A stretch of DNA of 64,000 nt from an uncultured Ruminococcus sp. (GTDB lineage: Bacteria; Bacillota; Clostridia; Lachnospirales; Lachnospiraceae). The notes below the pieces were generated by a model. It had not been told where the DNA came from, did no database searches, and saw nothing but the letters and a program-made list of their open reading frames with translations. Positions 1-64,000 of the stretch are shown here, piece by piece. Both the position numbers and the translations under genes were made by a program. The number at the start of each line of letters is the position of its first letter. Positions within the stretch are counted from its first letter, which is position 1. The DNA lies in NCBI GenBank assembly GCA_946494335.1, contig CAMMBV010000008.1, forward strand, positions 1-64,000, given 5' to 3'.

Positions 1-60
1 TCAGTTATCAAAGTCCTTTGCCGCCCCTTTCGTGTTTCTCTCACTCGCGACAGCTTGTAT

Positions 61-90
61 ATATTACCACAGCTCATTATGTATTGTCAA
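61..90 (-). promoter_or_regulatory. Consensus promoter P2, tandem to P1, with possible rRNA leader
   Basis: On the minus strand TTGACA (85-90) and TAATAT (61-66) are 18 bases apart. Downstream, bases 60 to 1 read on the minus strand contain AAAGGACTTTGATAACTGA, which resembles the pre-16S leader of clostridial rRNA operons (the CTTTGAAAACTGA-like element). No ribosome binding site or start codon is visible before the edge. The rRNA assignment is inference. Confidence 0.6.
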
Positions 91-159
91 CAACTTTTTT
101 TACTTTTTTCGTCATTCTTTTCAGTGTCTCAATCTCTCTTATGAGCCGCAACGGATGTT

Positions 160-188
160 ATATTATCACAGTTATTCCTGGGTGTCAA
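160..188 (-). promoter_or_regulatory. Consensus promoter P1, probably of an rRNA operon leaving the window to the left
   Basis: On the minus strand TTGACA (183-188) and TAATAT (160-165) are separated by exactly 17 bases. The sequence just upstream of the -35 is A/T-rich (AAAAAAATTAAAATTAG), like an UP element. A second near-perfect promoter follows about 100 bases downstream in the same direction, and no coding region lies between them. Tandem strong promoters with UP-like tracts are typical of rRNA operons. The gene itself is outside the window, so the target is inferred. Confidence 0.65.
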
Positions 189-288
189 CACTAATTTTAA
201 TTTTTTTCAAAAACTGATAACTATCCATCCTGCCGCAGGTAAACCTGCGCATAATTCCTGATTCTTTTGCTGCAGGCTGAACTGTAAC

Positions 289-323
289 AAAAACTGCGGC
301 TCCTTAACGAAACCGCAGTTTTT
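289..323. terminator. Bidirectional intrinsic terminator downstream of the sugar permease
   Basis: AAAAACTGCGG and CCGCAGTTTTT form an 11-bp stem with a 13-base loop and a T run on either strand. It lies just past the stop of the minus-strand permease gene and would end the sugar transport operon. Bases 1-375 hold this terminator and the two leftward promoters and no convincing gene. Confidence 0.85.
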
Positions 324-375
324 CTATGTATATGTGTATGAGAAGAAAATAAGAGTATTGGCTTTTTGTCTTCCT

Positions 376-1368
376 TTATTTTGCCGCTGCTGCAGCTGCA
401 GCCAGACGACGGGATCTTGCCGCCATCTGCTCACGGACAACGTCAAGCAGTACCGCCAGGATGATTACCAGACCCAGTACCATGTTCTGTACCGCTGAAT
501 CAATGGACAATAAGGTAAATCCATTTCTCAGGGTAGAGATAATCAGGGCACCGATCATGGTTCCCAGCATGGTTCCTTTTCCACCCATAAAGGAGGCTCC
601 GCCCAGTACGCAGGAGGCAATGGCATCGGTATCATATGGCTGAATGGCGTTGGTACCATTACAGATACCGGAACGTCCGATGGATACAATGCCTGCCAGC
701 GCTGCCGTAAAACCGGACAGTACATAACATGCCGTCAGCACATTGGCTGAGTTAATACCGGACAGACGGGTCGCTTCCATATTACCGCCGGCGCAGTATA
801 CGGAACGGCCAAATGCCGTACGAGTCAGTACAATATGAAGAACTACATACAGAATAATGACAACGATAAAGCTTACCGGGAATCCCCCTACAGTTGCAGA
901 ACCCAGCCACATAACGCCGTCCGGGAAACCGCCGATCATCTGGGACCCTGTCACCAGCAGCGCCGCTCCCCAGAGGAAGTTCTTCATACCCAGTGTGGAT
1001 ACAAAGGGATGCGGCAGGTGCAGACGGGTCAGCAAAGTTCCGTTGATCAAGCCTACAACAGTACCTGCCACCAGCCCTGCAATAATCAGCACCGCTGCAT
1101 TTGTAACGCCGCGCTGTACCAGCATACCCATTAAACATGCTACAAAGGTGGCATTGGCGCCAACGGAAAGGTCAATACCTGCCGTGATCAGACAGAATAA
1201 CATACCGATGGCAATCAGCGCTGTAAATGGCGTCTGTTTCAGAATCGACATAAAGTTTGAAAAACTTAAAAACTTATCGCTGGCAATTGTCAGTACAATG
1301 CACAGAATAAGAAATGCTCCAATGATACCAAGCATTGAGCTTAATCCGCCTAATTTCTTCGTTTTCAT
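376..1368 (-). CDS. Sugar ABC transporter permease, RbsC family
   Basis: This 330-residue integral membrane protein is the permease of a ribose/galactose-type (CUT2) ABC importer. Many hydrophobic helices run from residue 12 to about 310, and the family-typical segment GIDLSVGANATFVACLMG near residue 65 and the loop SCVLGGASFMGGKGT near 255 are visible. It ends in an Ala-rich tail. It is the last gene of the operon: its ATG overlaps the ATPase stop as ATGA, and a GGGGAGG ribosome binding site sits 9 bases upstream. A terminator follows. The sugar cannot be read from the sequence; ribose, galactose or another monosaccharide are all possible. Confidence 0.9.
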   Translation of the reverse strand: MKTKKLGGLSSMLGIIGAFLILCIVLTIASDKFLSFSNFMSILKQTPFTALIAIGMLFCLITAGIDLSVGANATFVACLMGMLVQRGVTNAAVLIIAGLVAGTVVGLINGTLLTRLHLPHPFVSTLGMKNFLWGAALLVTGSQMIGGFPDGVMWLGSATVGGFPVSFIVVIILYVVLHIVLTRTAFGRSVYCAGGNMEATRLSGINSANVLTACYVLSGFTAALAGIVSIGRSGICNGTNAIQPYDTDAIASCVLGGASFMGGKGTMLGTMIGALIISTLRNGFTLLSIDSAVQNMVLGLVIILAVLLDVVREQMAARSRRLAAAAAAAK

Positions 1369-2867
1369 GAAATCTTACCTCCCCAAGCCGCTTTCATAAG
1401 GCTTTCCTGATTAAAGTTATCGGTATCCCGTTCCACTTCTCCCATGATCCTTCCGCCGCGCATGACGATGACACGGTCGCTCATTCCCAGAATTTCCGGG
1501 AGCTCCGAGGATACCATGATGACACATTTTCCTTCTTTTACCAGCTGATTCATAACATTATACACTTCGATCTTGGCTCCCACATCGATGCCTCGGGTCG
1601 GTTCATCAAAAATAAAAATATCCGCATCGGTGTTGATCCATTTGCCAATGACTACCTTCTGCTGGTTACCGCCGGAAAGCTGGCCCACAACCTCATCCGC
1701 AGACGGTGTTTTGATCCGCAGCGCTTTAATATTTGCATCACTGGCTTCTTCGATTTTCTTTTTATTTAAAAAGGCGCCGCTGGTAAATCCTTTCAGGTTC
1801 GCAAGAATCAGATTGCTTTTAATTGCCTCCTGCAAAACAAGACCCTGTCCTTTTCGGTCTTCTGTAAGAAATGCGATGCCCGCCTTGATTGCCTGGGAAG
1901 GACTTTTGATCTTCACTTCTTTTCCATGGACAAAGACCTGGCCGCCGTCAATGGGATCTGCGCCAAAAATGGCTCGCATAGTCTCGGTACGTCCCGCGCC
2001 TACCAGGCCGGCAAAGCCCAGGATTTCCCCGTTATAGGCCTTGAAGCTTACGTCATGCAGGACGCCGCCCTCTTCCAGCCCTTTGACTTCCAGGGCCACA
2101 TCCCCCTTTTTCCCGAATTCCTTCGGGAACAGGTTGTCCAGCGTACGGCCTACCATGGCCGCGATCAGGGAGTCGTTATCCCACTCTTTGATATCCCGGG
2201 TATCGATGTACTGGCCGTCCCGGATGACCGTCACCCGGTCGCACAGCTCAAACAGCTCCTCCAGCTTATGGGATACGAAAACGATTCCGATTCCCTGATC
2301 CCTTAACTGGCGGCAGGTTTTCATCAGCTGTTCCACTTCTTTTTCCCCCAGGGAGGAGGTGGGCTCATCCATAATAATCATTTTGGCATTGATCAGAACC
2401 GCCTTTGCGATCTCGATCATCTGCTGCACACCCATACCGAAGGTGCCCGCCGGTTTTTCCGGGTCGATGTCCTGTCCCAGGGAGGCCATTACTTCTTTCG
2501 CCTTCTGGTTCATGGTTTTGTAGTCCAGTAATCCGCCGGGACCTTTGATCCATTTATTGATAAAGATATTGTCCGTAATGCTTAACAGCTTTTCGATATT
2601 AAGCTCCTGATACACGCAGGCGATTCCTGCTGCAGCCGATTCATTGGGGTTACGGAAGGTTTTTTGCTCCCCATTGACATAAATCTCGCCTTTATCCGGC
2701 TTATGTACACCCGTCAGAACCTTGATAAGGGTGGATTTTCCTGCGCCGTTCTCCCCGATCAACCCCAGAATCTCCCCGGGTTTTACCGCAAGCTGCATCT
2801 CGTCAAGAGCTATTACACCCGGAAATGTTTTCGTACAGTTCCGAAGTTCAACCACATACTCACTCAT
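1365..2867 (-). CDS. Sugar ABC transporter double ATPase, RbsA/MglA family
   Basis: This 500-residue protein carries two fused nucleotide-binding domains, as usual for CUT2 sugar importers. The first has Walker A GENGAGKSTLIK (about residue 38) and Walker B IIMDEPTSSL. The second half has a degenerate P-loop-like GLVGAGRTE, the signature LSGGNQQK and FIFDEPTRGIDVG. Length and layout match the family. It sits between the binding protein and the permease and overlaps the permease start by 4 bases. The ribosome binding site AAAAGGTGAT is 8 bases before the ATG. It powers sugar uptake at the inner face of the membrane. Confidence 0.93.
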   Translation of the reverse strand: MSEYVVELRNCTKTFPGVIALDEMQLAVKPGEILGLIGENGAGKSTLIKVLTGVHKPDKGEIYVNGEQKTFRNPNESAAAGIACVYQELNIEKLLSITDNIFINKWIKGPGGLLDYKTMNQKAKEVMASLGQDIDPEKPAGTFGMGVQQMIEIAKAVLINAKMIIMDEPTSSLGEKEVEQLMKTCRQLRDQGIGIVFVSHKLEELFELCDRVTVIRDGQYIDTRDIKEWDNDSLIAAMVGRTLDNLFPKEFGKKGDVALEVKGLEEGGVLHDVSFKAYNGEILGFAGLVGAGRTETMRAIFGADPIDGGQVFVHGKEVKIKSPSQAIKAGIAFLTEDRKGQGLVLQEAIKSNLILANLKGFTSGAFLNKKKIEEASDANIKALRIKTPSADEVVGQLSGGNQQKVVIGKWINTDADIFIFDEPTRGIDVGAKIEVYNVMNQLVKEGKCVIMVSSELPEILGMSDRVIVMRGGRIMGEVERDTDNFNQESLMKAAWGGKIS

Positions 2868-2896
2868 AGACTTATCACCTTTTCTTCGCTTTTAAG

Positions 2897-2938
2897 AATG
2901 CCCCTGCCGGACAGAAATATCCGCTCGACAGGAGCATT
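2897..2938 (-). promoter_or_regulatory. Intercistronic hairpin between binding-protein and ATPase genes
   Basis: On the minus strand AATGCTCCTG and CAGGGGCATT pair over 10 bp (one G-U), with a 22-base loop. There is no T run after it, so it is more likely an mRNA-stabilising or expression-stepping element than a full terminator. Such hairpins often follow the binding-protein gene, which is needed in excess over the ATPase and permease. Confidence 0.55.
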
Positions 2939-2980
2939 TTCTCTTCATTCCATGCCCGTTTTCAGTTTCAGAGAAAAATA

Positions 2981-4036
2981 TTATTCTCCAAGATAACCGT
3001 TCAGAGTATCCAGACGTTCCTGAGCGTTGTCTTTTGTTACAACGTCACATCCGGAATCTGTGAACTCTTCCAGTGTTTCACCTTCCAGTGCTTTTACAGC
3101 CTCTTCCACTGAAAGATATCCCATATTGTAGGCTTCCTGAGCTACAGACATCGTCAGCTGATCCGCCAGAATTGCTTCACATGCTGTCTTATCACCGTTG
3201 AATCCAAGGAAAATTGTGTTTGCATATGCTTCATTTCCTTCTGCCGCTTTTGCAGCTGCCATAGCCATATCATCGTTATTTGCACAGATGATGGCAACGC
3301 CTTCCGGATGATTCTGCATAATTGCTTCCATAGAAGTAACAGCTTTGTCAGCTACTGCATCCGCATACTGTGTTTCATCTGCCAGGAAAGTACCGCCTGC
3401 ATCTTCAATACCTTTCTGGAAACCATTCAGACGTGCAGTCGCTGTCGTTTCACCCTGAACACCTGTGATGCAGATCGCATTGATCTCTTCCCAGCCTGCC
3501 TCTTTTGCAGCTTCAACAGCTGCTTCACCGCCCATGGCTGCTGCATTTTCATTACCGGTTCCAACGAAGGTCAGCACTTCCGGTGCGTCAATGTCGGTAT
3601 CCAGCGCGATGACCGGTTTTTCCTGTCCCGCAATCAGAGTAGATACCATATCAGCCTGAAGCGGTGAGATGATAAATGCATCATAAGCGCCGGAGTTCAG
3701 ATCTGTCTCGATCATGTTCTGCTGCTCGTCAAATGCCGTCTCAGATGTAGGTCCTTTTACATCGATTGATACATTAGGATTCTCTTCTGCATAGGCATCG
3801 CATCCAGCCTTTACGAAATTCCAGTACTCTGAGGAAAGTGTTTTCAGGATAATACTGATATTATACTCTCCGGAACCTCCTTCTGCAGACGCCTCCTCTG
3901 TGGACGCTTCTTCTGTAGATTCTTCTGTTGCCTCACCATCAGAAGAAGTTTCTGCGGAATCGCTGCCTCCTCCGCAGGCAGTCATAGAAATCGCCAAAAT
4001 TGCCCCCATCATTACTGCCAAGATACGTTTTTTCAT
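2981..4036 (-). CDS. Sugar-binding lipoprotein of the ABC importer, RbsB-like
   Basis: This 351-residue extracytoplasmic solute-binding protein has a lipoprotein signal (basic MKKR start, hydrophobic stretch, Cys at the ISMTACGGG lipobox near residue 21). An acidic low-complexity linker rich in STEEAS follows, then a periplasmic-binding-protein type 1 domain from about residue 55 to the end (YNISIILKTL, FIISPLQADMV, ICANNDDMAMA). It is the first gene of the three-gene importer operon, with ribosome binding site AAAGGGAGG. The AraC gene just upstream on the same strand is the likely regulator. The ligand is unknown; a monosaccharide is expected from the family. Confidence 0.9.
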   Translation of the reverse strand: MKKRILAVMMGAILAISMTACGGGSDSAETSSDGEATEESTEEASTEEASAEGGSGEYNISIILKTLSSEYWNFVKAGCDAYAEENPNVSIDVKGPTSETAFDEQQNMIETDLNSGAYDAFIISPLQADMVSTLIAGQEKPVIALDTDIDAPEVLTFVGTGNENAAAMGGEAAVEAAKEAGWEEINAICITGVQGETTATARLNGFQKGIEDAGGTFLADETQYADAVADKAVTSMEAIMQNHPEGVAIICANNDDMAMAAAKAAEGNEAYANTIFLGFNGDKTACEAILADQLTMSVAQEAYNMGYLSVEEAVKALEGETLEEFTDSGCDVVTKDNAQERLDTLNGYLGE

Positions 4037-4260
4037 TTTTATTACCTCCCTTTAATTTTTTCAGCGGAAAGCATATATGCATTTTTTACAATGTTTTTAT
4101 TGTTTTCCACTGATTTTATGTGAAAAGTTTAGCACGTTATTTCCGTCACTTTAATAAGAAATCTTATCATGTCCATGTGATATTTTACTCTTTTTTTGAA
4201 TTTTTTATAAAAAAGGAATATTCAAAAAATGTGCGGGTGCACGCGAGAATTGACCTGGCA

Positions 4261-5109
4261 TTACCATTTATATCGCCGGAAATTGATGGGCGAAATGCCG
4301 ATGCGCTGTGTAAAAGAATTGCAAAAATTTGATTCACTGCGATAGCCTACCTCATAGGCGATTTCTTTGATAGGCATATCTGTGGTTTTGAGAAGATGTT
4401 TAGCCTTGTTGATCCGGACAAGGATAATATACTCATAGGGTGAGTACTGAGTTTCTTTCTTAAAGATCCTGGAGAAATGGCTGGCGCTTAAGCCCACGCT
4501 GTCAGCCACGGTTCCCAGCGACAGTTCCTCTCCCATATGATCGTAAATGTAGTCTTTGGCCTGACTGACAATGGCGACTTTGCTTTCATTTCTCTGATCC
4601 CTGTGTTCCGTAAAAATCAGAGTACACAGACACTGATAAAGCTTTTTGGAATTCTCTTCCTCATTCACCTGCTGATTATTCTGGTATTTGGATACGATGG
4701 ACAGCATATCCTTATATATTTCTTCCGCCTGTTCTTCCCCAAACACGATGCCTTTCATTTTTCCCATGAAATGGTGGTAAAATTCGCCGGTGTTTGCCCC
4801 GTCAAAGTGAACCCACAAAAAGGATACGTATCCTTTCGCATAATAAGCATGATGCACATGACAGTTGAAAAATGCCGCCTGCCCCTCCTGAACCAGATAA
4901 GTGCTTCCTTCCGTAGAAACTGCCAGCACACCCTTTGTCACATACAGCAGCATATAGTTCCCGTAATTTTCCCGCTCCACGCGATAACCATACTCACAGA
5001 AATATACCCCGCAGTCTGTAACATAATACAAAAGTTTCTCCGCAGTACTGGACGGCTTCAGATGAAACTCCTCCGATCCGCTGATGATACCCTTTTCCTG
5101 TACCAGCAT
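4261..5109 (-). CDS. AraC-family transcriptional regulator with cupin-like sensor
   Basis: This 282-residue protein has an N-terminal AraC-type ligand-binding region (about 20-150, containing VKEGQAAFFNCH-like cupin character) and a C-terminal double helix-turn-helix (about 180-282) with the family motifs LGTVADSVGLSASHFSRIFK and IKEIAYEVGYRSESNFCNSF. It probably senses a sugar and activates the adjacent importer operon, which starts about 225 bases downstream on the same strand. Ribosome binding site AAAGGGGTG precedes the ATG. The 4037-4260 gap is AT-rich and holds a 10-bp palindrome GCATATATGC at 4071-4080, but no clear -35/-10 pair, as expected for an activator-dependent promoter. Confidence 0.88.
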   Translation of the reverse strand: MLVQEKGIISGSEEFHLKPSSTAEKLLYYVTDCGVYFCEYGYRVERENYGNYMLLYVTKGVLAVSTEGSTYLVQEGQAAFFNCHVHHAYYAKGYVSFLWVHFDGANTGEFYHHFMGKMKGIVFGEEQAEEIYKDMLSIVSKYQNNQQVNEEENSKKLYQCLCTLIFTEHRDQRNESKVAIVSQAKDYIYDHMGEELSLGTVADSVGLSASHFSRIFKKETQYSPYEYIILVRINKAKHLLKTTDMPIKEIAYEVGYRSESNFCNSFTQRIGISPINFRRYKW

Positions 5110-5251
5110 CCTGACACCCCTTTACCTTTTTGTCGATAATTGCCGAATATACGCAACTGATTTTCAACATACCATGTCATTTTGCCGACTTCCATACGAT
5201 ATCTTATCATTTTCTTGCTATTTTCTATCCATATTATGCTGTTGCGGAAAA

Positions 5252-5298
5252 CAAAAAAACAATGATAAGAAGCGATACTATCAAATTCTTATCATTGT
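5252..5298 (-). terminator. Intrinsic terminator downstream of radA
   Basis: ACAATGATAAGAA (5259-5271) and TTCTTATCATTGT (5286-5298) form a perfect 13-bp stem with a 14-base loop. Read on the minus strand it is followed by TTTTTTTG, so it ends radA transcription. Confidence 0.88.
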
Positions 5299-5313
5299 CT
5301 TTCAAATACTTAT

Positions 5314-6684
5314 TTAAATCCCTGTCTGTATGGCATTCACAGCCTCTTTGATGGTGCTTACATAAATCAGCCTTATTCCATCTGCAGGTTCTATGGCGCT
5401 TTCGCACACTTTCGGGAGGATTACCGTCTCAAATCCCAGTTTCTGCGCCTCCTTTACTCTCTGCTGCGCCATACTTACCGCCCGCACCTCCCCGCTTAGG
5501 CCCACTTCTCCGAAAGCGACCACTTTGTCGGGAATTACAATATCTTTGCAGCTGGAGGCAATCGCCAGCAAAATCCCCAGATCAATGGCAGGCTCCGTCA
5601 TCTTGATTCCGCCGGCTATATTCACGTAGGCATCATACTCTGAAAGATTCATTCTGCCCCGTTTCTCCAGAACAGCCATCAGAAGATTTACCCGGTTAAA
5701 ATCTGTTCCCGCAGCTGTCCTTCTTGGAATTCCAAAGTTACTCCGGCAGACCAGGGCCTGAACCTCTATCAGGATAGGACGAGTTCCCTCCATGGAGCAG
5801 GCCACGATGGATCCGGAAGCTCCTTCTGGTTTCCCGTTGAGCATAAATTCAGAAGGATTTTTCACCTCCGCCAGGCCTTCATTGCGCATCTCGAAAACGC
5901 CGATCTCATTGGTCGAACCGAACCGGTTTTTTACGCTTCGCAGTATCCGGTATGATGCGTGGCGGTCTCCTTCAAAATACAAAACGGTATCTACCATATG
6001 TTCCAGCACACGGGGGCCGGCCACTGAACCGTCTTTCGTGACATGGCCGACGATAAAAATGGAAATTCCCATTCCCTTTGCGATCTGCAGCAGAATTCCT
6101 GTGGATTCTCTTACCTGGGACACACTTCCCGGAGCAGAAGAAACCTCTTCATTATACATGGTCTGAATGGAATCAATCACCATCATATCCGGCTTTTGCT
6201 GTTCGGCTGTCTTTCGTATATCGGTCAGATTTGTCTCACACAGCAACAGCAGATTGTCATTGAAAGTGCCGATTCGCTGCGCCCGCAGCTTTATCTGCCG
6301 CAGAGACTCCTCGCCTGAAATATAAAGTACTTTTTTCCCTGCCAGCGCCAGCTGACGGCATACCTGAAGAAGAAGGGTGGATTTCCCGATTCCTGGATCT
6401 CCTCCCACCAGCACCAGCGAACCGACGACGATTCCTCCTCCCAGTACACGGTCCAGCTCCTCTGTCCCTGTCATCATGCGCTCTTCCCGTTCCATCTGAA
6501 TATCAGACAAACTGACCGGCCGGGAGGGCTCTCTCTGCCGCCTGTTCCCTACTGTCTTTTGCTCTGAAACAGACTCTTCCACAAATGTATTCCACTCCTG
6601 GCAGCCCGGACACTGTCCCATCCATTTTACGGACTCATATCCGCAGTTCTGACAGAAAAACACTGTTTTCTTTCCTTTTGCCAT
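5314..6684 (-). CDS. radA: DNA repair protein RadA (Sms)
   Basis: This 456-residue protein is the RecA-related branch-migration helicase RadA. The N-terminal zinc motif CQNCGYESVKWMGQCPGC (residues 10-27), Walker A GGDPGIGKSTLL near residue 93, the RadA-specific KNRFGSTNEIG motif near residue 250 and the C-terminal Lon-like domain are all present, and the length is normal. It processes recombination intermediates in the cytoplasm. Gene order clpC then radA on one strand matches the Bacillus ctsR operon, here with a small gene and a terminator in between. Ribosome binding site AAGGAAGG. Confidence 0.96.
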   Translation of the reverse strand: MAKGKKTVFFCQNCGYESVKWMGQCPGCQEWNTFVEESVSEQKTVGNRRQREPSRPVSLSDIQMEREERMMTGTEELDRVLGGGIVVGSLVLVGGDPGIGKSTLLLQVCRQLALAGKKVLYISGEESLRQIKLRAQRIGTFNDNLLLLCETNLTDIRKTAEQQKPDMMVIDSIQTMYNEEVSSAPGSVSQVRESTGILLQIAKGMGISIFIVGHVTKDGSVAGPRVLEHMVDTVLYFEGDRHASYRILRSVKNRFGSTNEIGVFEMRNEGLAEVKNPSEFMLNGKPEGASGSIVACSMEGTRPILIEVQALVCRSNFGIPRRTAAGTDFNRVNLLMAVLEKRGRMNLSEYDAYVNIAGGIKMTEPAIDLGILLAIASSCKDIVIPDKVVAFGEVGLSGEVRAVSMAQQRVKEAQKLGFETVILPKVCESAIEPADGIRLIYVSTIKEAVNAIQTGI

Positions 6685-6702
6685 ATTTCCTTCCTTCCGC
6701 TG

Positions 6703-6737
6703 AAAAAAAGACCGCTGCTTCAGGCAGCGGCCTTTTT
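6703..6737. terminator. Bidirectional terminator between the 137-residue gene and radA
   Basis: AGACCGCTGC and GCAGCGGCCT pair with one mismatch around a TTCAG loop, flanked by A7 on one side and T6 on the other. It ends the upstream minus-strand gene, which implies that radA has its own promoter or is transcribed by read-through. Confidence 0.85.
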
Positions 6738-6750
6738 TGTTTCAGCATTT

Positions 6751-7164
6751 CTACACTCTGACAATTTTCACATCTGCTTTGTCAACATTTTCCAGTTCCA
6801 CACTGAAGGAAAGTTTTCCACCCAGATTGGTTTTGATTCTGCCGATGGGATTTTCATCCACGAAAATTTCGTACTCCGTATCCGCTTCCATCTCCACCGT
6901 GATCTGAGCATCCTCCGCACCTTCTACAGAAAAATCCATTCCGTTTTCCTTAAGCATCAGATTGGCAACTGTCGTTCCGGGAACAGATTCATACACAAAC
7001 ATTCCATTTCTCTCCAGTTTGGTAATTTCTGAAAAGGTCTTTACTTTATATACGTCGCCATTACACTCGAAATCAGACAGTTTTGACTTTACGTCCAGCT
7101 CATAATTACCAAAGCTGATGGCTCCATTTTTCTCTGCACGAATTAACTCTTTAACTGTTGACAT
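6751..7164 (-). CDS. Conserved protein of unknown function, 137 residues
   Basis: I do not recognise a functional domain with confidence. The protein is acidic and soluble, with no signal peptide or membrane segment. Its second half alternates polar and hydrophobic residues in a way that suggests beta-strands (AQITVEMEADTEYEIFVD, GGKLSFSVELE). I recall similar Lachnospiraceae proteins being called endosialidase or endosialidase chaperone, a name the sequence does not support. A strong ribosome binding site (CCAGGAGG) 7 bases before the ATG and a dedicated terminator show that it is a real gene, between clpC and radA. Confidence 0.72.
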   Translation of the reverse strand: MSTVKELIRAEKNGAISFGNYELDVKSKLSDFECNGDVYKVKTFSEITKLERNGMFVYESVPGTTVANLMLKENGMDFSVEGAEDAQITVEMEADTEYEIFVDENPIGRIKTNLGGKLSFSVELENVDKADVKIVRV

Positions 7165-7256
7165 AATTGTCCTCCTGGAATCTAGTCTGTTGTACTTTTT
7201 GCACCAATATTTATCATCTGGTTCATTTGTATTATATAATAAATGCTGCTTTTATG

Positions 7257-9707
7257 CTAGTCAGTTACATAAAATTTAACATCTTTTTTATGCATTCCCA
7301 CACTGACGGTATCCCCGGCTTTGACATTGCCCTTCAGAATCTCTTCCGCCATGGCGTCCTCGATTTTACTCTGAATTGCCCGTTTCAGCGGCCGTGCGCC
7401 GTACTTGCTGTCGTAACCTTCCTCCGCCAGATAATCTTTTACGGAGCTTCTTATTTTCAGCGTAATGTTCATCTGTTCCTGACACCTCTTCTGCAGATTT
7501 TTAAGCAGTATGGTTACGATCTGCCGGATATTTTCTTTGTTCAGAGCATGGAATACAATGATATCGTCAATACGGTTCAGAAATTCCGGCTTGAACATTC
7601 TTTTCACTTCTTCCATCACGCTGCTTTTCATATACTCGTAATCTCTTTTCTCATCGCTGGAAGAAGCAAATCCCAGCCTTTTGGGCTCCATGATCGCCTG
7701 GGCACCCGCATTGGAGGTCATGATGATGCAGGTCTGCTTAAAATCCACCTTCCGGCCCTGAGCGTCGGTAATATGCCCGTCATCCAGCACCTGCAGCAAT
7801 ATATTGAACACATCCGGATGTGCTTTTTCAATCTCATCAAACAGAAGCACGCTGTAAGGATTGCGGCGCACCTTCTCGCTGAGCTGTCCGCCTTCTTCAT
7901 ATCCCACATATCCCGGCGGTGAACCGATGAGCTTTGATACACTGTGTTTCTCCATATATTCCGACATATCAACCCGGATCATGGCAGTCTCTGTGCCGAA
8001 TACAGCCTCTGCCAGCGCCTTGGAAAGCTCAGTTTTTCCCACACCTGTAGGACCCAGGAACAAGAAGGACCCGATGGGACGGGCCGGATCTTTCAATCCC
8101 ACTCTTCCCCGTTTGATGGCCTTTGCCACCGCCGTCACAGCCTCATCCTGACCCACAACCCGTTTATGGAGAATGGATTCCAGCTTTGCAAGCCTTTTTG
8201 TTTCTTCCTCCTGAAGCTGGGAAACCGGTATCTTGGTCCATCCCGACACAATATCCGCCACGGCTTCCTCCGTAACCTTTTTCGGTTTCCCTTTCCTTCC
8301 TTTTTCCGCCCGCTCCCGGGCTGCCCGCTGCTTTTCTTCCAGTTTCAGCTGCTCCTGATGCAGTTCTCTGGCTCTCTCCATATCGCCGGCCTTCACCGCA
8401 TCCTCTTTTTGCTGCATAATCTCTTCCAGCTGCTGCCGGTTTTCCGGATATCTGCTCTTTCCTGTAAAGCCCAAAAGCTGTATCTTGGAGGCGGCTTCGT
8501 CTATCAGATCGATGGCCTTGTCCGGAAGGAAACGATCGTTAATGTAACGTACCGACATGGCCACCGCCGCTTTCAGCGCATCATCCTCAATTTCCACGCC
8601 ATGATGCTTTTCATAATAGGGACGAAGGCCCTTAAGAATTTCCAGTGCCTCTTCCGCAGTGGGTTCCTCCACCATAACCGGCTGAAATCTTCGCTCCAGG
8701 GCGGCATCTTTTTCTATATACTTTCTGTATTCCTCTATGGTAGTGGCGCCGATCAGCTGAATTTCCCCTCGAGAGAGTGACGGTTTCAGAATATTGGACG
8801 CATCCAGCGCTCCTTCCGCGCCCCCCGCTCCTATGATGGTATGGATCTCGTCGATAAACAGAAGAATATTTTTATTATCCGACACTTCCCGCACCACATT
8901 TTTGATGCGCTCCTCGAATTCTCCTCTGTATTTTGATCCGGCAACCATACCCGACAGATCCAGAACAACCACTCTTTTTTCTTTCATCTGATCCGGAACC
9001 TGTCCGTTTACAATCTTCTGAGCCAGTCCTTCGGCAACAGCCGTTTTCCCCACGCCCGGCTCTCCGATCAGACAGGGATTGTTTTTCGTTCGCCTGCTTA
9101 AGATACGGATAATTCTCTCCATCTCATGTTCCCGTCCAACCACCGGGTCCAGCTGTCCCCTGCGAGCCATCTCCGTCAGGTCCCGGCTGTACTGATCCAG
9201 TACGGGCGTGACCGTCCCCTTCCTGTCTTTGGAAGGCTTCATCTGTTCCAATTCCCCTTTAATCTGCACCTGGTCCGCCCCCATGGCCAGGCGAATCTCC
9301 GTGTACAGTTTCTGAAGATTGAGCCCCATAGTGTGAAGAAGCCGGATTCCCACACACTCTGTTTCTTTGATCATGGCAATCAGAATGTGCTCCGTCCCGA
9401 TCTTTTCTTCCTCGAAATATTCCATCTCATAACCCGCATTTCGCAGTACCTGCTCCGCCCTTTTGGAATATTCCACTTTTGAATCCAGAGCCACATTCCC
9501 CTGTGCGGAAATAAATTTATCAATATAAGTGCGCAGATTGTCTTCCTCCACGCCCATTTCAGCCAGCACCCTGCCGGCTGTTCCATTTTCCTCTCTCACA
9601 AGTCCCAGCAGCAAATGCTCTGTACCCACATAGTTCTGCTGCAGTTCACGAGCCGCTTCTTTCGCATGATGCAAAGCGGCCTGTGCCTGTTGCGTATATC
9701 CTTTCAT
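7257..9707 (-). CDS. clpC: ATP-dependent Clp protease ATPase subunit ClpC
   Basis: This AAA+ unfoldase feeds substrates to ClpP. It has an N-terminal repeat domain (residues 1-145), AAA1 with Walker A GEPGVGKTA, a UVR-type middle segment of coiled-coil character around residues 400-460, and AAA2 with GPTGVGKTELSKALAE and DEIEKAHPDVF. About 816 residues is the usual length. I chose the ATG at 9707 (MKGYTQQ) over the ORF-track start because GGAGGAG lies 5-6 bases upstream of it. The gene starts 17 bases after a GntR-type regulator and must be co-transcribed with it. No ctsR, mcsA or mcsB is present here, unlike in Bacillus. Confidence 0.96.
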   Translation of the reverse strand: MKGYTQQAQAALHHAKEAARELQQNYVGTEHLLLGLVREENGTAGRVLAEMGVEEDNLRTYIDKFISAQGNVALDSKVEYSKRAEQVLRNAGYEMEYFEEEKIGTEHILIAMIKETECVGIRLLHTMGLNLQKLYTEIRLAMGADQVQIKGELEQMKPSKDRKGTVTPVLDQYSRDLTEMARRGQLDPVVGREHEMERIIRILSRRTKNNPCLIGEPGVGKTAVAEGLAQKIVNGQVPDQMKEKRVVVLDLSGMVAGSKYRGEFEERIKNVVREVSDNKNILLFIDEIHTIIGAGGAEGALDASNILKPSLSRGEIQLIGATTIEEYRKYIEKDAALERRFQPVMVEEPTAEEALEILKGLRPYYEKHHGVEIEDDALKAAVAMSVRYINDRFLPDKAIDLIDEAASKIQLLGFTGKSRYPENRQQLEEIMQQKEDAVKAGDMERARELHQEQLKLEEKQRAARERAEKGRKGKPKKVTEEAVADIVSGWTKIPVSQLQEEETKRLAKLESILHKRVVGQDEAVTAVAKAIKRGRVGLKDPARPIGSFLFLGPTGVGKTELSKALAEAVFGTETAMIRVDMSEYMEKHSVSKLIGSPPGYVGYEEGGQLSEKVRRNPYSVLLFDEIEKAHPDVFNILLQVLDDGHITDAQGRKVDFKQTCIIMTSNAGAQAIMEPKRLGFASSSDEKRDYEYMKSSVMEEVKRMFKPEFLNRIDDIIVFHALNKENIRQIVTILLKNLQKRCQEQMNITLKIRSSVKDYLAEEGYDSKYGARPLKRAIQSKIEDAMAEEILKGNVKAGDTVSVGMHKKDVKFYVTD

Positions 9708-9724
9708 AATAAACTCCTCCAAAT

Positions 9725-10102
9725 CTAGCAATATTCTTTAAAGATATCATCAATCAATGCATGCACCTCTTCTTTTGAGATATTCTTGCACCATCCCTTG
9801 GCCAGAGCCACCCGAAGCTCCTCTTTCAGTTCAGCCAGAGCCAGTATCTTATTGGCGTCAATGCAGATGACGGCGCCTTTTCTTCTGTCTATACTGACAA
9901 ACCCGTCCTGCTTCAGCACAGAATAGGCTTTATTAACAGTATGCATGTTGATGCCGATAATATCCGCCAGCTGACGCACAGAAGGCAATGTTTCTCCTTC
10001 TCTGATTCTGGAAGTGGCAATTCCCATAATAATCTGATTCCGAAGCTGCATATAGATGGCCTCGTCACTGTTAAAGTCAATATGAATCAATTCTACCAGC
10101 AT
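9725..10102 (-). CDS. GntR-family regulator, YtrA-like, heading the clpC operon
   Basis: About 125 residues. An N-terminal winged helix (residues 5-75: AIYMQLRNQII, LPSVRQLADIIGINMHTVNKAYSVL) is followed by a short C-terminal helical tail, the YtrA-type layout without a large effector domain. The ATG at 10102 is chosen because the longer ORF runs into the cysK terminator. It sits in the position that CtsR occupies in other Firmicutes. A perfect 8-bp inverted repeat overlaps its -10 box, so it probably represses itself and clpC. The inducing signal is unknown. Confidence 0.85.
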   Translation of the reverse strand: MLVELIHIDFNSDEAIYMQLRNQIIMGIATSRIREGETLPSVRQLADIIGINMHTVNKAYSVLKQDGFVSIDRRKGAVICIDANKILALAELKEELRVALAKGWCKNISKEEVHALIDDIFKEYC

Positions 10103-10125
10103 CGTATCACCCTGCTTTCTCAACT

Positions 10126-10165
10126 TTGTTATACATATCTTATAACAATTGTCATTAAATTTCAA
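10126..10165 (-). promoter_or_regulatory. gntR-clpC promoter with a palindromic operator on the -10 box
   Basis: On the minus strand TTGAAA (10160-10165) and TAAGAT (10137-10142) are 17 bases apart. TTGTTATA-N7-TATAACAA (10126-10148) is a perfect inverted repeat covering the -10 box, the right size and place for a GntR-type dimer acting as repressor. The start codon is about 25 bases downstream. Confidence 0.72.
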
Positions 10166-10207
10166 GAAAAAAATACCCGGCAGAAAACAGATTTTCCCGC
10201 CGGGTAT
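10165..10207 (-). terminator. Intrinsic terminator of the pur-cysK unit
   Basis: Minus strand: ATACCCGGC and GCCGGGTAT form a perfect 9-bp stem (10173-10181 with 10199-10207), followed directly by TTTTTTCTT. It lies 11 bases past the cysK stop and separates cysK from the gntR-clpC promoter. Confidence 0.9.
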
Positions 10208-10217
10208 CAAAAATTCT

Positions 10218-11150
10218 TTATTCCTGATCAAACAGGGGAGTTGAAAAATACCGTTCCGCCGTATCAGGCAGCACCGTAACCACAGTTTTTCCCCTGCCAA
10301 GTTTTTTTGCCAGTTTTAAAGCGGCAGCCACGTTTGTTCCGCTGGAAATTCCGCACATCAGCCCTTCCTTGCTGGCCAGATCCTTGGCTGTCTGGATGGC
10401 TTCCTCATCCGTCACCACATAGATGTCATCATAGATTTCCTGATTCAGAATTTCGGGAATCAGACCGTCTCCTATTCCCATCTGCAGATGGGTTCCTATG
10501 GTGCCTCCGGCCAGAATAGCCGCATTTTCCGGCTCCACAGCCCAGATCGTAATATCCGGATTGAGCGCTTTCAATACCTCGCCGATACCGGTGATGGTAC
10601 CTCCCGTACCGATACCGGAACAAAATCCATGGATCGGGCCGGCCACCTGCTCCAGTATCTCAAGTCCCGTATGATGCCGGTGCACCATAGGGTTTGCAGG
10701 ATTTTCGAACTGCTGGGGTACAAATACATTGGGATTTTCCCGTGCCATGGTAAGAGCCGTCTGCAGACACTGGTCAATACATTCTCCGATATTGCCGGCA
10801 TCGTGAATCAGCTTTACTTCTGCCCCATAATGCTGCACCAGCTTTCTGCGTTCTTCACTGACAGAATCCGGCATAATGATTATGGTTTTGTACCCTTTGA
10901 CAGCGCCGATCAGCGCAAGACCGATTCCCTGATTTCCGCTGGTGGGCTCCACTATGATCGTATCTTTCGTGATGATCCCCCGGCGCTCGGCGTCCTCAAT
11001 CATGTTGAGCGCCGTACGGGTTTTAATGGAGCCTCCTACGTTTAATCCCTCAAATTTCACAAGCACCTGGGCATTTTCCGGACTGTTCATACGGTTCAGC
11101 CGGATCATGGGGGTATGGCCTACCGCTTCCAAAACATTATTGTAAATCAT
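10218..11150 (-). CDS. cysK: Cysteine synthase A (O-acetylserine sulfhydrylase)
   Basis: This 310-residue PLP enzyme makes L-cysteine from O-acetylserine and sulfide. The PLP-lysine region GGSIKTRTALNMIEDA (near residue 40), the substrate loop VEPTSGNQGIGLA and the phosphate-binding GIGTGGTITG (near residue 177) are all present. The usual Asn-Thr of the asparagine loop appears as TSGNQG, normal for the family. It starts 25 bases after the purD stop on the same strand, with no promoter or terminator between, so it is probably the last gene of the purine operon. An OASS-like beta-synthase with another acceptor cannot be excluded. Confidence 0.9.
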   Translation of the reverse strand: MIYNNVLEAVGHTPMIRLNRMNSPENAQVLVKFEGLNVGGSIKTRTALNMIEDAERRGIITKDTIIVEPTSGNQGIGLALIGAVKGYKTIIIMPDSVSEERRKLVQHYGAEVKLIHDAGNIGECIDQCLQTALTMARENPNVFVPQQFENPANPMVHRHHTGLEILEQVAGPIHGFCSGIGTGGTITGIGEVLKALNPDITIWAVEPENAAILAGGTIGTHLQMGIGDGLIPEILNQEIYDDIYVVTDEEAIQTAKDLASKEGLMCGISSGTNVAAALKLAKKLGRGKTVVTVLPDTAERYFSTPLFDQE

Positions 11151-11175
11151 TTTCAGTAACCTTTCCGCAACAGTT

Positions 11176-12447
11176 TTATGCCTCGTCTATGGCTTTGCCG
11201 ATGTCATTGCGATAATATTTATTCTCAAATTCCACCAGCTTCACAGCCTCATATGCATTGGCCCGCGCCGCTTTGAGATCTTCTCCCTTGGCAGTCACGC
11301 CAAGCACACGGCCTCCGTTGGTGACAATCCCTTTCTCTGTCTTTTTCGTTCCGGCATGAAATACGTAATACCCGTCTTTTTCTTTAAATTTCTCCAGGCC
11401 ATGAATCACAAAACCTTTTTCATAGGAGACGGGGTATCCTTTCGATGCCAGCACCACACAGACAGCAGCATTGTCCTCAAACTGCAGGTCAATCTGATCC
11501 AGTGTGCCGTCGATACAGGCCTCCACCACTTCCAGAATATCATTTTTCATTCTGGGCAGAACCACCTGGGCTTCCGGATCACCAAAGCGGGCGTTATATT
11601 CCAGTACTCTGGGTCCATTCTCCGTCAGCATAAGGCCGAAAAAGATAATGCCTTTAAACTCCCTGCCTTCCTTCGCCATGGCATCCACCGTAGCCTGATA
11701 AATATGACGGCGGCAGAATTCATCCACTTCCTCTGTGTAGAAGGGGCTGGGTGAAAAAGTACCCATTCCTCCGGTGTTCAGTCCCTGATCACCATCCTGA
11801 GCTCGCTTGTGATCCTGAGCAGAGGTCATGGTCTTGATGGTTTTTCCGTCCACAAAAGACAGTACTGACACTTCCCGCCCTGTCATAAACTCTTCAATCA
11901 CCATGGTATTGCCGGCGGAACCAAATTTTTTATCCATCATAATGGACTGTACGCCTTCTTTGGCCTCCTCAAGACTGTCACAGATCAGAACTCCTTTCCC
12001 CAGCGCCAGGCCATCCGCCTTCAGTACAATGGGGAATTTCGCCTGCTCCAGATAGGCAAGAGCCGCTTTGGGGTCATCAAAATTCTCATAGGCAGCCGTA
12101 GGAATGCCGTATTTTTTCATCAGATCTTTTGAAAAAGCCTTGGACCCTTCCAGTATGGCAGCGTTTTTGCGCGGTCCGAATACTTTAAGGCCTTTCGCTT
12201 CAAATACATCCACAATACCGCCCACCAGAGGATCATCCATCCCCACAATGGTCAGATCGATTCCTTTTTCCTGGGCAAAGTCAGCCAGTTTTTCAAATTC
12301 CATGGCGCCGATATCCACACACTGCGCATATTCTTCAATACCGGCATTTCCCGGTGCACAGTAGATCTTCTCTGCTTTCGGACTCTGTGCCACTTTCCAT
12401 GCGATGGCGTGCTCTCTTCCGCCGCTTCCAACTATCAGAACTTTCAT
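11176..12447 (-). CDS. purD: Phosphoribosylamine-glycine ligase
   Basis: This is GAR synthetase, the second step of de novo purine synthesis. The 423-residue length is normal. The N-terminal domain opens with VLIVGSGGREHAIAWK, the ATP-grasp domain includes LKADGLALGKGV (near residue 144) and the NTGGMGTFSPSPF loop, and LEYNARFGDPEAQ carries metal ligands. It lies 12 bases downstream of purN, with ribosome binding site AAAGGAG. Confidence 0.97.
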   Translation of the reverse strand: MKVLIVGSGGREHAIAWKVAQSPKAEKIYCAPGNAGIEEYAQCVDIGAMEFEKLADFAQEKGIDLTIVGMDDPLVGGIVDVFEAKGLKVFGPRKNAAILEGSKAFSKDLMKKYGIPTAAYENFDDPKAALAYLEQAKFPIVLKADGLALGKGVLICDSLEEAKEGVQSIMMDKKFGSAGNTMVIEEFMTGREVSVLSFVDGKTIKTMTSAQDHKRAQDGDQGLNTGGMGTFSPSPFYTEEVDEFCRRHIYQATVDAMAKEGREFKGIIFFGLMLTENGPRVLEYNARFGDPEAQVVLPRMKNDILEVVEACIDGTLDQIDLQFEDNAAVCVVLASKGYPVSYEKGFVIHGLEKFKEKDGYYVFHAGTKKTEKGIVTNGGRVLGVTAKGEDLKAARANAYEAVKLVEFENKYYRNDIGKAIDEA

Positions 12448-12459
12448 CGAACGTCTCCT

Positions 12460-13086
12460 TTATTTTTTTATCTTAACCACACCGTCTGCCACTGCCAGCC
12501 TGCCGTTGGCGATCAGATCGATGGCTTTTGGCATAATCACCCACTCCGCCTGCTCCATCACCCTTCGCTGCAGAACCTGCGGCGTATCGTCATCCAGAAC
12601 CTCCACGGCCTTTTGCAGGATGATCGGTCCGGTATCCGTCCCTTCATCCACAAAGTGTACGGTAGCGCCCGTAACTTTTACGCCTCTTTTCAAAACTTCC
12701 TCATGAACCTTCAGCCCATAAAAACCGGTTCCGCAAAAGGAAGGAATCAGCGCCGGGTGGATATTGATGATTTTCCCTGAAAAAGCCTGCACGATAGCCG
12801 GCGGAATCACTACCAGACATCCTGCCAGCACAATCAGATCCACTTTCAAATCAAGAAGCTTCGCCAAAAGAGCCTCATTAAATTTCTCCCGCGTCTTAAA
12901 ATCAGCGGGAGAAATGCAGATCCCTTCTATATTATGCTGTCTGGCCCGTTCCAGTGCATAGGCCTTCGGATTATTGCTGATCACGCACCGTATTTTTGTG
13001 TTGGTGATACTGCCATTTGCAATGCCGTCGATGATCGCCTGAAGATTTGTCCCGCCGCCTGATACCAGAACCGCTATGTTCAGCAT
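12460..13086 (-). CDS. purN: Phosphoribosylglycinamide formyltransferase
   Basis: This is GAR transformylase (folate-dependent), third step of purine synthesis. All hallmarks are present: the [12 protein letters not shown] start, catalytic Asn-His-Asp in [12 protein letters not shown] (about residues 105-116), [13 protein letters not shown], and the ordinary 208-residue length. Its start overlaps the purM stop by 7 bases and its AAGGAG ribosome binding site is inside purM, indicating translational coupling. Confidence 0.97.
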
Positions 13087-14108
13087 AATACAACTCCTTT
13101 TTCGCCCTTTTCGATCCGTCCGATCTGCCAGGGCTGTTCGCCTGCCGCTTTAATGGCGTCCATGGTTTTTTCCACATCCGCCGGATCCACAGCTACGATC
13201 ATTCCGATTCCCATATTATATGTATTGTACATCATCTTTTCTTCAATCTGACCTTTCCTGGCCATCAGCTTAAAGACAGGCGGAACCGGATAACTGTCTT
13301 TTTCAATCACCGCGCGTACGCCGTCTTTTAACATGCGGGGCACATTCTCATAGAATCCGCCGCCGGTGATATGGCTGCAGGCTTTGATGGATACGCCCGC
13401 GTTTTTGATTCCTTTCAGCGCCCGCACATAAATTTTCGTGGGAGCCAGCAGCGTCTCACCCAAAGTGGCGCCCAGCTCATCGTAATAGGTATCCAGAGAT
13501 TCTCTGGTGATATCAAAAATTTTCCGCACCAGCGAAAAGCCATTGCTGTGAACGCCGGAGGAAGCCATACCGATCAGCACGTCCCCTTCTTTTAAGTCTT
13601 TTCCGGTGATCAGGTCTTTCTCATCCACCACGCCTACCGCAAATCCGGCCAGATCGTATTCATCTTCCGGATAAAATCCCGGCATTTCCGCCGTCTCGCC
13701 TCCGATCAGAGCGGCCCCCGACTGCACGCAGCCCTCCGCCACGCCCTTTACAATCTGAGCGATTTTCTCCGGCGTGTTTTTTCCGCAGGCAATGTAATCC
13801 AGGAAAAACAAAGGCTCTCCCCCTGCGCAGGCGATATCGTTGACGCACATGGCAACACAGTCGATTCCCACGGTATCATGTCTGTCCATCACAAAAGCCA
13901 GCTTCAGTTTCGTACCGACACCGTCCGTACCGGAAACCAGCGTAGGTTTTTCCATATTCTTGAACGCATCCATGGAAAAAGCTCCGGAAAAGCCTCCGAT
14001 ATTGGTCAGCACCTCCGAACGCATGGTTTTTTGAATGTGTTCCTTCATCAGTTCCACTGATTGATATCCGGCCTCAATATCTACGCCGGCTTTCTTATAA
14101 TCCATCAT
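13080..14108 (-). CDS. purM: Phosphoribosylformylglycinamidine cyclo-ligase
   Basis: This is AIR synthetase, fifth step of purine synthesis. The 342-residue length, the [13 protein letters not shown] motif (near residue 60), [14 protein letters not shown] and [17 protein letters not shown] are typical of PurM. Two adjacent ATG codons (14108 and 14105) follow the ribosome binding site AGAGGG, and either could be used. The gene is 17 bases downstream of purE. Confidence 0.97.
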
Positions 14109-14125
14109 CCCTCTACCGTCCTTTT

Positions 14126-14632
14126 TTATTTTGTGTAGTTTTTATATCCCACTTCCTGAAGCTTCTCATCTTTGGCAACCACCTGATCTTTCAGCTCGGC
14201 CGCATAGGCTTTTACCTTTGCAAGCAGATCCGGATCTGATGTGGCTAAAATCTTGGCCGCAAGAATTCCTGCGTTGGCGCCGCCGTTAATTGCCACCGTA
14301 GCCACCGGAATTCCGGAAGGCATCTGTACGATGGAGTACAGAGAATCACGGCCTCCCAAAGATGTGGTGTGCATCGGTATGCCGATTACCGGCATGGGGA
14401 AGATAGCCGCGCACATGCCCGGCAGATGAGCTGCCATGCCCGCTCCGGCAATTATCACTTTAAAGCCCTTCTCCTCCGCAGTTTTTGCATATTCAAAAAA
14501 CACATCCGGCTCTCTGTGGGCCGAAATAATCGTCATCTCATAATCAATACCAAATTTTTCCAGCATGTCGGCGGCCTTTGCCATAACCGGCATATCTGAA
14601 TCGCTGCCCATTACAATTCCTACTTTTGCCAT
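14126..14632 (-). CDS. purE: 5-(carboxyamino)imidazole ribonucleotide mutase
   Basis: This is the class I N5-CAIR mutase. Motifs [16 protein letters not shown] at the N-terminus, SAHREPD (catalytic His region) and [11 protein letters not shown] are present. I chose the ATG at 14632 (MAKVGIVMG) because AAAGGAG lies just before it, and the upstream part of the ORF overlaps the promoter. It is the first gene of the purEMND-cysK unit. No purK is visible in the window. Confidence 0.96.
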
Positions 14633-14666
14633 AATTTTCTCCTTTACAGAATCTTTCATTTTTTTC

Positions 14667-14696
14667 ATTGTACTAGACCCCAAAGTCAAATGTCAA
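14667..14696 (-). promoter_or_regulatory. Promoter of purEMND-cysK
   Basis: Minus strand TTGACA (14691-14696) and TACAAT (14667-14672), spacer 18. The -35 overlaps the last codons of the aminopeptidase gene. The transcript leader would be only about 30 bases, too short for a guanine/adenine riboswitch, and I see no PurR-like repeat in it. Confidence 0.75.
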
Positions 14697-16750
14697 CCGC
14701 TAAATGGGGCGTTCAGCTCCTGCGTACCCGCCAGTACAAAGCGCCCTTTTTCAATCACCGGTATTTCCTCTCCATCCTTCGTAAGTATCCGGATGGATTC
14801 CAGCTCATCGTAGGGAATGGTGATATCCGTGTGGCATCCGAAATATGCCTGTGACAGATCCTCCCTGCGCTTTATGGACACTTCGTTGTCACGGGCGATT
14901 ACCTCTTTCCCGTCGGGGTTATAAACCGGTGTATCTTCCGCCCAGCTGTAGCAGGTATCCCCCACTGCAAAATGAGGTCCCGTCTTCTCCGCTATCAGAA
15001 TCGGAAGTTTGTCCGATATCTGATATTTTTCCGCCATCACATAGGCCGTAGTGTTCGTGCCGATGGCAAACTCTCCCATGGGAAGACTTTCGTGCTGATG
15101 AAGAATATTTTCCCGGATGTAAGCTTTGTTTTCTTCCTCCGATTGAAAGTTCTGACATGAGTAAGCCTGAATCATCCCATCCCGAAAATGTATGGAAAGA
15201 TCCCGGTACTCCAGCCCGTTTAAAAACACCCGGGTTACATGGAGGATTCCATTTGTGTCCGTAAGCTTCGGAGAAGTAAACACCTCCCCCACCGGGATAT
15301 TCACATCCGCCACACAGTTTTCAAAAAGCGTCTGTATTTTTCCGTCTTCCAGATCCTGCAGTTTTACCGTAAGATCCGTCCGGTTACCATTGCAGCCTTT
15401 GATATGCACCGCCTGTCCTAAGTCCAGCGCGTCAATGATGCACTGCTGAATCTTCTGGTACTTTTTATAATCCAGCGTGTTGATTTTTATGGTTTCTTCA
15501 AAAATCTCTTCAAAGTGCTCCCCGATTTCCGGCACAGGCCAGGCAATGATAGTAAAACTTCTCTCTTTTCCGATGATATAGCGGTTGGTGATCTGAGAAG
15601 ATTCCGTATCCAGTCTCACCAGCATCTTCTGCTGTTTCTTTGACAGTTCAAACACACAGTCCTTGGCTTCCGGAACAAAGGGCGTCTCACCGAAGGTCTC
15701 CATCACAGCCGGGCCGGCATGGGTGTTGGCAAGCTCCTTACAGCTTTCAAACCCGTTCTGCAAAGCCCGAAGCTTTCTGGAAACCATCTCCTCCGTCAGA
15801 TAAACGGCGGCGTCATTTCTGTGGTCATAATCAAACTGCTGATTGGGGATGGCACCGTAGTAACCGATCCGCAGATGCTGCCGTCTGTTGATCAGATGGG
15901 TAGCGCTGCGGTAAATGACCGGCCGTAATCCCATCTTTTCAAACTGAAGGATTGCAGCGCGAATGATCCGCTCAAACCCCAGGCTGTACCGGATATTTAC
16001 CGTCTTTTTTTTGCTCAGGTCAATTCCGTTGTTCTCGAAACCGATCCGGTATCCTTCCGTGTATGTTTTTGCCATGCGCTCAATTTCTTCCCGGGACATT
16101 TTATTCAGAAACTCTGCAGTTTTTATTTGGCTGTCCGTAATATATTCACCGAATTCATAAAGATAGCGCAGATCTGACAGATCAGAATTCATAATGATGG
16201 AAGCGGCAAAATCCAGATCCGGAGCCACCATCTCCCGCACTCGATACTCCATCATATCATCACAGTAGTCCCTGATATAACTGTACATGATATTCCTGAT
16301 ATTCTCCGGCTTTGGCAGTTCCTCTCCCAAAAACTCCGTATAGACTTCCAGGAAAAGCTCGCACAAAACGGTAAGATCCCACATCCTGTCTTCAAAAGCA
16401 AATACAATGCTTCCCCGAAGCTGACTGTACAGACAGCTTAATTCTTTTCCGTAATCACTCCCCAGCATCTGCTGCGCGTACCGGGGATCCCCGTAAGAGC
16501 TTTGGTAATGTTCCGGAAGAATATCCTCATACAGCACATGGTTCCAGTCCTTTCGCTCTTCCAGCGTCATTCCTGCCCACTGACCGCTTTTTTTGATATC
16601 AAGGATACCAAAAACCTGCTGCAAAAACCGGGCTGTCCGAATAAAAAAATCCCGGTAAGGCTCAGGCGCCTGCATCTCTCCCGGTATCTGCAGGATTCGC
16701 TCCCTTGCCAGCTGCCCTCTTTCTTCTAAGATACTATTCAATCCCGTCAC
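14693..16750 (-). CDS. M29-like aminopeptidase with a long N-terminal extension
   Basis: The C-terminal 380 residues resemble leucyl aminopeptidases of family M29: GEVFTSP (near residue 483) contributes a metal-ligand glutamate, PMGEFAIGTNTTAY another, and YFGCHTDITIPY near residue 648 supplies a His/Asp pair. Typical M29 enzymes are about 400 residues, so roughly 280 extra residues at the N-terminus are unexplained. They look helical, cytoplasmic and without a signal peptide. The ORF-track start is GTG overlapping its own AGAGG; a TTG at 16741 has better spacing from AGAGGTGA and may be the true start. It starts 2 bases after the HD gene. Confidence 0.78.
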   Translation of the reverse strand: MTGLNSILEERGQLARERILQIPGEMQAPEPYRDFFIRTARFLQQVFGILDIKKSGQWAGMTLEERKDWNHVLYEDILPEHYQSSYGDPRYAQQMLGSDYGKELSCLYSQLRGSIVFAFEDRMWDLTVLCELFLEVYTEFLGEELPKPENIRNIMYSYIRDYCDDMMEYRVREMVAPDLDFAASIIMNSDLSDLRYLYEFGEYITDSQIKTAEFLNKMSREEIERMAKTYTEGYRIGFENNGIDLSKKKTVNIRYSLGFERIIRAAILQFEKMGLRPVIYRSATHLINRRQHLRIGYYGAIPNQQFDYDHRNDAAVYLTEEMVSRKLRALQNGFESCKELANTHAGPAVMETFGETPFVPEAKDCVFELSKKQQKMLVRLDTESSQITNRYIIGKERSFTIIAWPVPEIGEHFEEIFEETIKINTLDYKKYQKIQQCIIDALDLGQAVHIKGCNGNRTDLTVKLQDLEDGKIQTLFENCVADVNIPVGEVFTSPKLTDTNGILHVTRVFLNGLEYRDLSIHFRDGMIQAYSCQNFQSEEENKAYIRENILHQHESLPMGEFAIGTNTTAYVMAEKYQISDKLPILIAEKTGPHFAVGDTCYSWAEDTPVYNPDGKEVIARDNEVSIKRREDLSQAYFGCHTDITIPYDELESIRILTKDGEEIPVIEKGRFVLAGTQELNAPFSG

Positions 16751-16752
16751 CT

Positions 16753-17343
16753 CTATTCATCTATAATATTGCCCTTTTCTATATTCTGCCTGATCAGGGA
16801 CTCCATATACGCCCAGATAGCCTTTGAACCTGACGCCGTCTTTTCATTTCTTTTGAGGATCTGGGATTTTTTTACATTTTTTTGTTTCCAGTCTTTCCCA
16901 TCGTTGGCATCGTTAAGCGCCAGCGGCTGAAAATTGTCCAGCACATGGGCAAAAAGGGACTCCGGCGTCTCCTCCGCCTCAAACTCTTCCCACAGCTGCC
17001 TCACCTTTTTGGCCTGATCTTCTGGAAGTATATTAAAAATACGCTCCGCCGCTTTTTCCTCCCGCTGCCGTTTGGTGGCGTTTCCTGCGTCGTCGTAAGC
17101 ATATGTATCGCCGGCGTCAATTTCAACCAGATCATGCACCAGCAGCATCTGAATGACCTTAAGCTGATCCACCTTCTCATTTGCATGTTCGTCAAGAAGA
17201 AAAGCCATCACCGCCATATGCCAGGAATGCTCCGCATCGTTTTCCTGTCTCTCGTATCCCAGCAGATGGGTCTGCCGGTAAATATTTTTTGCCTTGTCGA
17301 TTTCCAGCATAAATTCTGTCTGTTTCTTTAATCTTTCATTCAT
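16753..17343 (-). CDS. HD-domain phosphohydrolase, YfbR-like
   Basis: This 196-residue protein has an HD domain: the N-terminal His in NDAEHSWHMAV (about residue 39), HD in LLVHDLVEIDAGDTY (about residues 69-78) and a distal Asp in AHVLDNFQPLA. These are the metal ligands of 5'-nucleotidase-type HD hydrolases such as YfbR, which act on (deoxy)nucleoside monophosphates. The neighbouring pyr and pur genes fit a nucleotide-salvage role. The substrate is inferred from the family only. Confidence 0.82.
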   Translation of the reverse strand: MNERLKKQTEFMLEIDKAKNIYRQTHLLGYERQENDAEHSWHMAVMAFLLDEHANEKVDQLKVIQMLLVHDLVEIDAGDTYAYDDAGNATKRQREEKAAERIFNILPEDQAKKVRQLWEEFEAEETPESLFAHVLDNFQPLALNDANDGKDWKQKNVKKSQILKRNEKTASGSKAIWAYMESLIRQNIEKGNIIDE

Positions 17344-17345
17344 CT

Positions 17346-17663
17346 TCAGGAAACTCCTATCAAAAATAATGCCAGCCAGAACACCGTCAGCAGTCCGTTT
17401 GCCAGTGAGCCGGCTGTACTGAATCTGTGATTTTTTTTCTTTTCACTGAAACTGACCAGACCGGTAATAAAACCCGCTGCAGCCAGCAGGATGCCCATCA
17501 GCCCCAGTATTCCCACGTACATCCCCGCTTTTCCCGCAAAGACAAAGGATATAACGGCCGCAGCCAGCAAAAAGAATCCGGAGAACGCCGCCATCACAAC
17601 CGCTCCCATGCCGCCCTGCGCATCCTCACTCATGGGCAGACGATATTTATACCTTTTTTTCAT
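17346..17663 (-). CDS. Small membrane protein, DUF6142-like
   Basis: 105 residues with three hydrophobic helices (about 23-43, 47-70 and 85-104) and a basic KKRYKYR start. The layout matches a small family I know as DUF6142, common in Lachnospiraceae, with no known function. It lies two bases before the HD gene and overlaps the end of the VanZ-like gene by 17 bases, so the three are translationally coupled. Confidence 0.72.
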   Translation of the reverse strand: MKKRYKYRLPMSEDAQGGMGAVVMAAFSGFFLLAAAVISFVFAGKAGMYVGILGLMGILLAAAGFITGLVSFSEKKKNHRFSTAGSLANGLLTVFWLALFLIGVS

Positions 17664-18120
17664 AATACCATCTCCTTATTCCATTACATACTGCAAACAA
17701 CAGATAACCAAACAGCGCGCCGGCCGTATTCAGCAGCATATCATCCACGTCAAAGCATCCTACTTTTCCCACCAGCTGAAGGCACTCCACAAAGAAGCTC
17801 ATAAGAAATCCCAAAAGGCCGGTAAGCCAGAAATGTCTTGTCCTTTTGCTGATGATGGGCAGTATAAACCCAAAAGGAAGAAATCCGATAACGTTTCCCG
17901 CCAGATTCAAAAATACCGCCTCCATCCCCAGCTGTTCCCGGTAAGTCCAGAAACGTTTGATTTCTCTGAAAAGCACCAGATTATACCGGTAGTCCTCCTC
18001 TATCCAGTTTTTTCTGCCGTACCACTCGGAAAAAAAGAGAAAATACATCAACAGGATCAGATACAGGACGAACAAAATCCAGCTCAATACCCGTATGCGT
18101 TTTTTTGTTTCTGCTTTCAA
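17647..18120 (-). CDS. VanZ-like membrane protein
   Basis: 157 residues with about four transmembrane helices. The VanZ-family features are visible: FLNLAGNVIGFLPFGFILP near residue 70 and DVDDMLLNTAGALFGYLLF near residue 125. VanZ gives low-level teicoplanin resistance in enterococci; most chromosomal homologues have no assigned role. The start is TTG at 18120, six bases after AAAGGGA; there is no nearby ATG. It is part of the pyrE-to-aminopeptidase gene string. Confidence 0.82.
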   Translation of the reverse strand: MKAETKKRIRVLSWILFVLYLILLMYFLFFSEWYGRKNWIEEDYRYNLVLFREIKRFWTYREQLGMEAVFLNLAGNVIGFLPFGFILPIISKRTRHFWLTGLLGFLMSFFVECLQLVGKVGCFDVDDMLLNTAGALFGYLLFAVCNGIRRWYYEKKV

Positions 18121-18191
18121 ATCATTCCCTTTCTGTTTTTCTCATACACGTATGAAACTGCCTCAATCAGATTGAGACAGTCACATTCTTA

Positions 18192-18344
18192 CTATATGGT
18201 TACCTTATACTTTTCTTTCAGAAGCTGTGCGCCGCTTATAATCATCAGCGTCCCGGCCACAATTCCCGTCACCAGCACGATGATTCCCAGAGCAATGCTT
18301 CCGCTGCCGGCGTGTGACATGACTTTATAAGTTTTTTCACTCAT
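18192..18344 (-). CDS. 50-residue single-span membrane protein, not in the ORF track
   Basis: I found this reading frame by hand. It starts MSEKTYKVMSHAGSGSIALG, has one hydrophobic helix (about residues 17-39, rich in Gly, Ile, Val) and ends in a basic tail LLKEKYKVTI. A strong ribosome binding site AAAGGAGAG stands 6 bases before the ATG. It fills the gap between pyrE (stop 18363) and the VanZ-like gene (start 18120) on the same strand. It has no motif that I recognise. Confidence 0.68.
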   Translation of the reverse strand: MSEKTYKVMSHAGSGSIALGIIVLVTGIVAGTLMIISGAQLLKEKYKVTI

Positions 18345-18362
18345 TCACATCTCTCCTTTTCG

Positions 18363-19040
18363 TTATTCCTCTGCTCCATACTGCTCATAATATGCATCAA
18401 TTGCTGATTTTAATACATCATCGATAATAATCCGTCCTTTATACTCACGATTATAAAGATGCTCCGTCACTTCCGCCATAGTTACGATGGACGTGGTCGC
18501 CAGGCCGTACTTCTCTTCAATCTCTTTCAGAGCGCTTTTTTTGCCCGTTCCCCGCTCCATGCGGTCCACAGACACCACCAGTCCAAGGGGCTTCACATCG
18601 CCCTGAGCTTTAATAATGGGCAGTGTTTCCTGAATGGAGGTTCCCGCCGTCGTCACGTCCTCGATGATGACGATCCGGTCGTTGTCCATGATGGGACTCC
18701 CCAGCAGAATTCCTTTATCTCCGTGGTCCTTGACTTCCTTTCGGTTGGAACAGTAGCGGATGTCCACTCCATACTGCTCGCTGATGGCCATGGAAGCCGC
18801 AACCGTAAGGGGAATGCCTTTATAGGCCGGTCCGAAAAGCACATCAAAATCCAGTCCAAATTTTTCTTTGATGGCCGCTGCATAGTATTGTCCCAGTCTG
18901 CGAAGCTGTGTGCCTGTGCGGTAAAAACCGGTATTTACAAAAAACGGAGTTTTTCTGCCGCTCTTCGTCACAAAATCTCCAAATTTTAACACACCGCAGT
19001 CCACCATAAACTCAATAAATTCCTGTTTGTATTGTTCCAT
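18363..19040 (-). CDS. pyrE: Orotate phosphoribosyltransferase
   Basis: This enzyme joins orotate to PRPP to give OMP. The PRPP-binding motif VIIEDVTTAGTSI is near residue 125, and FGPAYKGIPL and RKEVKDHGDKG give the family loops. The 225-residue length is that of the longer PyrE type. It is separated from the pyrC-F-K-D cluster by 9.5 kb and has its own promoter and leader. Ribosome binding site CAGGAGG. Confidence 0.96.
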   Translation of the reverse strand: MEQYKQEFIEFMVDCGVLKFGDFVTKSGRKTPFFVNTGFYRTGTQLRRLGQYYAAAIKEKFGLDFDVLFGPAYKGIPLTVAASMAISEQYGVDIRYCSNRKEVKDHGDKGILLGSPIMDNDRIVIIEDVTTAGTSIQETLPIIKAQGDVKPLGLVVSVDRMERGTGKKSALKEIEEKYGLATTSIVTMAEVTEHLYNREYKGRIIIDDVLKSAIDAYYEQYGAEE

Positions 19041-19065
19041 ATCCTTAAAATCCTCCTGTATTTAC

Positions 19066-19146
19066 GGGCTTTTTCAAGCCCCGGCTTTCTATTTTTATCC
19101 CCTGCTACACCATTTTTACACCATTTCACACTTAGCTACACCGTTT
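19066..19146 (-). promoter_or_regulatory. pyrE leader: hairpin and three direct repeats
   Basis: In the 5' untranslated region GGGCTT-GAAA-AAGCCC (minus strand, 19066-19081) forms a 6-bp hairpin about 20 bases upstream of the Shine-Dalgarno. Further upstream the unit TACACC(A/G)TTT (plus strand) is repeated at 19106, 19117 and 19137. No typical PyrR-binding loop or poly-U terminator is visible, so the regulatory role is open. Confidence 0.4.
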
Positions 19147-19187
19147 CTCGAATTTCTGCATTTCTTCAAACAGAGTATCTTCCGTTA

Positions 19188-19216
19188 ATTTTATCATATC
19201 TAATAAGGATTTTCAA
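19188..19216 (-). promoter_or_regulatory. pyrE promoter
   Basis: Minus strand TTGAAA (19211-19216), 17-base spacer, TAAAAT (19188-19193). The predicted leader before the pyrE ATG is about 140 bases. Confidence 0.75.
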
Positions 19217-19255
19217 TTCACGAATTTGACTGTTGTTCCGCATAGAAAAAGACAC

Positions 19256-21763
19256 TTACATTTCATCTTGTCTTAATAGCTCTATTATGCTTTCATTTTT
19301 CGTTTTTCTCAAAATTAAAATTATTGATATAACGCAAACAGCAATAACGATTAGAAACAGCAGTACATCGATTGCTATCGGAAACGAAAACGGAAGCCCA
19401 TATACATTGAAATTTTCAAATGCAAAATAGCTTGCCGGGAGTCCTATTATGATTGCAACAACAATAGACAGAATCGCATAGCATAAACTTTCAGAAACAA
19501 CCATCTTTTTAATCTGCTTTCCAGTCATACCAATACTTTCTAAAACAGCGAATTCTTTGGAGCGATTTTGCACACTGGCGGACATCATATTCAAATAATT
19601 TAAAATTGCAAGCAACATAACAATCAGACCTATACTTCCGCCTAATACAGTAATCTGATTTTCTGAATTTTTCATTTCTGAATACCTGTTCAATTTTGAA
19701 TCAACCGATAACGCATGATTATCTGTTATCAAATTCATGATTAAAGCTTCCGTATTTTTGGAAAATGGTTCCTTATAATTAATTTTAATCATTTCAATTA
19801 ACGGTTGTTGCACAAGTTTTTCAAAATAATCATCACTGACAATCAAATCTGGACTATAACCGGCAGCATAATAAGCCGGAAAATCTATCAACGCTCCTAT
19901 CTCAATAGTTTCTTCTTTATTTGAACCGTCAGCATTTGAAATCGAAAAGTTGACTTTTTTACCTGCTATGCCAGGATTTCCTTCAATAAATATTTTAGAA
20001 GCAAAGGCTATTTCTCCATTATTAAAAGCTTCCTTGTTAAGTGGAGTATCTAACGTTTGGTTTAATCGGTCAAATTCCAAGTCATCAATTCCTACAATTC
20101 TGCAACTAAACATATTGTTGTTATAATCAGCCTGATGCTTATACATGTTGATGTCTTTATCATAATCACCGGGAGTATATCTGGAATGATATAATTCTTT
20201 ATAATATTCTCCATACACATCTTCCTGATATGGCACAGTTGCCGTTACGGATTCCAGCGTCCTGACATCTTTGACACCATTTATATTCTTTACATTTTCA
20301 ATGAAATCATCGGTGATAACCTGTTCTTCATTATCAGAGAGCAAAGTTTGGTTTAAAATTTGTAAATCATAGTCATAGGTATGATTTAATATATTGGTTG
20401 CATTATTTGCCTGTATCACAACATTCATAATCATAAACAGTGACAAAGCCAGGCTTAAAGAACACATGATAACTCCAAATTGTTTTTTATCACGGAACAG
20501 ATTTATCCTTACCATTGAGCGTATATCTCCACCGTTTCTAATTTTACTTTTCACATTTGAAGAGGAATTCCCAATGTATTTTAAGGCTTCAACAGGGGAA
20601 CAGTTCTGAGCAATTTTAGCAGGTTTTCGAGTACTGAGTACCGTTGTAGCAAACGAGAACACTGTCGCTAAGATAAACGCCCATACTGATACGGCTTCAA
20701 CATCATTTGCCATAATCGTTGGATTAAAAGCGTGCAATACTTGTGGAATAATAATTTTTCCTACTATGGCAGAACATATCAATCCCAAAGGAATTCCAAT
20801 TACTGTATTCCACAATACCTGTTTATTTATCATTTTTCTAATCTGAACAGATGTAGTACCAATCGTTTTGAGTTGCCCGTAATAACGTATATCTTTATTA
20901 ACGGAAATATACAATGTGTTATAAATGAACAAATAGCCACTTGCAAAAACAAACAAAAGCAACACAAAAAGCCCAATAATTGTTTTACAGAAATTTGAAA
21001 TTGTATCATAATCCGCTTCAATAATTTGATTCCCTGATAAGCCAATCTGGTTCTGCATTTTGGTTATATCATTTTCAGAGTAGAGCGGATTTACAAGTGA
21101 AATTTTTAATTCTCCTTGTGTCAAATCTGTTTGAAGCACTCCTGTTGTCTGATAAAATTCATTTGAAACATATCCTTTAACTCTACCCGAATAATCCAAA
21201 AACCAGCCACTAAGTATAAACGTTTTTACTGTATTCTCGTCATTGCTGTTTTCTGCTAAAGATTGATATGTCAAAGGCAATTTCATACCCACATAAGGTT
21301 TTCCAATCCCCATAGAGTTTAAAGCACTCTCTGAAAGCATAATTTCATCATCTTTTTGTGGGTATTCGCCGGTATAGGAATCCAAAGCGGGAATTGTCTG
21401 TTTCTCCCAGCAAGTACTGTCTAACCAAAATATTTTTATCTTATCCAGTTTCTTATCTTCATATTTAGACAAAACCGCACATTTCACGCTAAGTCCTGCA
21501 TACTTTACATTTTCCATTTTGCGGATTGCAGACACCTGATCATCCCTGGGTTCCGTTAATGATATATCATAGTCCATGCCCTGTATTCTTTGTTGGCGAA
21601 GAGCTACCGTATTCCAATAACTCATTCCGATAGATAATACAGAACATATTAAAAAAGTTGTCAGGAAAATAGCCATAATCGTCAGGAGATTTCTCTTTTT
21701 ATGTGCGAAATATGTTGTCTTCGCAAGGTCGTTTATTATTTCTTTGTTATTGACTTTAAGCAT
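19256..21763 (-). CDS. FtsX-type ABC transporter permease
   Basis: About 835 residues. An N-terminal membrane helix is followed by a long extracytoplasmic region, a first FtsX helical bundle (about 260-390), a second extracytoplasmic region (about 440-700) and a C-terminal FtsX bundle (about 710-830). The short motif AVLESIGMTGKQIKKM is typical of the family. With the ATPase it probably exports or resists a cell-envelope-active peptide. I chose ATG at 21763 because it directly follows the ATPase stop and has AAGGGTGG upstream. The coding sequence is clearly AT-richer than its neighbours. Confidence 0.86.
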   Translation of the reverse strand: MLKVNNKEIINDLAKTTYFAHKKRNLLTIMAIFLTTFLICSVLSIGMSYWNTVALRQQRIQGMDYDISLTEPRDDQVSAIRKMENVKYAGLSVKCAVLSKYEDKKLDKIKIFWLDSTCWEKQTIPALDSYTGEYPQKDDEIMLSESALNSMGIGKPYVGMKLPLTYQSLAENSNDENTVKTFILSGWFLDYSGRVKGYVSNEFYQTTGVLQTDLTQGELKISLVNPLYSENDITKMQNQIGLSGNQIIEADYDTISNFCKTIIGLFVLLLFVFASGYLFIYNTLYISVNKDIRYYGQLKTIGTTSVQIRKMINKQVLWNTVIGIPLGLICSAIVGKIIIPQVLHAFNPTIMANDVEAVSVWAFILATVFSFATTVLSTRKPAKIAQNCSPVEALKYIGNSSSNVKSKIRNGGDIRSMVRINLFRDKKQFGVIMCSLSLALSLFMIMNVVIQANNATNILNHTYDYDLQILNQTLLSDNEEQVITDDFIENVKNINGVKDVRTLESVTATVPYQEDVYGEYYKELYHSRYTPGDYDKDINMYKHQADYNNNMFSCRIVGIDDLEFDRLNQTLDTPLNKEAFNNGEIAFASKIFIEGNPGIAGKKVNFSISNADGSNKEETIEIGALIDFPAYYAAGYSPDLIVSDDYFEKLVQQPLIEMIKINYKEPFSKNTEALIMNLITDNHALSVDSKLNRYSEMKNSENQITVLGGSIGLIVMLLAILNYLNMMSASVQNRSKEFAVLESIGMTGKQIKKMVVSESLCYAILSIVVAIIIGLPASYFAFENFNVYGLPFSFPIAIDVLLFLIVIAVCVISIILILRKTKNESIIELLRQDEM

Positions 21764-21764
21764 T

Positions 21765-22439
21765 TCATTTACCACCCTTCACGATTTTGCCATCTTCCAG
21801 ACGAATAATTCTGTCTGCCATTTGCGCAATTTCATCGTTGTGTGTTATCATCACAATCGTTTGCGCCAGCTTCTGGCTGGATATTTTCATCAACCCTAAA
21901 ACATCCTGACTTGTTCTGCTATCGAGGTTCCCCGTTGGCTCATCGGCAAGGATAATTGCTGGTTTAGTTGCTAATGCTCTTGCCAGTGCTACTCTTTGCT
22001 GCTGTCCACCAGATAATTGATTAGGCATAGAATATTTCTTATTCTCCAGCTTTAATAGTTGTAGGATTTCTTCAACATAATCTTCATCGGGCTTAACACC
22101 GTCTAACTTAATCGGAAGTACAATATTTTCGTATACGTTCATAAGCGGCAGAAGATTGTAATTTTGAAAAACAAAGCCAATTTTTCTTCTTCTGTAAATT
22201 GTTAATTCGTCACGGGATAATTTAGAAATATCTTTCCCGCCAATCAGCACTTCACCAGAAGTGGGATTATCCAAACCGCCAAGCATATGCAATAGTGTAG
22301 ATTTTCCACTTCCTGACGTCCCGACAATCGCCAAAAATTCGCCCTCTTTAATATCCAAGTCTATACCGTCCAATGCCTTTACTATGTTTTCTCCCATCTG
22401 ATAATATTTTTTTAGATTTCTAACTGATAGAATATTCAT
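21765..22439 (-). CDS. ABC transporter ATPase, LolD/BceA/MacB type
   Basis: 224 residues with Walker A VGTSGSGKSTLLHMLGG (near residue 37), signature LSGGQQQRVALARAL and Walker B IILADEPTGNLDS. It belongs to the family that pairs with FtsX-type permeases. The stop lies one base before the permease start. Ribosome binding site AAAGGGG. The 115-base gap upstream, after the kinase gene, carries repeats that look like a response-regulator site. Confidence 0.93.
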   Translation of the reverse strand: MNILSVRNLKKYYQMGENIVKALDGIDLDIKEGEFLAIVGTSGSGKSTLLHMLGGLDNPTSGEVLIGGKDISKLSRDELTIYRRRKIGFVFQNYNLLPLMNVYENIVLPIKLDGVKPDEDYVEEILQLLKLENKKYSMPNQLSGGQQQRVALARALATKPAIILADEPTGNLDSRTSQDVLGLMKISSQKLAQTIVMITHNDEIAQMADRIIRLEDGKIVKGGK

Positions 22440-22481
22440 TTTTCATTCCCCTTTCGTTTGACCTAATAATAACAAAGACTT

Positions 22482-22518
22482 CTTTCTCAAATCTTTCTCA
22501 AAAGTGACATTTCTGACA
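22482..22518 (-). promoter_or_regulatory. Tandem repeats upstream of the ABC genes, likely response-regulator site
   Basis: Plus-strand CTTTCTCAAA occurs at 22482-22491 and 22493-22502 (11-base period, one helical turn), followed by TGACA-TTTC-TGACA at 22505-22518. Read on the minus strand they precede an AT-rich -10-like stretch (TTGTTATTATTAG). Direct repeats in phase with the helix, just upstream of the transporter, fit the OmpR-type regulator encoded next door. Confidence 0.55.
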
Positions 22519-22554
22519 CAATTAAGATTGAGAAAAAAGCCTTGCTTCTTTTGC

Positions 22555-23472
22555 TTAGAAATCTTTGCGGGATAAGAAAACCTCGACAATTGTCCCTTTA
22601 TTCAACTCGGATTTTACTTTTATATAGCCCTGTTGTTTTCTTAATACTTCTCTGGCTAAGTATAATCCAATTCCAAATCCTTGTTTGTCTGTTACATTGG
22701 TGCCCCTGTAAAATCTTTGAAATATTTTTCCCTGTTCTTCTTCCGGAATACCGATACCATTGTCAATAATACGAACACAAACAAAGGATTCATATAAGGT
22801 AGATTGAATCGTTACAGTTGCTCCGGCAGGAGAGTACTTTATTGCGTTTTCAAGAATATTTGTAAAAACTTCCTCTGTCCATTTTAAATCCGCATACACT
22901 TTGTAAGAATGATGCTCTGAGATAAGCTGAATCTCTTTTTTCATTGCTTCCAGTTCAACAGACTGACAACTTCTTCTAAGTACGGCATCTAAGTCAATAA
23001 TTTTAGGTGATACGGAGACGATTTCCTGCTCTGCGTAAGTAGATTTAAGCAATTCTTTCATAAAATAGTTTAATTTCCCCGCGTTACTCTCTATTTTATC
23101 CGCCAATCGGATAGATTCTAAATCGCTTATCTGTTCTTTGAGCAGACCTGTATATAAAGTAATATTGGCAAGAGGTGTTCTGATTTGATGACTAATATTC
23201 GTAATCAAAGATTTTATAATATCCCGTTCCTCCTCAGCGGTTTCTTTTTGTATCTGCGATATTTTCATAATTCGGTTAAGGCGTTCAGAAATCGCAGAAT
23301 CCATCGATTCATCATAAGAGAGGTCTATCTTTTTTCCACTCAATATCTCGTCTGTTTTATCAAGAAAATTTTGATATTGAATCAATAATTTATTTCTATA
23401 CCAACGGATTATCAAATATAGAACAAGGATATTAAAAAGAACAACAAAAATCAAAACAACGTACAAATTCAT
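22555..23472 (-). CDS. Sensor histidine kinase with a single membrane helix
   Basis: 305 residues. One N-terminal membrane helix (about 3-23) with almost no extracytoplasmic part, then the dimerisation domain with the phospho-accepting His in NISHQIRTPLANI (near residue 95) and an ATPase domain with N box NILENAIKYSP, G1 DNGIGIPEEEQG and G2 GFGIGLYLA. Kinases without a sensor loop often take their signal from the partner FtsX-type transporter; that is an inference here. The ATG follows the regulator stop directly, with GGAGAAC inside the regulator gene. Confidence 0.92.
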   Translation of the reverse strand: MNLYVVLIFVVLFNILVLYLIIRWYRNKLLIQYQNFLDKTDEILSGKKIDLSYDESMDSAISERLNRIMKISQIQKETAEEERDIIKSLITNISHQIRTPLANITLYTGLLKEQISDLESIRLADKIESNAGKLNYFMKELLKSTYAEQEIVSVSPKIIDLDAVLRRSCQSVELEAMKKEIQLISEHHSYKVYADLKWTEEVFTNILENAIKYSPAGATVTIQSTLYESFVCVRIIDNGIGIPEEEQGKIFQRFYRGTNVTDKQGFGIGLYLAREVLRKQQGYIKVKSELNKGTIVEVFLSRKDF

Positions 23473-24153
23473 TTATAAGTTCTCCCACATATAACCCTTT
23501 CCATATATGGTTTTAATATACTTTGGATCGGAAGAATCATCTTCCAGTTTATCTCTTAGCCGTCTCACAGCAACAGACAGGGCATTATCTTCCACATATT
23601 CTGTCCCCTCTGTCCATACCCATTCCAGTAAACGTTCTCTTGTTATAATTAAGTTTGGATTTGATATTAACAGATATAAAACCCTTTGTTCTGTCTTACT
23701 TAATTCTATCGGCACGCCATTTTTGTAAAATTCCATTGTTTCAAAGCGAAACAAAAAAACGGAATCTTTATATTCTTCTTCATGCCTTGATGGGCTTCTC
23801 CTCAGCAAAGCTCTTATTCTGGCTCGAAGTACCATTAAACTAAATGGCTTTGTAATATAATCATCAGCCCCGTTTTCCAGACCTCTTACAATATCTATTT
23901 CCATATCTTTTGCAGTAAGCAGGGCAATCGGGATTGATAGTTTTTGCTTTATTTCACGGCAAAAATCTAATCCATTGCCATCGGGCAGATTGATGTCAAA
24001 AATCATCAAATCAAATTTTTGATTTTGTATAGCCGTCCTTGCTTCCTCTATCGTGGAACAAATTACAAACTTTAATTCTTTGTTTTGCAAAGATAATTCT
24101 ATTCCCTCTGCTAAATCAATATCATCTTCTAAAATTAGCACTGTCTTTTTCAC
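23473..24153 (-). CDS. OmpR-family response regulator
   Basis: 226 residues: receiver domain (1-115) with the acidic pair EDD, phospho-acceptor Asp in LMIFDINLPDGNG (near residue 52) and Lys in YITKPFS, then a winged-helix output domain (about 130-225) ending GKGYMWENL. The start is GTG at 24153, nine bases after GGGAG. It heads the four-gene regulator-kinase-ATPase-permease module. Its gene begins only 30 bases after the GH4 stop, and I see no promoter in that gap. Confidence 0.93.
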   Translation of the reverse strand: MKKTVLILEDDIDLAEGIELSLQNKELKFVICSTIEEARTAIQNQKFDLMIFDINLPDGNGLDFCREIKQKLSIPIALLTAKDMEIDIVRGLENGADDYITKPFSLMVLRARIRALLRRSPSRHEEEYKDSVFLFRFETMEFYKNGVPIELSKTEQRVLYLLISNPNLIITRERLLEWVWTEGTEYVEDNALSVAVRRLRDKLEDDSSDPKYIKTIYGKGYMWENL

Positions 24154-24183
24154 TTTGCAAATCTCCCTTGTCCTTATCCGCCG

Positions 24184-25506
24184 TTATTTTCTAAACTGCG
24201 CCATATAGTCCCCATGGGCTTCTATCATTTCATCTACCATCGCCTTAATGTCGTCAATGGAAAGCTCCGCGGCGGTGTGAGGATCCATCATTGCCGCCTG
24301 GTAGATATAATTTCGATCTCCGGTCACTGCTGCTTCAATAGTCAGCAGCTGAACATTGATGTTGGTCTGGTTCATGGCCGCCAGCTGCAGCGGCAGTTTC
24401 CCGATGTGACATGGTGTAACACCGCTTTTATCCACCAGACAGGGAACTTCCACACAGGCATCCGAGGGAAGATTGTCAATCAGTCCTGTATTGAGGACAT
24501 TACCGCCGATTTTGTAGGGCTGACCCGTTACCACAGCTTCCATAATGTAGGAGGCATACTCCAAAGACCGCTCATGGGTAACTTTGCCATCGGCCAGAAT
24601 GGAATCTTTTTCTTCTTCCCATCCTTTGATCTGCTCGATGCACCGGCGGGGATATTCATCCAGGGGAATCTGATATTTTTCGATCAGTTCCGGATACCGG
24701 GATTTAATGTAGAATGGATTGTATTCCGCATTATGCTCGCTTGATTCGGTGCAGAAATATCCCAGGTTGTTAACGTACTCCAGACGGATCATATCCTTAT
24801 GCGGTTCCTGGTTTTTCTTTTTGGCACGCTCTCTGATTTCCGGATACAGATCCTTTCCGTCTCTGTCTTTGATCTCCAGCAGCCAGGCCATATGATTGAT
24901 TCCGGCGATTTTTTCCTCGACGCCTTCCAGCTTGTCTTCCATATCCAGCAGGCGGAGCAGTTCTCCGGTACACTTCTGTACACTGTGGCAAAGACCCACC
25001 GTCCGGATCTTCGTATATCTTTGCATATAACCGGTCAGCATGGCCATGGGATTGGTGTAATTTAAAAACAGGGCGTCAGGACATACTTCCTCCATATCCT
25101 GTGCAAATTCCTTAAGAACCGGAATCGTGCGCAGCGCTCTCATAATGCCCCCGATTCCCAGCGTATCCGCGATGGTCTGACGCAGGCCGTATTTCTTTGG
25201 AATCTCAAAATCAATGACTGTCGAGGGTTCGTATCCGCCGACCTGAATGGCATTTACAACGAAGTCAGCGTCTTTAAGGGCCGCTTTTCTGTTTTCCGCT
25301 CCCAGATAAGTGGTAAGCTTTGCCCGCCCATTATTTATATTTTTGTTGATTGCGTTCAAAATAACAAAGGATTCTTCCAGCCGCTTCGCATCGATATCAT
25401 ACAGCGCGATCTCGCTGTCCGACAATGCGGGAGTGCACATGCAGTCACCCAGAACATTTCTTGCAAATATCGTACTTCCCGCTCCCATAAATGCAATTTT
25501 TATCAT
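24184..25506 (-). CDS. Glycoside hydrolase family 4, alpha-galactosidase (MelA)-like
   Basis: 440 residues. The N-terminal Rossmann segment IAFMGAGSTIFARNVLGD binds NAD. The GH4 metal motif is seen as GLCHSVQ (near residue 173) and GINHMAWLLE (near 203). NYTNPMAMLT near residue 149 and a tail with HGDYMAQF are typical. GH4 enzymes cleave through NAD-dependent oxidation and elimination and need a divalent metal. The sequence resembles the MelA group acting on unphosphorylated alpha-galactosides, but alpha-glucosidase or glucuronidase activity is possible. It is divergent from an AraC regulator. Ribosome binding site AAAGGAGG. Confidence 0.88.
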   Translation of the reverse strand: MIKIAFMGAGSTIFARNVLGDCMCTPALSDSEIALYDIDAKRLEESFVILNAINKNINNGRAKLTTYLGAENRKAALKDADFVVNAIQVGGYEPSTVIDFEIPKKYGLRQTIADTLGIGGIMRALRTIPVLKEFAQDMEEVCPDALFLNYTNPMAMLTGYMQRYTKIRTVGLCHSVQKCTGELLRLLDMEDKLEGVEEKIAGINHMAWLLEIKDRDGKDLYPEIRERAKKKNQEPHKDMIRLEYVNNLGYFCTESSEHNAEYNPFYIKSRYPELIEKYQIPLDEYPRRCIEQIKGWEEEKDSILADGKVTHERSLEYASYIMEAVVTGQPYKIGGNVLNTGLIDNLPSDACVEVPCLVDKSGVTPCHIGKLPLQLAAMNQTNINVQLLTIEAAVTGDRNYIYQAAMMDPHTAAELSIDDIKAMVDEMIEAHGDYMAQFRK

Positions 25507-25637
25507 AGTATTTCCTCCTTTGGAATTGTATTGTCATTGAAAGCATTATATAATTATTGCAGATATACCTCTATGTAATTTGTTTCCTGTTCTTGTCGTT
25601 ATGTTGCATTCAGGAACAGGCCTCAGGGAGAACTTTT

Positions 25638-26498
25638 ATGAACAGTACGTTTCTTTTTAAATCTGTAAACATCTATTACTGCGGAAAGGAAGAATGCCGG
25701 CCGGGCCATGCTTTCGGCCCCTTCATACGGCCTCATTATCTGATTCATTTTATCTTAAGCGGCAGGGGCTCTTACGAGGTGGGCGGCAAGCGGTATGATT
25801 TAAGCCAGGGAGACGCTTTTTTAATCTGCCCCGGAGAATCGACGTATTACCGCGCCGACAGTCATGATCCATGGCACTATGCCTGGGTTGCCGCCGGGGG
25901 AACGGAGATAGAGACTCTCTTAAAGTTAATGGGCCTTGACCGCCGGCACTGCATTTACCGCCGCAGCCCTGACAAAAACCAGGAGCTTTTGCGCAGCAGT
26001 ATTTTGCATCTTATTGATAAATTTCTTGGAAATCAATATCATGAACTGGATTTGCTGAGCGCATTTTACCAGGTCTGTTCCCTCATGCAGACGGAAACCT
26101 CTGACAGACCCCTTCCCCCCAGACAATTTTACGTCCAGGAGGCCTGCACCTATATTCACAACAATTACAGCTATGAAATACAGGTACAGGATATCGCGGC
26201 TCACATAGGAATTGACCGGACCTATCTGTATAAGCTTTTTATGGAAGAAAAGGGAATCTCTCCCCAGCAGTACCTGATTTTGCACCGGCTGCGGGAGGCC
26301 CTGTTCATGCTGTGCAATACGTCTTTCAGTATCACCGAGATCGCCCTGTCCTGCGGTTTCAAAGACGTTCCTTCCTTTTCCCGCCATTTCAAAAAGCACG
26401 AGGGAATTTCTCCCCGACAGTTCCGGAAAACTACTGCCTTTCAGAAAGGAACAACCCTGCAAGAGTCAGCGCCATACCGACGCCCGTCATCCAGGTGA
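25638..26498 (+). CDS. AraC-family regulator, probable activator of the GH4 gene
   Basis: About 287 residues: N-terminal cupin-like sensor domain (about 20-160; [32 protein letters not shown]) and two helix-turn-helix motifs ([19 protein letters not shown] and [20 protein letters not shown]). I chose ATG at 25638 (MNSTFLF), with GGGAG upstream, over the longer ORF. It is divergent from the GH4 gene, 131 bases apart, the usual layout for a sugar-responsive activator and its target. Its 3' end overlaps the end of the convergent EamA gene by 68 bases. Confidence 0.87.
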
Positions 26499-27306
26499 CA
26501 GGTTCCTTCAGAATCAAAACAGAGGCTGCCAGTGTGATGACCGGCACCATATAAATATAGATGCTGGTTCGGACTGCTCCCAGCAGCCTTACCGCAAAGT
26601 TCCATGTGACAAAACAAAGGGCGGATGCTCCCAGCCCCAGAAACAGAATATTAAGAAAATAAACCGGATTGGCAAACCGCATAAGATCCAGCCGGAAATC
26701 AAACCAAAACAGAGCCGGTACCATAAATAATAGTCCATAGAAAAATATCCTTCTCGTGGTCAGAACTGTGGGATAGCCGTAACCGCTGATTTTTCTGGTG
26801 AAAACAGAATAGCAGGCCCAGACAAAGGCAGCCAGCAGCGCCAGCAGATCACCCACAGGGTTTACATGCAGTTTGACACCGTTAAAGCTGATCAGTATGA
26901 TTCCTGCCATGGCGATCACAAATCCAACAAAAAAACCGGGCTTAAGTTTCTCATCCTGTTTTAAAAACATCTGGGAAAGAATCGCAGTAAAAAAAGGCGC
27001 AACGGAAATGATCACGCCCACGTTGGAGGCCATCGTATAAGTCAGCGCAATATTTTCCAGCAGATAGTAAAGGCATACGCCGCAAAGCCCCGCCGCCGCA
27101 AAGGTAATCTCCTGAGCACGTGTGGTTTTCTTCAGTCTGTGCGGATACACTGCTGTCAACGCCAAAAATCCCATCACAAACCGGAAAAACAGAATCTCCA
27201 CCGGCTGAAAATCCACAAGCAGCACCTTCGTGGAGATAAACGTGGTGCCCCAGATAACAATCGTGAGCAGAGCCGCAAGATGCCCCGCTGTTTTTTTCTG
27301 TTCCAT
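26431..27306 (-). CDS. EamA-family (DMT) transporter
   Basis: 291 residues with ten predicted membrane helices in two EamA repeats (about 8-140 and 150-288). The segment [14 protein letters not shown] near residue 18 and [18 protein letters not shown] near residue 253 are typical. Members export metabolites or amino acids; the substrate cannot be read. Ribosome binding site TGAGGAGG. Its last 68 bases overlap the tail of the convergent AraC gene. Confidence 0.88.
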
Positions 27307-27379
27307 AATCTTTTTCCTCCTCAGCTTTGTCTATTGTATCACCGGAAAGTCCAAAATGCTTGTAAAATATTGTCATTAT

Positions 27380-27422
27380 ATGAAATGTTACATTACCATA
27401 AAAAAGTAATGTATTATTTCAT
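27380..27422. promoter_or_regulatory. Long inverted repeat between the eamA and AIM24 genes
   Basis: ATGAAATGTTACATTAC and GTAATGTATTATTTCAT are inverted copies matching at 15 of 17 positions around a 9-base A-rich centre. It lies between two divergent genes, about 75 bases from the eamA start and 50 from the AIM24 start. It could be an operator or part of a leader hairpin. No regulator gene for it is adjacent. Confidence 0.5.
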
Positions 27423-27469
27423 ACAAGATGATACAATAGGAGCATAAAAATAATTCAGGAGGAAACAGT

Positions 27470-28171
27470 ATGAATTACAAAATTATAGGCGATTCTGACT
27501 GCCCGCTGGCTCAGATCAGTTTACAGGCCGGTGAAACCGTCAAAATTGAGAACGGTTCCATGGCTTACAGCGTGGATGTGGAACTGGAAGGAAAACTGAA
27601 CAGCAGCAAAAAGGGTCTGGGCGGCGTATTCGGCGCAATCGGCCGGGGCCTGACCAGCGGAGAAAGTATTTTCATCACCCATGCGAAGGGAACCAGCAAT
27701 CAGAGTGTCATCGGCATTGCACCTCCTATTCCCGGTAAAATCCATCTCCTGGAAGTGGGAGGCTCCAGACAGTACCGACTGAACACCGGCGCTTTTCTGG
27801 CCTGCGACGATGCAGTAAATTACGTTATGAAGTCCCAGGACATCGGCAAGGCATTTTTCGGCGGAACCGGCGGCCTGTTTGTGATGGAAACCCAGGGAAC
27901 CGGCGATCTGCTGGTATCCGCTTTCGGTGACCTTCTCTCATTGGAAGTGACTCCCAATCATCCCATCACCGTAGACAACGAACACGTGGTAGCCTGGGAC
28001 GCCTCTTTGGATTACAGCATTCAGGTGGCATCCGGAACCTTCGGTTTTAAGACAGGGGAAGGTCTGGTTAATAAATTCCACGGAAGCGGAACGGTCCTGA
28101 TTCAGACCAGAAATATTCACAATCTGGCTGACGCCCTGCGTCCTTTCCTTCCCACATCAACCAGCAATTAA
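27470..28171 (+). CDS. AIM24 family protein
   Basis: 233 residues, a beta-rich protein of the AIM24/TIGR00266 type. Glycine-rich turns such as GLGGVFGAIGRGLTSGES (near residue 49) and GLFVMETQGTGDLLVSAFG (near residue 137) are typical, and the length fits. The bacterial family has no agreed function; the mitochondrial homologue affects inner-membrane organisation. No signal peptide is seen. Ribosome binding site AGGAGG, and the Cys-rich gene follows after 17 bases. Confidence 0.85.
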   Translation: MNYKIIGDSDCPLAQISLQAGETVKIENGSMAYSVDVELEGKLNSSKKGLGGVFGAIGRGLTSGESIFITHAKGTSNQSVIGIAPPIPGKIHLLEVGGSRQYRLNTGAFLACDDAVNYVMKSQDIGKAFFGGTGGLFVMETQGTGDLLVSAFGDLLSLEVTPNHPITVDNEHVVAWDASLDYSIQVASGTFGFKTGEGLVNKFHGSGTVLIQTRNIHNLADALRPFLPTSTSN

Positions 28172-28188
28172 CTGCCCGGAGGGATGGA

Positions 28189-28521
28189 ATGATTATCGAA
28201 AACAATCCCAAGCAGCTGGCGGCAATGAAAGAATTTCACAAAGGAAACAGGCCGGAGGGTCTGCGGCTGCAGGAGGAATTTGCTTCTGAGTTCCGCAAGG
28301 AATATCAGGACAAAGACCATTGCCCCTGTAAAAAAGCCTGCCGCTATCACGGCAACTGTAAAGAGTGCGTGGCAATTCACCGCGCTCACCAGGAGCATGT
28401 CCCCAACTGCATGAGACCGGTGCTGAACAAAAAGTTCCGGCTTTTATCCGAACTTACGGAACATACACTGGCCAATGAAATTGAGCCGCCCAAAGAAGTG
28501 CTGCGAAAAGAATTTTTGTAA
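28189..28521 (+). CDS. Cys-rich small protein, possible metal binding
   Basis: 110 residues, unknown function. The centre holds CPCKKACRYHGNCKECVAIH (near residue 44): five Cys and two His within about 20 residues, then another His and Cys. This looks like a zinc- or Fe-S-binding knuckle. The rest is charged and helical. It is co-transcribed with the AIM24 gene and ends at a bidirectional terminator. I recall similar short Clostridia proteins but no assigned role. Confidence 0.72.
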   Translation: MIIENNPKQLAAMKEFHKGNRPEGLRLQEEFASEFRKEYQDKDHCPCKKACRYHGNCKECVAIHRAHQEHVPNCMRPVLNKKFRLLSELTEHTLANEIEPPKEVLRKEFL

Positions 28522-28526
28522 GAAAT

Positions 28527-28560
28527 AAAAAAAGCGGAAGCCTGCGCTCCCGCTTTTTTT
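28527..28560. terminator. Bidirectional terminator between the Cys-rich gene and pyrD
   Basis: AAAAAAAGCGGAAG and CTCCCGCTTTTTTT pair over 14 positions with one mismatch and a 6-base loop. Both convergent genes stop within a few bases of it. Confidence 0.9.
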
Positions 28561-29461
28561 ATTTCACCGCTCCGATCAGTTCTTTGATATCTTCCACTTT
28601 GAAACGGTTCATATAATCTTCTATTCCATCAATTACATCCGCCGCGGCACAGGGGTTGGAAAAATTAGCCGTTCCCACAGAAACCGCCGTGGCTCCTGCC
28701 AGGATAAATTCCAGCGCATCCTCCGCCGAAGCGATTCCTCCCATGCCAATGATGGGGATTTTTACCGCCTGGGCCGTCTGGTACACCATACGTACAGCCA
28801 CCGGACGGATAGCCGGTCCCGACAGTCCTCCCGTCTTATTGGCGATGGCAAAGGTCCTTCTGTTAATATCGATCTTCATGCCGGTCAGCGTATTGATCAG
28901 CGAAAGCACATCGGCGCCGCCTGCCTCCGCCGCTTTGGCCATCTCTATTATATCCGTCACATTTGGACTAAGCTTCATAATCACGGGATGTTTCGCCCGT
29001 TTCTTTACTTCCGAAGTGATGGCTTCCACCGCCTTTGGGTTTTGCCCGAAAGCAATCCCGCCCTCTTTTACATTGGGACAGGAGATATTGATTTCCATCA
29101 TATCGATGTCCTCATCGGAAAGCCGCTCCACCACTTCGCAGTAATCTTCCGTTGTTTTCCCGCAGACATTGACGATGATCTTCGTATCGTATTTTTGCAG
29201 GAAGGGCAGATCTCTTTCGCAGAATACGTCTATGCCGGGATTTTGAAGGCCAATGGCGTTCAACATGCCGCCGCAGGTCTCCGCTATCCTGGGCGTGGGA
29301 TTCCCCGGCCAGGGCACGTTGGCCACGCCCTTTGTCACCACAGCGCCCAGCCGGCTTAAATCCATAAATTCACTGTATTCCATGCCGGAACCGAAGGTGC
29401 CCGATGCCGTCATTACAGGGTTTTTCAGCTCCACTCCCGCCAGATTCACTTTGGTATTCAT
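28559..29461 (-). CDS. pyrD: Dihydroorotate dehydrogenase B, catalytic subunit
   Basis: 300 residues. The FMN-binding barrel shows TASGTFGSGMEY at the start, NISCPNVKEGG with the catalytic Cys near residue 127, and GMGGIASAEDALEFILAGA at the end. The Cys base marks class 1. Paired with pyrK it forms the NAD-linked type 1B enzyme oxidising dihydroorotate to orotate. Its ATG overlaps the pyrK stop as ATGA. Confidence 0.96.
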   Translation of the reverse strand: MNTKVNLAGVELKNPVMTASGTFGSGMEYSEFMDLSRLGAVVTKGVANVPWPGNPTPRIAETCGGMLNAIGLQNPGIDVFCERDLPFLQKYDTKIIVNVCGKTTEDYCEVVERLSDEDIDMMEINISCPNVKEGGIAFGQNPKAVEAITSEVKKRAKHPVIMKLSPNVTDIIEMAKAAEAGGADVLSLINTLTGMKIDINRRTFAIANKTGGLSGPAIRPVAVRMVYQTAQAVKIPIIGMGGIASAEDALEFILAGATAVSVGTANFSNPCAAADVIDGIEDYMNRFKVEDIKELIGAVK

Positions 29462-30228
29462 AATTCCACCTCCGATGCCGGAAATACAGGGCCGTCCTTG
29501 CAGACCCTTTTATTCTTCACATGGGAATGACCGTCCACTTCCTTTGACTGACAGGTGCAGGCAAGACATGCCCCTATGCCGCAGGCCATCCTTTCCTCCA
29601 TGGAAATCCAGCAGGGAATCTTGTGTTCCCCGGCATAATCCACAATGGCTTTCAGCATGGGCTTTGGTCCGCAGGCGAAGATGACGTCGCACCGGATATG
29701 ATTTTCCCGCACCGCATCCATCACATTTCCGGCCGTTCCGACGCTTCCGTCTTCCGTGGCGATATAAAGACTGGCGCAGCGGGAAAGCTCTTCTGTGAGA
29801 AACAAAGCGTCCCGATATCCCATCGCCGCCGCCACATCGCCGGACAGCTGTTTGGCCGTCTCCACCATGGGAGGAATGCCGATGCCGCCCCCCATCAGAA
29901 GCACCCGTTTCCCCTGGGCCTCCTCCATGGGAAATCCATTGCCCAGCGGTCCCATCACTTCTATATCATCGCCTGAGCGCAGACGGGAAAATTCTCTGGT
30001 TCCTTCTCCTGCAACGCGATATACAAGCCGGATGCTTTTTTTATCATCACCTATTTCACACAGGCTGATAGGTCTTGGCAGCATCCTGCTTCTGTCTTTG
30101 GAATAAAGGGTTACAAACTGCCCCGGTCTCGCCTGGTCGGCGATTCTGTCCGTCTGAACCCACATGCTGTAAATCTCCGGCCCGATCATCTCCTGAGAAA
30201 TAATCCGGCATAACTCTTTTGTCTTCAT
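29458..30228 (-). CDS. pyrK: Dihydroorotate dehydrogenase B, electron-transfer subunit
   Basis: 256 residues. The ferredoxin-reductase-like FAD/NAD part includes MLPRPISLCEI (near residue 50) and LLMGGGIGIPPM (near residue 109). The [2Fe-2S] motif is MACGIGACLACTCQ (near residue 214) with a fourth Cys in KRVCKDGPVF. It passes electrons from PyrD to NAD. It starts 6 bases after the pyrF stop. Confidence 0.96.
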   Translation of the reverse strand: MKTKELCRIISQEMIGPEIYSMWVQTDRIADQARPGQFVTLYSKDRSRMLPRPISLCEIGDDKKSIRLVYRVAGEGTREFSRLRSGDDIEVMGPLGNGFPMEEAQGKRVLLMGGGIGIPPMVETAKQLSGDVAAAMGYRDALFLTEELSRCASLYIATEDGSVGTAGNVMDAVRENHIRCDVIFACGPKPMLKAIVDYAGEHKIPCWISMEERMACGIGACLACTCQSKEVDGHSHVKNKRVCKDGPVFPASEVEL

Positions 30229-30233
30229 AGGTT

Positions 30234-31166
30234 CTATCTCCCGCTGTTTTTCAGCGCCCCGTCAATGTCATCTGCCATATCCTTCACTGCCTGACGGGAT
30301 GCATCTGCAAAATTTTCTGCTCCAAAACGGCTGTAAGCCTCCTGCCTGTAGGCGGCGATAATTCCTCTGGAGGAATTTACGATGGCTCCCAGACCGTCCT
30401 CATTGAAGAAATGAACCAGATCTGCACCTTTTCCGCCCTGCGCGCCGTATCCCGGCACTAAGATAAAGGTTTTGGGCATCAGTTTTCGCAGCACTTTTCC
30501 CATTTCCGGATAAGTAGCTCCCACTACAGCCCCGATATAGCTGTAGTTTTCGCCCATATGCTCTTCGCCCCACTGGGCAACCTTTTCTCCCACCAGCTCA
30601 TAAAGAGGTCTGTTTTCTATCAGCTGATCCTGAAACTCGCCGCTGGATGGATTGGAGGTTTTCACCAGTATAAACAGACCTTTCTTCTCCTCTTTGCAGA
30701 CCTTAATAAAGGGTTTTACCCCATCGGAGCCCAGATAGGGGTTCACCGTCACAAAGTCTTCGTCGAAACCGTAAAAGGCTTTGTTTCCCACCTGCACTTT
30801 TCCCAGATGGCCCACCGCATACGCTTCCGATGTGGAACCGATATCTCCTCTTTTGATATCGCCGATCACCACCAGTCCCTTTTCATGACAGTAATCCACT
30901 GTCTTTTTAAATGCCATAAGACCGGGAAGGCCAAACTGCTCATACATGGCAATCTGTGGCTTTACCGCCGGTATCAGATCCCAGGTGGCGTCCACGATTG
31001 CCTTATTAAACTGCCATATAGCTTCCGCTGCTCCTTCCAGTGTTTCTCCGTATTCTTCAAAAGCTTTTTTCTGTACATGCTCCGGTACGTAGGAAAGCAT
31101 GGGATCTAAGCCCACCACAATGGGAGCTCCTGTTTTTTTTATATTCTCAATTAATTTCTGAATCAT
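30234..31166 (-). CDS. pyrF: Orotidine 5'-phosphate decarboxylase, long form
   Basis: 310 residues, the longer PyrF group. The start VVGLDPMLSYVPEH and the catalytic GDIKRGDIGSTSEAYA (near residue 97, Asp-Lys-Asp array) are clear. VPGYGAQGG near residue 239 is the phosphate-binding loop. It converts OMP to UMP. Ribosome binding site CAGGAG. It lies between pyrC and pyrK in one operon. Confidence 0.96.
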   Translation of the reverse strand: MIQKLIENIKKTGAPIVVGLDPMLSYVPEHVQKKAFEEYGETLEGAAEAIWQFNKAIVDATWDLIPAVKPQIAMYEQFGLPGLMAFKKTVDYCHEKGLVVIGDIKRGDIGSTSEAYAVGHLGKVQVGNKAFYGFDEDFVTVNPYLGSDGVKPFIKVCKEEKKGLFILVKTSNPSSGEFQDQLIENRPLYELVGEKVAQWGEEHMGENYSYIGAVVGATYPEMGKVLRKLMPKTFILVPGYGAQGGKGADLVHFFNEDGLGAIVNSSRGIIAAYRQEAYSRFGAENFADASRQAVKDMADDIDGALKNSGR

Positions 31167-31186
31167 ATTTTTCTCCTGTACTGGTT

Positions 31187-32470
31187 TTACTTCTGGTCTT
31201 TACTGTATACAATCTTTCCATCACAGATGGTAGCTACTACTTCCCCGCTGACCTTTCTGCCGTCAAAGGGGGTATTCTTTCCTTTTGACACAAAACTTTT
31301 GGAATCAATGACATAGGTCTTATCCGGATCAATAATCACCACATCCGCAGGTTTGCCCTCTTTTAAAGAACCGCCGTTCACTTTCAGAATTCTGGCCGGA
31401 TTGTAGCTCATTTTTTCCGCCATCTGCATAGGCGTAATGATTCCCGGTTTTACCAGCTCCGATATTACCAGAGACACGCAGGTTTCCAGCCCCACAATGC
31501 CAAAGGGCGCCTTTGTCATGCTTGCGGCTTTTTCTTCCCTGGTATGAGGAGCGTGATCTGTGCTGATCACATCGAAGGTATCCTCCTTCAGACCTCTTTT
31601 TAAAGCTTCCACATCTTTTTTGGTACGCAGCGGAGGATTCATTTTATAATTAGTGTCACCCTTTACCATATCCTCCGATGTGAGCGTAAAATGATGAGGG
31701 CAGACTTCCGCCGTCACCTTTCCGCCTTTCTTCTTCGCATCCTTCACCATCATTTCGCTGCGCTGGGTGGAACAGTGGCACAGATGAAGACGGCAGCCGG
31801 TCTCAAAGGAAAGAAAGATATCCCGGGCGACAATAACATCCTCCACCGCATTGCTGATTCCCGGAAGCTGAAATTTTTCCGCCACTTCATCGTCATTCAT
31901 GCAGCCGCCGGCAGCCATATTGCTGTCCTCACAGTGGGCCAGCACCGGTATATCATATTTGGCCGCTGTTTTCATAGCATCCCGGTACAGACGCGCGTTC
32001 ATCACACTTTTGCCGTCCTCGCTGATGGCCGGAATTCCCGCGTCAATCATTCCTTTTATATCTGTCAGCTCTTCCCCGGCCTGCCCCTTTGTAATGGCGC
32101 CTGCCTGCAGGACATGAATGGGTGCGCAGGAAGCCGCTTTGTTCATCACGTACTGCACTCTGGTGGGCTCGTCTATCACAGGCTTTGTGTTCGGCATGGC
32201 GACAATGGTGGTAAAGCCGCCTTTCGCCGCAGCCTTTGAACCGCTCTCCACATCCTCTTTGTGAGTCAGCCCCGGATCTCTTAAATGCACATGCATATCA
32301 ATCAGCCCGGGCATTACATAGCATCCTGTGGCATCGATCACTTTATCCGCCGTGCTTTTTGCTGCTTTTGGCGCTTTTTTTATAAGGCCGTCTTCCAGAT
32401 AAAGATCTGCCACTTCATCCCGTTTCGTATCCGGATCAATGATCCTTCCGTTTTTAATTAAAATCTTCAT
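31187..32470 (-). CDS. pyrC: Dihydroorotase
   Basis: 427 residues, class I amidohydrolase. The metal motif DMHVHLRDPGLTHKED is near residue 58, further ligands lie in VLAHCEDSNM and HLCHCSTQRS, and STDHAPHTREEK is near residue 305. It closes carbamoyl aspartate to dihydroorotate. It is the first gene of pyrC-F-K-D. Upstream there is only a weak -10-like TATGAT and no clear -35. No pyrB or pyrAB lies in the window. Confidence 0.95.
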   Translation of the reverse strand: MKILIKNGRIIDPDTKRDEVADLYLEDGLIKKAPKAAKSTADKVIDATGCYVMPGLIDMHVHLRDPGLTHKEDVESGSKAAAKGGFTTIVAMPNTKPVIDEPTRVQYVMNKAASCAPIHVLQAGAITKGQAGEELTDIKGMIDAGIPAISEDGKSVMNARLYRDAMKTAAKYDIPVLAHCEDSNMAAGGCMNDDEVAEKFQLPGISNAVEDVIVARDIFLSFETGCRLHLCHCSTQRSEMMVKDAKKKGGKVTAEVCPHHFTLTSEDMVKGDTNYKMNPPLRTKKDVEALKRGLKEDTFDVISTDHAPHTREEKAASMTKAPFGIVGLETCVSLVISELVKPGIITPMQMAEKMSYNPARILKVNGGSLKEGKPADVVIIDPDKTYVIDSKSFVSKGKNTPFDGRKVSGEVVATICDGKIVYSKDQK

Positions 32471-32547
32471 AACGATTGCTCCCTGTACAATATTTTCCTG
32501 TTCTTATCATACACGATATTTTTATTGAAATAAAGCTTTTTTTACCC

Positions 32548-32576
32548 TTGACTTTTCATAATGTTCAGAATATAAT
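32548..32576 (+). promoter_or_regulatory. Promoter of the cold-shock gene
   Basis: TTGACT (32548-32553), 17-base spacer, TATAAT (32571-32576). Transcription would start near 32583, giving a leader of about 150 bases, as is usual for cspA-type genes. Confidence 0.8.
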
Positions 32577-32614
32577 GAAAACACATCGGGTCGTTATTGG
32601 ATATAATAGTAATT

Positions 32615-32676
32615 CACTAGTTATTAGAGATTATATTATGTTTGCAATATAATCTGTGATAACTGGTGATTTTTTT
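32615..32676 (+). promoter_or_regulatory. Large hairpin followed by a T run in the csp leader
   Basis: CACTAGTTAT-TAG-AGATTATATT pairs with AATATAATCT-GTG-ATAACTGGTG: two 10-bp helices (one G-U pair) split by a 3/3 internal loop and closed by an 8-base loop. TTTTTTT follows at once. It is terminator-like but lies inside the leader, so it may be a cold-dependent attenuator or RNA thermosensor. Confidence 0.62.
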
Positions 32677-32735
32677 ATACAAAAATTATTGCCGGTGATT
32701 ACTCATTATTCAATTTTTATGGAGGTTACATCATT

Positions 32736-32936
32736 ATGAACAAAGGAACAGTTAAATGGTTCAACGCTGAAAAAGGTTATGGATTCATCACCAGCGAAGA
32801 CGGATCTGATGTATTCGTACACTTTTCTGCAATCCAGGGCGAAGGTTTTAAATCCTTAGATGAAGGCCAGGCCGTTTCTTACGACCTGACAGAAGGCGCA
32901 CGCGGAATGCAGGCTGCAAACGTTGTTAAATTATAA
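32736..32936 (+). CDS. Cold-shock protein, CspA family
   Basis: 66 residues, the full CSD beta-barrel. RNP1 KGYGFIT (near residue 13) and RNP2 VFVHFSAI (near residue 27) are intact, so it should bind single-stranded RNA and DNA and act as an RNA chaperone. Ribosome binding site TGGAGG. It is monocistronic, with its own promoter and terminator, and has a long structured leader. Confidence 0.96.
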
Positions 32937-32952
32937 GAAGTATTTGAAAAAG

Positions 32953-32986
32953 GCTGTCGGCAGTTTTCCTGCCGGCAGCTGTTTTT
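32953..32986. terminator. Bidirectional terminator between the csp and MOSC genes
   Basis: GCTGTCGGCAG and CTGCCGGCAGC form an 11-bp stem (one G-U) with a TTTTC loop and T5 or more on both strands. It ends csp and, on the minus strand, the 16-kb molybdenum operon. Confidence 0.88.
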
Positions 32987-33422
32987 ATGCATCGTCAAGT
33001 ATCGTAAGCTCGTCTCCCTCTTTGATGACGCCGCCTTTTATCACTCTTGCAAAAACCCCTTCCCGCGGCATGATGCAGTCTCCCATAACCTGGTATATTT
33101 TACATCCTTTATGGCATTCTTTTCCAATCTGCGCCATCTCCAGGATGACTTCGCCGCAGCCAAACCGGGTTCCCACCGGCAGACTTTTGAAATCAATTCC
33201 TTCTACCACCAGATTCTCTCCGAAATCTCCGTCTTCCACCTGGGCGCCCTTTGCCTTAAAATCTTCTATTTTGTTATAAGACAGCAGACTTACCTGACGA
33301 TGCCATTTTCCAGCATGAGCATCATTTTCAATTCCCCAGTCCTCAATCAGTTTTGCCTGATGCACATTCCTTTTCTGCACCCCTTTTACCTCGCTGATAC
33401 AGACAGCCATTACTTTTCCCAT
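32985..33422 (-). CDS. MOSC-domain protein
   Basis: 145 residues, a stand-alone MOSC domain. DAHAGKWHRQVSLL near residue 36, FGENLVVEGID near residue 68 and CHKGCKIYQVMGDCIMPREG near residue 102 are typical; the Cys residues there are candidates for carrying sulfur. MOSC domains bind or transfer sulfur or molybdenum cofactor, as in MoCo sulfurases. It is the last gene of the molybdenum operon. Ribosome binding site GGGAGG. Confidence 0.88.
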   Translation of the reverse strand: MGKVMAVCISEVKGVQKRNVHQAKLIEDWGIENDAHAGKWHRQVSLLSYNKIEDFKAKGAQVEDGDFGENLVVEGIDFKSLPVGTRFGCGEVILEMAQIGKECHKGCKIYQVMGDCIMPREGVFARVIKGGVIKEGDELTILDDA

Positions 33423-33446
33423 TGCTCTTCCTCCCCTGCCGTGTTC

Positions 33447-33938
33447 TCATTTTCTGGCACAGTTTGTTTCCGTTCCTTTTAAGATACCCAAACCGTGATC
33501 CAGTTCTGTGATGATGTATTCCAGACATTCCCGCACCGCCCTGGGACTGCCCGGAAGATTGACAATCAGCGTCTTTTTGCGGATGCCTGCCGCCGCCCGG
33601 CTCAACATGGAACGTTTGGTAAAGGAAAGACTGTAGGCTCTCATGGCTTCCGGGATGCCGGGGACCATGCGCTCAGATACCGCCAGCGTAGCTTCCGGCG
33701 TGCAGTCCCGGGGCGAAAATCCCGTCCCGCCTGTCGTTACGATCAAATCCGCCAGATCCTGATCCGTAATTCTTTTCATTTCCGTCTGCAGCATTTCCTG
33801 CTCATCCGGCAGCACCACATAAGATACCACCTGATACCCGTTCTCCTCCACAATTTCCCGTATCACAGGAGCGCTTAAATCTTCCCTTTCCTTTCGGTAT
33901 CCCGCATCACTGGATGTAATAATAGCTACTCGATACAT
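33447..33938 (-). CDS. mog: Molybdopterin adenylyltransferase-like protein, MogA/MoaB family
   Basis: About 163 residues. TTGGTGFSPRDCTPEA near residue 71 is the family signature, with the Asp and Glu that hold Mg-ATP, and NLPGSPRAVRECL near residue 132 completes the site. It should adenylylate molybdopterin before metal insertion. I placed the start at ATG 33938, five bases after GGAGG, rather than the TTG at 33950. It begins one base after moaA. Confidence 0.9.
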   Translation of the reverse strand: MYRVAIITSSDAGYRKEREDLSAPVIREIVEENGYQVVSYVVLPDEQEMLQTEMKRITDQDLADLIVTTGGTGFSPRDCTPEATLAVSERMVPGIPEAMRAYSLSFTKRSMLSRAAAGIRKKTLIVNLPGSPRAVRECLEYIITELDHGLGILKGTETNCARK

Positions 33939-33939
33939 G

Positions 33940-34911
33940 TTATCCTCCAATCTGAGCCATACTGTGAGACTCCTCCTGCCTGATTCCTTTCTCCAGAAAC
34001 TGATGACCCTTTGGTTTATTTAAAATAACCTGGCCTGCTATCCGGCAGATCTCCTCATCGGATGCCCCGCCTCTTATCAACTCCCTTAAATCACATCCCG
34101 TTTCATACTGAAGACATGCTTTTAAAAATCCCTGGGAGGTCAGCCGGATCCTGTTGCAGCTGCCGCAGAATTTATGGCTGATGGCGCTGATGAAACCGAT
34201 TTTACCTTTCAGTCCCTCCACCGTATAATAATGACAGGGGCCGCTGCCCAGATGGTCCGCTGCCGGATAAACCGGACCGAAACTGCTCCTGAGCGTCTGA
34301 AGGATCTCATCTTCTCCCTGAAAAGCAAAGTTTTTGCCGTAACCGATGGGCATCATCTCAATGAATCTCACATGGATGTTCCGATCACGGGCCAAAGCTG
34401 CAATTTCCATCAGATCCTGTCCCGGCATCCCCAGCGGGACGCAGTTAATTTTCAGCGGTATTCCCGATTCATAGGCCGCGTCAATTCCCGCTTTTACTTC
34501 CCGCAGCATATCTCTTCTGGTAATCCTGGAAAAAAGGCGTTCATCCAGGGTATCCAGACTGATGTTGATGCCGTCAAGCCCGGCTTTTTTCAGCTCATCC
34601 ACATAAAGCGGGAGCAAAATACCGTTGGTGGTCAAGGTCACCTTTTCAATGCCCGGCATCTCTTTTAACCGTGCTGCCAGCCAGGGCAGGTTCTTTCTCA
34701 CCAGCGGTTCTCCGCCGGTCAGTTTTATTTTTTTAATTCCAAGCCTTGTCATGCAGCGGCAGATTTGTAAGATCTCATCGTAACGCAAAATGTCATCATG
34801 GGATGCGCATACAACGCCTTCCTTGGGCATACAGTACACACAGCGCAGGTTGCAGCGGTCTGTCACTGATATCCTGAGATAATCAATATTTCTCTCAAAT
34901 TCATCCTTCAT
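33940..34911 (-). CDS. moaA: GTP 3',8-cyclase MoaA
   Basis: 323 residues, radical SAM. The N-terminal [4Fe-4S] motif [10 protein letters not shown] (near residue 19), [15 protein letters not shown] (near residue 65) and the C-terminal cluster motif [18 protein letters not shown] (near residue 247) are present. The protein ends without the classic C-terminal GG; it ends MAQIGG, which does carry a Gly-Gly pair. It makes the first pterin intermediate from GTP with MoaC. It overlaps the moaC end by 11 bases. Confidence 0.95.
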
Positions 34912-35383
34912 ACGAAAAATCTCCGCTCTTTCCTCCGCTTTTGCTGACCAGATGGATATCCTTCATCACCATTCTCTTATCGATAGCCTTACACATATCG
35001 TAAATGGTCAGCAGCGCAACCTGTACTCCCGTCAGCGCCTCCATCTCCACCCCGGTTTTGCCGTCCGTCTTCACGGTGCAGAACACTGTAATCTCATTTG
35101 CTCTGCGATTAAGCTCAAAGTCCACGCTGCATTTAGTGACAGAGAGGGGATGACAAAGAGGGATCAGGGAAGAAGTCTGTTTTACCCCCATGATGCCTGC
35201 AATCCGGGCAACGCCCAGCACATCACCCTTTTTCACCCTGTGGTTTTCAACCGCCTCCATGATCTTTTGGTCCACGCAGATGGTACCCCTGGCCACTGCG
35301 GTACGGCTGGTTATATTCTTTTCTGAAACGTCCACCATAACAGCATTTCCATTTTCATCAAAATGCGTCAGTTCTTTTTCCAT
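34901..35383 (-). CDS. moaC: Cyclic pyranopterin monophosphate synthase
   Basis: About 160 residues. [13 protein letters not shown] (near residue 70) and [22 protein letters not shown] (near residue 112) are diagnostic. It converts the MoaA product to cPMP. I chose ATG 35383 (MEKELTHF) because GAGGAGG stands 6 bases before it. It overlaps the 3' end of moaA. MoaD and MoaE are not in this window. Confidence 0.95.
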
Positions 35384-35393
35384 TTGTGCCTCC

Positions 35394-36326
35394 TCACCGG
35401 TATGTCTCAAACATCACCTTTACCCGGCCTCCGCAGACCATCCCCAGATCCGCCGCCTCTGAATTGGAGAGATCGTATTGCTGCAGGGCGAAAGGCGTTC
35501 CATTTTTGCACAGCTCCATGGCGTATTTTACCGCTCTGTGCTCGACGGCGCCTCCTCCGATGGTACCGAAGCTTTTTCCGGAAACGGTAACGACCATACG
35601 GCTTCCTCTCCCCCTGGGAGACGAGCCCTGTTTATCCACCACCGTCACCATGGCTCCCGCTTCCTGACAGTGCAGTCCCTCCCGCACCGCATCGTCCAGC
35701 ACATTGCGGTCAGACCGGTTTTTCACCTGCACAATCTCAGCGGCTATACTCACCGCAATTTCCGCCGGCGTCTGTCCCCCTATGGGAAGTCCGATGGGCG
35801 AATGCAGCTCATTTATCTGCTCTTCCAAAAAACCGTCCTGCCTTAACCGGTCTTTTTGATGGCGTACTTTACTTCTGCTGCCGATCATTCCCAGATAATC
35901 ATAAGACCTTGTAAGAATGTCTGTCAGACAGGTGTAATCATGTTCATGTCCTCTGGTCAGTATAACATAATATGCATGGGGCGGAAATGAAACTTTTGAA
36001 AAATCTTTTTCAAAATTCAGGCACAGAACGTGATCCGCCATGGGAAAACGGGAAAAACTGGCGAATTCCTCCCGGTCGTCAATTACAGTCAGCTCATAAT
36101 CCATCATTTTCAGTATCTGCGCCACGGCGAGAGATACGTGTCCCCCGCCGCAGAGCACCGCATGAATTCTCCCAAGAAAAGTTTCGCAGAATATACCGTC
36201 TCTTTGTTTTTCCCGGAAAAATTTCTTTTTCCCCACATCCGTTCCTTCCAGAACTGTCGTCACGTCCACTGCGTTTTCCCGACCAAGACGATCCGTCAGT
36301 TCCAGATAAAATCCGCGATAATCCAC
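35394..36326 (-). CDS. XdhC/CoxI-family maturation protein with reversed domain order
   Basis: 310 residues. The Rossmann (XdhC) domain comes first: [18 protein letters not shown] near residue 55, [12 protein letters not shown] near 123 and [10 protein letters not shown] near 143. The CoxI part comes last: [18 protein letters not shown] (near 232), [13 protein letters not shown] and [10 protein letters not shown]. In classic XdhC the CoxI part is N-terminal. Members bring sulfurated molybdenum cofactor to xanthine dehydrogenase-type enzymes. I recall a class named XdhC family aldehyde oxidoreductase maturation factor that this may match. The start is GTG, ten bases after GGAGGG. Confidence 0.88.
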
Positions 36327-36340
36327 TTTGTATTGCCCTC

Positions 36341-37375
36341 CTATGCTTTTCCAAAACCGCAGTTGGGGAAAGTACAGGTTTTACAGTTCAGACAGAGTCC
36401 CCCAACACCCAGCGCTGCAATTTCTTCCTTTGTGACGGGATCGTCCGCCAGAACTCTGGGCAGCACCAGATCAAAAATTGTCCTTTTGGCATACATGACG
36501 CACCCCGGAAGTCCCAGAACCGGAATCTCACTTCCGTCCTCTTTTTTATAATAGGCAATCATCAGCATAGCTCCCGGCAGTACCGGCGCCCCATAGGTCA
36601 CAACCCGTGCGCCCGTATCGGCAATGGCTCCCGGCGTCCGGTCGTCAGGATCCACACTCATTCCGCCGGTACAGACCACCAGCTGCGCTCCTTTTCCTAT
36701 CATATGGACAATTTCATCTCTGATTTTTTCTTTCTCATCTCCCACCAGACTTTCCATTGTCACGCTGGAGCCGAATTCTTCTATTTTTTCTTTTACCACC
36801 GGCGTAAACGTATCTTTGATCCTGCCGTAGAAAACTTCATTTCCGGTAGTCACAATACCCACATTCTTCTTTTGAAAAGGCAGCAGCTTCAGCAAAGGCT
36901 CTGTTCCGGCCGCTTCCCGCGCCCTGTTCATCTTTTCTTCTTCAATGACCAGCGGAATGATCCTGGTACCCGCCAGCACATCCCCCTTCTTCACCACCGT
37001 ATTATCATGTCTGGATGCAATCATCATCTCACCCAGCATATTGACTGCCAGCATCCCGTCTTTTCTGATTTTAAGCAGGCCGTCAGCCGTGGCACGAAGT
37101 TCGATTTTCCCTTCCTTTACCTCAGAGGGCTCCATATACTCGTTTTTACAGATGTCATACAGAATCTGAGCCGCCTCATTTTCATGGAGAATTCCTTTTT
37201 TTTTCTCCCAGACGTAAATATGGTCTTTTCCCATGGACAGCAGCACCGGGATATCCTCCTGGCAAATCACATGTCCTTTTCGGAAAGCAGGTCCTTTTTT
37301 CTCCCCCCGGATGATCTGCGTAACATCGTGACACAGTACGTGTCCCACTGCTTTTGCAGTCTCTATCTCCTTCAT
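36341..37375 (-). CDS. MoeA-like molybdopterin-binding protein with a C-terminal Cys cluster
   Basis: About 344 residues. The MoeA/MogA-type domain spans about 160-320 with GIVTTGNEVFYGRI, VVCTGGMSVDPDDRTPGAI and VLGLPGCVMYAKRTIFD. The C-terminus LCLNCKTCTFPNCGFGKA holds four Cys in CxxCxxCxxxxC spacing, which could bind an Fe-S cluster or zinc. True MoeA is longer and has other N-terminal domains. The gene probably acts in molybdate insertion or cofactor handling. I chose ATG 37375 behind AAAGGAGG; the longer ORF overlaps the phosphatase gene. Confidence 0.85.
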   Translation of the reverse strand: MKEIETAKAVGHVLCHDVTQIIRGEKKGPAFRKGHVICQEDIPVLLSMGKDHIYVWEKKKGILHENEAAQILYDICKNEYMEPSEVKEGKIELRATADGLLKIRKDGMLAVNMLGEMMIASRHDNTVVKKGDVLAGTRIIPLVIEEEKMNRAREAAGTEPLLKLLPFQKKNVGIVTTGNEVFYGRIKDTFTPVVKEKIEEFGSSVTMESLVGDEKEKIRDEIVHMIGKGAQLVVCTGGMSVDPDDRTPGAIADTGARVVTYGAPVLPGAMLMIAYYKKEDGSEIPVLGLPGCVMYAKRTIFDLVLPRVLADDPVTKEEIAALGVGGLCLNCKTCTFPNCGFGKA

Positions 37376-37410
37376 ATTTGTGCATCCTCCTTTTAGTGAA
37401 TATAATACTG

Positions 37411-37986
37411 TTAATCCGCCGGCGGATATTCCGTCAGCACATAAGCGCCGTAATCCAAATGGTATCGGAACACCTGATTCAAAGGATTCCCTTCCTCCCG
37501 GCATTTCATGGCTCTGATCACGCCTGCATGGGTGATGGCCAGCACCAGCGATTCCCGGCCAAAAGATTTCTCCCAGGATACCACCGCATTCATAACCCTG
37601 TCCGCCAGTTTTTGAAAATTCTCCCCGCCCGGCGGACTAAATTTCTCCGGTTCTTTTCCCCTTCGTTCATATTCTTTTGGATATTTCTCCCGGATCTCCT
37701 CCATCGACGCCCCCTCCCATAAACCCATATGAATCTCCCGCAGCCCTGGGTCACGACAAAACCCCATTCCATATATCCGTGCGGCGATCTGAGCCGACTG
37801 AACACATCGAAGGAGATCGCTGCAGCAGATTTTAGAAACGTCGGGAAAGATTTGGTGAAGCTTCTTCAAAGATCTCTCCATTTTCTCTTTTCCCTTTTCC
37901 GTCATGGGATAATCACTCTGTCCAATATACCGCTTCACCGTATCGGGCAGGAGAATTTCCCCGTGACGCATCCATATCACTCTCAT
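37411..37986 (-). CDS. Histidine phosphatase family protein
   Basis: 191 residues of the phosphoglycerate-mutase-like fold. The catalytic RHG is at MRHGEILL (residues 6-9), the second Arg in CSDLLRCVQSA, the Glu in LREIHMGLWEG, and the second His in AITHAGVIRAM. This resembles the CobC group. In this operon it probably dephosphorylates a nucleotide or cofactor intermediate. The substrate is unknown. It starts 4 bases after the adenylating-enzyme gene ends. Confidence 0.85.
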   Translation of the reverse strand: MRVIWMRHGEILLPDTVKRYIGQSDYPMTEKGKEKMERSLKKLHQIFPDVSKICCSDLLRCVQSAQIAARIYGMGFCRDPGLREIHMGLWEGASMEEIREKYPKEYERRGKEPEKFSPPGGENFQKLADRVMNAVVSWEKSFGRESLVLAITHAGVIRAMKCREEGNPLNQVFRYHLDYGAYVLTEYPPAD

Positions 37987-37990
37987 TGCC

Positions 37991-39259
37991 TTACCTGCAC
38001 CGGATATACCGCTTTCCTTTGTACTGAGGATTCCAGCTTTCTACTGTCTCCCAGGTTAACTCAAATTCCACTCCGTCCTTTTTCATAAACTGTTCCTCCA
38101 AAAGCTGCCGGGCCAGACGGATCTTTCCCCCGGTCTCCCCAAGAAAGACCAGATGAAACAGGAACCTTTGTTCTTTTCTCTTATATTCTACACCGTAGTC
38201 CAGCAGTCCGTCTATGGAAAACAGTACCTCATCCAATGCTGCCATATCCACACTTCTTTTTCCATCGCTCACTGCTCCCTGTATCCGGCCGCCCGTTTTT
38301 ACAATTCTGGTCAGATAACTGCCGCAGCCGCAGCGACTGTGATCCAGAACCGCCCGGTCTCCCGTCCGGTACCGGATCAGCGGCATGCCCTTTCTCGTCA
38401 GCGTGGTCAGCACCAGTTCCCCTTCTTTGCCGTCTGGCACCGCCTTCCCGTCAGACGGATCAATCACTTCCATCAGAAGATCATTTTCCCGGATATGCAT
38501 CCCCTTGCGGCAGCAGCATTCCAAAGCGCCGCCCAGTCCCGTTTCCGTCATGCCGAAATGATTAAACACACGGCATTCCAGTCCGTCCTCGATTCTCTTT
38601 CTCACACTGTCCGCCAGATAATCCGTACTGACCAGAATATTCTTCAGATTCAAAGATACATGTTCCGCCTTCGCATGTTCCGCCAGCGCCAGCGCCTGCA
38701 GGGGTGTTCCTACAAAAGCATGGATATGCTCTCTTAACAGCAGCTGCAGACTGGCCTGGGGATCTTCCACCGGACCCGGACCATATCCGATAACCTTTCG
38801 CCGTTTCAGTCCTTTCAGCAGCAGTTTCCCCACGGAATCTTCCGCGCTGCTGGGGAGAAATACGGCGGTCTTTTCACCAGGGGCGACAATCTGCCCCATA
38901 CCGTGACAAAAAAAATCCACCGTCAGTTCCAGATCCTCCCCGGTAAAATAAAGCCTTTTGGGTCTGCCCGCAGTGCCGGAAGTCTGAAGCGTTACTACCC
39001 GCTCTATCTCTCCCTGGGAAACACAAAGCATTTTCAGTCCGTCTCTTCGCAAGTCCTCATCCGAAAGAAAAGGAAGCTTTGAAAATGATTCCAGATCCCG
39101 GGGACTTTCGCAGTCTTTAAACCTTTTCCGGTAAAATGGACTTTTTTCGCAGATATACGCAAACATAGCTTTTACCTTTTCTGTTTGCCAGCGAACTATC
39201 CCTTCCCGGTCAGAGATTCCATGCTTTTCTTTGATCCATTGATCCAGTACCGACTTCAT
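37991..39259 (-). CDS. PaaK-like AMP-forming enzyme, DVU_1553-type
   Basis: 422 residues, related to phenylacetate-CoA ligases. TLQTSGTAGRPKRLYF (near residue 90) is the ATP loop, FNHFGMTETGLGGALECC (near residue 236) the adenylate-binding motif and RYRTGDRAVLD (near residue 298) the hinge motif. A run CGCGSYLTRIVKTGGR follows. It should activate a carboxylate as its adenylate, but whether it makes a CoA thioester is not known. From memory, homologues are found next to Mop-type oxidoreductases as DVU_1553 family. ATGA overlap with the radical SAM gene. Confidence 0.82.
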   Translation of the reverse strand: MKSVLDQWIKEKHGISDREGIVRWQTEKVKAMFAYICEKSPFYRKRFKDCESPRDLESFSKLPFLSDEDLRRDGLKMLCVSQGEIERVVTLQTSGTAGRPKRLYFTGEDLELTVDFFCHGMGQIVAPGEKTAVFLPSSAEDSVGKLLLKGLKRRKVIGYGPGPVEDPQASLQLLLREHIHAFVGTPLQALALAEHAKAEHVSLNLKNILVSTDYLADSVRKRIEDGLECRVFNHFGMTETGLGGALECCCRKGMHIRENDLLMEVIDPSDGKAVPDGKEGELVLTTLTRKGMPLIRYRTGDRAVLDHSRCGCGSYLTRIVKTGGRIQGAVSDGKRSVDMAALDEVLFSIDGLLDYGVEYKRKEQRFLFHLVFLGETGGKIRLARQLLEEQFMKKDGVEFELTWETVESWNPQYKGKRYIRCR

Positions 39260-40650
39260 TCTTCCGTCTTTCCCCTGTACAGACCCATTCCCTGCCGGGA
39301 CGTCAGATTATAGGCACAGAACGGAATCAGTCTGGCTCCGTCCCCGGGATTCACCACATGTATGTAGCACTCTTTCAGCCGGTTCAGATCCAGATTCCAG
39401 GCATCCATAAAGGTCATACAGGAGACGGCCAGCGAATGGGTGTCCACCCGTTCCAGAAAATCATCCAGGGATCCGGTGCTGCAGCTGCAGCAGCAGCTGC
39501 TGTTGCCCGCCTGAACCTTTCTGACTTTTGGCCTGCCCGCCGACCAACGCCTGGCCACAAATTTCTGCGCTTTTCGGGACGCTTCCGGTTCCGCTGTTTT
39601 TTCACTGCCGCAGCCGCAGGAATTATCCTTCTGCCAGGATCGTAAGGTCCCGTCTTCCATCAAAATAAAATTACCGCTGAAGGAACAGTAGGGATTTTCT
39701 GCATTCCCCGCCCGGAAATCCCCGACCTTCATCCTGCCGCCGGTCTGCCTTTCGATGTCAGAAAGCAGCTGGGGAAGCGTATACCGCCTGCCTGGATCCA
39801 TCTGGTCGTACCGTCCAAAATAACTTAAGGGCTGAAAATGCACACCCCGGATGGCCGGCATGCCCTCAAGGGCAAAATCCAGGATATCTCCCACTTCTTC
39901 TGTGTTTATCCCTTCTGCCAGAACAGGAACCAGGACCACTCCGATCCCTGCTTTGCTGCAGTTTTCAATGGCAGCTTTTTTCTCATCCAGCAGCATCTTT
40001 CCGCGCAGCGCCAGATAAGTGCGTTCCGAAAAGCCGTCAAACTGCAGGAAAACACAGTTTAGTCCCGCTTCGGCCAGTCTCTTTACGTAATCCATATCAT
40101 GTGCAAGACGGATGCCATTGGTATTGAGCTGGAAAAAAGTAAATCCCTTCTCCCTGCCCAGACGAATGATTTCGGGAATATCGTCCCGCAGCGACGGCTC
40201 CCCTCCCGAAAGCTGAATATTAAAGGGCCCTCCCTTTTCCATCAGCATATCATACCATCTGCCTATGGTTTCAAGATCCGGCTCTGCTTCTGTTTCTTTT
40301 CCCGATGAGGCGAAACAGATGGGGCACCCCAGATTGCAGCGGCTGGTCACCTCCAGAAGCACACAGCATGTTTTCTGACGGTGATCCGGACAAAGGCCGC
40401 AGTCATAGGGACATCCTTTTTCTCTTTCTTTCGCTGGATTCACAGGCGTCTGCGCTCTGTCCTCCTGACGCCATTTTTCATAATCCGGCCCGCCGCTCCA
40501 GATCAGCGTTTTAAAAAAACCGTGCCTGGGACATTCTTTTTCCATATAAACTTTATCATCGTAACGTACATTTTTTGCCGGTATTTTTTTCAGGCAAACC
40601 GGGCATACACTTTCTGTCTCCCGACAGACTACACCTTTTCCTTCCATCAT
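39256..40650 (-). CDS. Radical SAM protein of the aldehyde-oxidoreductase island (TrsS-like)
   Basis: 464 residues. The radical SAM motif CNLGCPICFASSG is near residue 104, preceded by two Cys pairs (CPVCLKK, CPRHG) and CPYDCGLCPDH. LSGGEPSLRDDIP near residue 147 and LNTNG follow. The C-terminal part has CGCGS and a Cys-Ser run SSCCCSCS near residue 390. I recall relatives called radical SAM (seleno)protein TrsS; here all positions are Cys and no in-frame TGA occurs. Its reaction is unknown. ATGA overlaps join it to both neighbours. Confidence 0.82.
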   Translation of the reverse strand: MMEGKGVVCRETESVCPVCLKKIPAKNVRYDDKVYMEKECPRHGFFKTLIWSGGPDYEKWRQEDRAQTPVNPAKEREKGCPYDCGLCPDHRQKTCCVLLEVTSRCNLGCPICFASSGKETEAEPDLETIGRWYDMLMEKGGPFNIQLSGGEPSLRDDIPEIIRLGREKGFTFFQLNTNGIRLAHDMDYVKRLAEAGLNCVFLQFDGFSERTYLALRGKMLLDEKKAAIENCSKAGIGVVLVPVLAEGINTEEVGDILDFALEGMPAIRGVHFQPLSYFGRYDQMDPGRRYTLPQLLSDIERQTGGRMKVGDFRAGNAENPYCSFSGNFILMEDGTLRSWQKDNSCGCGSEKTAEPEASRKAQKFVARRWSAGRPKVRKVQAGNSSCCCSCSTGSLDDFLERVDTHSLAVSCMTFMDAWNLDLNRLKECYIHVVNPGDGARLIPFCAYNLTSRQGMGLYRGKTEE

Positions 40651-40955
40651 TTATCTCTCCTTTTCTCCAAGATTTTCTTCAGTTCCTTTTCGGTCCACGC
40701 TTTCTGCTCTTCCCACTCTTCCGGCAGAAATCCTGCTTTTATTATATTATCCTTTAACATGCCTTTCAGCCGGATCCCGGAAGCTGTCTCCAGCAGAAAA
40801 AACGGCCGTCTGAAATTTCTTTTTACCTCCAGCCGTCCCAGCTGTGCCAGCTGCTCCAGAAAGTCGTCGTCAATCTTTTCCGGCATTGTATAGATATAAG
40901 ATTTTGCGTTGGCAAAGCAGTTTTCCGCTTTTTTACAGATAAACTCTTCTCTCAT
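40647..40955 (-). CDS. Small conserved protein of the molybdenum island, unknown function
   Basis: 102 residues, charged and mostly helical, with two Cys near the N-terminus (EEFICKKAENCFANAK). I do not recognise a family. The 4-base ATGA overlaps at both ends with the aminotransferase-like and radical SAM genes argue that it is a real part of the operon and perhaps a partner protein of one of them. Confidence 0.7.
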   Translation of the reverse strand: MREEFICKKAENCFANAKSYIYTMPEKIDDDFLEQLAQLGRLEVKRNFRRPFFLLETASGIRLKGMLKDNIIKAGFLPEEWEEQKAWTEKELKKILEKRRDK

Positions 40956-42070
40956 GCCAGTATCGCCTCCAGTGCTTCCTTTACTTCCTCTGTCTCCTCT
41001 TTCGTAGTAAAACGGGAAAGACTGAAACGTACAGTACCTGTGGCCGGCATGGAAAGATACGGAAAGATCAAAGGAGCGCAGTGGAGGCCTGTCCTGCAGA
41101 TGATATCAAAGCTGCCGTACAGCATATCGCCTATATCTTCCGGCGAATATTTTTCTGATACAAAGGTCAGCACCGGTGTTCTCATCCCTTCTGTGGATAC
41201 AACCCGGCATCCCAGCCTTCTTAAAGTGTCCTCCAGATCCCGCACCAGATCCAGTACTTTTTCCGTATCCGCCGGATGATTCCGGTTCCAGTCCAGCGCA
41301 TAATGAAGCCCCGCCAGGGAAGTATCATTCTGGGTTCCCGGCTCCAACCGAAGGGGCATCTCGCGGGGCATCTCCTTCTCATCCGAACGGATTCCGGTTC
41401 CCCCGGTGAACACCGGAGCAATGGAAATTTTTGGCGATACATAAAGGGCTCCGGTTCCCTGAGGACCCAGAAGATATTTATGTCCGGTGATTACCGCCAT
41501 ATCAAGCTCCCACTTACCGGCCTGAATAGGATACAGCCCCGCCGTCTGGGAGGCATCCAGAAATACATGGCACCCCCGCTCCTTCGCCATGGCGGACAAC
41601 ACTTCCACATCATTGACCGCCCCGGTTACATTGGACGCATGGGTCAGCACCAGCATCCTGGGATGATACTCCTTCAAATACCGGTCCAGTGTTTCCGCCT
41701 GCAGCCGTCCATCCTCTGAAACGGGCATTACGAAACAGTGAAGTTTCCCCGCTTTCTCAAGAAGATACAAAGGACGCAGCACCGCATTGTGTTCCGCCGC
41801 TGTTGTCAGCACCACATCCCCCTGCTCCCATGGAAATCCCAGCAGCCCCATATTCAGTCCGCTGGTAGCACAGGAGGCGTATACAATGTTTTCCGCTTCC
41901 CCAATACCCATTACCTCTGCAATGGCTTCCCGGCAGGTTTCCTCTTTGCCGGCCGCCGAGAAGGTAGCCCGGTTCCCGGGAGACGGGATTTCATCCAGCG
42001 TTTTCTTTACCACATCTGACATCCCCGGCGCTTTGGGCCAGGACGTGGCGGAATTGTTGAAATAGATCAA
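40952..42070 (-). CDS. Class V aminotransferase, cysteine desulfurase-like
   Basis: 372 residues. The N-terminus YFNNSATSWPKAP, THASNVTGAVND near residue 145, FLDASQTAGLYPI and the PLP lysine in VITGHKYLLGPQGTG (near residue 197) are CsdB/SufS-like. A possible catalytic Cys is in RTGLHCAPLIFP (near residue 334). It probably provides persulfide sulfur for the Mo=S ligand of the oxidoreductase, in the way that cysteine desulfurases work with XdhC. Selenocysteine lyase activity is an alternative. The start is TTG, overlapping the stop of the nucleotidyltransferase gene. Confidence 0.86.
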   Translation of the reverse strand: MIYFNNSATSWPKAPGMSDVVKKTLDEIPSPGNRATFSAAGKEETCREAIAEVMGIGEAENIVYASCATSGLNMGLLGFPWEQGDVVLTTAAEHNAVLRPLYLLEKAGKLHCFVMPVSEDGRLQAETLDRYLKEYHPRMLVLTHASNVTGAVNDVEVLSAMAKERGCHVFLDASQTAGLYPIQAGKWELDMAVITGHKYLLGPQGTGALYVSPKISIAPVFTGGTGIRSDEKEMPREMPLRLEPGTQNDTSLAGLHYALDWNRNHPADTEKVLDLVRDLEDTLRRLGCRVVSTEGMRTPVLTFVSEKYSPEDIGDMLYGSFDIICRTGLHCAPLIFPYLSMPATGTVRFSLSRFTTKEETEEVKEALEAILA

Positions 42071-42705
42071 AGAATCTCCCCTTTCCTGCGCTGCTCGTAC
42101 GCACGAAGCAGCCGTTCATAATCCTCTGGCAGGTCTGTGTCCTGGAGGACTTCCTCATCCTCCACCTCCAGACAGCTCACCTCATGTCTTTTCTCATATT
42201 CCCCGATCACTCCTCTGAGTCCCTCATCCCCTTTATAACTGAGAATTTCTCCGATCACTTCGGGGGAAAAAACCGGCGGATGCCCCTGCTTCCCGCAGCA
42301 GACGGGGATCAGGATCTTCGCTTCTTGCTTTTCATAGGCTTCTATCACACTCTTTATGGTTTCCGGCAGAATAAGAGGAACATCACCTGGACAGAACAGT
42401 ATGCCGGAAGTGCCTGCCTTTACCTCCTTCAAACCCAGCCTTATGGACTCCAGCATATCGGTCTCGTCATAATCCCTGTTGATGGCATACCGAACACCCA
42501 AAGTTTTCAGAAGCGGAATCACCTCATGTCTTTTATATCCCACCACTACAATAATATTTTTCAAGCCCGCCCTCTGAAAGCTTTCGATGGTTGACTGCAG
42601 GATGCAGCCCTCTCCCAGCGGAAGCAGCGGCTTAAACTTTTTCATACGTCTGGAACAGCCCGCCGCCACAATTAATACCGTGTAATCCTGATATTTTGTC
42701 CTCAT
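42067..42705 (-). CDS. MobA/MocA-like nucleotidyltransferase
   Basis: 212 residues. LIVAAGCSRRMKKFKPLLPLGEG (from residue 10) is the NTP-binding loop, and LFCPGDVPLILPETI near residue 103 carries the metal-binding Asp. It belongs to the MocA group, which attaches CMP or GMP to molybdopterin; Mop-type enzymes carry MCD (the cytosine dinucleotide form), so CTP:molybdopterin cytidylyltransferase is the best guess. From memory, the family is also called DVU_1551. Ribosome binding site GAGGAG. Confidence 0.87.
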   Translation of the reverse strand: MRTKYQDYTVLIVAAGCSRRMKKFKPLLPLGEGCILQSTIESFQRAGLKNIIVVVGYKRHEVIPLLKTLGVRYAINRDYDETDMLESIRLGLKEVKAGTSGILFCPGDVPLILPETIKSVIEAYEKQEAKILIPVCCGKQGHPPVFSPEVIGEILSYKGDEGLRGVIGEYEKRHEVSCLEVEDEEVLQDTDLPEDYERLLRAYEQRRKGEIL

Positions 42706-42726
42706 ATTCTCCTCACCTTACTGCTT

Positions 42727-43152
42727 TTATGTCAGCTCATATTCCGTCAGCATATCCATGATTTTTTCACAGCAGGATTCAATCATAGGAAAGCAGACCG
42801 TCATACATTTGGAAAAGTCTCCCTGCACAATATCCTGACACCTGGAAGAACCGTAATGGCTTTCCCAGTTATCCCCAAACCATTCCACATACTCCTGTAT
42901 GATTTCCCGGCTTCGGCTGTGCTCCAGCTCCTCCGATTCACCCTTGCCGGTAAAAAGTCCCAGAATGCAGCAACCTCCCGTTAAAGCTCCGCAGACTCCG
43001 CCGCCATGTCCCATTCCTCCTGTAAGGCCGCTCATGGCCCGTAAAAGATCGGGATTTTCCATGCCCGCAGCCTCAAGAATCACAGCCATCATCATCTGGC
43101 TGCATTCAAACCCTTCCAAACCCAGTTCCATCAGCCGTTCCTTTAATTCCAT
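42727..43152 (-). CDS. C-GCAxxG-C-C family protein
   Basis: About 141 residues. The family pattern is seen: FECSQMMMAV (near residue 15), then GGVCGALTGGCCILGLF (near residue 51) and CQDIV...SKCMTVCFPMIESCCE towards the end. The family probably binds a metal cluster or acts as a redox protein and is often found with iron-sulfur enzymes. I chose ATG 43152 behind AAAGGAGG. It overlaps the methyltransferase stop by about 10 bases. DVU_1555 is the name I recall for the version in this neighbourhood. Confidence 0.85.
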   Translation of the reverse strand: MELKERLMELGLEGFECSQMMMAVILEAAGMENPDLLRAMSGLTGGMGHGGGVCGALTGGCCILGLFTGKGESEELEHSRSREIIQEYVEWFGDNWESHYGSSRCQDIVQGDFSKCMTVCFPMIESCCEKIMDMLTEYELT

Positions 43153-43730
43153 CTGATTTTCGCCTCCTTTGACAGTATCGCCGCAAAGTAACTCATTTTT
43201 CTTCCTTTCCACGGAAAAGAGCCGTGTTCCCAAACCCATCTGGCCATGTATTCCCGAAAAAAAGAGGTTTCCTCCTCCCAGTCAAGCAGACAAAACCCCG
43301 TCTGCTTAAAGTATCTTTCCCAGCTGCCCTTTGATAAGGTCTCAGATTTTATATCAAAAAGATCAGAGATCAGAAGAACACCGTCCTCCTCCAAAAGTGC
43401 ATATATCCGCTCTAGCGCTTTTTGCACGTCCAGCAGGGAGAGAACACATTCCGCCATAATCATCCGGTATTTTTTTTCCGGATGGTAGGAAAATAAACTG
43501 GTCTGGCAGAAAACAGGATTATCCTGCAAGATACCGTCCTCCCATGATTTTTCAATATCGATGCCGGTACAGACAACACCCTGTCCGGCCAGAAAACGTA
43601 CGGTCTGTCCGCTGCCGCAGCCAACATCCAGCACAGAACCTTCTTTGGTCCACAGTCCCATCCGCCGGACTTTTTCCAGCTGCCTGCGCGTCAGCGCCAG
43701 TCCCCCCGGATGTGTCTTCTCACAGCCCAT
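43143..43730 (-). CDS. SAM-dependent methyltransferase, DVU_1556/TrsM-like
   Basis: 195 residues. The class I fold has motif I VLDVGCGSGQTVRFLA (near residue 34) and TGIDIEKSW for the SAM ribose. The N-terminus MGCEKTHPGGLALT is distinctive and I recall it as common to the DVU_1556 group. The substrate could be a thiol, selenol or cofactor intermediate. It starts two bases after the two-CxxC protein gene. No TGA interrupts the frame. Confidence 0.84.
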   Translation of the reverse strand: MGCEKTHPGGLALTRRQLEKVRRMGLWTKEGSVLDVGCGSGQTVRFLAGQGVVCTGIDIEKSWEDGILQDNPVFCQTSLFSYHPEKKYRMIMAECVLSLLDVQKALERIYALLEEDGVLLISDLFDIKSETLSKGSWERYFKQTGFCLLDWEEETSFFREYMARWVWEHGSFPWKGRKMSYFAAILSKEAKIRWN

Positions 43731-43731
43731 C

Positions 43732-43953
43732 CTATTTATCCTCCAAAGCCTGTTCCACCTGGAATATTTTTCCGTATGCCAGTTCTTCCGGAATAAATCC
43801 CTGACCGCAAACGGGGCATTTTGGCATCAGTATGGGAAAATCATTTCCCATATAATGCAGTACAATCTCACCCGGCTCAAGGGGCACGCCGCACCGGTCA
43901 CAGATCAGGCTGCCCGCTTCAAACTCCCATGTTTCATAATATTTTTCCGACAT
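43732..43953 (-). CDS. Small two-CxxC redox or zinc protein, DVU_1557-like
   Basis: About 73 residues. Two knuckles, LICDRCGVPLE (near residue 16) and PKCPVCGQGFI (near residue 44), would hold zinc or iron as in rubredoxin-like proteins. No transmembrane segment. I chose ATG 43953; an AAGGAGA site lies upstream, inside the end of the 767-residue fusion gene, which it overlaps by 20 bases. An electron-transfer role with the upstream fusion protein is inference. Confidence 0.78.
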   Translation of the reverse strand: MSEKYYETWEFEAGSLICDRCGVPLEPGEIVLHYMGNDFPILMPKCPVCGQGFIPEELAYGKIFQVEQALEDK

Positions 43954-46216
43954 CCTGTTTCCCGTCTCCTTCCCCGGAAATTGCCATCCGGTGCGAATAG
44001 GCTCTTTCCACCTCATACACACCGTCTTCTCTGACACGGTAATAAACCCAGAAAGTCACATTTCCCACCTGCCGGTGGCCGATCATACATCCGCTTTTGC
44101 CGTCCCGGATCCTGTGTCCATTTTCGGACCATTCCAGAACCTGGCGGATATCGCTTTCCAGTATTTTCCGCTCCTCCAGCTCATTTTCCGTCTCCTGTGA
44201 ATACACAAGCTTCATTTTGTCCTCCTTTGGCGCTTTTTCGTTCCACAGCTCTTCCAAAAGCTGCCGCTTCAGTTCAAATCGGTTGTCCCGTCGAAGAGAA
44301 TAACCCGGCGCCTTTCTTTCCAATGCTTCCTGCGGATCATACAGCAGTTCCAGAATATGCACCGCCGTCCCTTTTCTTTTTACCAGCCGGTCCCGGCAGT
44401 TTACACAGTAAGTAAGACGCAGACCCTCATCTTCCCTCATCCACTGATCTGTCATCTCATCCGCCACCTGGGGATTGGATACCGGCGCCAGACCTCCAAA
44501 GCCGCAGCAAAGGGACTGTTCCTGTTTATATTTTTCTTCTTCCAGCTGATAGCCCATGTTTTTCGCCAGTGTCCGGACAGCCTTTCGCACTTTCGGATGA
44601 CTTCTGGCGCCGCAGCTGTCATGAATCACTGCCTGCTCCATCGTTTTGTGATACTCCTGCGGGAGTCCTTTTTCCAGCAGCACATCCCAGATACCGATGC
44701 AGGAAATATCCGGCATTTCCCGACAAAATACGTCGTAGCAGGTAGGGCATGCCATGATCAACACAGGACATCCCTGATCTTTCCAGGATTCTTCCAGCTG
44801 CTTTTTCGTCTTTTCAAACAATTCCTGTTCTCCGGCCCAGTCCGCTGTGACGCCGCAGCAGCCAAGGATCAGACCCACACTTTTTCCCATGCGCTTCATC
44901 AGATCCAGATACGCCAGTCTTACCGTCCAGGGCGATGAAGCAGCCAGCTGACAGCCCGGGAAGAATGCGAAATCGCTTTTTCCTTTTCCCGGCTGACACC
45001 GGGACAGAAACGCCGTCTCTGAATTACTGTAATTCATATCGTTTATGGCAAACTCAAAGGCGGACTGGGGCATTTTTTTCTTTTCCACCATGATCCGGCG
45101 TGCCTCCTGGATGGTCTCCCCAAGATTAAGACCATGGGGACACACGGCGGCACATTGCCCGCACAATGCACAGGAATTGATCATTTTGTTGGCGTGGCGC
45201 GTACCCATAGCGATGGAAAGATTATTGTAGATCTCCCGCAGATATTTTTTCGGATAAGATTTATAATGCCGCATGAAAGCACAGGCATCGGTACACTCCG
45301 TACATTTGCAGTCCAGACATCTTTGGGCCTCCAGGACAGCCTCTTCCTGCGACAGTACCCCGAATTCCGGTACAGAAGATTCTTTTCTTTCTTCTTTATC
45401 CCAGCGTACATGGAGAGTAGTCTCAAATACGCCCTCTCTCTCCCTGCCCGCATCCATGGAAACCTTTTTCAAAAAGCGATCCACAGATATGGCCAGACTC
45501 TTCCCATGTGCCATGGCGGATGCGTACGTTCCAAAGTTCTCCCTTATGGCATCGCCTCCGGCAAACATTGTGCTTCCTTCCACCTGAAAAATCGTCTCCT
45601 TCACCGCCAAAGGATCCTTCTTAAGCCCCCAGGCAATCACCACAGCGTCAAACTGCTCCAGAAGCGGGCCGGGATCGGCAATCTCATGTTCCAGTTCGAT
45701 GCTGACGCCATACTGCACCAGCTTCTTTCCCTCGTTTTCAAGAATGGCTTCATCTGCACGCCCATCCTTCCTCAGACTTCCCCAAAGCCAGGCTTCTTTT
45801 TCAAAAACCGTCACCGGATATCCTTTTTTTCCCAGCTCAACTGCCGCCGTAAGGCCGGTGATCCCTCCTCCTATCACTGCTGTCCGTTCCTTCTTTTTCG
45901 ACAAAAACAGACGTCTTTGTTTCACACTTCCCCATTCCACAGCTGAGCGCTCCAGTCTTTGCATAAGGAGCGCATCTCCGCAGTTTTTCCGAATACAGGC
46001 GTCCCGGCAGGGCTGCTCGCAGACACGGCTTAAAATTTCAGGAAAGGGCACGCTTTTTTCATAAACCGCTCTCGCCTGATTAAAATCCCCCTCCGAAATA
46101 TGGCCGCAGATATCCCGGCAGTTTACGTGAAGAGGGCAGACGGCCATGGCCGCCGGAGGCTGTTCCTGCACGCAAAGCTGTTCCAGTTCATGAAGTTTCT
46201 GCTGATTGACTTCCAT
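43934..46216 (-). CDS. Fe-S/FAD/HdrB-like electron-transfer fusion protein
   Basis: About 760 residues. The N-terminal GltD-type cluster region has CPLHVNCRDICG and CEQPCRDACIRKNC. A pyridine-nucleotide-disulfide-type FAD/NAD core follows from about residue 110 (VIGGGITGLTAAVELG) to 250. Then come two 4Fe-4S motifs (CLDCKCTECTDAC and CALCGQCAAVCP) and an HdrB-type CCG part (FFPGCQL, GCCG, HDSCGARSHP, LCCGFGG). A 90-residue tail (DIRQVLEWSENG...) looks like an added domain. It probably carries electrons between the oxidoreductase and NAD or a disulfide. The ATG at 46216 follows AAGGTGGG. Confidence 0.85.
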   Translation of the reverse strand: MEVNQQKLHELEQLCVQEQPPAAMAVCPLHVNCRDICGHISEGDFNQARAVYEKSVPFPEILSRVCEQPCRDACIRKNCGDALLMQRLERSAVEWGSVKQRRLFLSKKKERTAVIGGGITGLTAAVELGKKGYPVTVFEKEAWLWGSLRKDGRADEAILENEGKKLVQYGVSIELEHEIADPGPLLEQFDAVVIAWGLKKDPLAVKETIFQVEGSTMFAGGDAIRENFGTYASAMAHGKSLAISVDRFLKKVSMDAGREREGVFETTLHVRWDKEERKESSVPEFGVLSQEEAVLEAQRCLDCKCTECTDACAFMRHYKSYPKKYLREIYNNLSIAMGTRHANKMINSCALCGQCAAVCPHGLNLGETIQEARRIMVEKKKMPQSAFEFAINDMNYSNSETAFLSRCQPGKGKSDFAFFPGCQLAASSPWTVRLAYLDLMKRMGKSVGLILGCCGVTADWAGEQELFEKTKKQLEESWKDQGCPVLIMACPTCYDVFCREMPDISCIGIWDVLLEKGLPQEYHKTMEQAVIHDSCGARSHPKVRKAVRTLAKNMGYQLEEEKYKQEQSLCCGFGGLAPVSNPQVADEMTDQWMREDEGLRLTYCVNCRDRLVKRKGTAVHILELLYDPQEALERKAPGYSLRRDNRFELKRQLLEELWNEKAPKEDKMKLVYSQETENELEERKILESDIRQVLEWSENGHRIRDGKSGCMIGHRQVGNVTFWVYYRVREDGVYEVERAYSHRMAISGEGDGKQDVGKIL

Positions 46217-46316
46217 ATAATTCCCACCTTCATGTAAGAAAATGGCAGGAATAATCAAATGGCTGATTATCCCTGCCGCTAAGAACCGGGAAATAGATTT
46301 CCCTCATGTGTTCACG

Positions 46317-49052
46317 TTACTTCAGTGCATCCAGCGCCGCTTTTACTTTTTCCGGTCTGGCGGGAATCTCCGTGATTCTCGCACCGGTGGCGTTAAAGAT
46401 TGCACTTAAGATGGCCGGATGGCCTGCTGTCAGCGGACCTTCACCGCAGCCGGACGCTCCGTAAGGCCCAAGGGGTCTGGGAGTTTCCGTATAAATAATA
46501 TTGAAATCGTCCGGCACATCCTCCGGATAAGGAATACCGCAGCCCGCCAGTGTGGTATGCTTGCTGTAATCCTCAAAATCCTCGGAAAGAGCAAGACCGA
46601 ATCCCTGTGTACAGCCTCCGTACACCTGACCGTCCACTACAATCTTATTGATAATCGTACCGAAGTCACAGACTGTAGTAAAGCGGATCACGCGGACTTT
46701 GCCTGTCTCCACATTCACTTCCACCTCCGGGATGAACAGTTCATACATATAGTTGCTGAAAGGAGCACCCTGACCTGTTTCCAGATCACAGTCCGTGCAT
46801 GCGCTGGCTACCCATGTACCTTCATAGAAGGTGGGAATCTTTTCCGCCACCATCTCATCGTAGGTCCGGAATGTTCCGTCGGGTTTGCGCATGGCGTTCA
46901 CCAGCATTTCCGCTGCAACTCTGGTGGCATTTCCCGTCACCACATTGGAGCGGCTGCCTCCTGCCGGTCCCGACGCCGGCGTCAGCGCAGTATCGTTCAT
47001 CACCAGTTTTATCTTATCAGGCGTAAATCCCGCCTCTCTCAATGTCTCATGAGCCATGGTCAGCGTTCCAATGTCAGCGCCCTGTCCATGATCCTCCCAG
47101 GAATTAAATACCGTAACCGTTCCATCCGGATTCAGCTGGATATTGGCAAAGGAGCTGTCCTTTCCGTCAAGACCGCAGCCGTAGATGCCAAGGGCAAATC
47201 CTACGCCGTATTTCAGCTTATCCGTATTCATGGCTGCCAGTCTTTCTTTTGCCTCATAATAAACGGGTCTGGCTTTTTCAAACATTTCCTCCAGACAGTA
47301 AACTTCCGGCTCCTGCCCTGTGGGAGTGGTACATCCCGTACCTTCCCGGTAAATGTTCCGGTAGCGCAGTTCAAAGGGATCAATTCCCATCTTCTCCGCC
47401 AGAACATCCATACACACTTCCGAACCCAGGAAGGACTGGGGAGAACCGTATCCGCGGAATGCGGAGCCCCATGCATGGTTGGTACATACCGTCTGGCTTC
47501 GATTTCTTATATTCCGGATATCATATCCCGCTCCTGTAAACTGTGTCAGACGCATGGTCAGCAGATCCCCGAATTCAGAGTAAGGACCGTGATCGATATA
47601 GTTGTCCCCTTCCATGGCCAGCAGCTTTCCGTTTTCATCAGCGGCCATTTTCACATGCATAAAGGCGGGAGAACGTTTACCTGTGTAAGTAATATTCTGA
47701 TACTGATCGTAAACCAGGCTGCAGGGACGTCCATCCAGCGCCAGGCAGGCAACGCCCAGCAGCGCTTCCATAGTAGGACTGAACTTATATCCGAAGGTTC
47801 CGCCGGAGGGATTCTGAACCAGTCTGAATTTCTCCGGCTCAATCCCGATTCCTGCTGTAATCATGGCGGAATGCAGGTGAATTCCGATACTCTTGGAATG
47901 TACGGTCAGTCTGCCTTCCTCATCAATGTAGGCAAATCCGCAGTCCGGTTCCAGATGAAGATGCGGCTGGCGGCTGGAGTATGCGTCGATCTCCGCCACG
48001 TAGGGAGCGCTCTCCATAATGGACGCCGTCTCATCGCCCTTGATACAGTTGGTTTCATAATAGATATTGGGAGTGCCGGGATGAATTTCAATGGCATCCT
48101 CCGCAATTGCTTCCATTGCACTCATATAAGCCGGCAATGGTTCCAGATCCAGCTTCACTGCTTTTGCGGCTTCTCTGGCATGTTCTTCCGTATCGGCGGC
48201 TACGATGGCAACGGCATCGCCGATCTGGAAAATCTTTTCATCACAGAGTATGGGACGATCCCAGCCGTCACCTTTATTATTGGCAAAGGTGATAAGACCG
48301 CTGATCCGGTTCTTTCCTTTTACGTCTTTATGTGTAATAACTTTATATACGCCGGGCATTTTTTCTGCTTCGGAATAGTCAATGCCCTTTAAATTGGCAT
48401 GGGGAATATCCGCCTGCACCAGAGCCAGTCTGGCCGTATGCTCCGGCATCTGCAGCGCCATATCAGCGCCGTAATCCCAGGTACCGGTAACTTTCTGAAT
48501 GGCTGAAGGCCGGATATAACTGGTTCCCAGAATCTTATTTCCCACCGGTTTAAAAATCAGATCTTCCTTCTTCATCTCACCGCGCATAACTTTAGCCGCA
48601 TCCATAACGGCGTCCACCAGCGGTTTATATCCGGTACAGCGGCACAGATTCCTGTGTACCTGGAACCAGTGGCGCACTTCTTCCCGGGTGGGAGAAGGAT
48701 TTTGTTCCAGCAATACTTTTGCGGACATGATAAAACCGGGAGAACAGAATCCGCACTGCGCGCAGCCATGACCCATCCAGGCTACCTGAAGCGGATGCAG
48801 ATTGTCTGCAGAACCGATTCCCTCAATGGTTTCAATCACCGTGTCGTCTTTTATTTTTCCCATCTTCATAATACAGGAACGAACCGCTTTTCCATCCACG
48901 ATTACCGTACAGGTACCGCACTGTCCCTGATTACATCCGATTTTACATCCCGTCAGCAGCAGCTGCTCACGCAAAACTTTTGCCAGGGTATCATCGGGAT
49001 TCACAAGCAGGGTACGCGGCAATCCATTGATTACCAGTCTCTTTTTGATCAT
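46317..49052 (-). CDS. mop: Mop-type molybdenum aldehyde oxidoreductase
   Basis: 911 residues, colinear with the Desulfovibrio gigas aldehyde oxidoreductase Mop as I remember its sequence. The plant-type [2Fe-2S] motif GCKIGCNQGQCGTC is at about residues 34-48, the second cluster at CAQCGFCSPGF and NLCRCTGYKP (near 100-145). The molybdopterin domain begins near residue 180, and GASGCGEGPLTAG near residue 870 contains the catalytic Glu. No FAD domain exists, so electrons must leave through a partner, probably the fusion protein downstream. It oxidises aldehydes or purine-like heterocycles; the substrate is not certain. Ribosome binding site AAGGAGG. Confidence 0.92.
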   Translation of the reverse strand: MIKKRLVINGLPRTLLVNPDDTLAKVLREQLLLTGCKIGCNQGQCGTCTVIVDGKAVRSCIMKMGKIKDDTVIETIEGIGSADNLHPLQVAWMGHGCAQCGFCSPGFIMSAKVLLEQNPSPTREEVRHWFQVHRNLCRCTGYKPLVDAVMDAAKVMRGEMKKEDLIFKPVGNKILGTSYIRPSAIQKVTGTWDYGADMALQMPEHTARLALVQADIPHANLKGIDYSEAEKMPGVYKVITHKDVKGKNRISGLITFANNKGDGWDRPILCDEKIFQIGDAVAIVAADTEEHAREAAKAVKLDLEPLPAYMSAMEAIAEDAIEIHPGTPNIYYETNCIKGDETASIMESAPYVAEIDAYSSRQPHLHLEPDCGFAYIDEEGRLTVHSKSIGIHLHSAMITAGIGIEPEKFRLVQNPSGGTFGYKFSPTMEALLGVACLALDGRPCSLVYDQYQNITYTGKRSPAFMHVKMAADENGKLLAMEGDNYIDHGPYSEFGDLLTMRLTQFTGAGYDIRNIRNRSQTVCTNHAWGSAFRGYGSPQSFLGSEVCMDVLAEKMGIDPFELRYRNIYREGTGCTTPTGQEPEVYCLEEMFEKARPVYYEAKERLAAMNTDKLKYGVGFALGIYGCGLDGKDSSFANIQLNPDGTVTVFNSWEDHGQGADIGTLTMAHETLREAGFTPDKIKLVMNDTALTPASGPAGGSRSNVVTGNATRVAAEMLVNAMRKPDGTFRTYDEMVAEKIPTFYEGTWVASACTDCDLETGQGAPFSNYMYELFIPEVEVNVETGKVRVIRFTTVCDFGTIINKIVVDGQVYGGCTQGFGLALSEDFEDYSKHTTLAGCGIPYPEDVPDDFNIIYTETPRPLGPYGASGCGEGPLTAGHPAILSAIFNATGARITEIPARPEKVKAALDALK

Positions 49053-49200
49053 TCGATTACCTCCTTCTGGTAGATATTTTGCTCTCTGTCATTCCTGGTA
49101 GCAGAACATCTGTCGCTTAAGTAGTAAAAACGCTTTCCATTTCTCCTCCCGTCTTTTATAATTATGTATAATAGAAAAGAAGCAAAAGGAGAACTGCAAG
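49053..49200. promoter_or_regulatory. 148-base divergent intergenic region before mop
   Basis: This must hold the promoter of the 16-kb mop operon and that of the plus-strand gene at 49201. AT-rich -10-like boxes overlap at 49155-49175 (TATAATTATGTATAAT). On either strand I find no good -35 at the right distance, which may mean activator dependence. It is too short for a complete Moco riboswitch beyond doubt, and I see no clear conserved stem. Confidence 0.35.
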
Positions 49201-49599
49201 ATGAAAGACCTTTATACTGAAATTGAACTGCAGATAGCACGTACCATCGATTATCTCACCGCAGCCGCAGGTGCGGACAGCCAGCCAAAGCTTGGAGAAC
49301 TTCACGCTCAGATTCTTCAGGCCGTCAATGCTCAGATGGAGCTGTTATACGCCGCTTTTGAACCGGCGGATCACATCAGCGCATCCGCCGTCACTTTACA
49401 GGTCCAAGACGAAGAAACCGGCAGATATTATACCCGGCTGCTCCCGTTGGATTTTAAAGAAAACAATAACGGACTGGTTCTGGGCGGGGAGTCCGCCGAC
49501 GGAAAACCATCTGAAATTGTTTTTTTCTCCAATACAGCAGCAGAAAAGATTTCTGATGTCACAGGCCATGGACCGGATCATTCCAGGTGCGAAGAGTAA
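49201..49599 (+). CDS. Hypothetical protein, 132 residues
   Basis: I do not recognise a family. The protein is acidic and soluble. The N-terminal half is helical (EIELQIARTIDYLTAAAG and ELHAQILQAVNAQMELLYAAF); the C-terminal half looks beta-rich (VTLQVQDEETGRYYTRLLPL). The ribosome binding site AAAGGAG is 8 bases before the ATG. It is divergent from mop and ends near a strong hairpin. A link with the mop operon is not shown. Confidence 0.65.
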   Translation: MKDLYTEIELQIARTIDYLTAAAGADSQPKLGELHAQILQAVNAQMELLYAAFEPADHISASAVTLQVQDEETGRYYTRLLPLDFKENNNGLVLGGESADGKPSEIVFFSNTAAEKISDVTGHGPDHSRCEE

Positions 49600-49779
49600 T
49601 TCTGATTTGTGAATTTTTCTATATTTTCAGTATTTTGCCTGCATCTTTCTAGGTATATTGTACATAATCCCCCGCCGCAAGTCAAGAAACTTTCGGAAAA
49701 TTTACATTCATTTGCCATACTTATATAAAATTTTCAATCATTCCAGAACAACCCTGCACGGCAGGCCTGAGAATACGAC

Positions 49780-49819
49780 AAATGCCCCGCTGCGGCTGCA
49801 AAACCGCTGCGGGGCATTT
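49780..49819. terminator. Strong terminator hairpin between convergent small genes
   Basis: AAATGCCCCGCTGCGG and CCGCTGCGGGGCATTT pair over 16 positions with one T-T mismatch and an 8-base loop. The T runs are short, but position between two convergent genes makes a terminator likely. The rest of 49600-49780 is AT-rich without a gene. Confidence 0.75.
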
Positions 49820-49829
49820 CAATTTCAGT

Positions 49830-50075
49830 TTAATCCTGCATAATATTCTGAAGATAGTCGTCTACTGCCGTTGTATCCAGGGTATATACCTGCGCCGGCT
49901 GATTACCCGGATCGGCAACTTTTTGATAGATGGAAAATCCAAACCACCCCAGCAGAGCTGCCGCCACAACCGCTGCCGCCGTATACTCCAGTCTGCGAAT
50001 GCGTTTTTCCTTTTTCCAGATCTTCTGCTTATTCGCCTTATATTCTTTATAACGGTCAACCTTTTCCTGACTCAT
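49830..50075 (-). CDS. Small single-span membrane protein, 81 residues
   Basis: A very basic N-terminal region (residues 1-28, KEYKANKQKIWKKEKRIRRLEY) is followed by one helix rich in Ala and Val (about 29-48) and a short outer domain ending in acidic residues. This suggests an N-in membrane anchor. No family is recognised. It has its own promoter with an extended -10. Ribosome binding site AAGGAG is 9 bases before the ATG. Confidence 0.7.
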   Translation of the reverse strand: MSQEKVDRYKEYKANKQKIWKKEKRIRRLEYTAAAVVAAALLGWFGFSIYQKVADPGNQPAQVYTLDTTAVDDYLQNIMQD

Positions 50076-50108
50076 ACAAGTACACTCCTTACGTCCAAAA
50101 TCAGGTAT

Positions 50109-50137
50109 ATTATAGCATATATTCCCGGGACTGAAAA
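50109..50137 (-). promoter_or_regulatory. Promoter of the 81-residue membrane protein
   Basis: Minus strand TTTTCA (50132-50137), 17-base spacer, TATAAT (50109-50114), with TGC just before the -10 (extended -10). Confidence 0.7.
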
Positions 50138-50149
50138 GCCTTTTCCAAA

Positions 50150-50989
50150 TCAGGCCACCACAATCACGCCTCCGTCATTGGCGTACATGCTGCTGACTCC
50201 GGCCGTGTCCAGAAGAACCACATCCTTGACCTTCATCCGGGCCAGTATGGCGTCCCGCACAATCTCGGCGCGGTCCCGGCAATTGCAGTGAGAAATGGCC
50301 AGGATCCGGTTTGCGCTGTCGACAGTTCTTTCCACAACGTAATCCACCAGTTTTACCAGGGCTTTGTTAATGCCTCTTGCCTGATCCAGCTGACAGATGG
50401 TTCCCTCGTCCGTGGATCCCATCACCGGCTTGATTTTCAGCGCCGAAGCCACGAAAGCTTTCACCAGACTGAGTCTTCCGTTTTTTCGCAGGGTATCCAG
50501 GTTCTCCAGCACAAAAAATGTATGCTGACTGGCGATATATGCCTCCACCGCCTGAATAATCTCATGAAACTTCATGCCTACTTTTTCACATTCCGCAATC
50601 TTCAGGGCAATCAGTGTCTGCCCTACGGAAGCGCTTCTGGAATTAAACACATATATTTTCTGTTCCGGTTTTTCCTCCAGCAAAAGGTCTCTTCCCAGCA
50701 TGGCGCTGTTAAAAGAGCCGCTTAATTCCGCCGACAGCGTGACTGCAAAAATGTGATCCGCATCACAGTCAAAAGCCCTGCGGTAACTCTCCGGTGAGGG
50801 ACATGAGGATTTGGGACAATGAGGTGAGGCAGCCACTTTTCTCAAAAAATCCGCCTGACAAAATGTCTCGTCATCCACAATGGATTCTCCCTCCACTTCC
50901 AGAATCAACGGGACAGATTCAAAATGGGGATCCTGTTTCATTTCCTCTGTCAGCTCTCCGCAACTGTCTACAACAACCTTAAACTTCAT
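50150..50989 (-). CDS. DegV family fatty-acid-binding protein
   Basis: About 279 residues. The DegV fold is indicated by the start FKVVVDSCGELTEEM, the SSCPSPESYRRAF segment, VTLSAELSGSFNSAM near residue 86 and the FVLENLDTLRKNGRLS motif near residue 161. Family members bind fatty acids and some deliver them to fatty-acid kinase. I moved the start to ATG 50989, twelve bases after GGAGG, since the GTG at 50998 is too close to that site. Confidence 0.9.
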   Translation of the reverse strand: MKFKVVVDSCGELTEEMKQDPHFESVPLILEVEGESIVDDETFCQADFLRKVAASPHCPKSSCPSPESYRRAFDCDADHIFAVTLSAELSGSFNSAMLGRDLLLEEKPEQKIYVFNSRSASVGQTLIALKIAECEKVGMKFHEIIQAVEAYIASQHTFFVLENLDTLRKNGRLSLVKAFVASALKIKPVMGSTDEGTICQLDQARGINKALVKLVDYVVERTVDSANRILAISHCNCRDRAEIVRDAILARMKVKDVVLLDTAGVSSMYANDGGVIVVA

Positions 50990-51072
50990 ATCTTCCACTT
51001 GCCTCCAGAACTATCACTTCAATAATATATGTATTCATTTTCTTCGCCCTTTCACGTAGTTTTGAATACCAT

Positions 51073-51101
51073 ATTATACTATCACATATACTTTCTGTTG
51101 A
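51073..51101 (-). promoter_or_regulatory. Candidate degV promoter
   Basis: Minus strand TCAACA (51096-51101), 17-base spacer, TATAAT (51073-51078). The -35 matches at 4 of 6 positions. Confidence 0.45.
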
Positions 51102-51114
51102 CAAGGGATGTTCG

Positions 51115-52488
51115 CTATCTTTCCTCCACCGGGCAGAAATTTTTGTGGGTTCCCACATATTTATAAGCCGGACGTATGATTTTGCCCTGATTGATCAGCT
51201 CCTCCAGACGGTGCGCACACCAGCCCGGCATACGGGAAATGGCAAAAATCGGGGTGAACAGCTCTTTGGGGATGCCCAGCATCTTATATACGAAACCACT
51301 GTAGAAGTCCACGTTTGCGCAGACCGGCTTAAACAGTTTTCTCTTATTCATAATCAGCTCGCCGGCATTCTTTTCCACCAGTTCATACAGTGCAAACTGA
51401 TCCTGCAGCCCTTTCTCCTCGGCAAGATTTCTGGCATACTTTTTCAGAATGACACATCTGGGGTCGGACTCCGTATAAACGGCGTGGCCCATACCGTAGA
51501 TCAGGCCGGCATGGTCAAAGGCCTTTTTGTCCAGAATATCATTCAGATAATTCCGGATAGTTTCTTCATCCTTCCAGTCAGAACAGTTTTCCATGATATT
51601 TTCAAACATATCCTGCACCTTCAGGTTTGCACCGCCGTGACGCGGTCCCTTCAGGGAACCGATAGCCGCTGCAATGGCGGAATAAGTATCGGTGCCGGAA
51701 GAGGTGACAACGTGAGTAGTAAAGGTGGAGTTGTTACCGCCACCGTGCTCAGCATGGAGCACCAGCGCCGTATCCAGAACCTTTGCTTCCAGCTCCGTAT
51801 ATTTGCCGTCTTCTCTTAACATATAGAGAATATTTTCCGCCACGGACAGACCCTTTTGCGGATTTCTGATCAACAGCGTCTTATCCATACGGAAATGCTG
51901 GTACGCATGATAGGAATAAACCGCAATCAGCGGTATCTTGCCGATCAGCTCCAGCGACTGGCGAAGCACACTGGGCACGGAAATATCATCGGGAGCGTCA
52001 TCATAGCTGTACAGGGTAAGAATACATCTTTGCAGCGCGTTCATGATATTGGGGTTTGACGCTTTCATGATAACGTCTCTGACAAATCTTCCAGACAGAT
52101 CCTGCATATCAAAAAGAATGCTCATAAAGCGTTCCATCTGCATTTTGTTGGGCAAAGAGCCAAACATCAGAAGATATGTAATCTCTTCAAAAGCAAAGCG
52201 ACGGTCTTTGTGGCTTTCTACCAGATCTCTCACATCATAGCCCTGGTAGTAAAGTCTTCCGTCGCTGGGAATCTTTCTTCCGTCGACAATATCGTAGGCC
52301 ACCACGTCGGAAATCTCTGTCAGACCGGTCAGCACACCTTTGCCGTTGGAATCACGAAGTCCTCTCTTAACATCATATTCTGCGTACAAATCCGGATTGA
52401 TTTTTCCGGAACTCATACAGTATTTTAATAATTCTTCAAAATCCTGTTCCTTAATCACAGAATTCTCTTCTTCTCTTACTGAACTCAA
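51115..52488 (-). CDS. Citrate synthase
   Basis: About 457 residues. LHAEHGGGNNSTFTTHVVTSSG (near residue 265), LKGPRHGGANLKVQ and YGMGHAVYTESDPR contain the catalytic His and Asp-type residues of the family. The enzyme condenses acetyl-CoA and oxaloacetate. No ATG fits; a TTG at 52488 lies 8 bases after GGAGG, and the ORF-track start further upstream would lack a ribosome binding site. 2-Methylcitrate synthase activity cannot be excluded. No other TCA gene is adjacent. Confidence 0.9.
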   Translation of the reverse strand: MSSVREEENSVIKEQDFEELLKYCMSSGKINPDLYAEYDVKRGLRDSNGKGVLTGLTEISDVVAYDIVDGRKIPSDGRLYYQGYDVRDLVESHKDRRFAFEEITYLLMFGSLPNKMQMERFMSILFDMQDLSGRFVRDVIMKASNPNIMNALQRCILTLYSYDDAPDDISVPSVLRQSLELIGKIPLIAVYSYHAYQHFRMDKTLLIRNPQKGLSVAENILYMLREDGKYTELEAKVLDTALVLHAEHGGGNNSTFTTHVVTSSGTDTYSAIAAAIGSLKGPRHGGANLKVQDMFENIMENCSDWKDEETIRNYLNDILDKKAFDHAGLIYGMGHAVYTESDPRCVILKKYARNLAEEKGLQDQFALYELVEKNAGELIMNKRKLFKPVCANVDFYSGFVYKMLGIPKELFTPIFAISRMPGWCAHRLEELINQGKIIRPAYKYVGTHKNFCPVEER

Positions 52489-52591
52489 TCCTCCTGCCTC
52501 CTTCAATGAATTTTGAAATATTATAGCGGAAATATCAGGATATTTCAACTTAATTTTTTCGCCAGCCCCCAAAACAGCCCCTCCTTCACGT

Positions 52592-52620
52592 TGACATACC
52601 GCCCTTTCACATGATAAATT
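52592..52620 (+). promoter_or_regulatory. Candidate promoter of the DUF5721-type gene
   Basis: TTGACA (52592-52597), then ATAAAT after 17 bases (52615-52620) or TAAATT after 18. The start codon is 24 bases downstream. Confidence 0.55.
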
Positions 52621-52643
52621 GGTAGGGTAGAAAGGATTATTTC

Positions 52644-53147
52644 ATGAAAGCTTTTACCATCTTGGAAATCAAATATTTTATGTCCCAGCTGCTTTTAAAG
52701 GATACTTTTGACCACTTCCGGCTGCTGGAAATGACGCTTACCACCAATGTCACCTATACCATAGACGGACAGCTTCATCCTGATTTTTACGACGCCGGGG
52801 AAGCGGAGCTTTTAAAAGCCAGGGATGAATCTCATATTTTCTGGAAGGAAGTGCGTCCCTTTTGTTTGTCCCTGATCAAAGGAAAGCATACCCCTCTTTA
52901 TTTTAAAATCGTGTTTCAGCTTGGCAAAGAAGAAACACGGCAGTTTTTAACCAAAAACAATCTTTCTTTACGGGCGGATGATATTTTCGGTCTTTATCTT
53001 AACTGTCAGTTTGACGGAAATCATCTCACCTGCGTCACCGGCACATCCTTACGTTACTTTACCCTGGACAAGACGGTGGACTACGCGTGGGACGACAAGA
53101 TCACACGGTTTTTCCAGACCCACAATATTATCTTTGAGTCAGTATAA
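52644..53147 (+). CDS. DUF5721-like conserved protein
   Basis: 167 residues, no signal or membrane helix. The start MKAFTILEIKYFMSQLLLKDTFDHF and the middle segment LHPDFYDAGEAE look like a family I know as DUF5721, found in Lachnospiraceae. Its function is unknown. The gene stands alone, with its own promoter and terminator. Ribosome binding site AAAGGA. Confidence 0.75.
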   Translation: MKAFTILEIKYFMSQLLLKDTFDHFRLLEMTLTTNVTYTIDGQLHPDFYDAGEAELLKARDESHIFWKEVRPFCLSLIKGKHTPLYFKIVFQLGKEETRQFLTKNNLSLRADDIFGLYLNCQFDGNHLTCVTGTSLRYFTLDKTVDYAWDDKITRFFQTHNIIFESV

Positions 53148-53163
53148 CTGCATCCTTTTACTA

Positions 53164-53212
53164 AAAAGGGCTGCCGCTCACGGTTCAAAACCGTTCACGC
53201 GGCAGCCCTTTT
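53164..53212. terminator. Bidirectional terminator with nested hairpin
   Basis: AAAAGGGCTGCCGC and GCGGCAGCCCTTTT form a perfect 14-bp stem. A second small stem ACGGTT/AACCGT sits inside the loop. It lies between the DUF5721-type gene (plus) and the sugar-binding lipoprotein gene (minus). Confidence 0.9.
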
Positions 53213-53236
53213 AACCAGTCATTTATAATTTTAAAT

Positions 53237-54241
53237 TTACATATAATCTTCTACGTTTTCTGCTGTTACAGGTTCAAAGGGAACCCACATAATATGACCA
53301 GTTTCATCCAATTCATATTCGCTTCCTTCATTGATAGGCTTTCCTTCAATCAGGTTTACTGCGGCAGTCAAAGCTCCAAATCCCTGTCCGTCCGCATCCT
53401 GGAATACCGTCATGGCCAGTCTTCCTTCTGTGATAGCCTGGCATCCGTCAACAGTTGCATCAATTCCCACGATCGGTATGTTTTCCAGATCTCCGCCCTG
53501 CTGTTCCATGGCCTCAGCCGCTCCCAGAGCCATCGCATCATTGTTTGCAATGATACAGTCAAAATCTATGGTGTTTACCAGCGGTGAAATCAAGTCCTGC
53601 GCATTGGCGCGATCCCAGTCAGCCACTACGGGAGCTGTAGCCTCCACTGCTGTTACACCCTGATCTTCAAACGCTTTCAGGCAGGACTCCGTCCGCTGAA
53701 TCTGTGCAATATCGCCCAATACGCCGTTTACCATCAGATACTTGATCTCGTCTTTGCCCTGTTCTTTGAAATAATCAGACAGGAATTCTCCCTGATATTT
53801 ACCGGATTCCATTTCATCTGATCCCACATAAACAATATTGTCGTTGAGCACGTTTTCAATATCTGCGGGTTGTTTATTCATGAAAACAATCTTCATATCC
53901 CCTGCCGCTTCGATAACCTGCGGAGCTGTCTGTGGATCAATAATATTGATAATAACCGCTTTTTGTCCTGCATTTTTGGCTGACTCTACAAACTGGATCA
54001 TCTTGCTGGTATCACTTTGTGCGTCCTGTGTAACCAGATTTACCCCCATCTCTTCCGCCGCCTTCAAAGCGCCGGCTTCCAAAGCGGAAACGAATTCATC
54101 CCTATTGGAAAGCACCAGTGTAATATCATCGCTGCCTGCTTCCGTCTGAGCCGCCTGTTCCTCCTGTCCGCCGCCTCCGCAGCCGGTCAATGCACCCAAT
54201 ACCATAACTCCAGCCAATAAGCTTGCTACAACTCTCTTCAT
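53237..54241 (-). CDS. Orphan sugar-binding lipoprotein, galactose/ribose type
   Basis: About 334 residues. The lipobox LGALTGCGGGG is near residue 20 and the type 1 periplasmic-binding fold covers the rest (ITLVLSNRDEFVSALEAGA, VIINIIDPQTAPQVIEAAG, CIIANNDAMALGAAEAME). It resembles glucose/galactose-binding proteins. There is no adjacent permease or ATPase, so it must use a transporter elsewhere or act as a sensor ligand. I chose ATG 54241 behind GAAGGAGG. A perfect promoter and operator-like repeats stand upstream. Confidence 0.88.
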   Translation of the reverse strand: MKRVVASLLAGVMVLGALTGCGGGGQEEQAAQTEAGSDDITLVLSNRDEFVSALEAGALKAAEEMGVNLVTQDAQSDTSKMIQFVESAKNAGQKAVIINIIDPQTAPQVIEAAGDMKIVFMNKQPADIENVLNDNIVYVGSDEMESGKYQGEFLSDYFKEQGKDEIKYLMVNGVLGDIAQIQRTESCLKAFEDQGVTAVEATAPVVADWDRANAQDLISPLVNTIDFDCIIANNDAMALGAAEAMEQQGGDLENIPIVGIDATVDGCQAITEGRLAMTVFQDADGQGFGALTAAVNLIEGKPINEGSEYELDETGHIMWVPFEPVTAENVEDYM

Positions 54242-54272
54242 GAAATTATCCTCCTTCACACTTTTTCCCTTT

Positions 54273-54302
54273 CGTGCTTTTGCACGTTTGTGCTTTTGCA
54301 CG
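54273..54302 (-). promoter_or_regulatory. Two tandem operator-like palindromes at the transcription start
   Basis: GTGCTTTTGCAC occurs at 54274-54285 and 54290-54301 (16-base period), each flanked by C/T and G to extend the dyad. They begin about 4 bases after the -10 box. A third copy lies at 54427-54438. A repressor bound here would block the start of transcription. Confidence 0.7.
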
Positions 54303-54306
54303 TTTA

Positions 54307-54335
54307 ATTATATTCATTTCTTGCTATTATGTCAA
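54307..54335 (-). promoter_or_regulatory. Perfect sigma-A promoter of the orphan sugar-binding lipoprotein gene
   Basis: Minus strand TTGACA (54330-54335), exactly 17 bases, TATAAT (54307-54312). Both boxes are perfect consensus, so the gene needs a repressor to be regulated. Confidence 0.88.
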
Positions 54336-54424
54336 TGTTTTTCATAATATCATATTATTTTTATAAATAATATACAAAAAACCTATCCACAAACTGTGTA
54401 ACTCCCATATATACTTTTGTCCAA

Positions 54425-54440
54425 ATGTGCTTTTGCACAT
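54425..54440. promoter_or_regulatory. Third copy of the operator-like palindrome
   Basis: ATGTGCTTTTGCACAT is a 16-base dyad with the same GTGC-TTTT-GCAC core as the two at 54274-54301. It is about 90 bases upstream of the -35 box and 14 bases after the ABC-2 permease stop. It could allow looping by the repressor, or, as RNA, act as a weak terminator of the ABC operon. Confidence 0.55.
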
Positions 54441-54453
54441 ATTTTATTTCTTT

Positions 54454-56775
54454 CTATTTAAAATTGCAGCTTTTCTCTCTTCCTTGTAAACAACTTTTCT
54501 GAATAAATCGCCAGGATAAACCTGCGAGGACCACCGGCAGTGCCGCCATCAAAAAAAGCGGACCTTTGGCGTTATGAAGAAACAGATTCCCCGAAAGATA
54601 TACATTAAGTGAAAAGCAGTCTGCCAGCGTAATCCCCAGCAGATGCAGCGTCTGCGGAAATACGAACAAAAGGAAGCAAAAAGCCATGGTTTTTACCGTA
54701 TCCCGCAGCCATACGGAAACCGCTTCCACCATAAACAGGATGCTGCAGTAAAACAGATACCGAAGGCTGTATAAAAGCGACAGATACTGCCACAGCTTCA
54801 TGGAAAAATCCGCCAGCGAAGGAATGGCCGCACAGGAAGCGCCTGGACAGGGCAGCCCCCAGACCTGCAGGGTCTTCACAAAGCCCGGCAGATAGCTGAT
54901 CAGAAAAAGAAGAATCGACAGTCCCGCTGTCACCTGCAGCTTTTTCTTTACCGTCTCCTGTCTTCCACGCAAGGTACAATTCAGAACCCGTATCATACCT
55001 GCGGAGAATTCTCCTGCAAAGATACCGGAACAGATGAGAATGGAGCAGCTCATCAGCCAGATTCCCTGCTTGAAGTCTTCCCGGTATCCCTCCTCTGACA
55101 GTCCCGCCAGGGTTTCATATCCCCTTTCATAGACGAATCCCGGATTTTCTTTTTTGATCCCGGCAAGTTCCTTCAGATAGGCAAAGCGGCCGATTACCCG
55201 CTCAAAGGCAACGCGGCTTTTGGTATTATCCTGTACCAGCTGCAAAAGAGCATTCCATTCCTCCTCCGGCATTTCTCCCTCTTCATACTCTTTTTGTCCC
55301 TCTTCCAGCATTCTCTCATAAGATTTCAGACGTCGATTTTCCTCCTGCAGCATTTTCATCTTCTCATCGGTAACACTGCCCTGTAGCTGCTGCATATACT
55401 TTTGGTAATAAATTTCGTCCGCCCCCGGATGACTTTCTTTCTGGAAAAACAGACCGCCTTGTGCCAGAACAAAAACAGTCAGAATCGCCAGCCCCTTATG
55501 CATCACCAGGCATTTGTATAATTCCTGTCCCAAAAGTCCCCCGTATCTCATCTTTGGAAATTTTTTTCTGCCTCCGGCAGCAGAAAATGACGTCACCGCT
55601 CTTTGCTGGCTGAAACCGTACAGATCTGCCGCCGCAAAAATCACTGTCAACGCCGCCCAGGAAAGAAGAGACAGTGAAATCCGGTTCACCGGATAAGAAA
55701 ACAGATTCACGTTAAAGTATGTCTGATATACCGGATTCACCTGCACAAAGGGAATCAGATTAACGTATTTTATCAGCTGGAAAACGGAATTTCCATCCAC
55801 CGCCTGATATAGTCCATAGGATACTGCAAAAAGAATCCCCATCCCTCCGCAGGCAATGGACACTTTCCGACAATGAAGGCAAAAGAAAACGAAGATCAGA
55901 ACGAGAAAAAAACAGACCCATATTTTCGATACCAGAAACAACAGCAGATACTCTCCCACTGTCACTTTGAGTACACAACTCAGATAACCGCTGACCGACT
56001 GGATGGGCGCCCGCCAGTCCGGCGCACCGTACATCAGACAGGAAAGGAAAAGATTCATTCCCCAGAAAACCAGATTGGTAAAAACGCAGCCCAAAAACAG
56101 CGCCCCTATCTTCGCTCCGGCCAGAGACAGACGTCCTTTTATCTGCGGAAACAAAAGGGCAGTAAGTCCCTGTTCCCTCTCGCGCACAAACAGGTGCAAA
56201 GCCATATAGAAAAGAAGCCCCAGCGCCACTACGTCCGTTCCAGCAAAATCTATTCCCGCAAGGAATCCCCGGGAATTGATGAATACAGGCGTGATTCTGT
56301 CATGGTCTTTAAAATCCTCCGCCGTCTTTCTGGCGTTGCGGTCAGAAAAAGGATCCTCGTTTTGAAAAATAGAAATGCTCTCCTGCTCCTTCGCCTTTTT
56401 TTGAATATCCGAAAGCCAGCTGTCATAACTTTCCTGCCTGGCAGCCTGACGTTCAAACTCCTGCAGTATCTGCATTCTTTCATATTCTTCTTTTGTAAAA
56501 AAATGCTCAGAAAGCTTTATCCGACCTGCAGGCGTATCTGTTCCTAATATCAGGGTTTTCATTTTTTCATATTGCTCCCCTATCTCTTCCCTACGCTCTT
56601 TTTCCGGCAGCACTGCCAACTCCTGGTACATATTTTTCCATGCAGAAGCAGAAAAATCCGGCTGCGGTGTTTTCGTATATAATAAAATCCCGTTTAATAA
56701 AAGCAGGGCTGCAGCCAGTCCCAAAAAGGAAGGCCGCAGCCACAGTTTACTCCACTCTCTCTTTAAAAGTCTCAT
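54454..56775 (-). CDS. Large ABC-2-type permease
   Basis: 773 residues. An N-terminal helix (about 12-32), a long extracytoplasmic or coiled region (about 40-175) and several membrane helices (about 180-400) are followed by a second unit of the same kind: a helix near 415, a charged coiled segment (about 445-550) and helices to the end. This duplicated layout is like ABC-2 exporters of the NatB/GldG type. The substrate is unknown. Its start overlaps the ATPase end by 29 bases. Confidence 0.8.
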   Translation of the reverse strand: MRLLKREWSKLWLRPSFLGLAAALLLLNGILLYTKTPQPDFSASAWKNMYQELAVLPEKERREEIGEQYEKMKTLILGTDTPAGRIKLSEHFFTKEEYERMQILQEFERQAARQESYDSWLSDIQKKAKEQESISIFQNEDPFSDRNARKTAEDFKDHDRITPVFINSRGFLAGIDFAGTDVVALGLLFYMALHLFVREREQGLTALLFPQIKGRLSLAGAKIGALFLGCVFTNLVFWGMNLFLSCLMYGAPDWRAPIQSVSGYLSCVLKVTVGEYLLLFLVSKIWVCFFLVLIFVFFCLHCRKVSIACGGMGILFAVSYGLYQAVDGNSVFQLIKYVNLIPFVQVNPVYQTYFNVNLFSYPVNRISLSLLSWAALTVIFAAADLYGFSQQRAVTSFSAAGGRKKFPKMRYGGLLGQELYKCLVMHKGLAILTVFVLAQGGLFFQKESHPGADEIYYQKYMQQLQGSVTDEKMKMLQEENRRLKSYERMLEEGQKEYEEGEMPEEEWNALLQLVQDNTKSRVAFERVIGRFAYLKELAGIKKENPGFVYERGYETLAGLSEEGYREDFKQGIWLMSCSILICSGIFAGEFSAGMIRVLNCTLRGRQETVKKKLQVTAGLSILLFLISYLPGFVKTLQVWGLPCPGASCAAIPSLADFSMKLWQYLSLLYSLRYLFYCSILFMVEAVSVWLRDTVKTMAFCFLLFVFPQTLHLLGITLADCFSLNVYLSGNLFLHNAKGPLFLMAALPVVLAGLSWRFIQKSCLQGREKSCNFK

Positions 56776-57649
56776 TCAATCCCACCTCGCGTTCAAATCT
56801 GTCCAGATAGACGTCTTCCAGCGTTGGCCGCCCGGTCTGCCACAGATACTCTGCCGGTTCTTCTTTTGCCAGGATATGTGCCAGAAAATACTCCCCGTGA
56901 TAAGACACGCTGCTGACCAGGTATTTCTTCCTGACCCTCTCCAGTTCTCCTTCGGTCACCGTCAGATCATATACCTGATTCTTTATGGAATCCAGCAGCC
57001 GCTGAGGCGTATCCGCTTCCAGAATTCTTCCCGCCTTCATCAGGATAATCTCCTTTCCAATCTGCTCCACATCTGACACCACATGGGTAGCCAGTATGAC
57101 AATCCGGTCCGCCGCAATCCTGGAAATCAGATTTTTTACCCGCACCCGCTCCCTTGGATCCAGACCAGCTGTGGGCTCGTCCAGTATCAGTATCTTTGGA
57201 TCATTCATGACCGCCTGAGCGAGAAGAATCCTCTGGCGCATACCGCCGGAATAAGACCCCAGCCGTTTTCCTGCCTCATTCGTCAAATTGACCAGCTCCA
57301 GCACCCGTCTGATTTCCTCCCCTGCCTGTTTTTTATCCATTCCCTTCAGCTCAGCCATGTAAGCCAGAAATCGGTGCCCGGTAAAATAATCATAGAGATC
57401 CTGCTGCTGAGGCATAAACCCGAGAATTTTCCGGAAGGAACGCTTTCCTCCGGTTACAGCTTTTCCGTCAAATATCACCTGTCCCATATCCGGCAGCAGA
57501 TTACCGGCGATAATATTCATCAGCGTACTTTTTCCCGCTCCGTTTGGCCCCAGCAGGCCGTAAACTCCGGCAGTCAGCGTCAGATTCACCTCTGTAAGGG
57601 CAGCTTTCCTTCCATAGGATTTATGGATGCCCTGCAGCGTCAGCTTCAT
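56747..57649 (-). CDS. ABC-2-type transporter ATPase
   Basis: 300 residues. Walker A LLGPNGAGKSTLMNIIAG (near residue 33), signature YSGGMRQRILLAQAV and Walker B ILILDEPTAGLDPRER are all present. The C-terminal 85 residues lie outside the core domain, as is common in exporter ATPases. The start overlaps the stop of the propeller-like gene as ATGA. It drives the 773-residue permease. Confidence 0.93.
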   Translation of the reverse strand: MKLTLQGIHKSYGRKAALTEVNLTLTAGVYGLLGPNGAGKSTLMNIIAGNLLPDMGQVIFDGKAVTGGKRSFRKILGFMPQQQDLYDYFTGHRFLAYMAELKGMDKKQAGEEIRRVLELVNLTNEAGKRLGSYSGGMRQRILLAQAVMNDPKILILDEPTAGLDPRERVRVKNLISRIAADRIVILATHVVSDVEQIGKEIILMKAGRILEADTPQRLLDSIKNQVYDLTVTEGELERVRKKYLVSSVSYHGEYFLAHILAKEEPAEYLWQTGRPTLEDVYLDRFEREVGLNETFKERVE

Positions 57650-58836
57650 GGCGATGCCTCCGGACTTGTCCAGGCCAGAGGAATAAATCTGTCCTTTCCC
57701 CTGTAAAAGTCTTTTTTGCGGATAAAACAGGGCATATCTCCCTGGCTTCCTTCCCGCTTGAGCGCGCCGTAAAAGTATTCCCCTGCGTCCTGCCAGAAAT
57801 AAAACTGATCCAACAGCTTGTGATTCAGGTTTTCCGTCTTTTTTGTTTCGCTGTCATAATACTGATACTGTCCCTGATTCTTAATAAATGCTTTTCCATC
57901 GCCATACAAAGGCGCAATATCTGAGACAGCACAGGCCGCGGCTTCACCCGTTTTTAAATCCGCCTGCCAGACGGTATATACTCCATCTTCTTCGCTTTCA
58001 TCATACAAAAGAGCGCTTCCGTTTACGTAAAATCCGCCGCCAAACCCGCTTTCCGGCAAAAATTCCTTATAATCACCGTTTCCCGTATCATAGACGAACC
58101 ACCTGGTATGGGCTCCCGCCTCCTCGAAATTGGTTCCGTCGTACAGGCGGTCAAAATAACTGTACCGGCAGTAGATTTTTTTATCTGCAGCGCCCACAAT
58201 CTGCAGGCTGGCATTGAAAGCGATGCTTTCTTCCGTCACCTTCTCTGCCTTTCCCGTTTCCAGATCCACACGGTACAGCCAGGTCTGACTTCTGCCGGAG
58301 GGAACCGCCATGCCGGTTTCATCCTCATCCATTTCCTGTACGCTGCCTGCCAGATACAAAAATCCATCCTCCACCACAAAAGTGTCCAGATAATCCAAAG
58401 ACAGCTCTCCTACTTTTTTCTGCCCGGACCGATCCAGACGTGAACGGATAATCTCCGCCCTTTGCATCATGGGATCAATTTCTATAATATATAACTGTTT
58501 TTCAAAAACAAACCCGCAGACCATCCCATTCAGATAAGCATTGCACTTTTCTTCATCCGGCGTATCCTCCTGTGTCTCCTCATGATGGCAGTCCGGCTTG
58601 TTGCAGACAATCACATCCAGTTCTTTTTCAAAGTCATAAAAGTACAGAAAATTGCGGTTGTCCGTATGAAAAAATCCATCCTGTGCCAGAAAAGCCAGGC
58701 CCATAGTCTGTTTATAATACGAGGATTCCCCGGATGACACCTGCTCTTTCTCTCCTTTTTTGACAAAGGCAGCTGCCGCCAGCGCCATCAGCAGCGCCGC
58801 TGCCAGTACAACCCATTTTATTTTTTTCTTTTTCAC
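57646..58836 (-). CDS. Membrane-anchored protein with propeller-like repeats, unknown function
   Basis: 396 residues. A basic start and one helix (about 7-26) anchor the protein; the rest is extracytoplasmic. Repeated strands with Tyr/Trp-rich blades (FLYFYDFEKEL, WLYRVDLETGKAEKV, WFVYDTGNGDYKEF, VWQADLKTGEAAA) suggest a beta-propeller. CNKPDCHHEE near residue 78 could bind metal. It lies between a solute-binding lipoprotein gene and the ABC ATPase gene, with 4-base overlaps on both sides, so it is part of that system. Confidence 0.75.
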   Translation of the reverse strand: MKKKKIKWVVLAAALLMALAAAAFVKKGEKEQVSSGESSYYKQTMGLAFLAQDGFFHTDNRNFLYFYDFEKELDVIVCNKPDCHHEETQEDTPDEEKCNAYLNGMVCGFVFEKQLYIIEIDPMMQRAEIIRSRLDRSGQKKVGELSLDYLDTFVVEDGFLYLAGSVQEMDEDETGMAVPSGRSQTWLYRVDLETGKAEKVTEESIAFNASLQIVGAADKKIYCRYSYFDRLYDGTNFEEAGAHTRWFVYDTGNGDYKEFLPESGFGGGFYVNGSALLYDESEEDGVYTVWQADLKTGEAAACAVSDIAPLYGDGKAFIKNQGQYQYYDSETKKTENLNHKLLDQFYFWQDAGEYFYGALKREGSQGDMPCFIRKKDFYRGKDRFIPLAWTSPEASP

Positions 58837-60398
58837 TGTTCATTCCTCCATTCCTCAAGCTGACGGTTGGCTTCCGTAAGAACGGTCTCTGCCCCTGCTT
58901 CCCTCAGCTTTTCCCTGAACTCTTCCAGCGCCTGCGAAACGTCTTTCGCCTCCCCGCTGCAAAGCTGACGGTATAGTTCGGATTCCCGGTTCTTCGTACC
59001 CCCGAACAAAAGGTGGATTCTGTCGATTTCCTCCTGCACCGGCGCCGGATCAAAGTAAAACCCCTCCGGCATATTCTTTTCAAACCTCTGATAACATTCC
59101 TCCACCATGGCGTACCTGTCTTTTGGCATACCGGCTGCGGGCCAGGTAATCAGAGGATTGGTGAAACGAGAACTCCAGAAATGAAGCAGACTGTCCTCCT
59201 CGCAGCATGCGTATCCCTCCTTAAGCCGGTAATCCTCCCCTTCCACTCCATACCGGATCAGATTGGCGATATCCGGATCCACGTACAAAAGGGTCAGAAA
59301 GTCAAAGGCCATTTTCTTTTGTTCGGACCAGGAAGCCACAGCCGTGGCCGATTCTCCTCCGTACAGACCCAGAATCGGGTCAGAAAGATCGGGAATCACC
59401 ATTGTCTCTATCTTAAAATCTCCGCTTTTTGAAGAATATCCGCTGTAGGAGGATTCATAAATCTGATTTCCGACTGCCACATCCGCCATGGCAAAAAACT
59501 CCGGCGTATTCTGTGAATGATCTTCCACTATCAGTTCCTGCTCCTTCCATTCTTTCAGCCGATATACATGTTCCTCCCATTCTTCGGTTTCATAGAAATT
59601 AATATAGACGCCATCCGGCGAAAGGGACATAAAATCTGTCGAAGATTCATCTGCATAGCCCCGGCTGCCAGGATTCAGGAACGGTGCTCTCCAGTAAGGA
59701 ATTACCTGACCGCCGCTCTCCTTTTGTACCTTTTGAAATACCTCCTGATTTTCAAATACATCGCCCGACAGGCTTTCCGGATCGATGCCAAACTGCTTCA
59801 GATATTTCACGGAATAGGCTGTACCGTGATACTCCCGCAGGTATGCGGAAACTCCATAAGTCTTTCCATCGATCTGCATCCGCCTCAGCTGTTCATCCGG
59901 AACCGCTTCCCGCAGCTTTTCTCCGTTTTCACTTTGAAGGAACGAATCCAACGGCTCCAGCAGTCCCGCTTTTGCCATTTCCCGGTAAGGGTAATAAGTA
60001 TAGTAAATCTGTCCTGTATCTGCGCTGCCTCCACTGCTCACACAGGGTATGGAAACAATATCTGCCCTGACTCCCTGCTGCGCAGCTTTTTTCAGTTTTT
60101 CAGATGGATCTGTAAACTCGCCTTCCCCATCCCAATCCTGACTCATATCATAGTAAACTTCTATTTTTATCTCATAAGGGCAGTTCTTTTCTTCCAGCAT
60201 TTCATTTAAAGGCTCTTCCCAGATTTCGGGAAAGCTTTTGCCGCCCGGACGATTATCATTCCATATCTGCCAGGTCAGCACTGTCTTTTCCTGTCTTCCT
60301 TCTTTTGCTCCGCCTTTCTCTCCTTTGCTGCATCCGAACAACAGGGCAGCGCTTACTGCCAGCAGTGAACACAGACAGATTCCCCAATACTTTTTCAT
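58833..60398 (-). CDS. Extracellular solute-binding lipoprotein, family 1 type
   Basis: 521 residues. Lipobox LLFGCSKG near residue 22, followed by a basic linker and a family 1-type binding domain (VLTWQIWNDNRPGGKSF near residue 40, YGVSAYLREYHG near residue 180, a C-terminal segment with AFDFLTLLYVDPDIANLIRYG). These proteins usually deliver oligosaccharides to MalFG-type importers, yet here it heads an operon with an ABC-2 exporter. That mix is unusual. Promoter at 60421-60449; divergent from the BlaI-type gene. Confidence 0.82.
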   Translation of the reverse strand: MKKYWGICLCSLLAVSAALLFGCSKGEKGGAKEGRQEKTVLTWQIWNDNRPGGKSFPEIWEEPLNEMLEEKNCPYEIKIEVYYDMSQDWDGEGEFTDPSEKLKKAAQQGVRADIVSIPCVSSGGSADTGQIYYTYYPYREMAKAGLLEPLDSFLQSENGEKLREAVPDEQLRRMQIDGKTYGVSAYLREYHGTAYSVKYLKQFGIDPESLSGDVFENQEVFQKVQKESGGQVIPYWRAPFLNPGSRGYADESSTDFMSLSPDGVYINFYETEEWEEHVYRLKEWKEQELIVEDHSQNTPEFFAMADVAVGNQIYESSYSGYSSKSGDFKIETMVIPDLSDPILGLYGGESATAVASWSEQKKMAFDFLTLLYVDPDIANLIRYGVEGEDYRLKEGYACCEEDSLLHFWSSRFTNPLITWPAAGMPKDRYAMVEECYQRFEKNMPEGFYFDPAPVQEEIDRIHLLFGGTKNRESELYRQLCSGEAKDVSQALEEFREKLREAGAETVLTEANRQLEEWRNEQ

Positions 60399-60420
60399 GT
60401 ACTTTCACCCCCTTTCTTTT

Positions 60421-60468
60421 ATTTTATTTGTCAACTATTATTTTGTCAATATTTTTTTATATTGTCAA
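60421..60468 (-). promoter_or_regulatory. Promoter of the four-gene ABC operon with repeated TTGACAA boxes
   Basis: Minus strand TTGACA (60444-60449), 17-base spacer, TAAAAT (60421-60426). TTGTCAA (plus strand) occurs three times, at 60428, 60443 and 60462. CAATAT-TTTTTT-ATATTG is a perfect inverted repeat between the second and third. A BlaI-type repressor encoded next door could bind here; the classic TACA/TGTA dyad is absent. Confidence 0.6.
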
Positions 60469-60497
60469 CATCAATAAACTGCAAATGCACTTTTTAA

Positions 60498-60526
60498 TTG
60501 ATTTTACTGTTTTTAAAAGTTATAAT
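60498..60526 (+). promoter_or_regulatory. Promoter of the BlaI/M56 pair
   Basis: TTGATT (60498-60503), 17-base spacer, TATAAT (60521-60526). It is 30 bases upstream of the TTG start and divergent from the ABC operon promoter. Confidence 0.78.
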
Positions 60527-60553
60527 AAGAAAAAACAAAAAGAGGTGAATTAA

Positions 60554-60937
60554 TTGACAAAAATAAAACTGAGCAATCGGGAGCTGGATATTATGCTGGT
60601 TCTCTGGAATTCCGACAGGCCCCTGGCAGCCACCGATATTCCCAAATGCAATCCCCAGCTCAGCGTCAATACCGTTCAGGCGCTTTTAAAAAAGCTGTTA
60701 AAAAACGGATACATTAAAGTATCCGACATCATCTATCACGGCACTGTGCTCACCCGAATCTATGAACCGGTTTTGTCCCATGAGACCTATATTCTGTCCC
60801 AGTTGCAGGACACACCGCTGTCTTCCCACAGCCTCGCCGCTGCTTTGGTGAAACAGGAAAAAGATCCCAAAAGACTGGATGAGCTGAAACAGCTGATTGA
60901 AGCACAAAAAGAAGCGCTGGAAAAAGAAGAGGGGTGA
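60554..60937 (+). CDS. BlaI/MecI-type repressor
   Basis: 127 residues. The winged helix covers residues 5-75 (SNRELDIMLVLWNSDRPLAATDI, NTVQALLKKLLKNGYI) and a helical dimer tail follows. BlaI-type repressors are cut by M56 proteases when a signal arrives. The start is TTG, a few bases after AGAGGTG. The M56 gene follows at once. Its target is probably the divergent ABC operon and its own promoter. Confidence 0.86.
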   Translation: MTKIKLSNRELDIMLVLWNSDRPLAATDIPKCNPQLSVNTVQALLKKLLKNGYIKVSDIIYHGTVLTRIYEPVLSHETYILSQLQDTPLSSHSLAAALVKQEKDPKRLDELKQLIEAQKEALEKEEG

Positions 60938-60941
60938 TTCT

Positions 60942-62222
60942 TTGTTCTTATCTTTTTCATCCTTTCTGGCGTCGCTGATTTTCGGCAGCATTTTGATTGT
61001 CTTTCTGATACTGCTTTTGAAAACCAGAGTTTCGCTGACTGGAACCGGTCTGAACATTTTAATGATTTTTACCATTCTCATTGCGTTCCGATTTCTGGTT
61101 CCTTTGAACTTTTCCTTTTCCGGTACCATCTTTTCCAGGAGGATTCTGACTTTCCTTCATACTTTTTTCTTTGAAGTCCGGCTTACCGGCAGCAGCCGCT
61201 TTTCTTTGTATTTTTATCAGCTCTTTGCTGCAGTCTGGATAACCGGCAGTCTCTGGCTGTTTTTACGGCTGTGTTTCCGTCACAGCCGGATTTCAAAAGT
61301 TCTGCACTGTCTGAAGGCTGGCAGCGCAGACAAAGTCACTGCAAGGATTCTGGATGAAGAAAAGGAAAGAAGGAATATCACAAAAGAGATTAAAATCATA
61401 CAGTCCGGACACATCGGCTCGCCTGCTCTTTTCGGCCTTTTACAGCCGGTCATCCTGATGCCGGCCATTGCTTTCAAGCCGCAGGAAATCCGGTATATTA
61501 TCCGGCATGAGCTGGCACATTACTGCCGCCGCGATCTGTGGTGCAAGCTGTTTTTTGAGATTTTAAAAATCCTTTACTGGTGGAATCCCCTGGTATGGGT
61601 TCTGAGTAAAGAAGCATCTGCCATTTTGGAACTGCGGGCCGACCAGACCGTGATCGGGAATCTGGATCAGAAAGAACAGATTTCTTATATGGAATGTCTC
61701 ATCCGCATCCAGGCCCTTCAGACGCAGGGGCTGTCAGATTCTGGTGTTTTTCTTCCCTTTGGCTTTAGCTCTCTGCTTTGCCGTTTCAATCATATGCTGG
61801 GAGGAAAACGGCAGATCCCTGCCTGGCGGCTGGCCTTAAGCTGCTTTATGCTGCTGTTTCTGTCCTGCCTTTTTGTCTTTGAACCATATTACATAGATCC
61901 GGAAATTGAACGCATTACCTGTTCTTCCTTTCCCGCAGACAGCTACATGGTCAAACTGGAGGACGGATTATATGAATTTTATATGGGCGGACAGGGCAGT
62001 ACAACCGTCGCCAACCCTTATACGGAGGAATTTAAAGATATTCCCGTCCGCACAGATTCTTCTGATATAAAGAACGAGACTGCTTCATCCGGCATCTCTG
62101 CAAAAAACCTTACCCGCACCGAGGCGGCTGACTGGAAATATATTTCTGTCGGCAACAGACTGCACCGCCGGCTTTACGACCATACCAGACATCGGTGGAT
62201 CAGCGGATGGATTCCCTGCTGA
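60942..62222 (+). CDS. BlaR1-like M56 membrane metalloprotease without a penicillin-binding sensor domain
   Basis: About 426 residues. Several N-terminal membrane helices are followed by the zinc site in IIRHELAHYCRRDLW (HExxH, about residue 200) and an Asp/Glu-bearing loop LELRADQTVIG. A last helix (about 300-320) leads to a 110-residue outer tail with no PBP-like SxxK motif. A signal other than a beta-lactam is implied. The start is probably the TTG at 60942, 8 bases after GAAGAGGGG, just behind the BlaI stop. Confidence 0.82.
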   Translation: MFLSFSSFLASLIFGSILIVFLILLLKTRVSLTGTGLNILMIFTILIAFRFLVPLNFSFSGTIFSRRILTFLHTFFFEVRLTGSSRFSLYFYQLFAAVWITGSLWLFLRLCFRHSRISKVLHCLKAGSADKVTARILDEEKERRNITKEIKIIQSGHIGSPALFGLLQPVILMPAIAFKPQEIRYIIRHELAHYCRRDLWCKLFFEILKILYWWNPLVWVLSKEASAILELRADQTVIGNLDQKEQISYMECLIRIQALQTQGLSDSGVFLPFGFSSLLCRFNHMLGGKRQIPAWRLALSCFMLLFLSCLFVFEPYYIDPEIERITCSSFPADSYMVKLEDGLYEFYMGGQGSTTVANPYTEEFKDIPVRTDSSDIKNETASSGISAKNLTRTEAADWKYISVGNRLHRRLYDHTRHRWISGWIPC

Positions 62223-62256
62223 CATTCAAATGGAGTCCTTCCATTTTCATACGAAA

Positions 62257-62291
62257 CAGGGGTGAAAAACTTTTCCGGTTTTTCACCCCTG
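62257..62291. terminator. Terminator between the M56 gene and the MacB-type permease
   Basis: CAGGGGTGAAAAA and TTTTTCACCCCTG form a perfect 13-bp stem with a 9-base loop between two convergent genes. T-rich sequence follows on either strand. Confidence 0.8.
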
Positions 62292-62308
62292 CTGCTTTTC
62301 TCAACCTG

Positions 62309-63706
62309 CTATTCATTTCGTATCGCCGCCAGCGGACTGAGCCGCATGGCCCGCAGAGCCGGGAAAAATCCCGCGATCATTCCCACCAGCACCGCAAATG
62401 CAAGCGCCAGTCCCGCCAGCCAGAAAGGAATATAGGAGATTTGAGCCTCCGTCATTCCTGTTATGGCTCCTCCCAGCGCAGCGCCGAAATTGTTCAGCGC
62501 CCAGGAAATGCCAAAGCTTAACATCAGTCCCACAATCCCTCCGATCAGGCCGATGGCGGATGCCTCCGCCAGAAACATGGTCCGGATATTGGACAGGCTG
62601 CATCCCAACACTTTTAGAATACCAATTTCTTTCGTCCGCTCGTAGATGGACATCATCATGGTATTGGCAATACCGATGGCCGCTACAAAAAGAGAAACGG
62701 CGCCGATGCCTCCCAGCACCAGCTGTATGCTCTGATACTGCTTCTGCTGGGATTTGACCCATTCTGCATTCCAGTTGGGCGTATAGCCCAGATTCTTTAT
62801 TTCATTTTGAATCTCTTCGGCATAATCCATATCATCGATTCTCACGTAAGCCTGGTTATAGTAAATCTCCTTATAAGGTTTTCCGGATTTTGTCACCGGC
62901 TGTCCGGGAATCGCCTTGTTTTTAAAGACACGCTTCAGCTGAGGCAAAAGCGTCTCCACATCACAGTATACGCCGTAGCTTTGTTCCGTATAAGTTTCCA
63001 TATCTCCGGCCAGCACTCCCGCCACCGGCAGCATGTATTTTTTCGGCGGAGACACATTCTGCGTCTGCTGCTCATTTTCACCGGTATCCTCCACCGGATT
63101 CTGGCTGGCCCAGTAGCTTTCCTGATCGAAAATATAATACAGCGGTTTTTCCAGATCCACATCCGGGAGAACTCCGGAGTCCCAATAGCCTTCTCCGGTA
63201 GACTCATTATAAAAATTCATCATAACCTGATTTCCGTAAACAAAGGAAAGTCCGTCTCCTTCTTTTGGAATCTGTCCCCATGCAAAGTCCAAATCCATAC
63301 TTTCAAGGGCTTCTTTGCTCATGCCGTACACGTCCAGATACCCGATATACCGCCCCTGCTTTGCCAGGATCTGAACATTCAGAACCGGTGAAACAAGCGT
63401 TACATGGGGAATCTGTGCCAACTCTTTTATGGTATCCTCCGTAATCCTTTTTGTCTCCTGGGAAGATTCTTCCTCAGAGCCTGAACCCATACTTACAAAG
63501 GAACCGTTTTCATACACCTGTATGGTCGTCAGACCGCCGCTGCTTTCCATGGTCTCCATCGTGGATTTATTGAGCGCCAGTCCCAGTGACACCATCACCA
63601 CAATGGAAGCCGTTCCGATCATTACGCCCAGTACGGTAAGAAAGGTGCGAAGTTTCCTGCGCCACAGGTTACTTAAACTCATCCTTATCAGATCCCAAAA
63701 TCTCAT
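62309..63706 (-). CDS. MacB-type ABC transporter permease
   Basis: 465 residues. A cytoplasmic start RKLRTFLTVLGVMIGTASI leads to a first helix (about 17-45), a long outer domain (about 50-325) and three C-terminal helices (about 330-450) with the FtsX motif KEIGILKVLGCSLSNIR. The end FFPALRAMRLSPLAAIRNE is typical. It exports peptides, lipoproteins or envelope compounds; the ATPase is not in the window and may be beyond the right edge. The start overlaps the stop of the partial upstream gene by 38 bases; an ATG at 63685 is an alternative. Confidence 0.86.
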   Translation of the reverse strand: MRFWDLIRMSLSNLWRRKLRTFLTVLGVMIGTASIVVMVSLGLALNKSTMETMESSGGLTTIQVYENGSFVSMGSGSEEESSQETKRITEDTIKELAQIPHVTLVSPVLNVQILAKQGRYIGYLDVYGMSKEALESMDLDFAWGQIPKEGDGLSFVYGNQVMMNFYNESTGEGYWDSGVLPDVDLEKPLYYIFDQESYWASQNPVEDTGENEQQTQNVSPPKKYMLPVAGVLAGDMETYTEQSYGVYCDVETLLPQLKRVFKNKAIPGQPVTKSGKPYKEIYYNQAYVRIDDMDYAEEIQNEIKNLGYTPNWNAEWVKSQQKQYQSIQLVLGGIGAVSLFVAAIGIANTMMMSIYERTKEIGILKVLGCSLSNIRTMFLAEASAIGLIGGIVGLMLSFGISWALNNFGAALGGAITGMTEAQISYIPFWLAGLALAFAVLVGMIAGFFPALRAMRLSPLAAIRNE

Positions 63707-64000
63707 TTGCCCAATTCTCTTCCTTCCTGCGCTTTCTTCTCACCAGTACGGCCGCAGCCACACCAGCGCATACCACAGCTCCCACTGCAAGCCAGATCAG
63801 AGGATTTCCTTTTTTCTCCTCTTCTTCCATTTCGACAAACGTTTCATCAAACATCATATCATCATCCACAGCCGGCGCCGCCATAACCATAAGACTGCAG
63901 CTGGTTTCAAATGTCCCCTGATTGCCGTCCTGATCTTCATAGGTTACTACCAGCTTTACGGTTCCGTCCCCTGTAGATTCCGCAGCCCCCTGAGCCATCA
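63669..64000 (-). CDS. Membrane-anchored protein, cut by the right edge
   Basis: Only the C-terminal 110 residues are seen, and the reading frame is open to the window end. It has a beta-type end of an extracytoplasmic domain (TVKLVVTYEDQDGNQGTFET), an acidic linker (MEEEEKKG), one helix (about 66-87) and a basic cytoplasmic tail RRKRRKEE. It probably works with the MacB-type permease, as its gene overlaps that one. The ORF-track Met is likely internal. Confidence 0.72.
   Translation of the reverse strand, partial: MAQGAAESTGDGTVKLVVTYEDQDGNQGTFETSCSLMVMAAPAVDDDMMFDETFVEMEEEEKKGNPLIWLAVGAVVCAGVAAAVLVRRKRRKEENWANEILGSDKDEFK

Follow-up and report, generated by a model that had tools for sequence, protein, structure and literature searches.

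TrsS, a Tes-like radical SAM protein with variable cysteine-rich loops, and its probable partnership with a molybdenum aldehyde oxidoreductase

The trsS locus

The window, a 64,000-nucleotide stretch of DNA from an uncultured Ruminococcus sp., carries trsS in a cluster together with genes for molybdopterin synthesis and for a molybdopterin-dependent aldehyde oxidoreductase (Table 1). The sequence-only reading had named its product a radical SAM protein and linked it to TrsS, and both identifications hold: in an hmmscan search the protein scores 641.1 bits against the NCBIfam TrsS model NF045646 (cut-off 490), and PF04055 is present together with the CX3CX2C motif. Its score against the Tes model NF045702, 364.5 bits, lies under the cut-off of 450. 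Radical_SAM (PF04055) and Zn_ribbon_HMPTM are its only Pfam domains; the Pfam scan found no SPASM domain, which places the protein outside the radical SAM/SPASM peptide maturases. The closest solved relative in a sequence search is 7tol (E 1.3e-96), and Foldseek ranks 7tom first for the AlphaFold2 model, with a TM-score of 0.77 on the query. The window gene is an ordinary member of the TrsS family, and its eye-catching Cys run is a variable loop. TrsS was originally reported by Haft and Tolstoy in 2025. TrsS is a known but unstudied radical SAM enzyme: the family is listed in a review (PMC13188914), and a search of the open-access literature found neither an experiment nor an enzymatic activity for it.

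Table 1. Features of the trsS cluster in the window, with coordinates, strand, and supporting evidence
Feature	Position	Strand	Evidence
moaA and moaC, molybdopterin synthesis	33940..35410	-	TIGR02666, TIGR00581 over cut-off
XdhC-family maturation factor, related to the aldehyde oxidoreductase type	35394..36326	-	NF045664 281 bits, under cut-off 350
DVU_1553 family AMP-dependent ligase, start overlaps trsS stop	37991..39259	-	NF045666 415 bits; in 35/38 full loci
trsS, Tes-like radical SAM protein, 464 aa	39256..40650	-	NF045646, Pfam Radical_SAM and Zn_ribbon_HMPTM, 7tom/7tol fold match
C-terminal domain: C322, M412, C428, C445 (predicted Fe4S4, labile Met) and both Cys loops	39316..39687	-	
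Loop 2 Cys-Ser run SSCCCSCS (residues 384-391)	39478..39501	-	pLDDT <50 over 378-391; Cys columns <=8% C
Loop 1 (residues 342-352) with CGCGS (345-349)	39595..39627	-	pLDDT <50
Radical SAM motif CX3CX2C (C105, C109, C112)	40315..40338	-	PF04055; invariant in 165 TrsS
CX3CX2CX2H (C80, C84, C87, H90), predicted N-terminal auxiliary Fe4S4	40381..40413	-	Invariant in 165 TrsS; Tes ligands
CX2CX20CX2H (C16, C19, C40, H43), predicted rubredoxin-type mononuclear iron site	40522..40605	-	Invariant in 165 TrsS; Tes spacing
102-aa protein between trsS and the cysteine desulfurase gene	40647..40955	-	No Pfam/NCBIfam hit
Class V aminotransferase, cysteine desulfurase/selenocysteine lyase-like	40952..42070	-	TIGR01977 302 bits, under cut-off 377; PF00266
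MobA/MocA-like nucleotidyltransferase, DVU_1551-like	42067..42705	-	NF045665 211 bits, under cut-off 315; PF12804
DVU_1555 family C-GCAxxG-C-C protein	42727..43239	-	NF045669 152 bits, cut-off 103
DVU_1556-like SAM methyltransferase	43143..43730	-	NF045667 113 bits, under cut-off 155
DVU_1557 / DUF7479 redox protein	43732..44037	-	NF045645 89 bits, cut-off 60
Pyridine nucleotide-disulfide oxidoreductase / dicluster protein with CCG domains	43934..46258	-	NF045663 875 bits
Molybdopterin-dependent aldehyde oxidoreductase, partner enzyme	46317..49052	-	NF045668 1602 bits, cut-off 1100

Much of this neighborhood recurs around other trsS genes. Among 38 loci longer than 20 kb, scored with bit-score thresholds set by the analyst, the dicluster protein, the DUF7479 protein and the AMP ligase are each found in 35, the C-GCAxxG protein in 34 and the methyltransferase in 31; the aldehyde oxidoreductase lies within about 10 kb in 31. 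In two loci (L170 and L171), as judged by eye, the TrsS reading frame runs in frame into a SAM methyltransferase-like domain at its C-terminal part, a fusion that ties TrsS to the DVU_1556-type methyltransferase. The 102-aa protein co-occurs with the desulfurase-like gene, and most TrsS have no desulfurase gene adjacent. In five TrsS loci (L059, L068, L071, L033 and L086), none of the other queried cluster genes was found within the bounds of the locus. Within the window, a MoeA-like protein encoded at 36341-37504 ends in a Cys-rich tail (CLNCKTCTFPNCGFGKA), and its reading frame overlaps a CobC-like gene.

Conserved metal-site motifs

Conservation was scored in an alignment of 165 TrsS drawn from named GTDB loci and genome-search loci, from which ten sequences near or below the family cut-off, as well as duplicate loci, had been left out by hand. 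C16, C19, C40, H43, C80, C84, C87, H90, C95, C105, C109, C112, C322, C428 and C445 each stand at 1.00 in this alignment and C231 at 0.98, while M412 is invariant in the alignments A1 and A2. The published structure of Tes contains a mononuclear iron held by C9X2C12X20C33X2H36, an N-terminal Fe4S4 held by C73, C77, C80 and a conserved His, a radical SAM cluster, and a C-terminal Fe4S4 whose Met439 is labile (PMC9433317). The first three metal-site motifs of TrsS have the spacings of that structure. For the fourth, a residue count of the printed alignment places M412, C428 and C445 opposite Tes Met439 and Cys, and C322 outside the aligned stretch. By this correspondence C428 and C445 are likely ligands of a C-terminal Fe4S4; to name C322 as another is a guess. 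Beside the labile-Met position, C411 (window 39418-39420) is a Tes-like Cys shared by 9 of the 165 TrsS, including those of the window and its congener.

The Cys pairs N-terminal to the radical SAM motif in the window protein are C16/C19, C84/C87 and C95/C96. CxxC pairs thus do precede that motif, as the sequence-only reading had it, but the CGCGS that it placed with them lies after. Its broader suggestion, that the density of Cys betrays extra Fe-S clusters, is supported for the conserved Cys pairs, given their Tes motif spacings, and is not supported for the Cys-Ser run discussed below.

A probable partner aldehyde oxidoreductase

Across 80 genomes, an NF045668 aldehyde oxidoreductase is present in 40 of the 41 that encode TrsS and in none of the 39 that do not, the latter having been taken from the first ones listed and not drawn at random. 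TrsS is probably an obligate partner of this enzyme, and its maturase. Such a near-perfect match of presence and absence opens the partnership to direct genetic testing, and it hints that the NF045668 type of molybdenum enzyme may depend on undescribed radical SAM chemistry. A Desulfovibrio fitness paper concerns another, tungsten aldehyde oxidoreductase.

The explanation that we favor, and to which we give about even chances, is that TrsS is a Tes-like enzyme with four metal sites and an obligate aldehyde oxidoreductase partner, likely acting in maturation, with the Cys-Ser run lying in a Cys loop predicted to be disordered. Besides the SAM-binding Fe4S4, it would carry an N-terminal Fe4S4, a C-terminal Fe4S4 whose Met is labile, and a mononuclear iron bound by Cys3His. 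Most likely, TrsS would make a modification needed by the cofactor or the polypeptide of the NF045668 enzyme, and would act with the neighboring ligase, methyltransferase, nucleotidyltransferase and XdhC-type protein. The Cys loops may serve as optional arms on which sulfur or a soft metal is kept for a time close to the C-terminal cluster. Family membership, ligand motifs, predicted disorder, the variable run and the genomic co-occurrence are observed here, whereas the chemistry, the part in maturation and the function of the loops are inferred.

Co-occurrence of this kind fits a shared pathway as well as it fits maturation, which counts against the maturase reading. Moreover, crystal structures of Desulfovibrio aldehyde oxidoreductases of this type contain an ordinary cytidine-dinucleotide cofactor, and nothing in it hints at a special modification. 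It is possible, if on balance unlikely, that TrsS is instead a pathway enzyme with incidental Cys loops, in a cluster that makes or degrades a small or lipid-like compound: the aldehyde oxidoreductase would oxidize the aldehyde of that compound, and the AMP-dependent ligase would activate the resulting acid. That the ligase, the methyltransferase and the dicluster oxidoreductase travel with TrsS agrees with such a pathway, as does the action of Tes itself on lipids (PMC9433317). Conversely, the XdhC-type, MocA-like, MoaA and MoaC proteins of the window cluster are typical of cofactor supply, and the alignment with Tes breaks at about 337-444 (chain positions), a region that includes the part of TrsS with the Cys loops.

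Cysteine-rich loops

The window TrsS contains 24 Cys in its 464 residues. It is alone among 50 window proteins checked (18,603 aa) in having at least four Cys within five residues, a density reached by 16 of 2000 shuffles of the protein. The sole other CCC among those 50 proteins belongs to the AMP-dependent ligase (residues 248-250, in ALECCCRKGM). The codons of SSCCCSCS are AGC AGC TGC TGC TGC AGC TGC AGC, so that the run and the two codons described by the sequence-only reading are indeed there, in mixed rather than strictly alternating order. That reading had also named poor conservation of the run across the family as the observation that would refute its proposal, and poor conservation is what the alignment reveals: each of the four Cys columns of the run holds C in at most 8% of the 165 sequences. 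In the predicted structure, pLDDT falls below 50 solely at 115-119, 342-352, 378-391 and 462-464, which puts both C-terminal Cys clusters in predicted disorder. Taken together, the sparse columns and the low pLDDT do not support a role for SSCCCSCS in binding an extra Fe-S cluster; by alignment and by model, the run is not a conserved metal ligand and sits in a predicted disordered, fast-evolving loop.

While the run itself varies, Cys pairs recur in both loops. A CC or CxC pair is found in the loop 1 region of 146 of the 165 TrsS and in the loop 2 region of 45. The loop-1 pair is lacking in 19, and 10 are without a pair in both regions, so TrsS does not strictly need its Cys loops. On a FastTree phylogeny built with the loops excluded from the alignment, the history of the loop-1 pair takes 5 changes and that of the loop-2 pair 26. 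A trade-off between the two was considered and rejected: loop-2 pairs occur in 9/19 loop-1-negative versus 36/146 loop-1-positive sequences (Fisher p 0.053), and independent pairs on the tree give no support. The Cys-less state also occurs in second copies. Each of L041, L042 and L073 carries a TrsS whose loops both lack Cys pairs, and no aldehyde oxidoreductase match lies within any of these loci. In L042 (9086-13312), two TrsS genes share one cluster, one without Cys pairs, the other with Cys clusters in loop 1 (CC) and loop 2 (CCCC); similarly, Sporomusa sp. KB1 (L032, L041) has a copy with and a copy without Cys pairs on one contig. ArsM-type methyltransferase genes lie near the Cys-less copies (L041, 1417-2973; L042, 779-1834), and L042 also holds an arsenate reductase-like reading frame.

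Several relatives carry long Cys arrays in loop 2. One of them, L037, has four SCCCC units. Three of these, each 13 codons long, were compared in pairs: the pairs show 3, 5 and 6 codon differences, every one synonymous, with nonsynonymous sites numbering approximately 32.7 and synonymous sites 6.3. The remaining unit, which comes first in the sequence and stands outside this count, shows by eye one amino-acid change, Ala for Gly, past its Cys codons; synonymous-only divergence therefore covers three units of one gene, and in these codon comparisons it suggests selection for Cys. TGC and TGT codons are mixed, as read from the codons, in the Cys arrays of L072, L077, L105 and L174. The loop-1 pair is absent in L172, L072, L077 and L105.

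In the window the run looks, from its codons, like a recent short AGC/TGC triplet expansion, since the same-genus relative L168 has the shorter SCCQTG in place of SSCCCSCSTG. One might go further and regard this triplet-repeat expansion as neutral, the run being a functionless part of a disordered linker. That somewhat unlikely view nevertheless accommodates the restriction of the run to AGC and TGC, the shorter run of the congener and the unconserved columns. It accommodates less readily the loop-1 pair of 146/165 members, the synonymous-only divergence of the three L037 units, and the 26 changes of the loop-2 pair, which together point to recurrent gain of Cys and selection for it in these loops generally.

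What the Cys might do is a separate matter. The sequence-only reading had also suggested a sulfur-carrying peptide arm, a role that the Cys clusters may have: they recur in loops predicted to be disordered and look selected in at least one relative. One proposal, concerning the loops only and compatible with the maturase explanation favored above, is that they hold persulfide from the adjacent desulfurase-like enzyme and rebuild a C-terminal cluster whose sulfide is consumed. Tes sets a precedent of sorts in forming a carbon-sulfur bond between its substrate and one of its clusters (PMC9433317), and in the window the desulfurase-like gene lies directly upstream of trsS. Loop-2 Cys pairs are also commoner where a desulfurase is adjacent (8/14 versus 33/144 without; Fisher p 0.0096), and the three comparable L037 units differ by synonymous codons alone. 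However, correcting for relatedness removes the association with the desulfurase (median p 1 in a sign test), the adjacent gene is missing from most TrsS, and the loops are missing from some, such that this proposal seems to us rather improbable. A wider version is equally doubtful. In it, movable, expandable and disordered Cys-cluster arms, ranging from CC to CCCC, would deliver sulfur or metal to the C-terminal cluster of a radical SAM maturase dedicated to the aldehyde oxidoreductase; selection for Cys would have accompanied their gain, loss, tandem amplification and move from loop 1 into loop 2. If so, TrsS would draw sulfur or metal from recurrent Cys-cluster loops, an unusual route for a radical enzyme.

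Selenocysteine

The sequence-only reading had further proposed selenocysteine (Sec) at one of these Cys positions in relatives. The idea has some basis in that the NF045646 family name contains "(seleno)protein" and the review lists one Sec form in TrsS (PMC13188914), with the accession WP_327020591.1 for the listed protein. No internal in-frame UGA was found, however, in roughly 200 TrsS, sampled at the level of family, order, class and phylum and supplemented by 80 named loci; this figure is a sum over searches and not a counted set, 192 sequences having been collected, of which a few score under the cut-off of the family. The window gene has Cys codons, and no UGA, at these positions. L026 has one TGA at its very end, and the 80 named loci have stops near their ends alone; in L026, L058, L076, L105 and L109, lone TGA or TAA codons close to the ends were read, from their position, as ordinary stops or upstream sequence. 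SelD over the cut-off is absent from the window genome and from its congener G1139, the best hit in the former reaching 90 bits against a cut-off of 125 and being equally near ThiL and HypE; among the 80 genomes, SelD passes the cut-off in 33 of the 41 TrsS-positive and 19 of the 39 TrsS-negative ones. With no such UGA and no SelD over its cut-off, Sec is not plausible in the window genome, and that the run marks a selenium site, with Sec replacing one of these Cys in relatives, is very improbable.

Comparison with known systems

Tes (GDGT-MAS; MJ0619 of Methanocaldococcus jannaschii; 7tol, 7tom) shares its domain order with TrsS, as well as the rubredoxin-type and N-terminal Fe4S4 spacings and, as far as the alignment reaches, probably the Met and Cys of the C-terminal cluster region. 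In contrast, C95, invariant in TrsS, is missing in Tes, the alignment is interrupted across the Cys loops, and no lipid gene context was seen around TrsS. The maturation of molybdenum hydroxylases offers a second parallel, as XdhC, MocA and desulfurase-type proteins are found in the window cluster beside the aldehyde oxidoreductase. The classical form of that maturation, however, is not known to require a radical SAM enzyme, an AMP ligase or a methyltransferase. The selenium-dependent molybdenum hydroxylases are related to the window oxidoreductase, which scores 443.5 bits against TIGR03311, under the cut-off of 830, in a genome whose SelD candidate is likewise under its own. A further known system is the NF045646 family itself. 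The window protein differs from it in being all-Cys, in a genome with no SelD over the cut-off, with a longer Cys-Ser run in loop 2 and the rare Tes-like C411. It nonetheless matches the family model over its full length, well over the cut-off, and shares its neighbor families: the DVU_1551 to DVU_1557 types, the dicluster protein and the aldehyde oxidoreductase.
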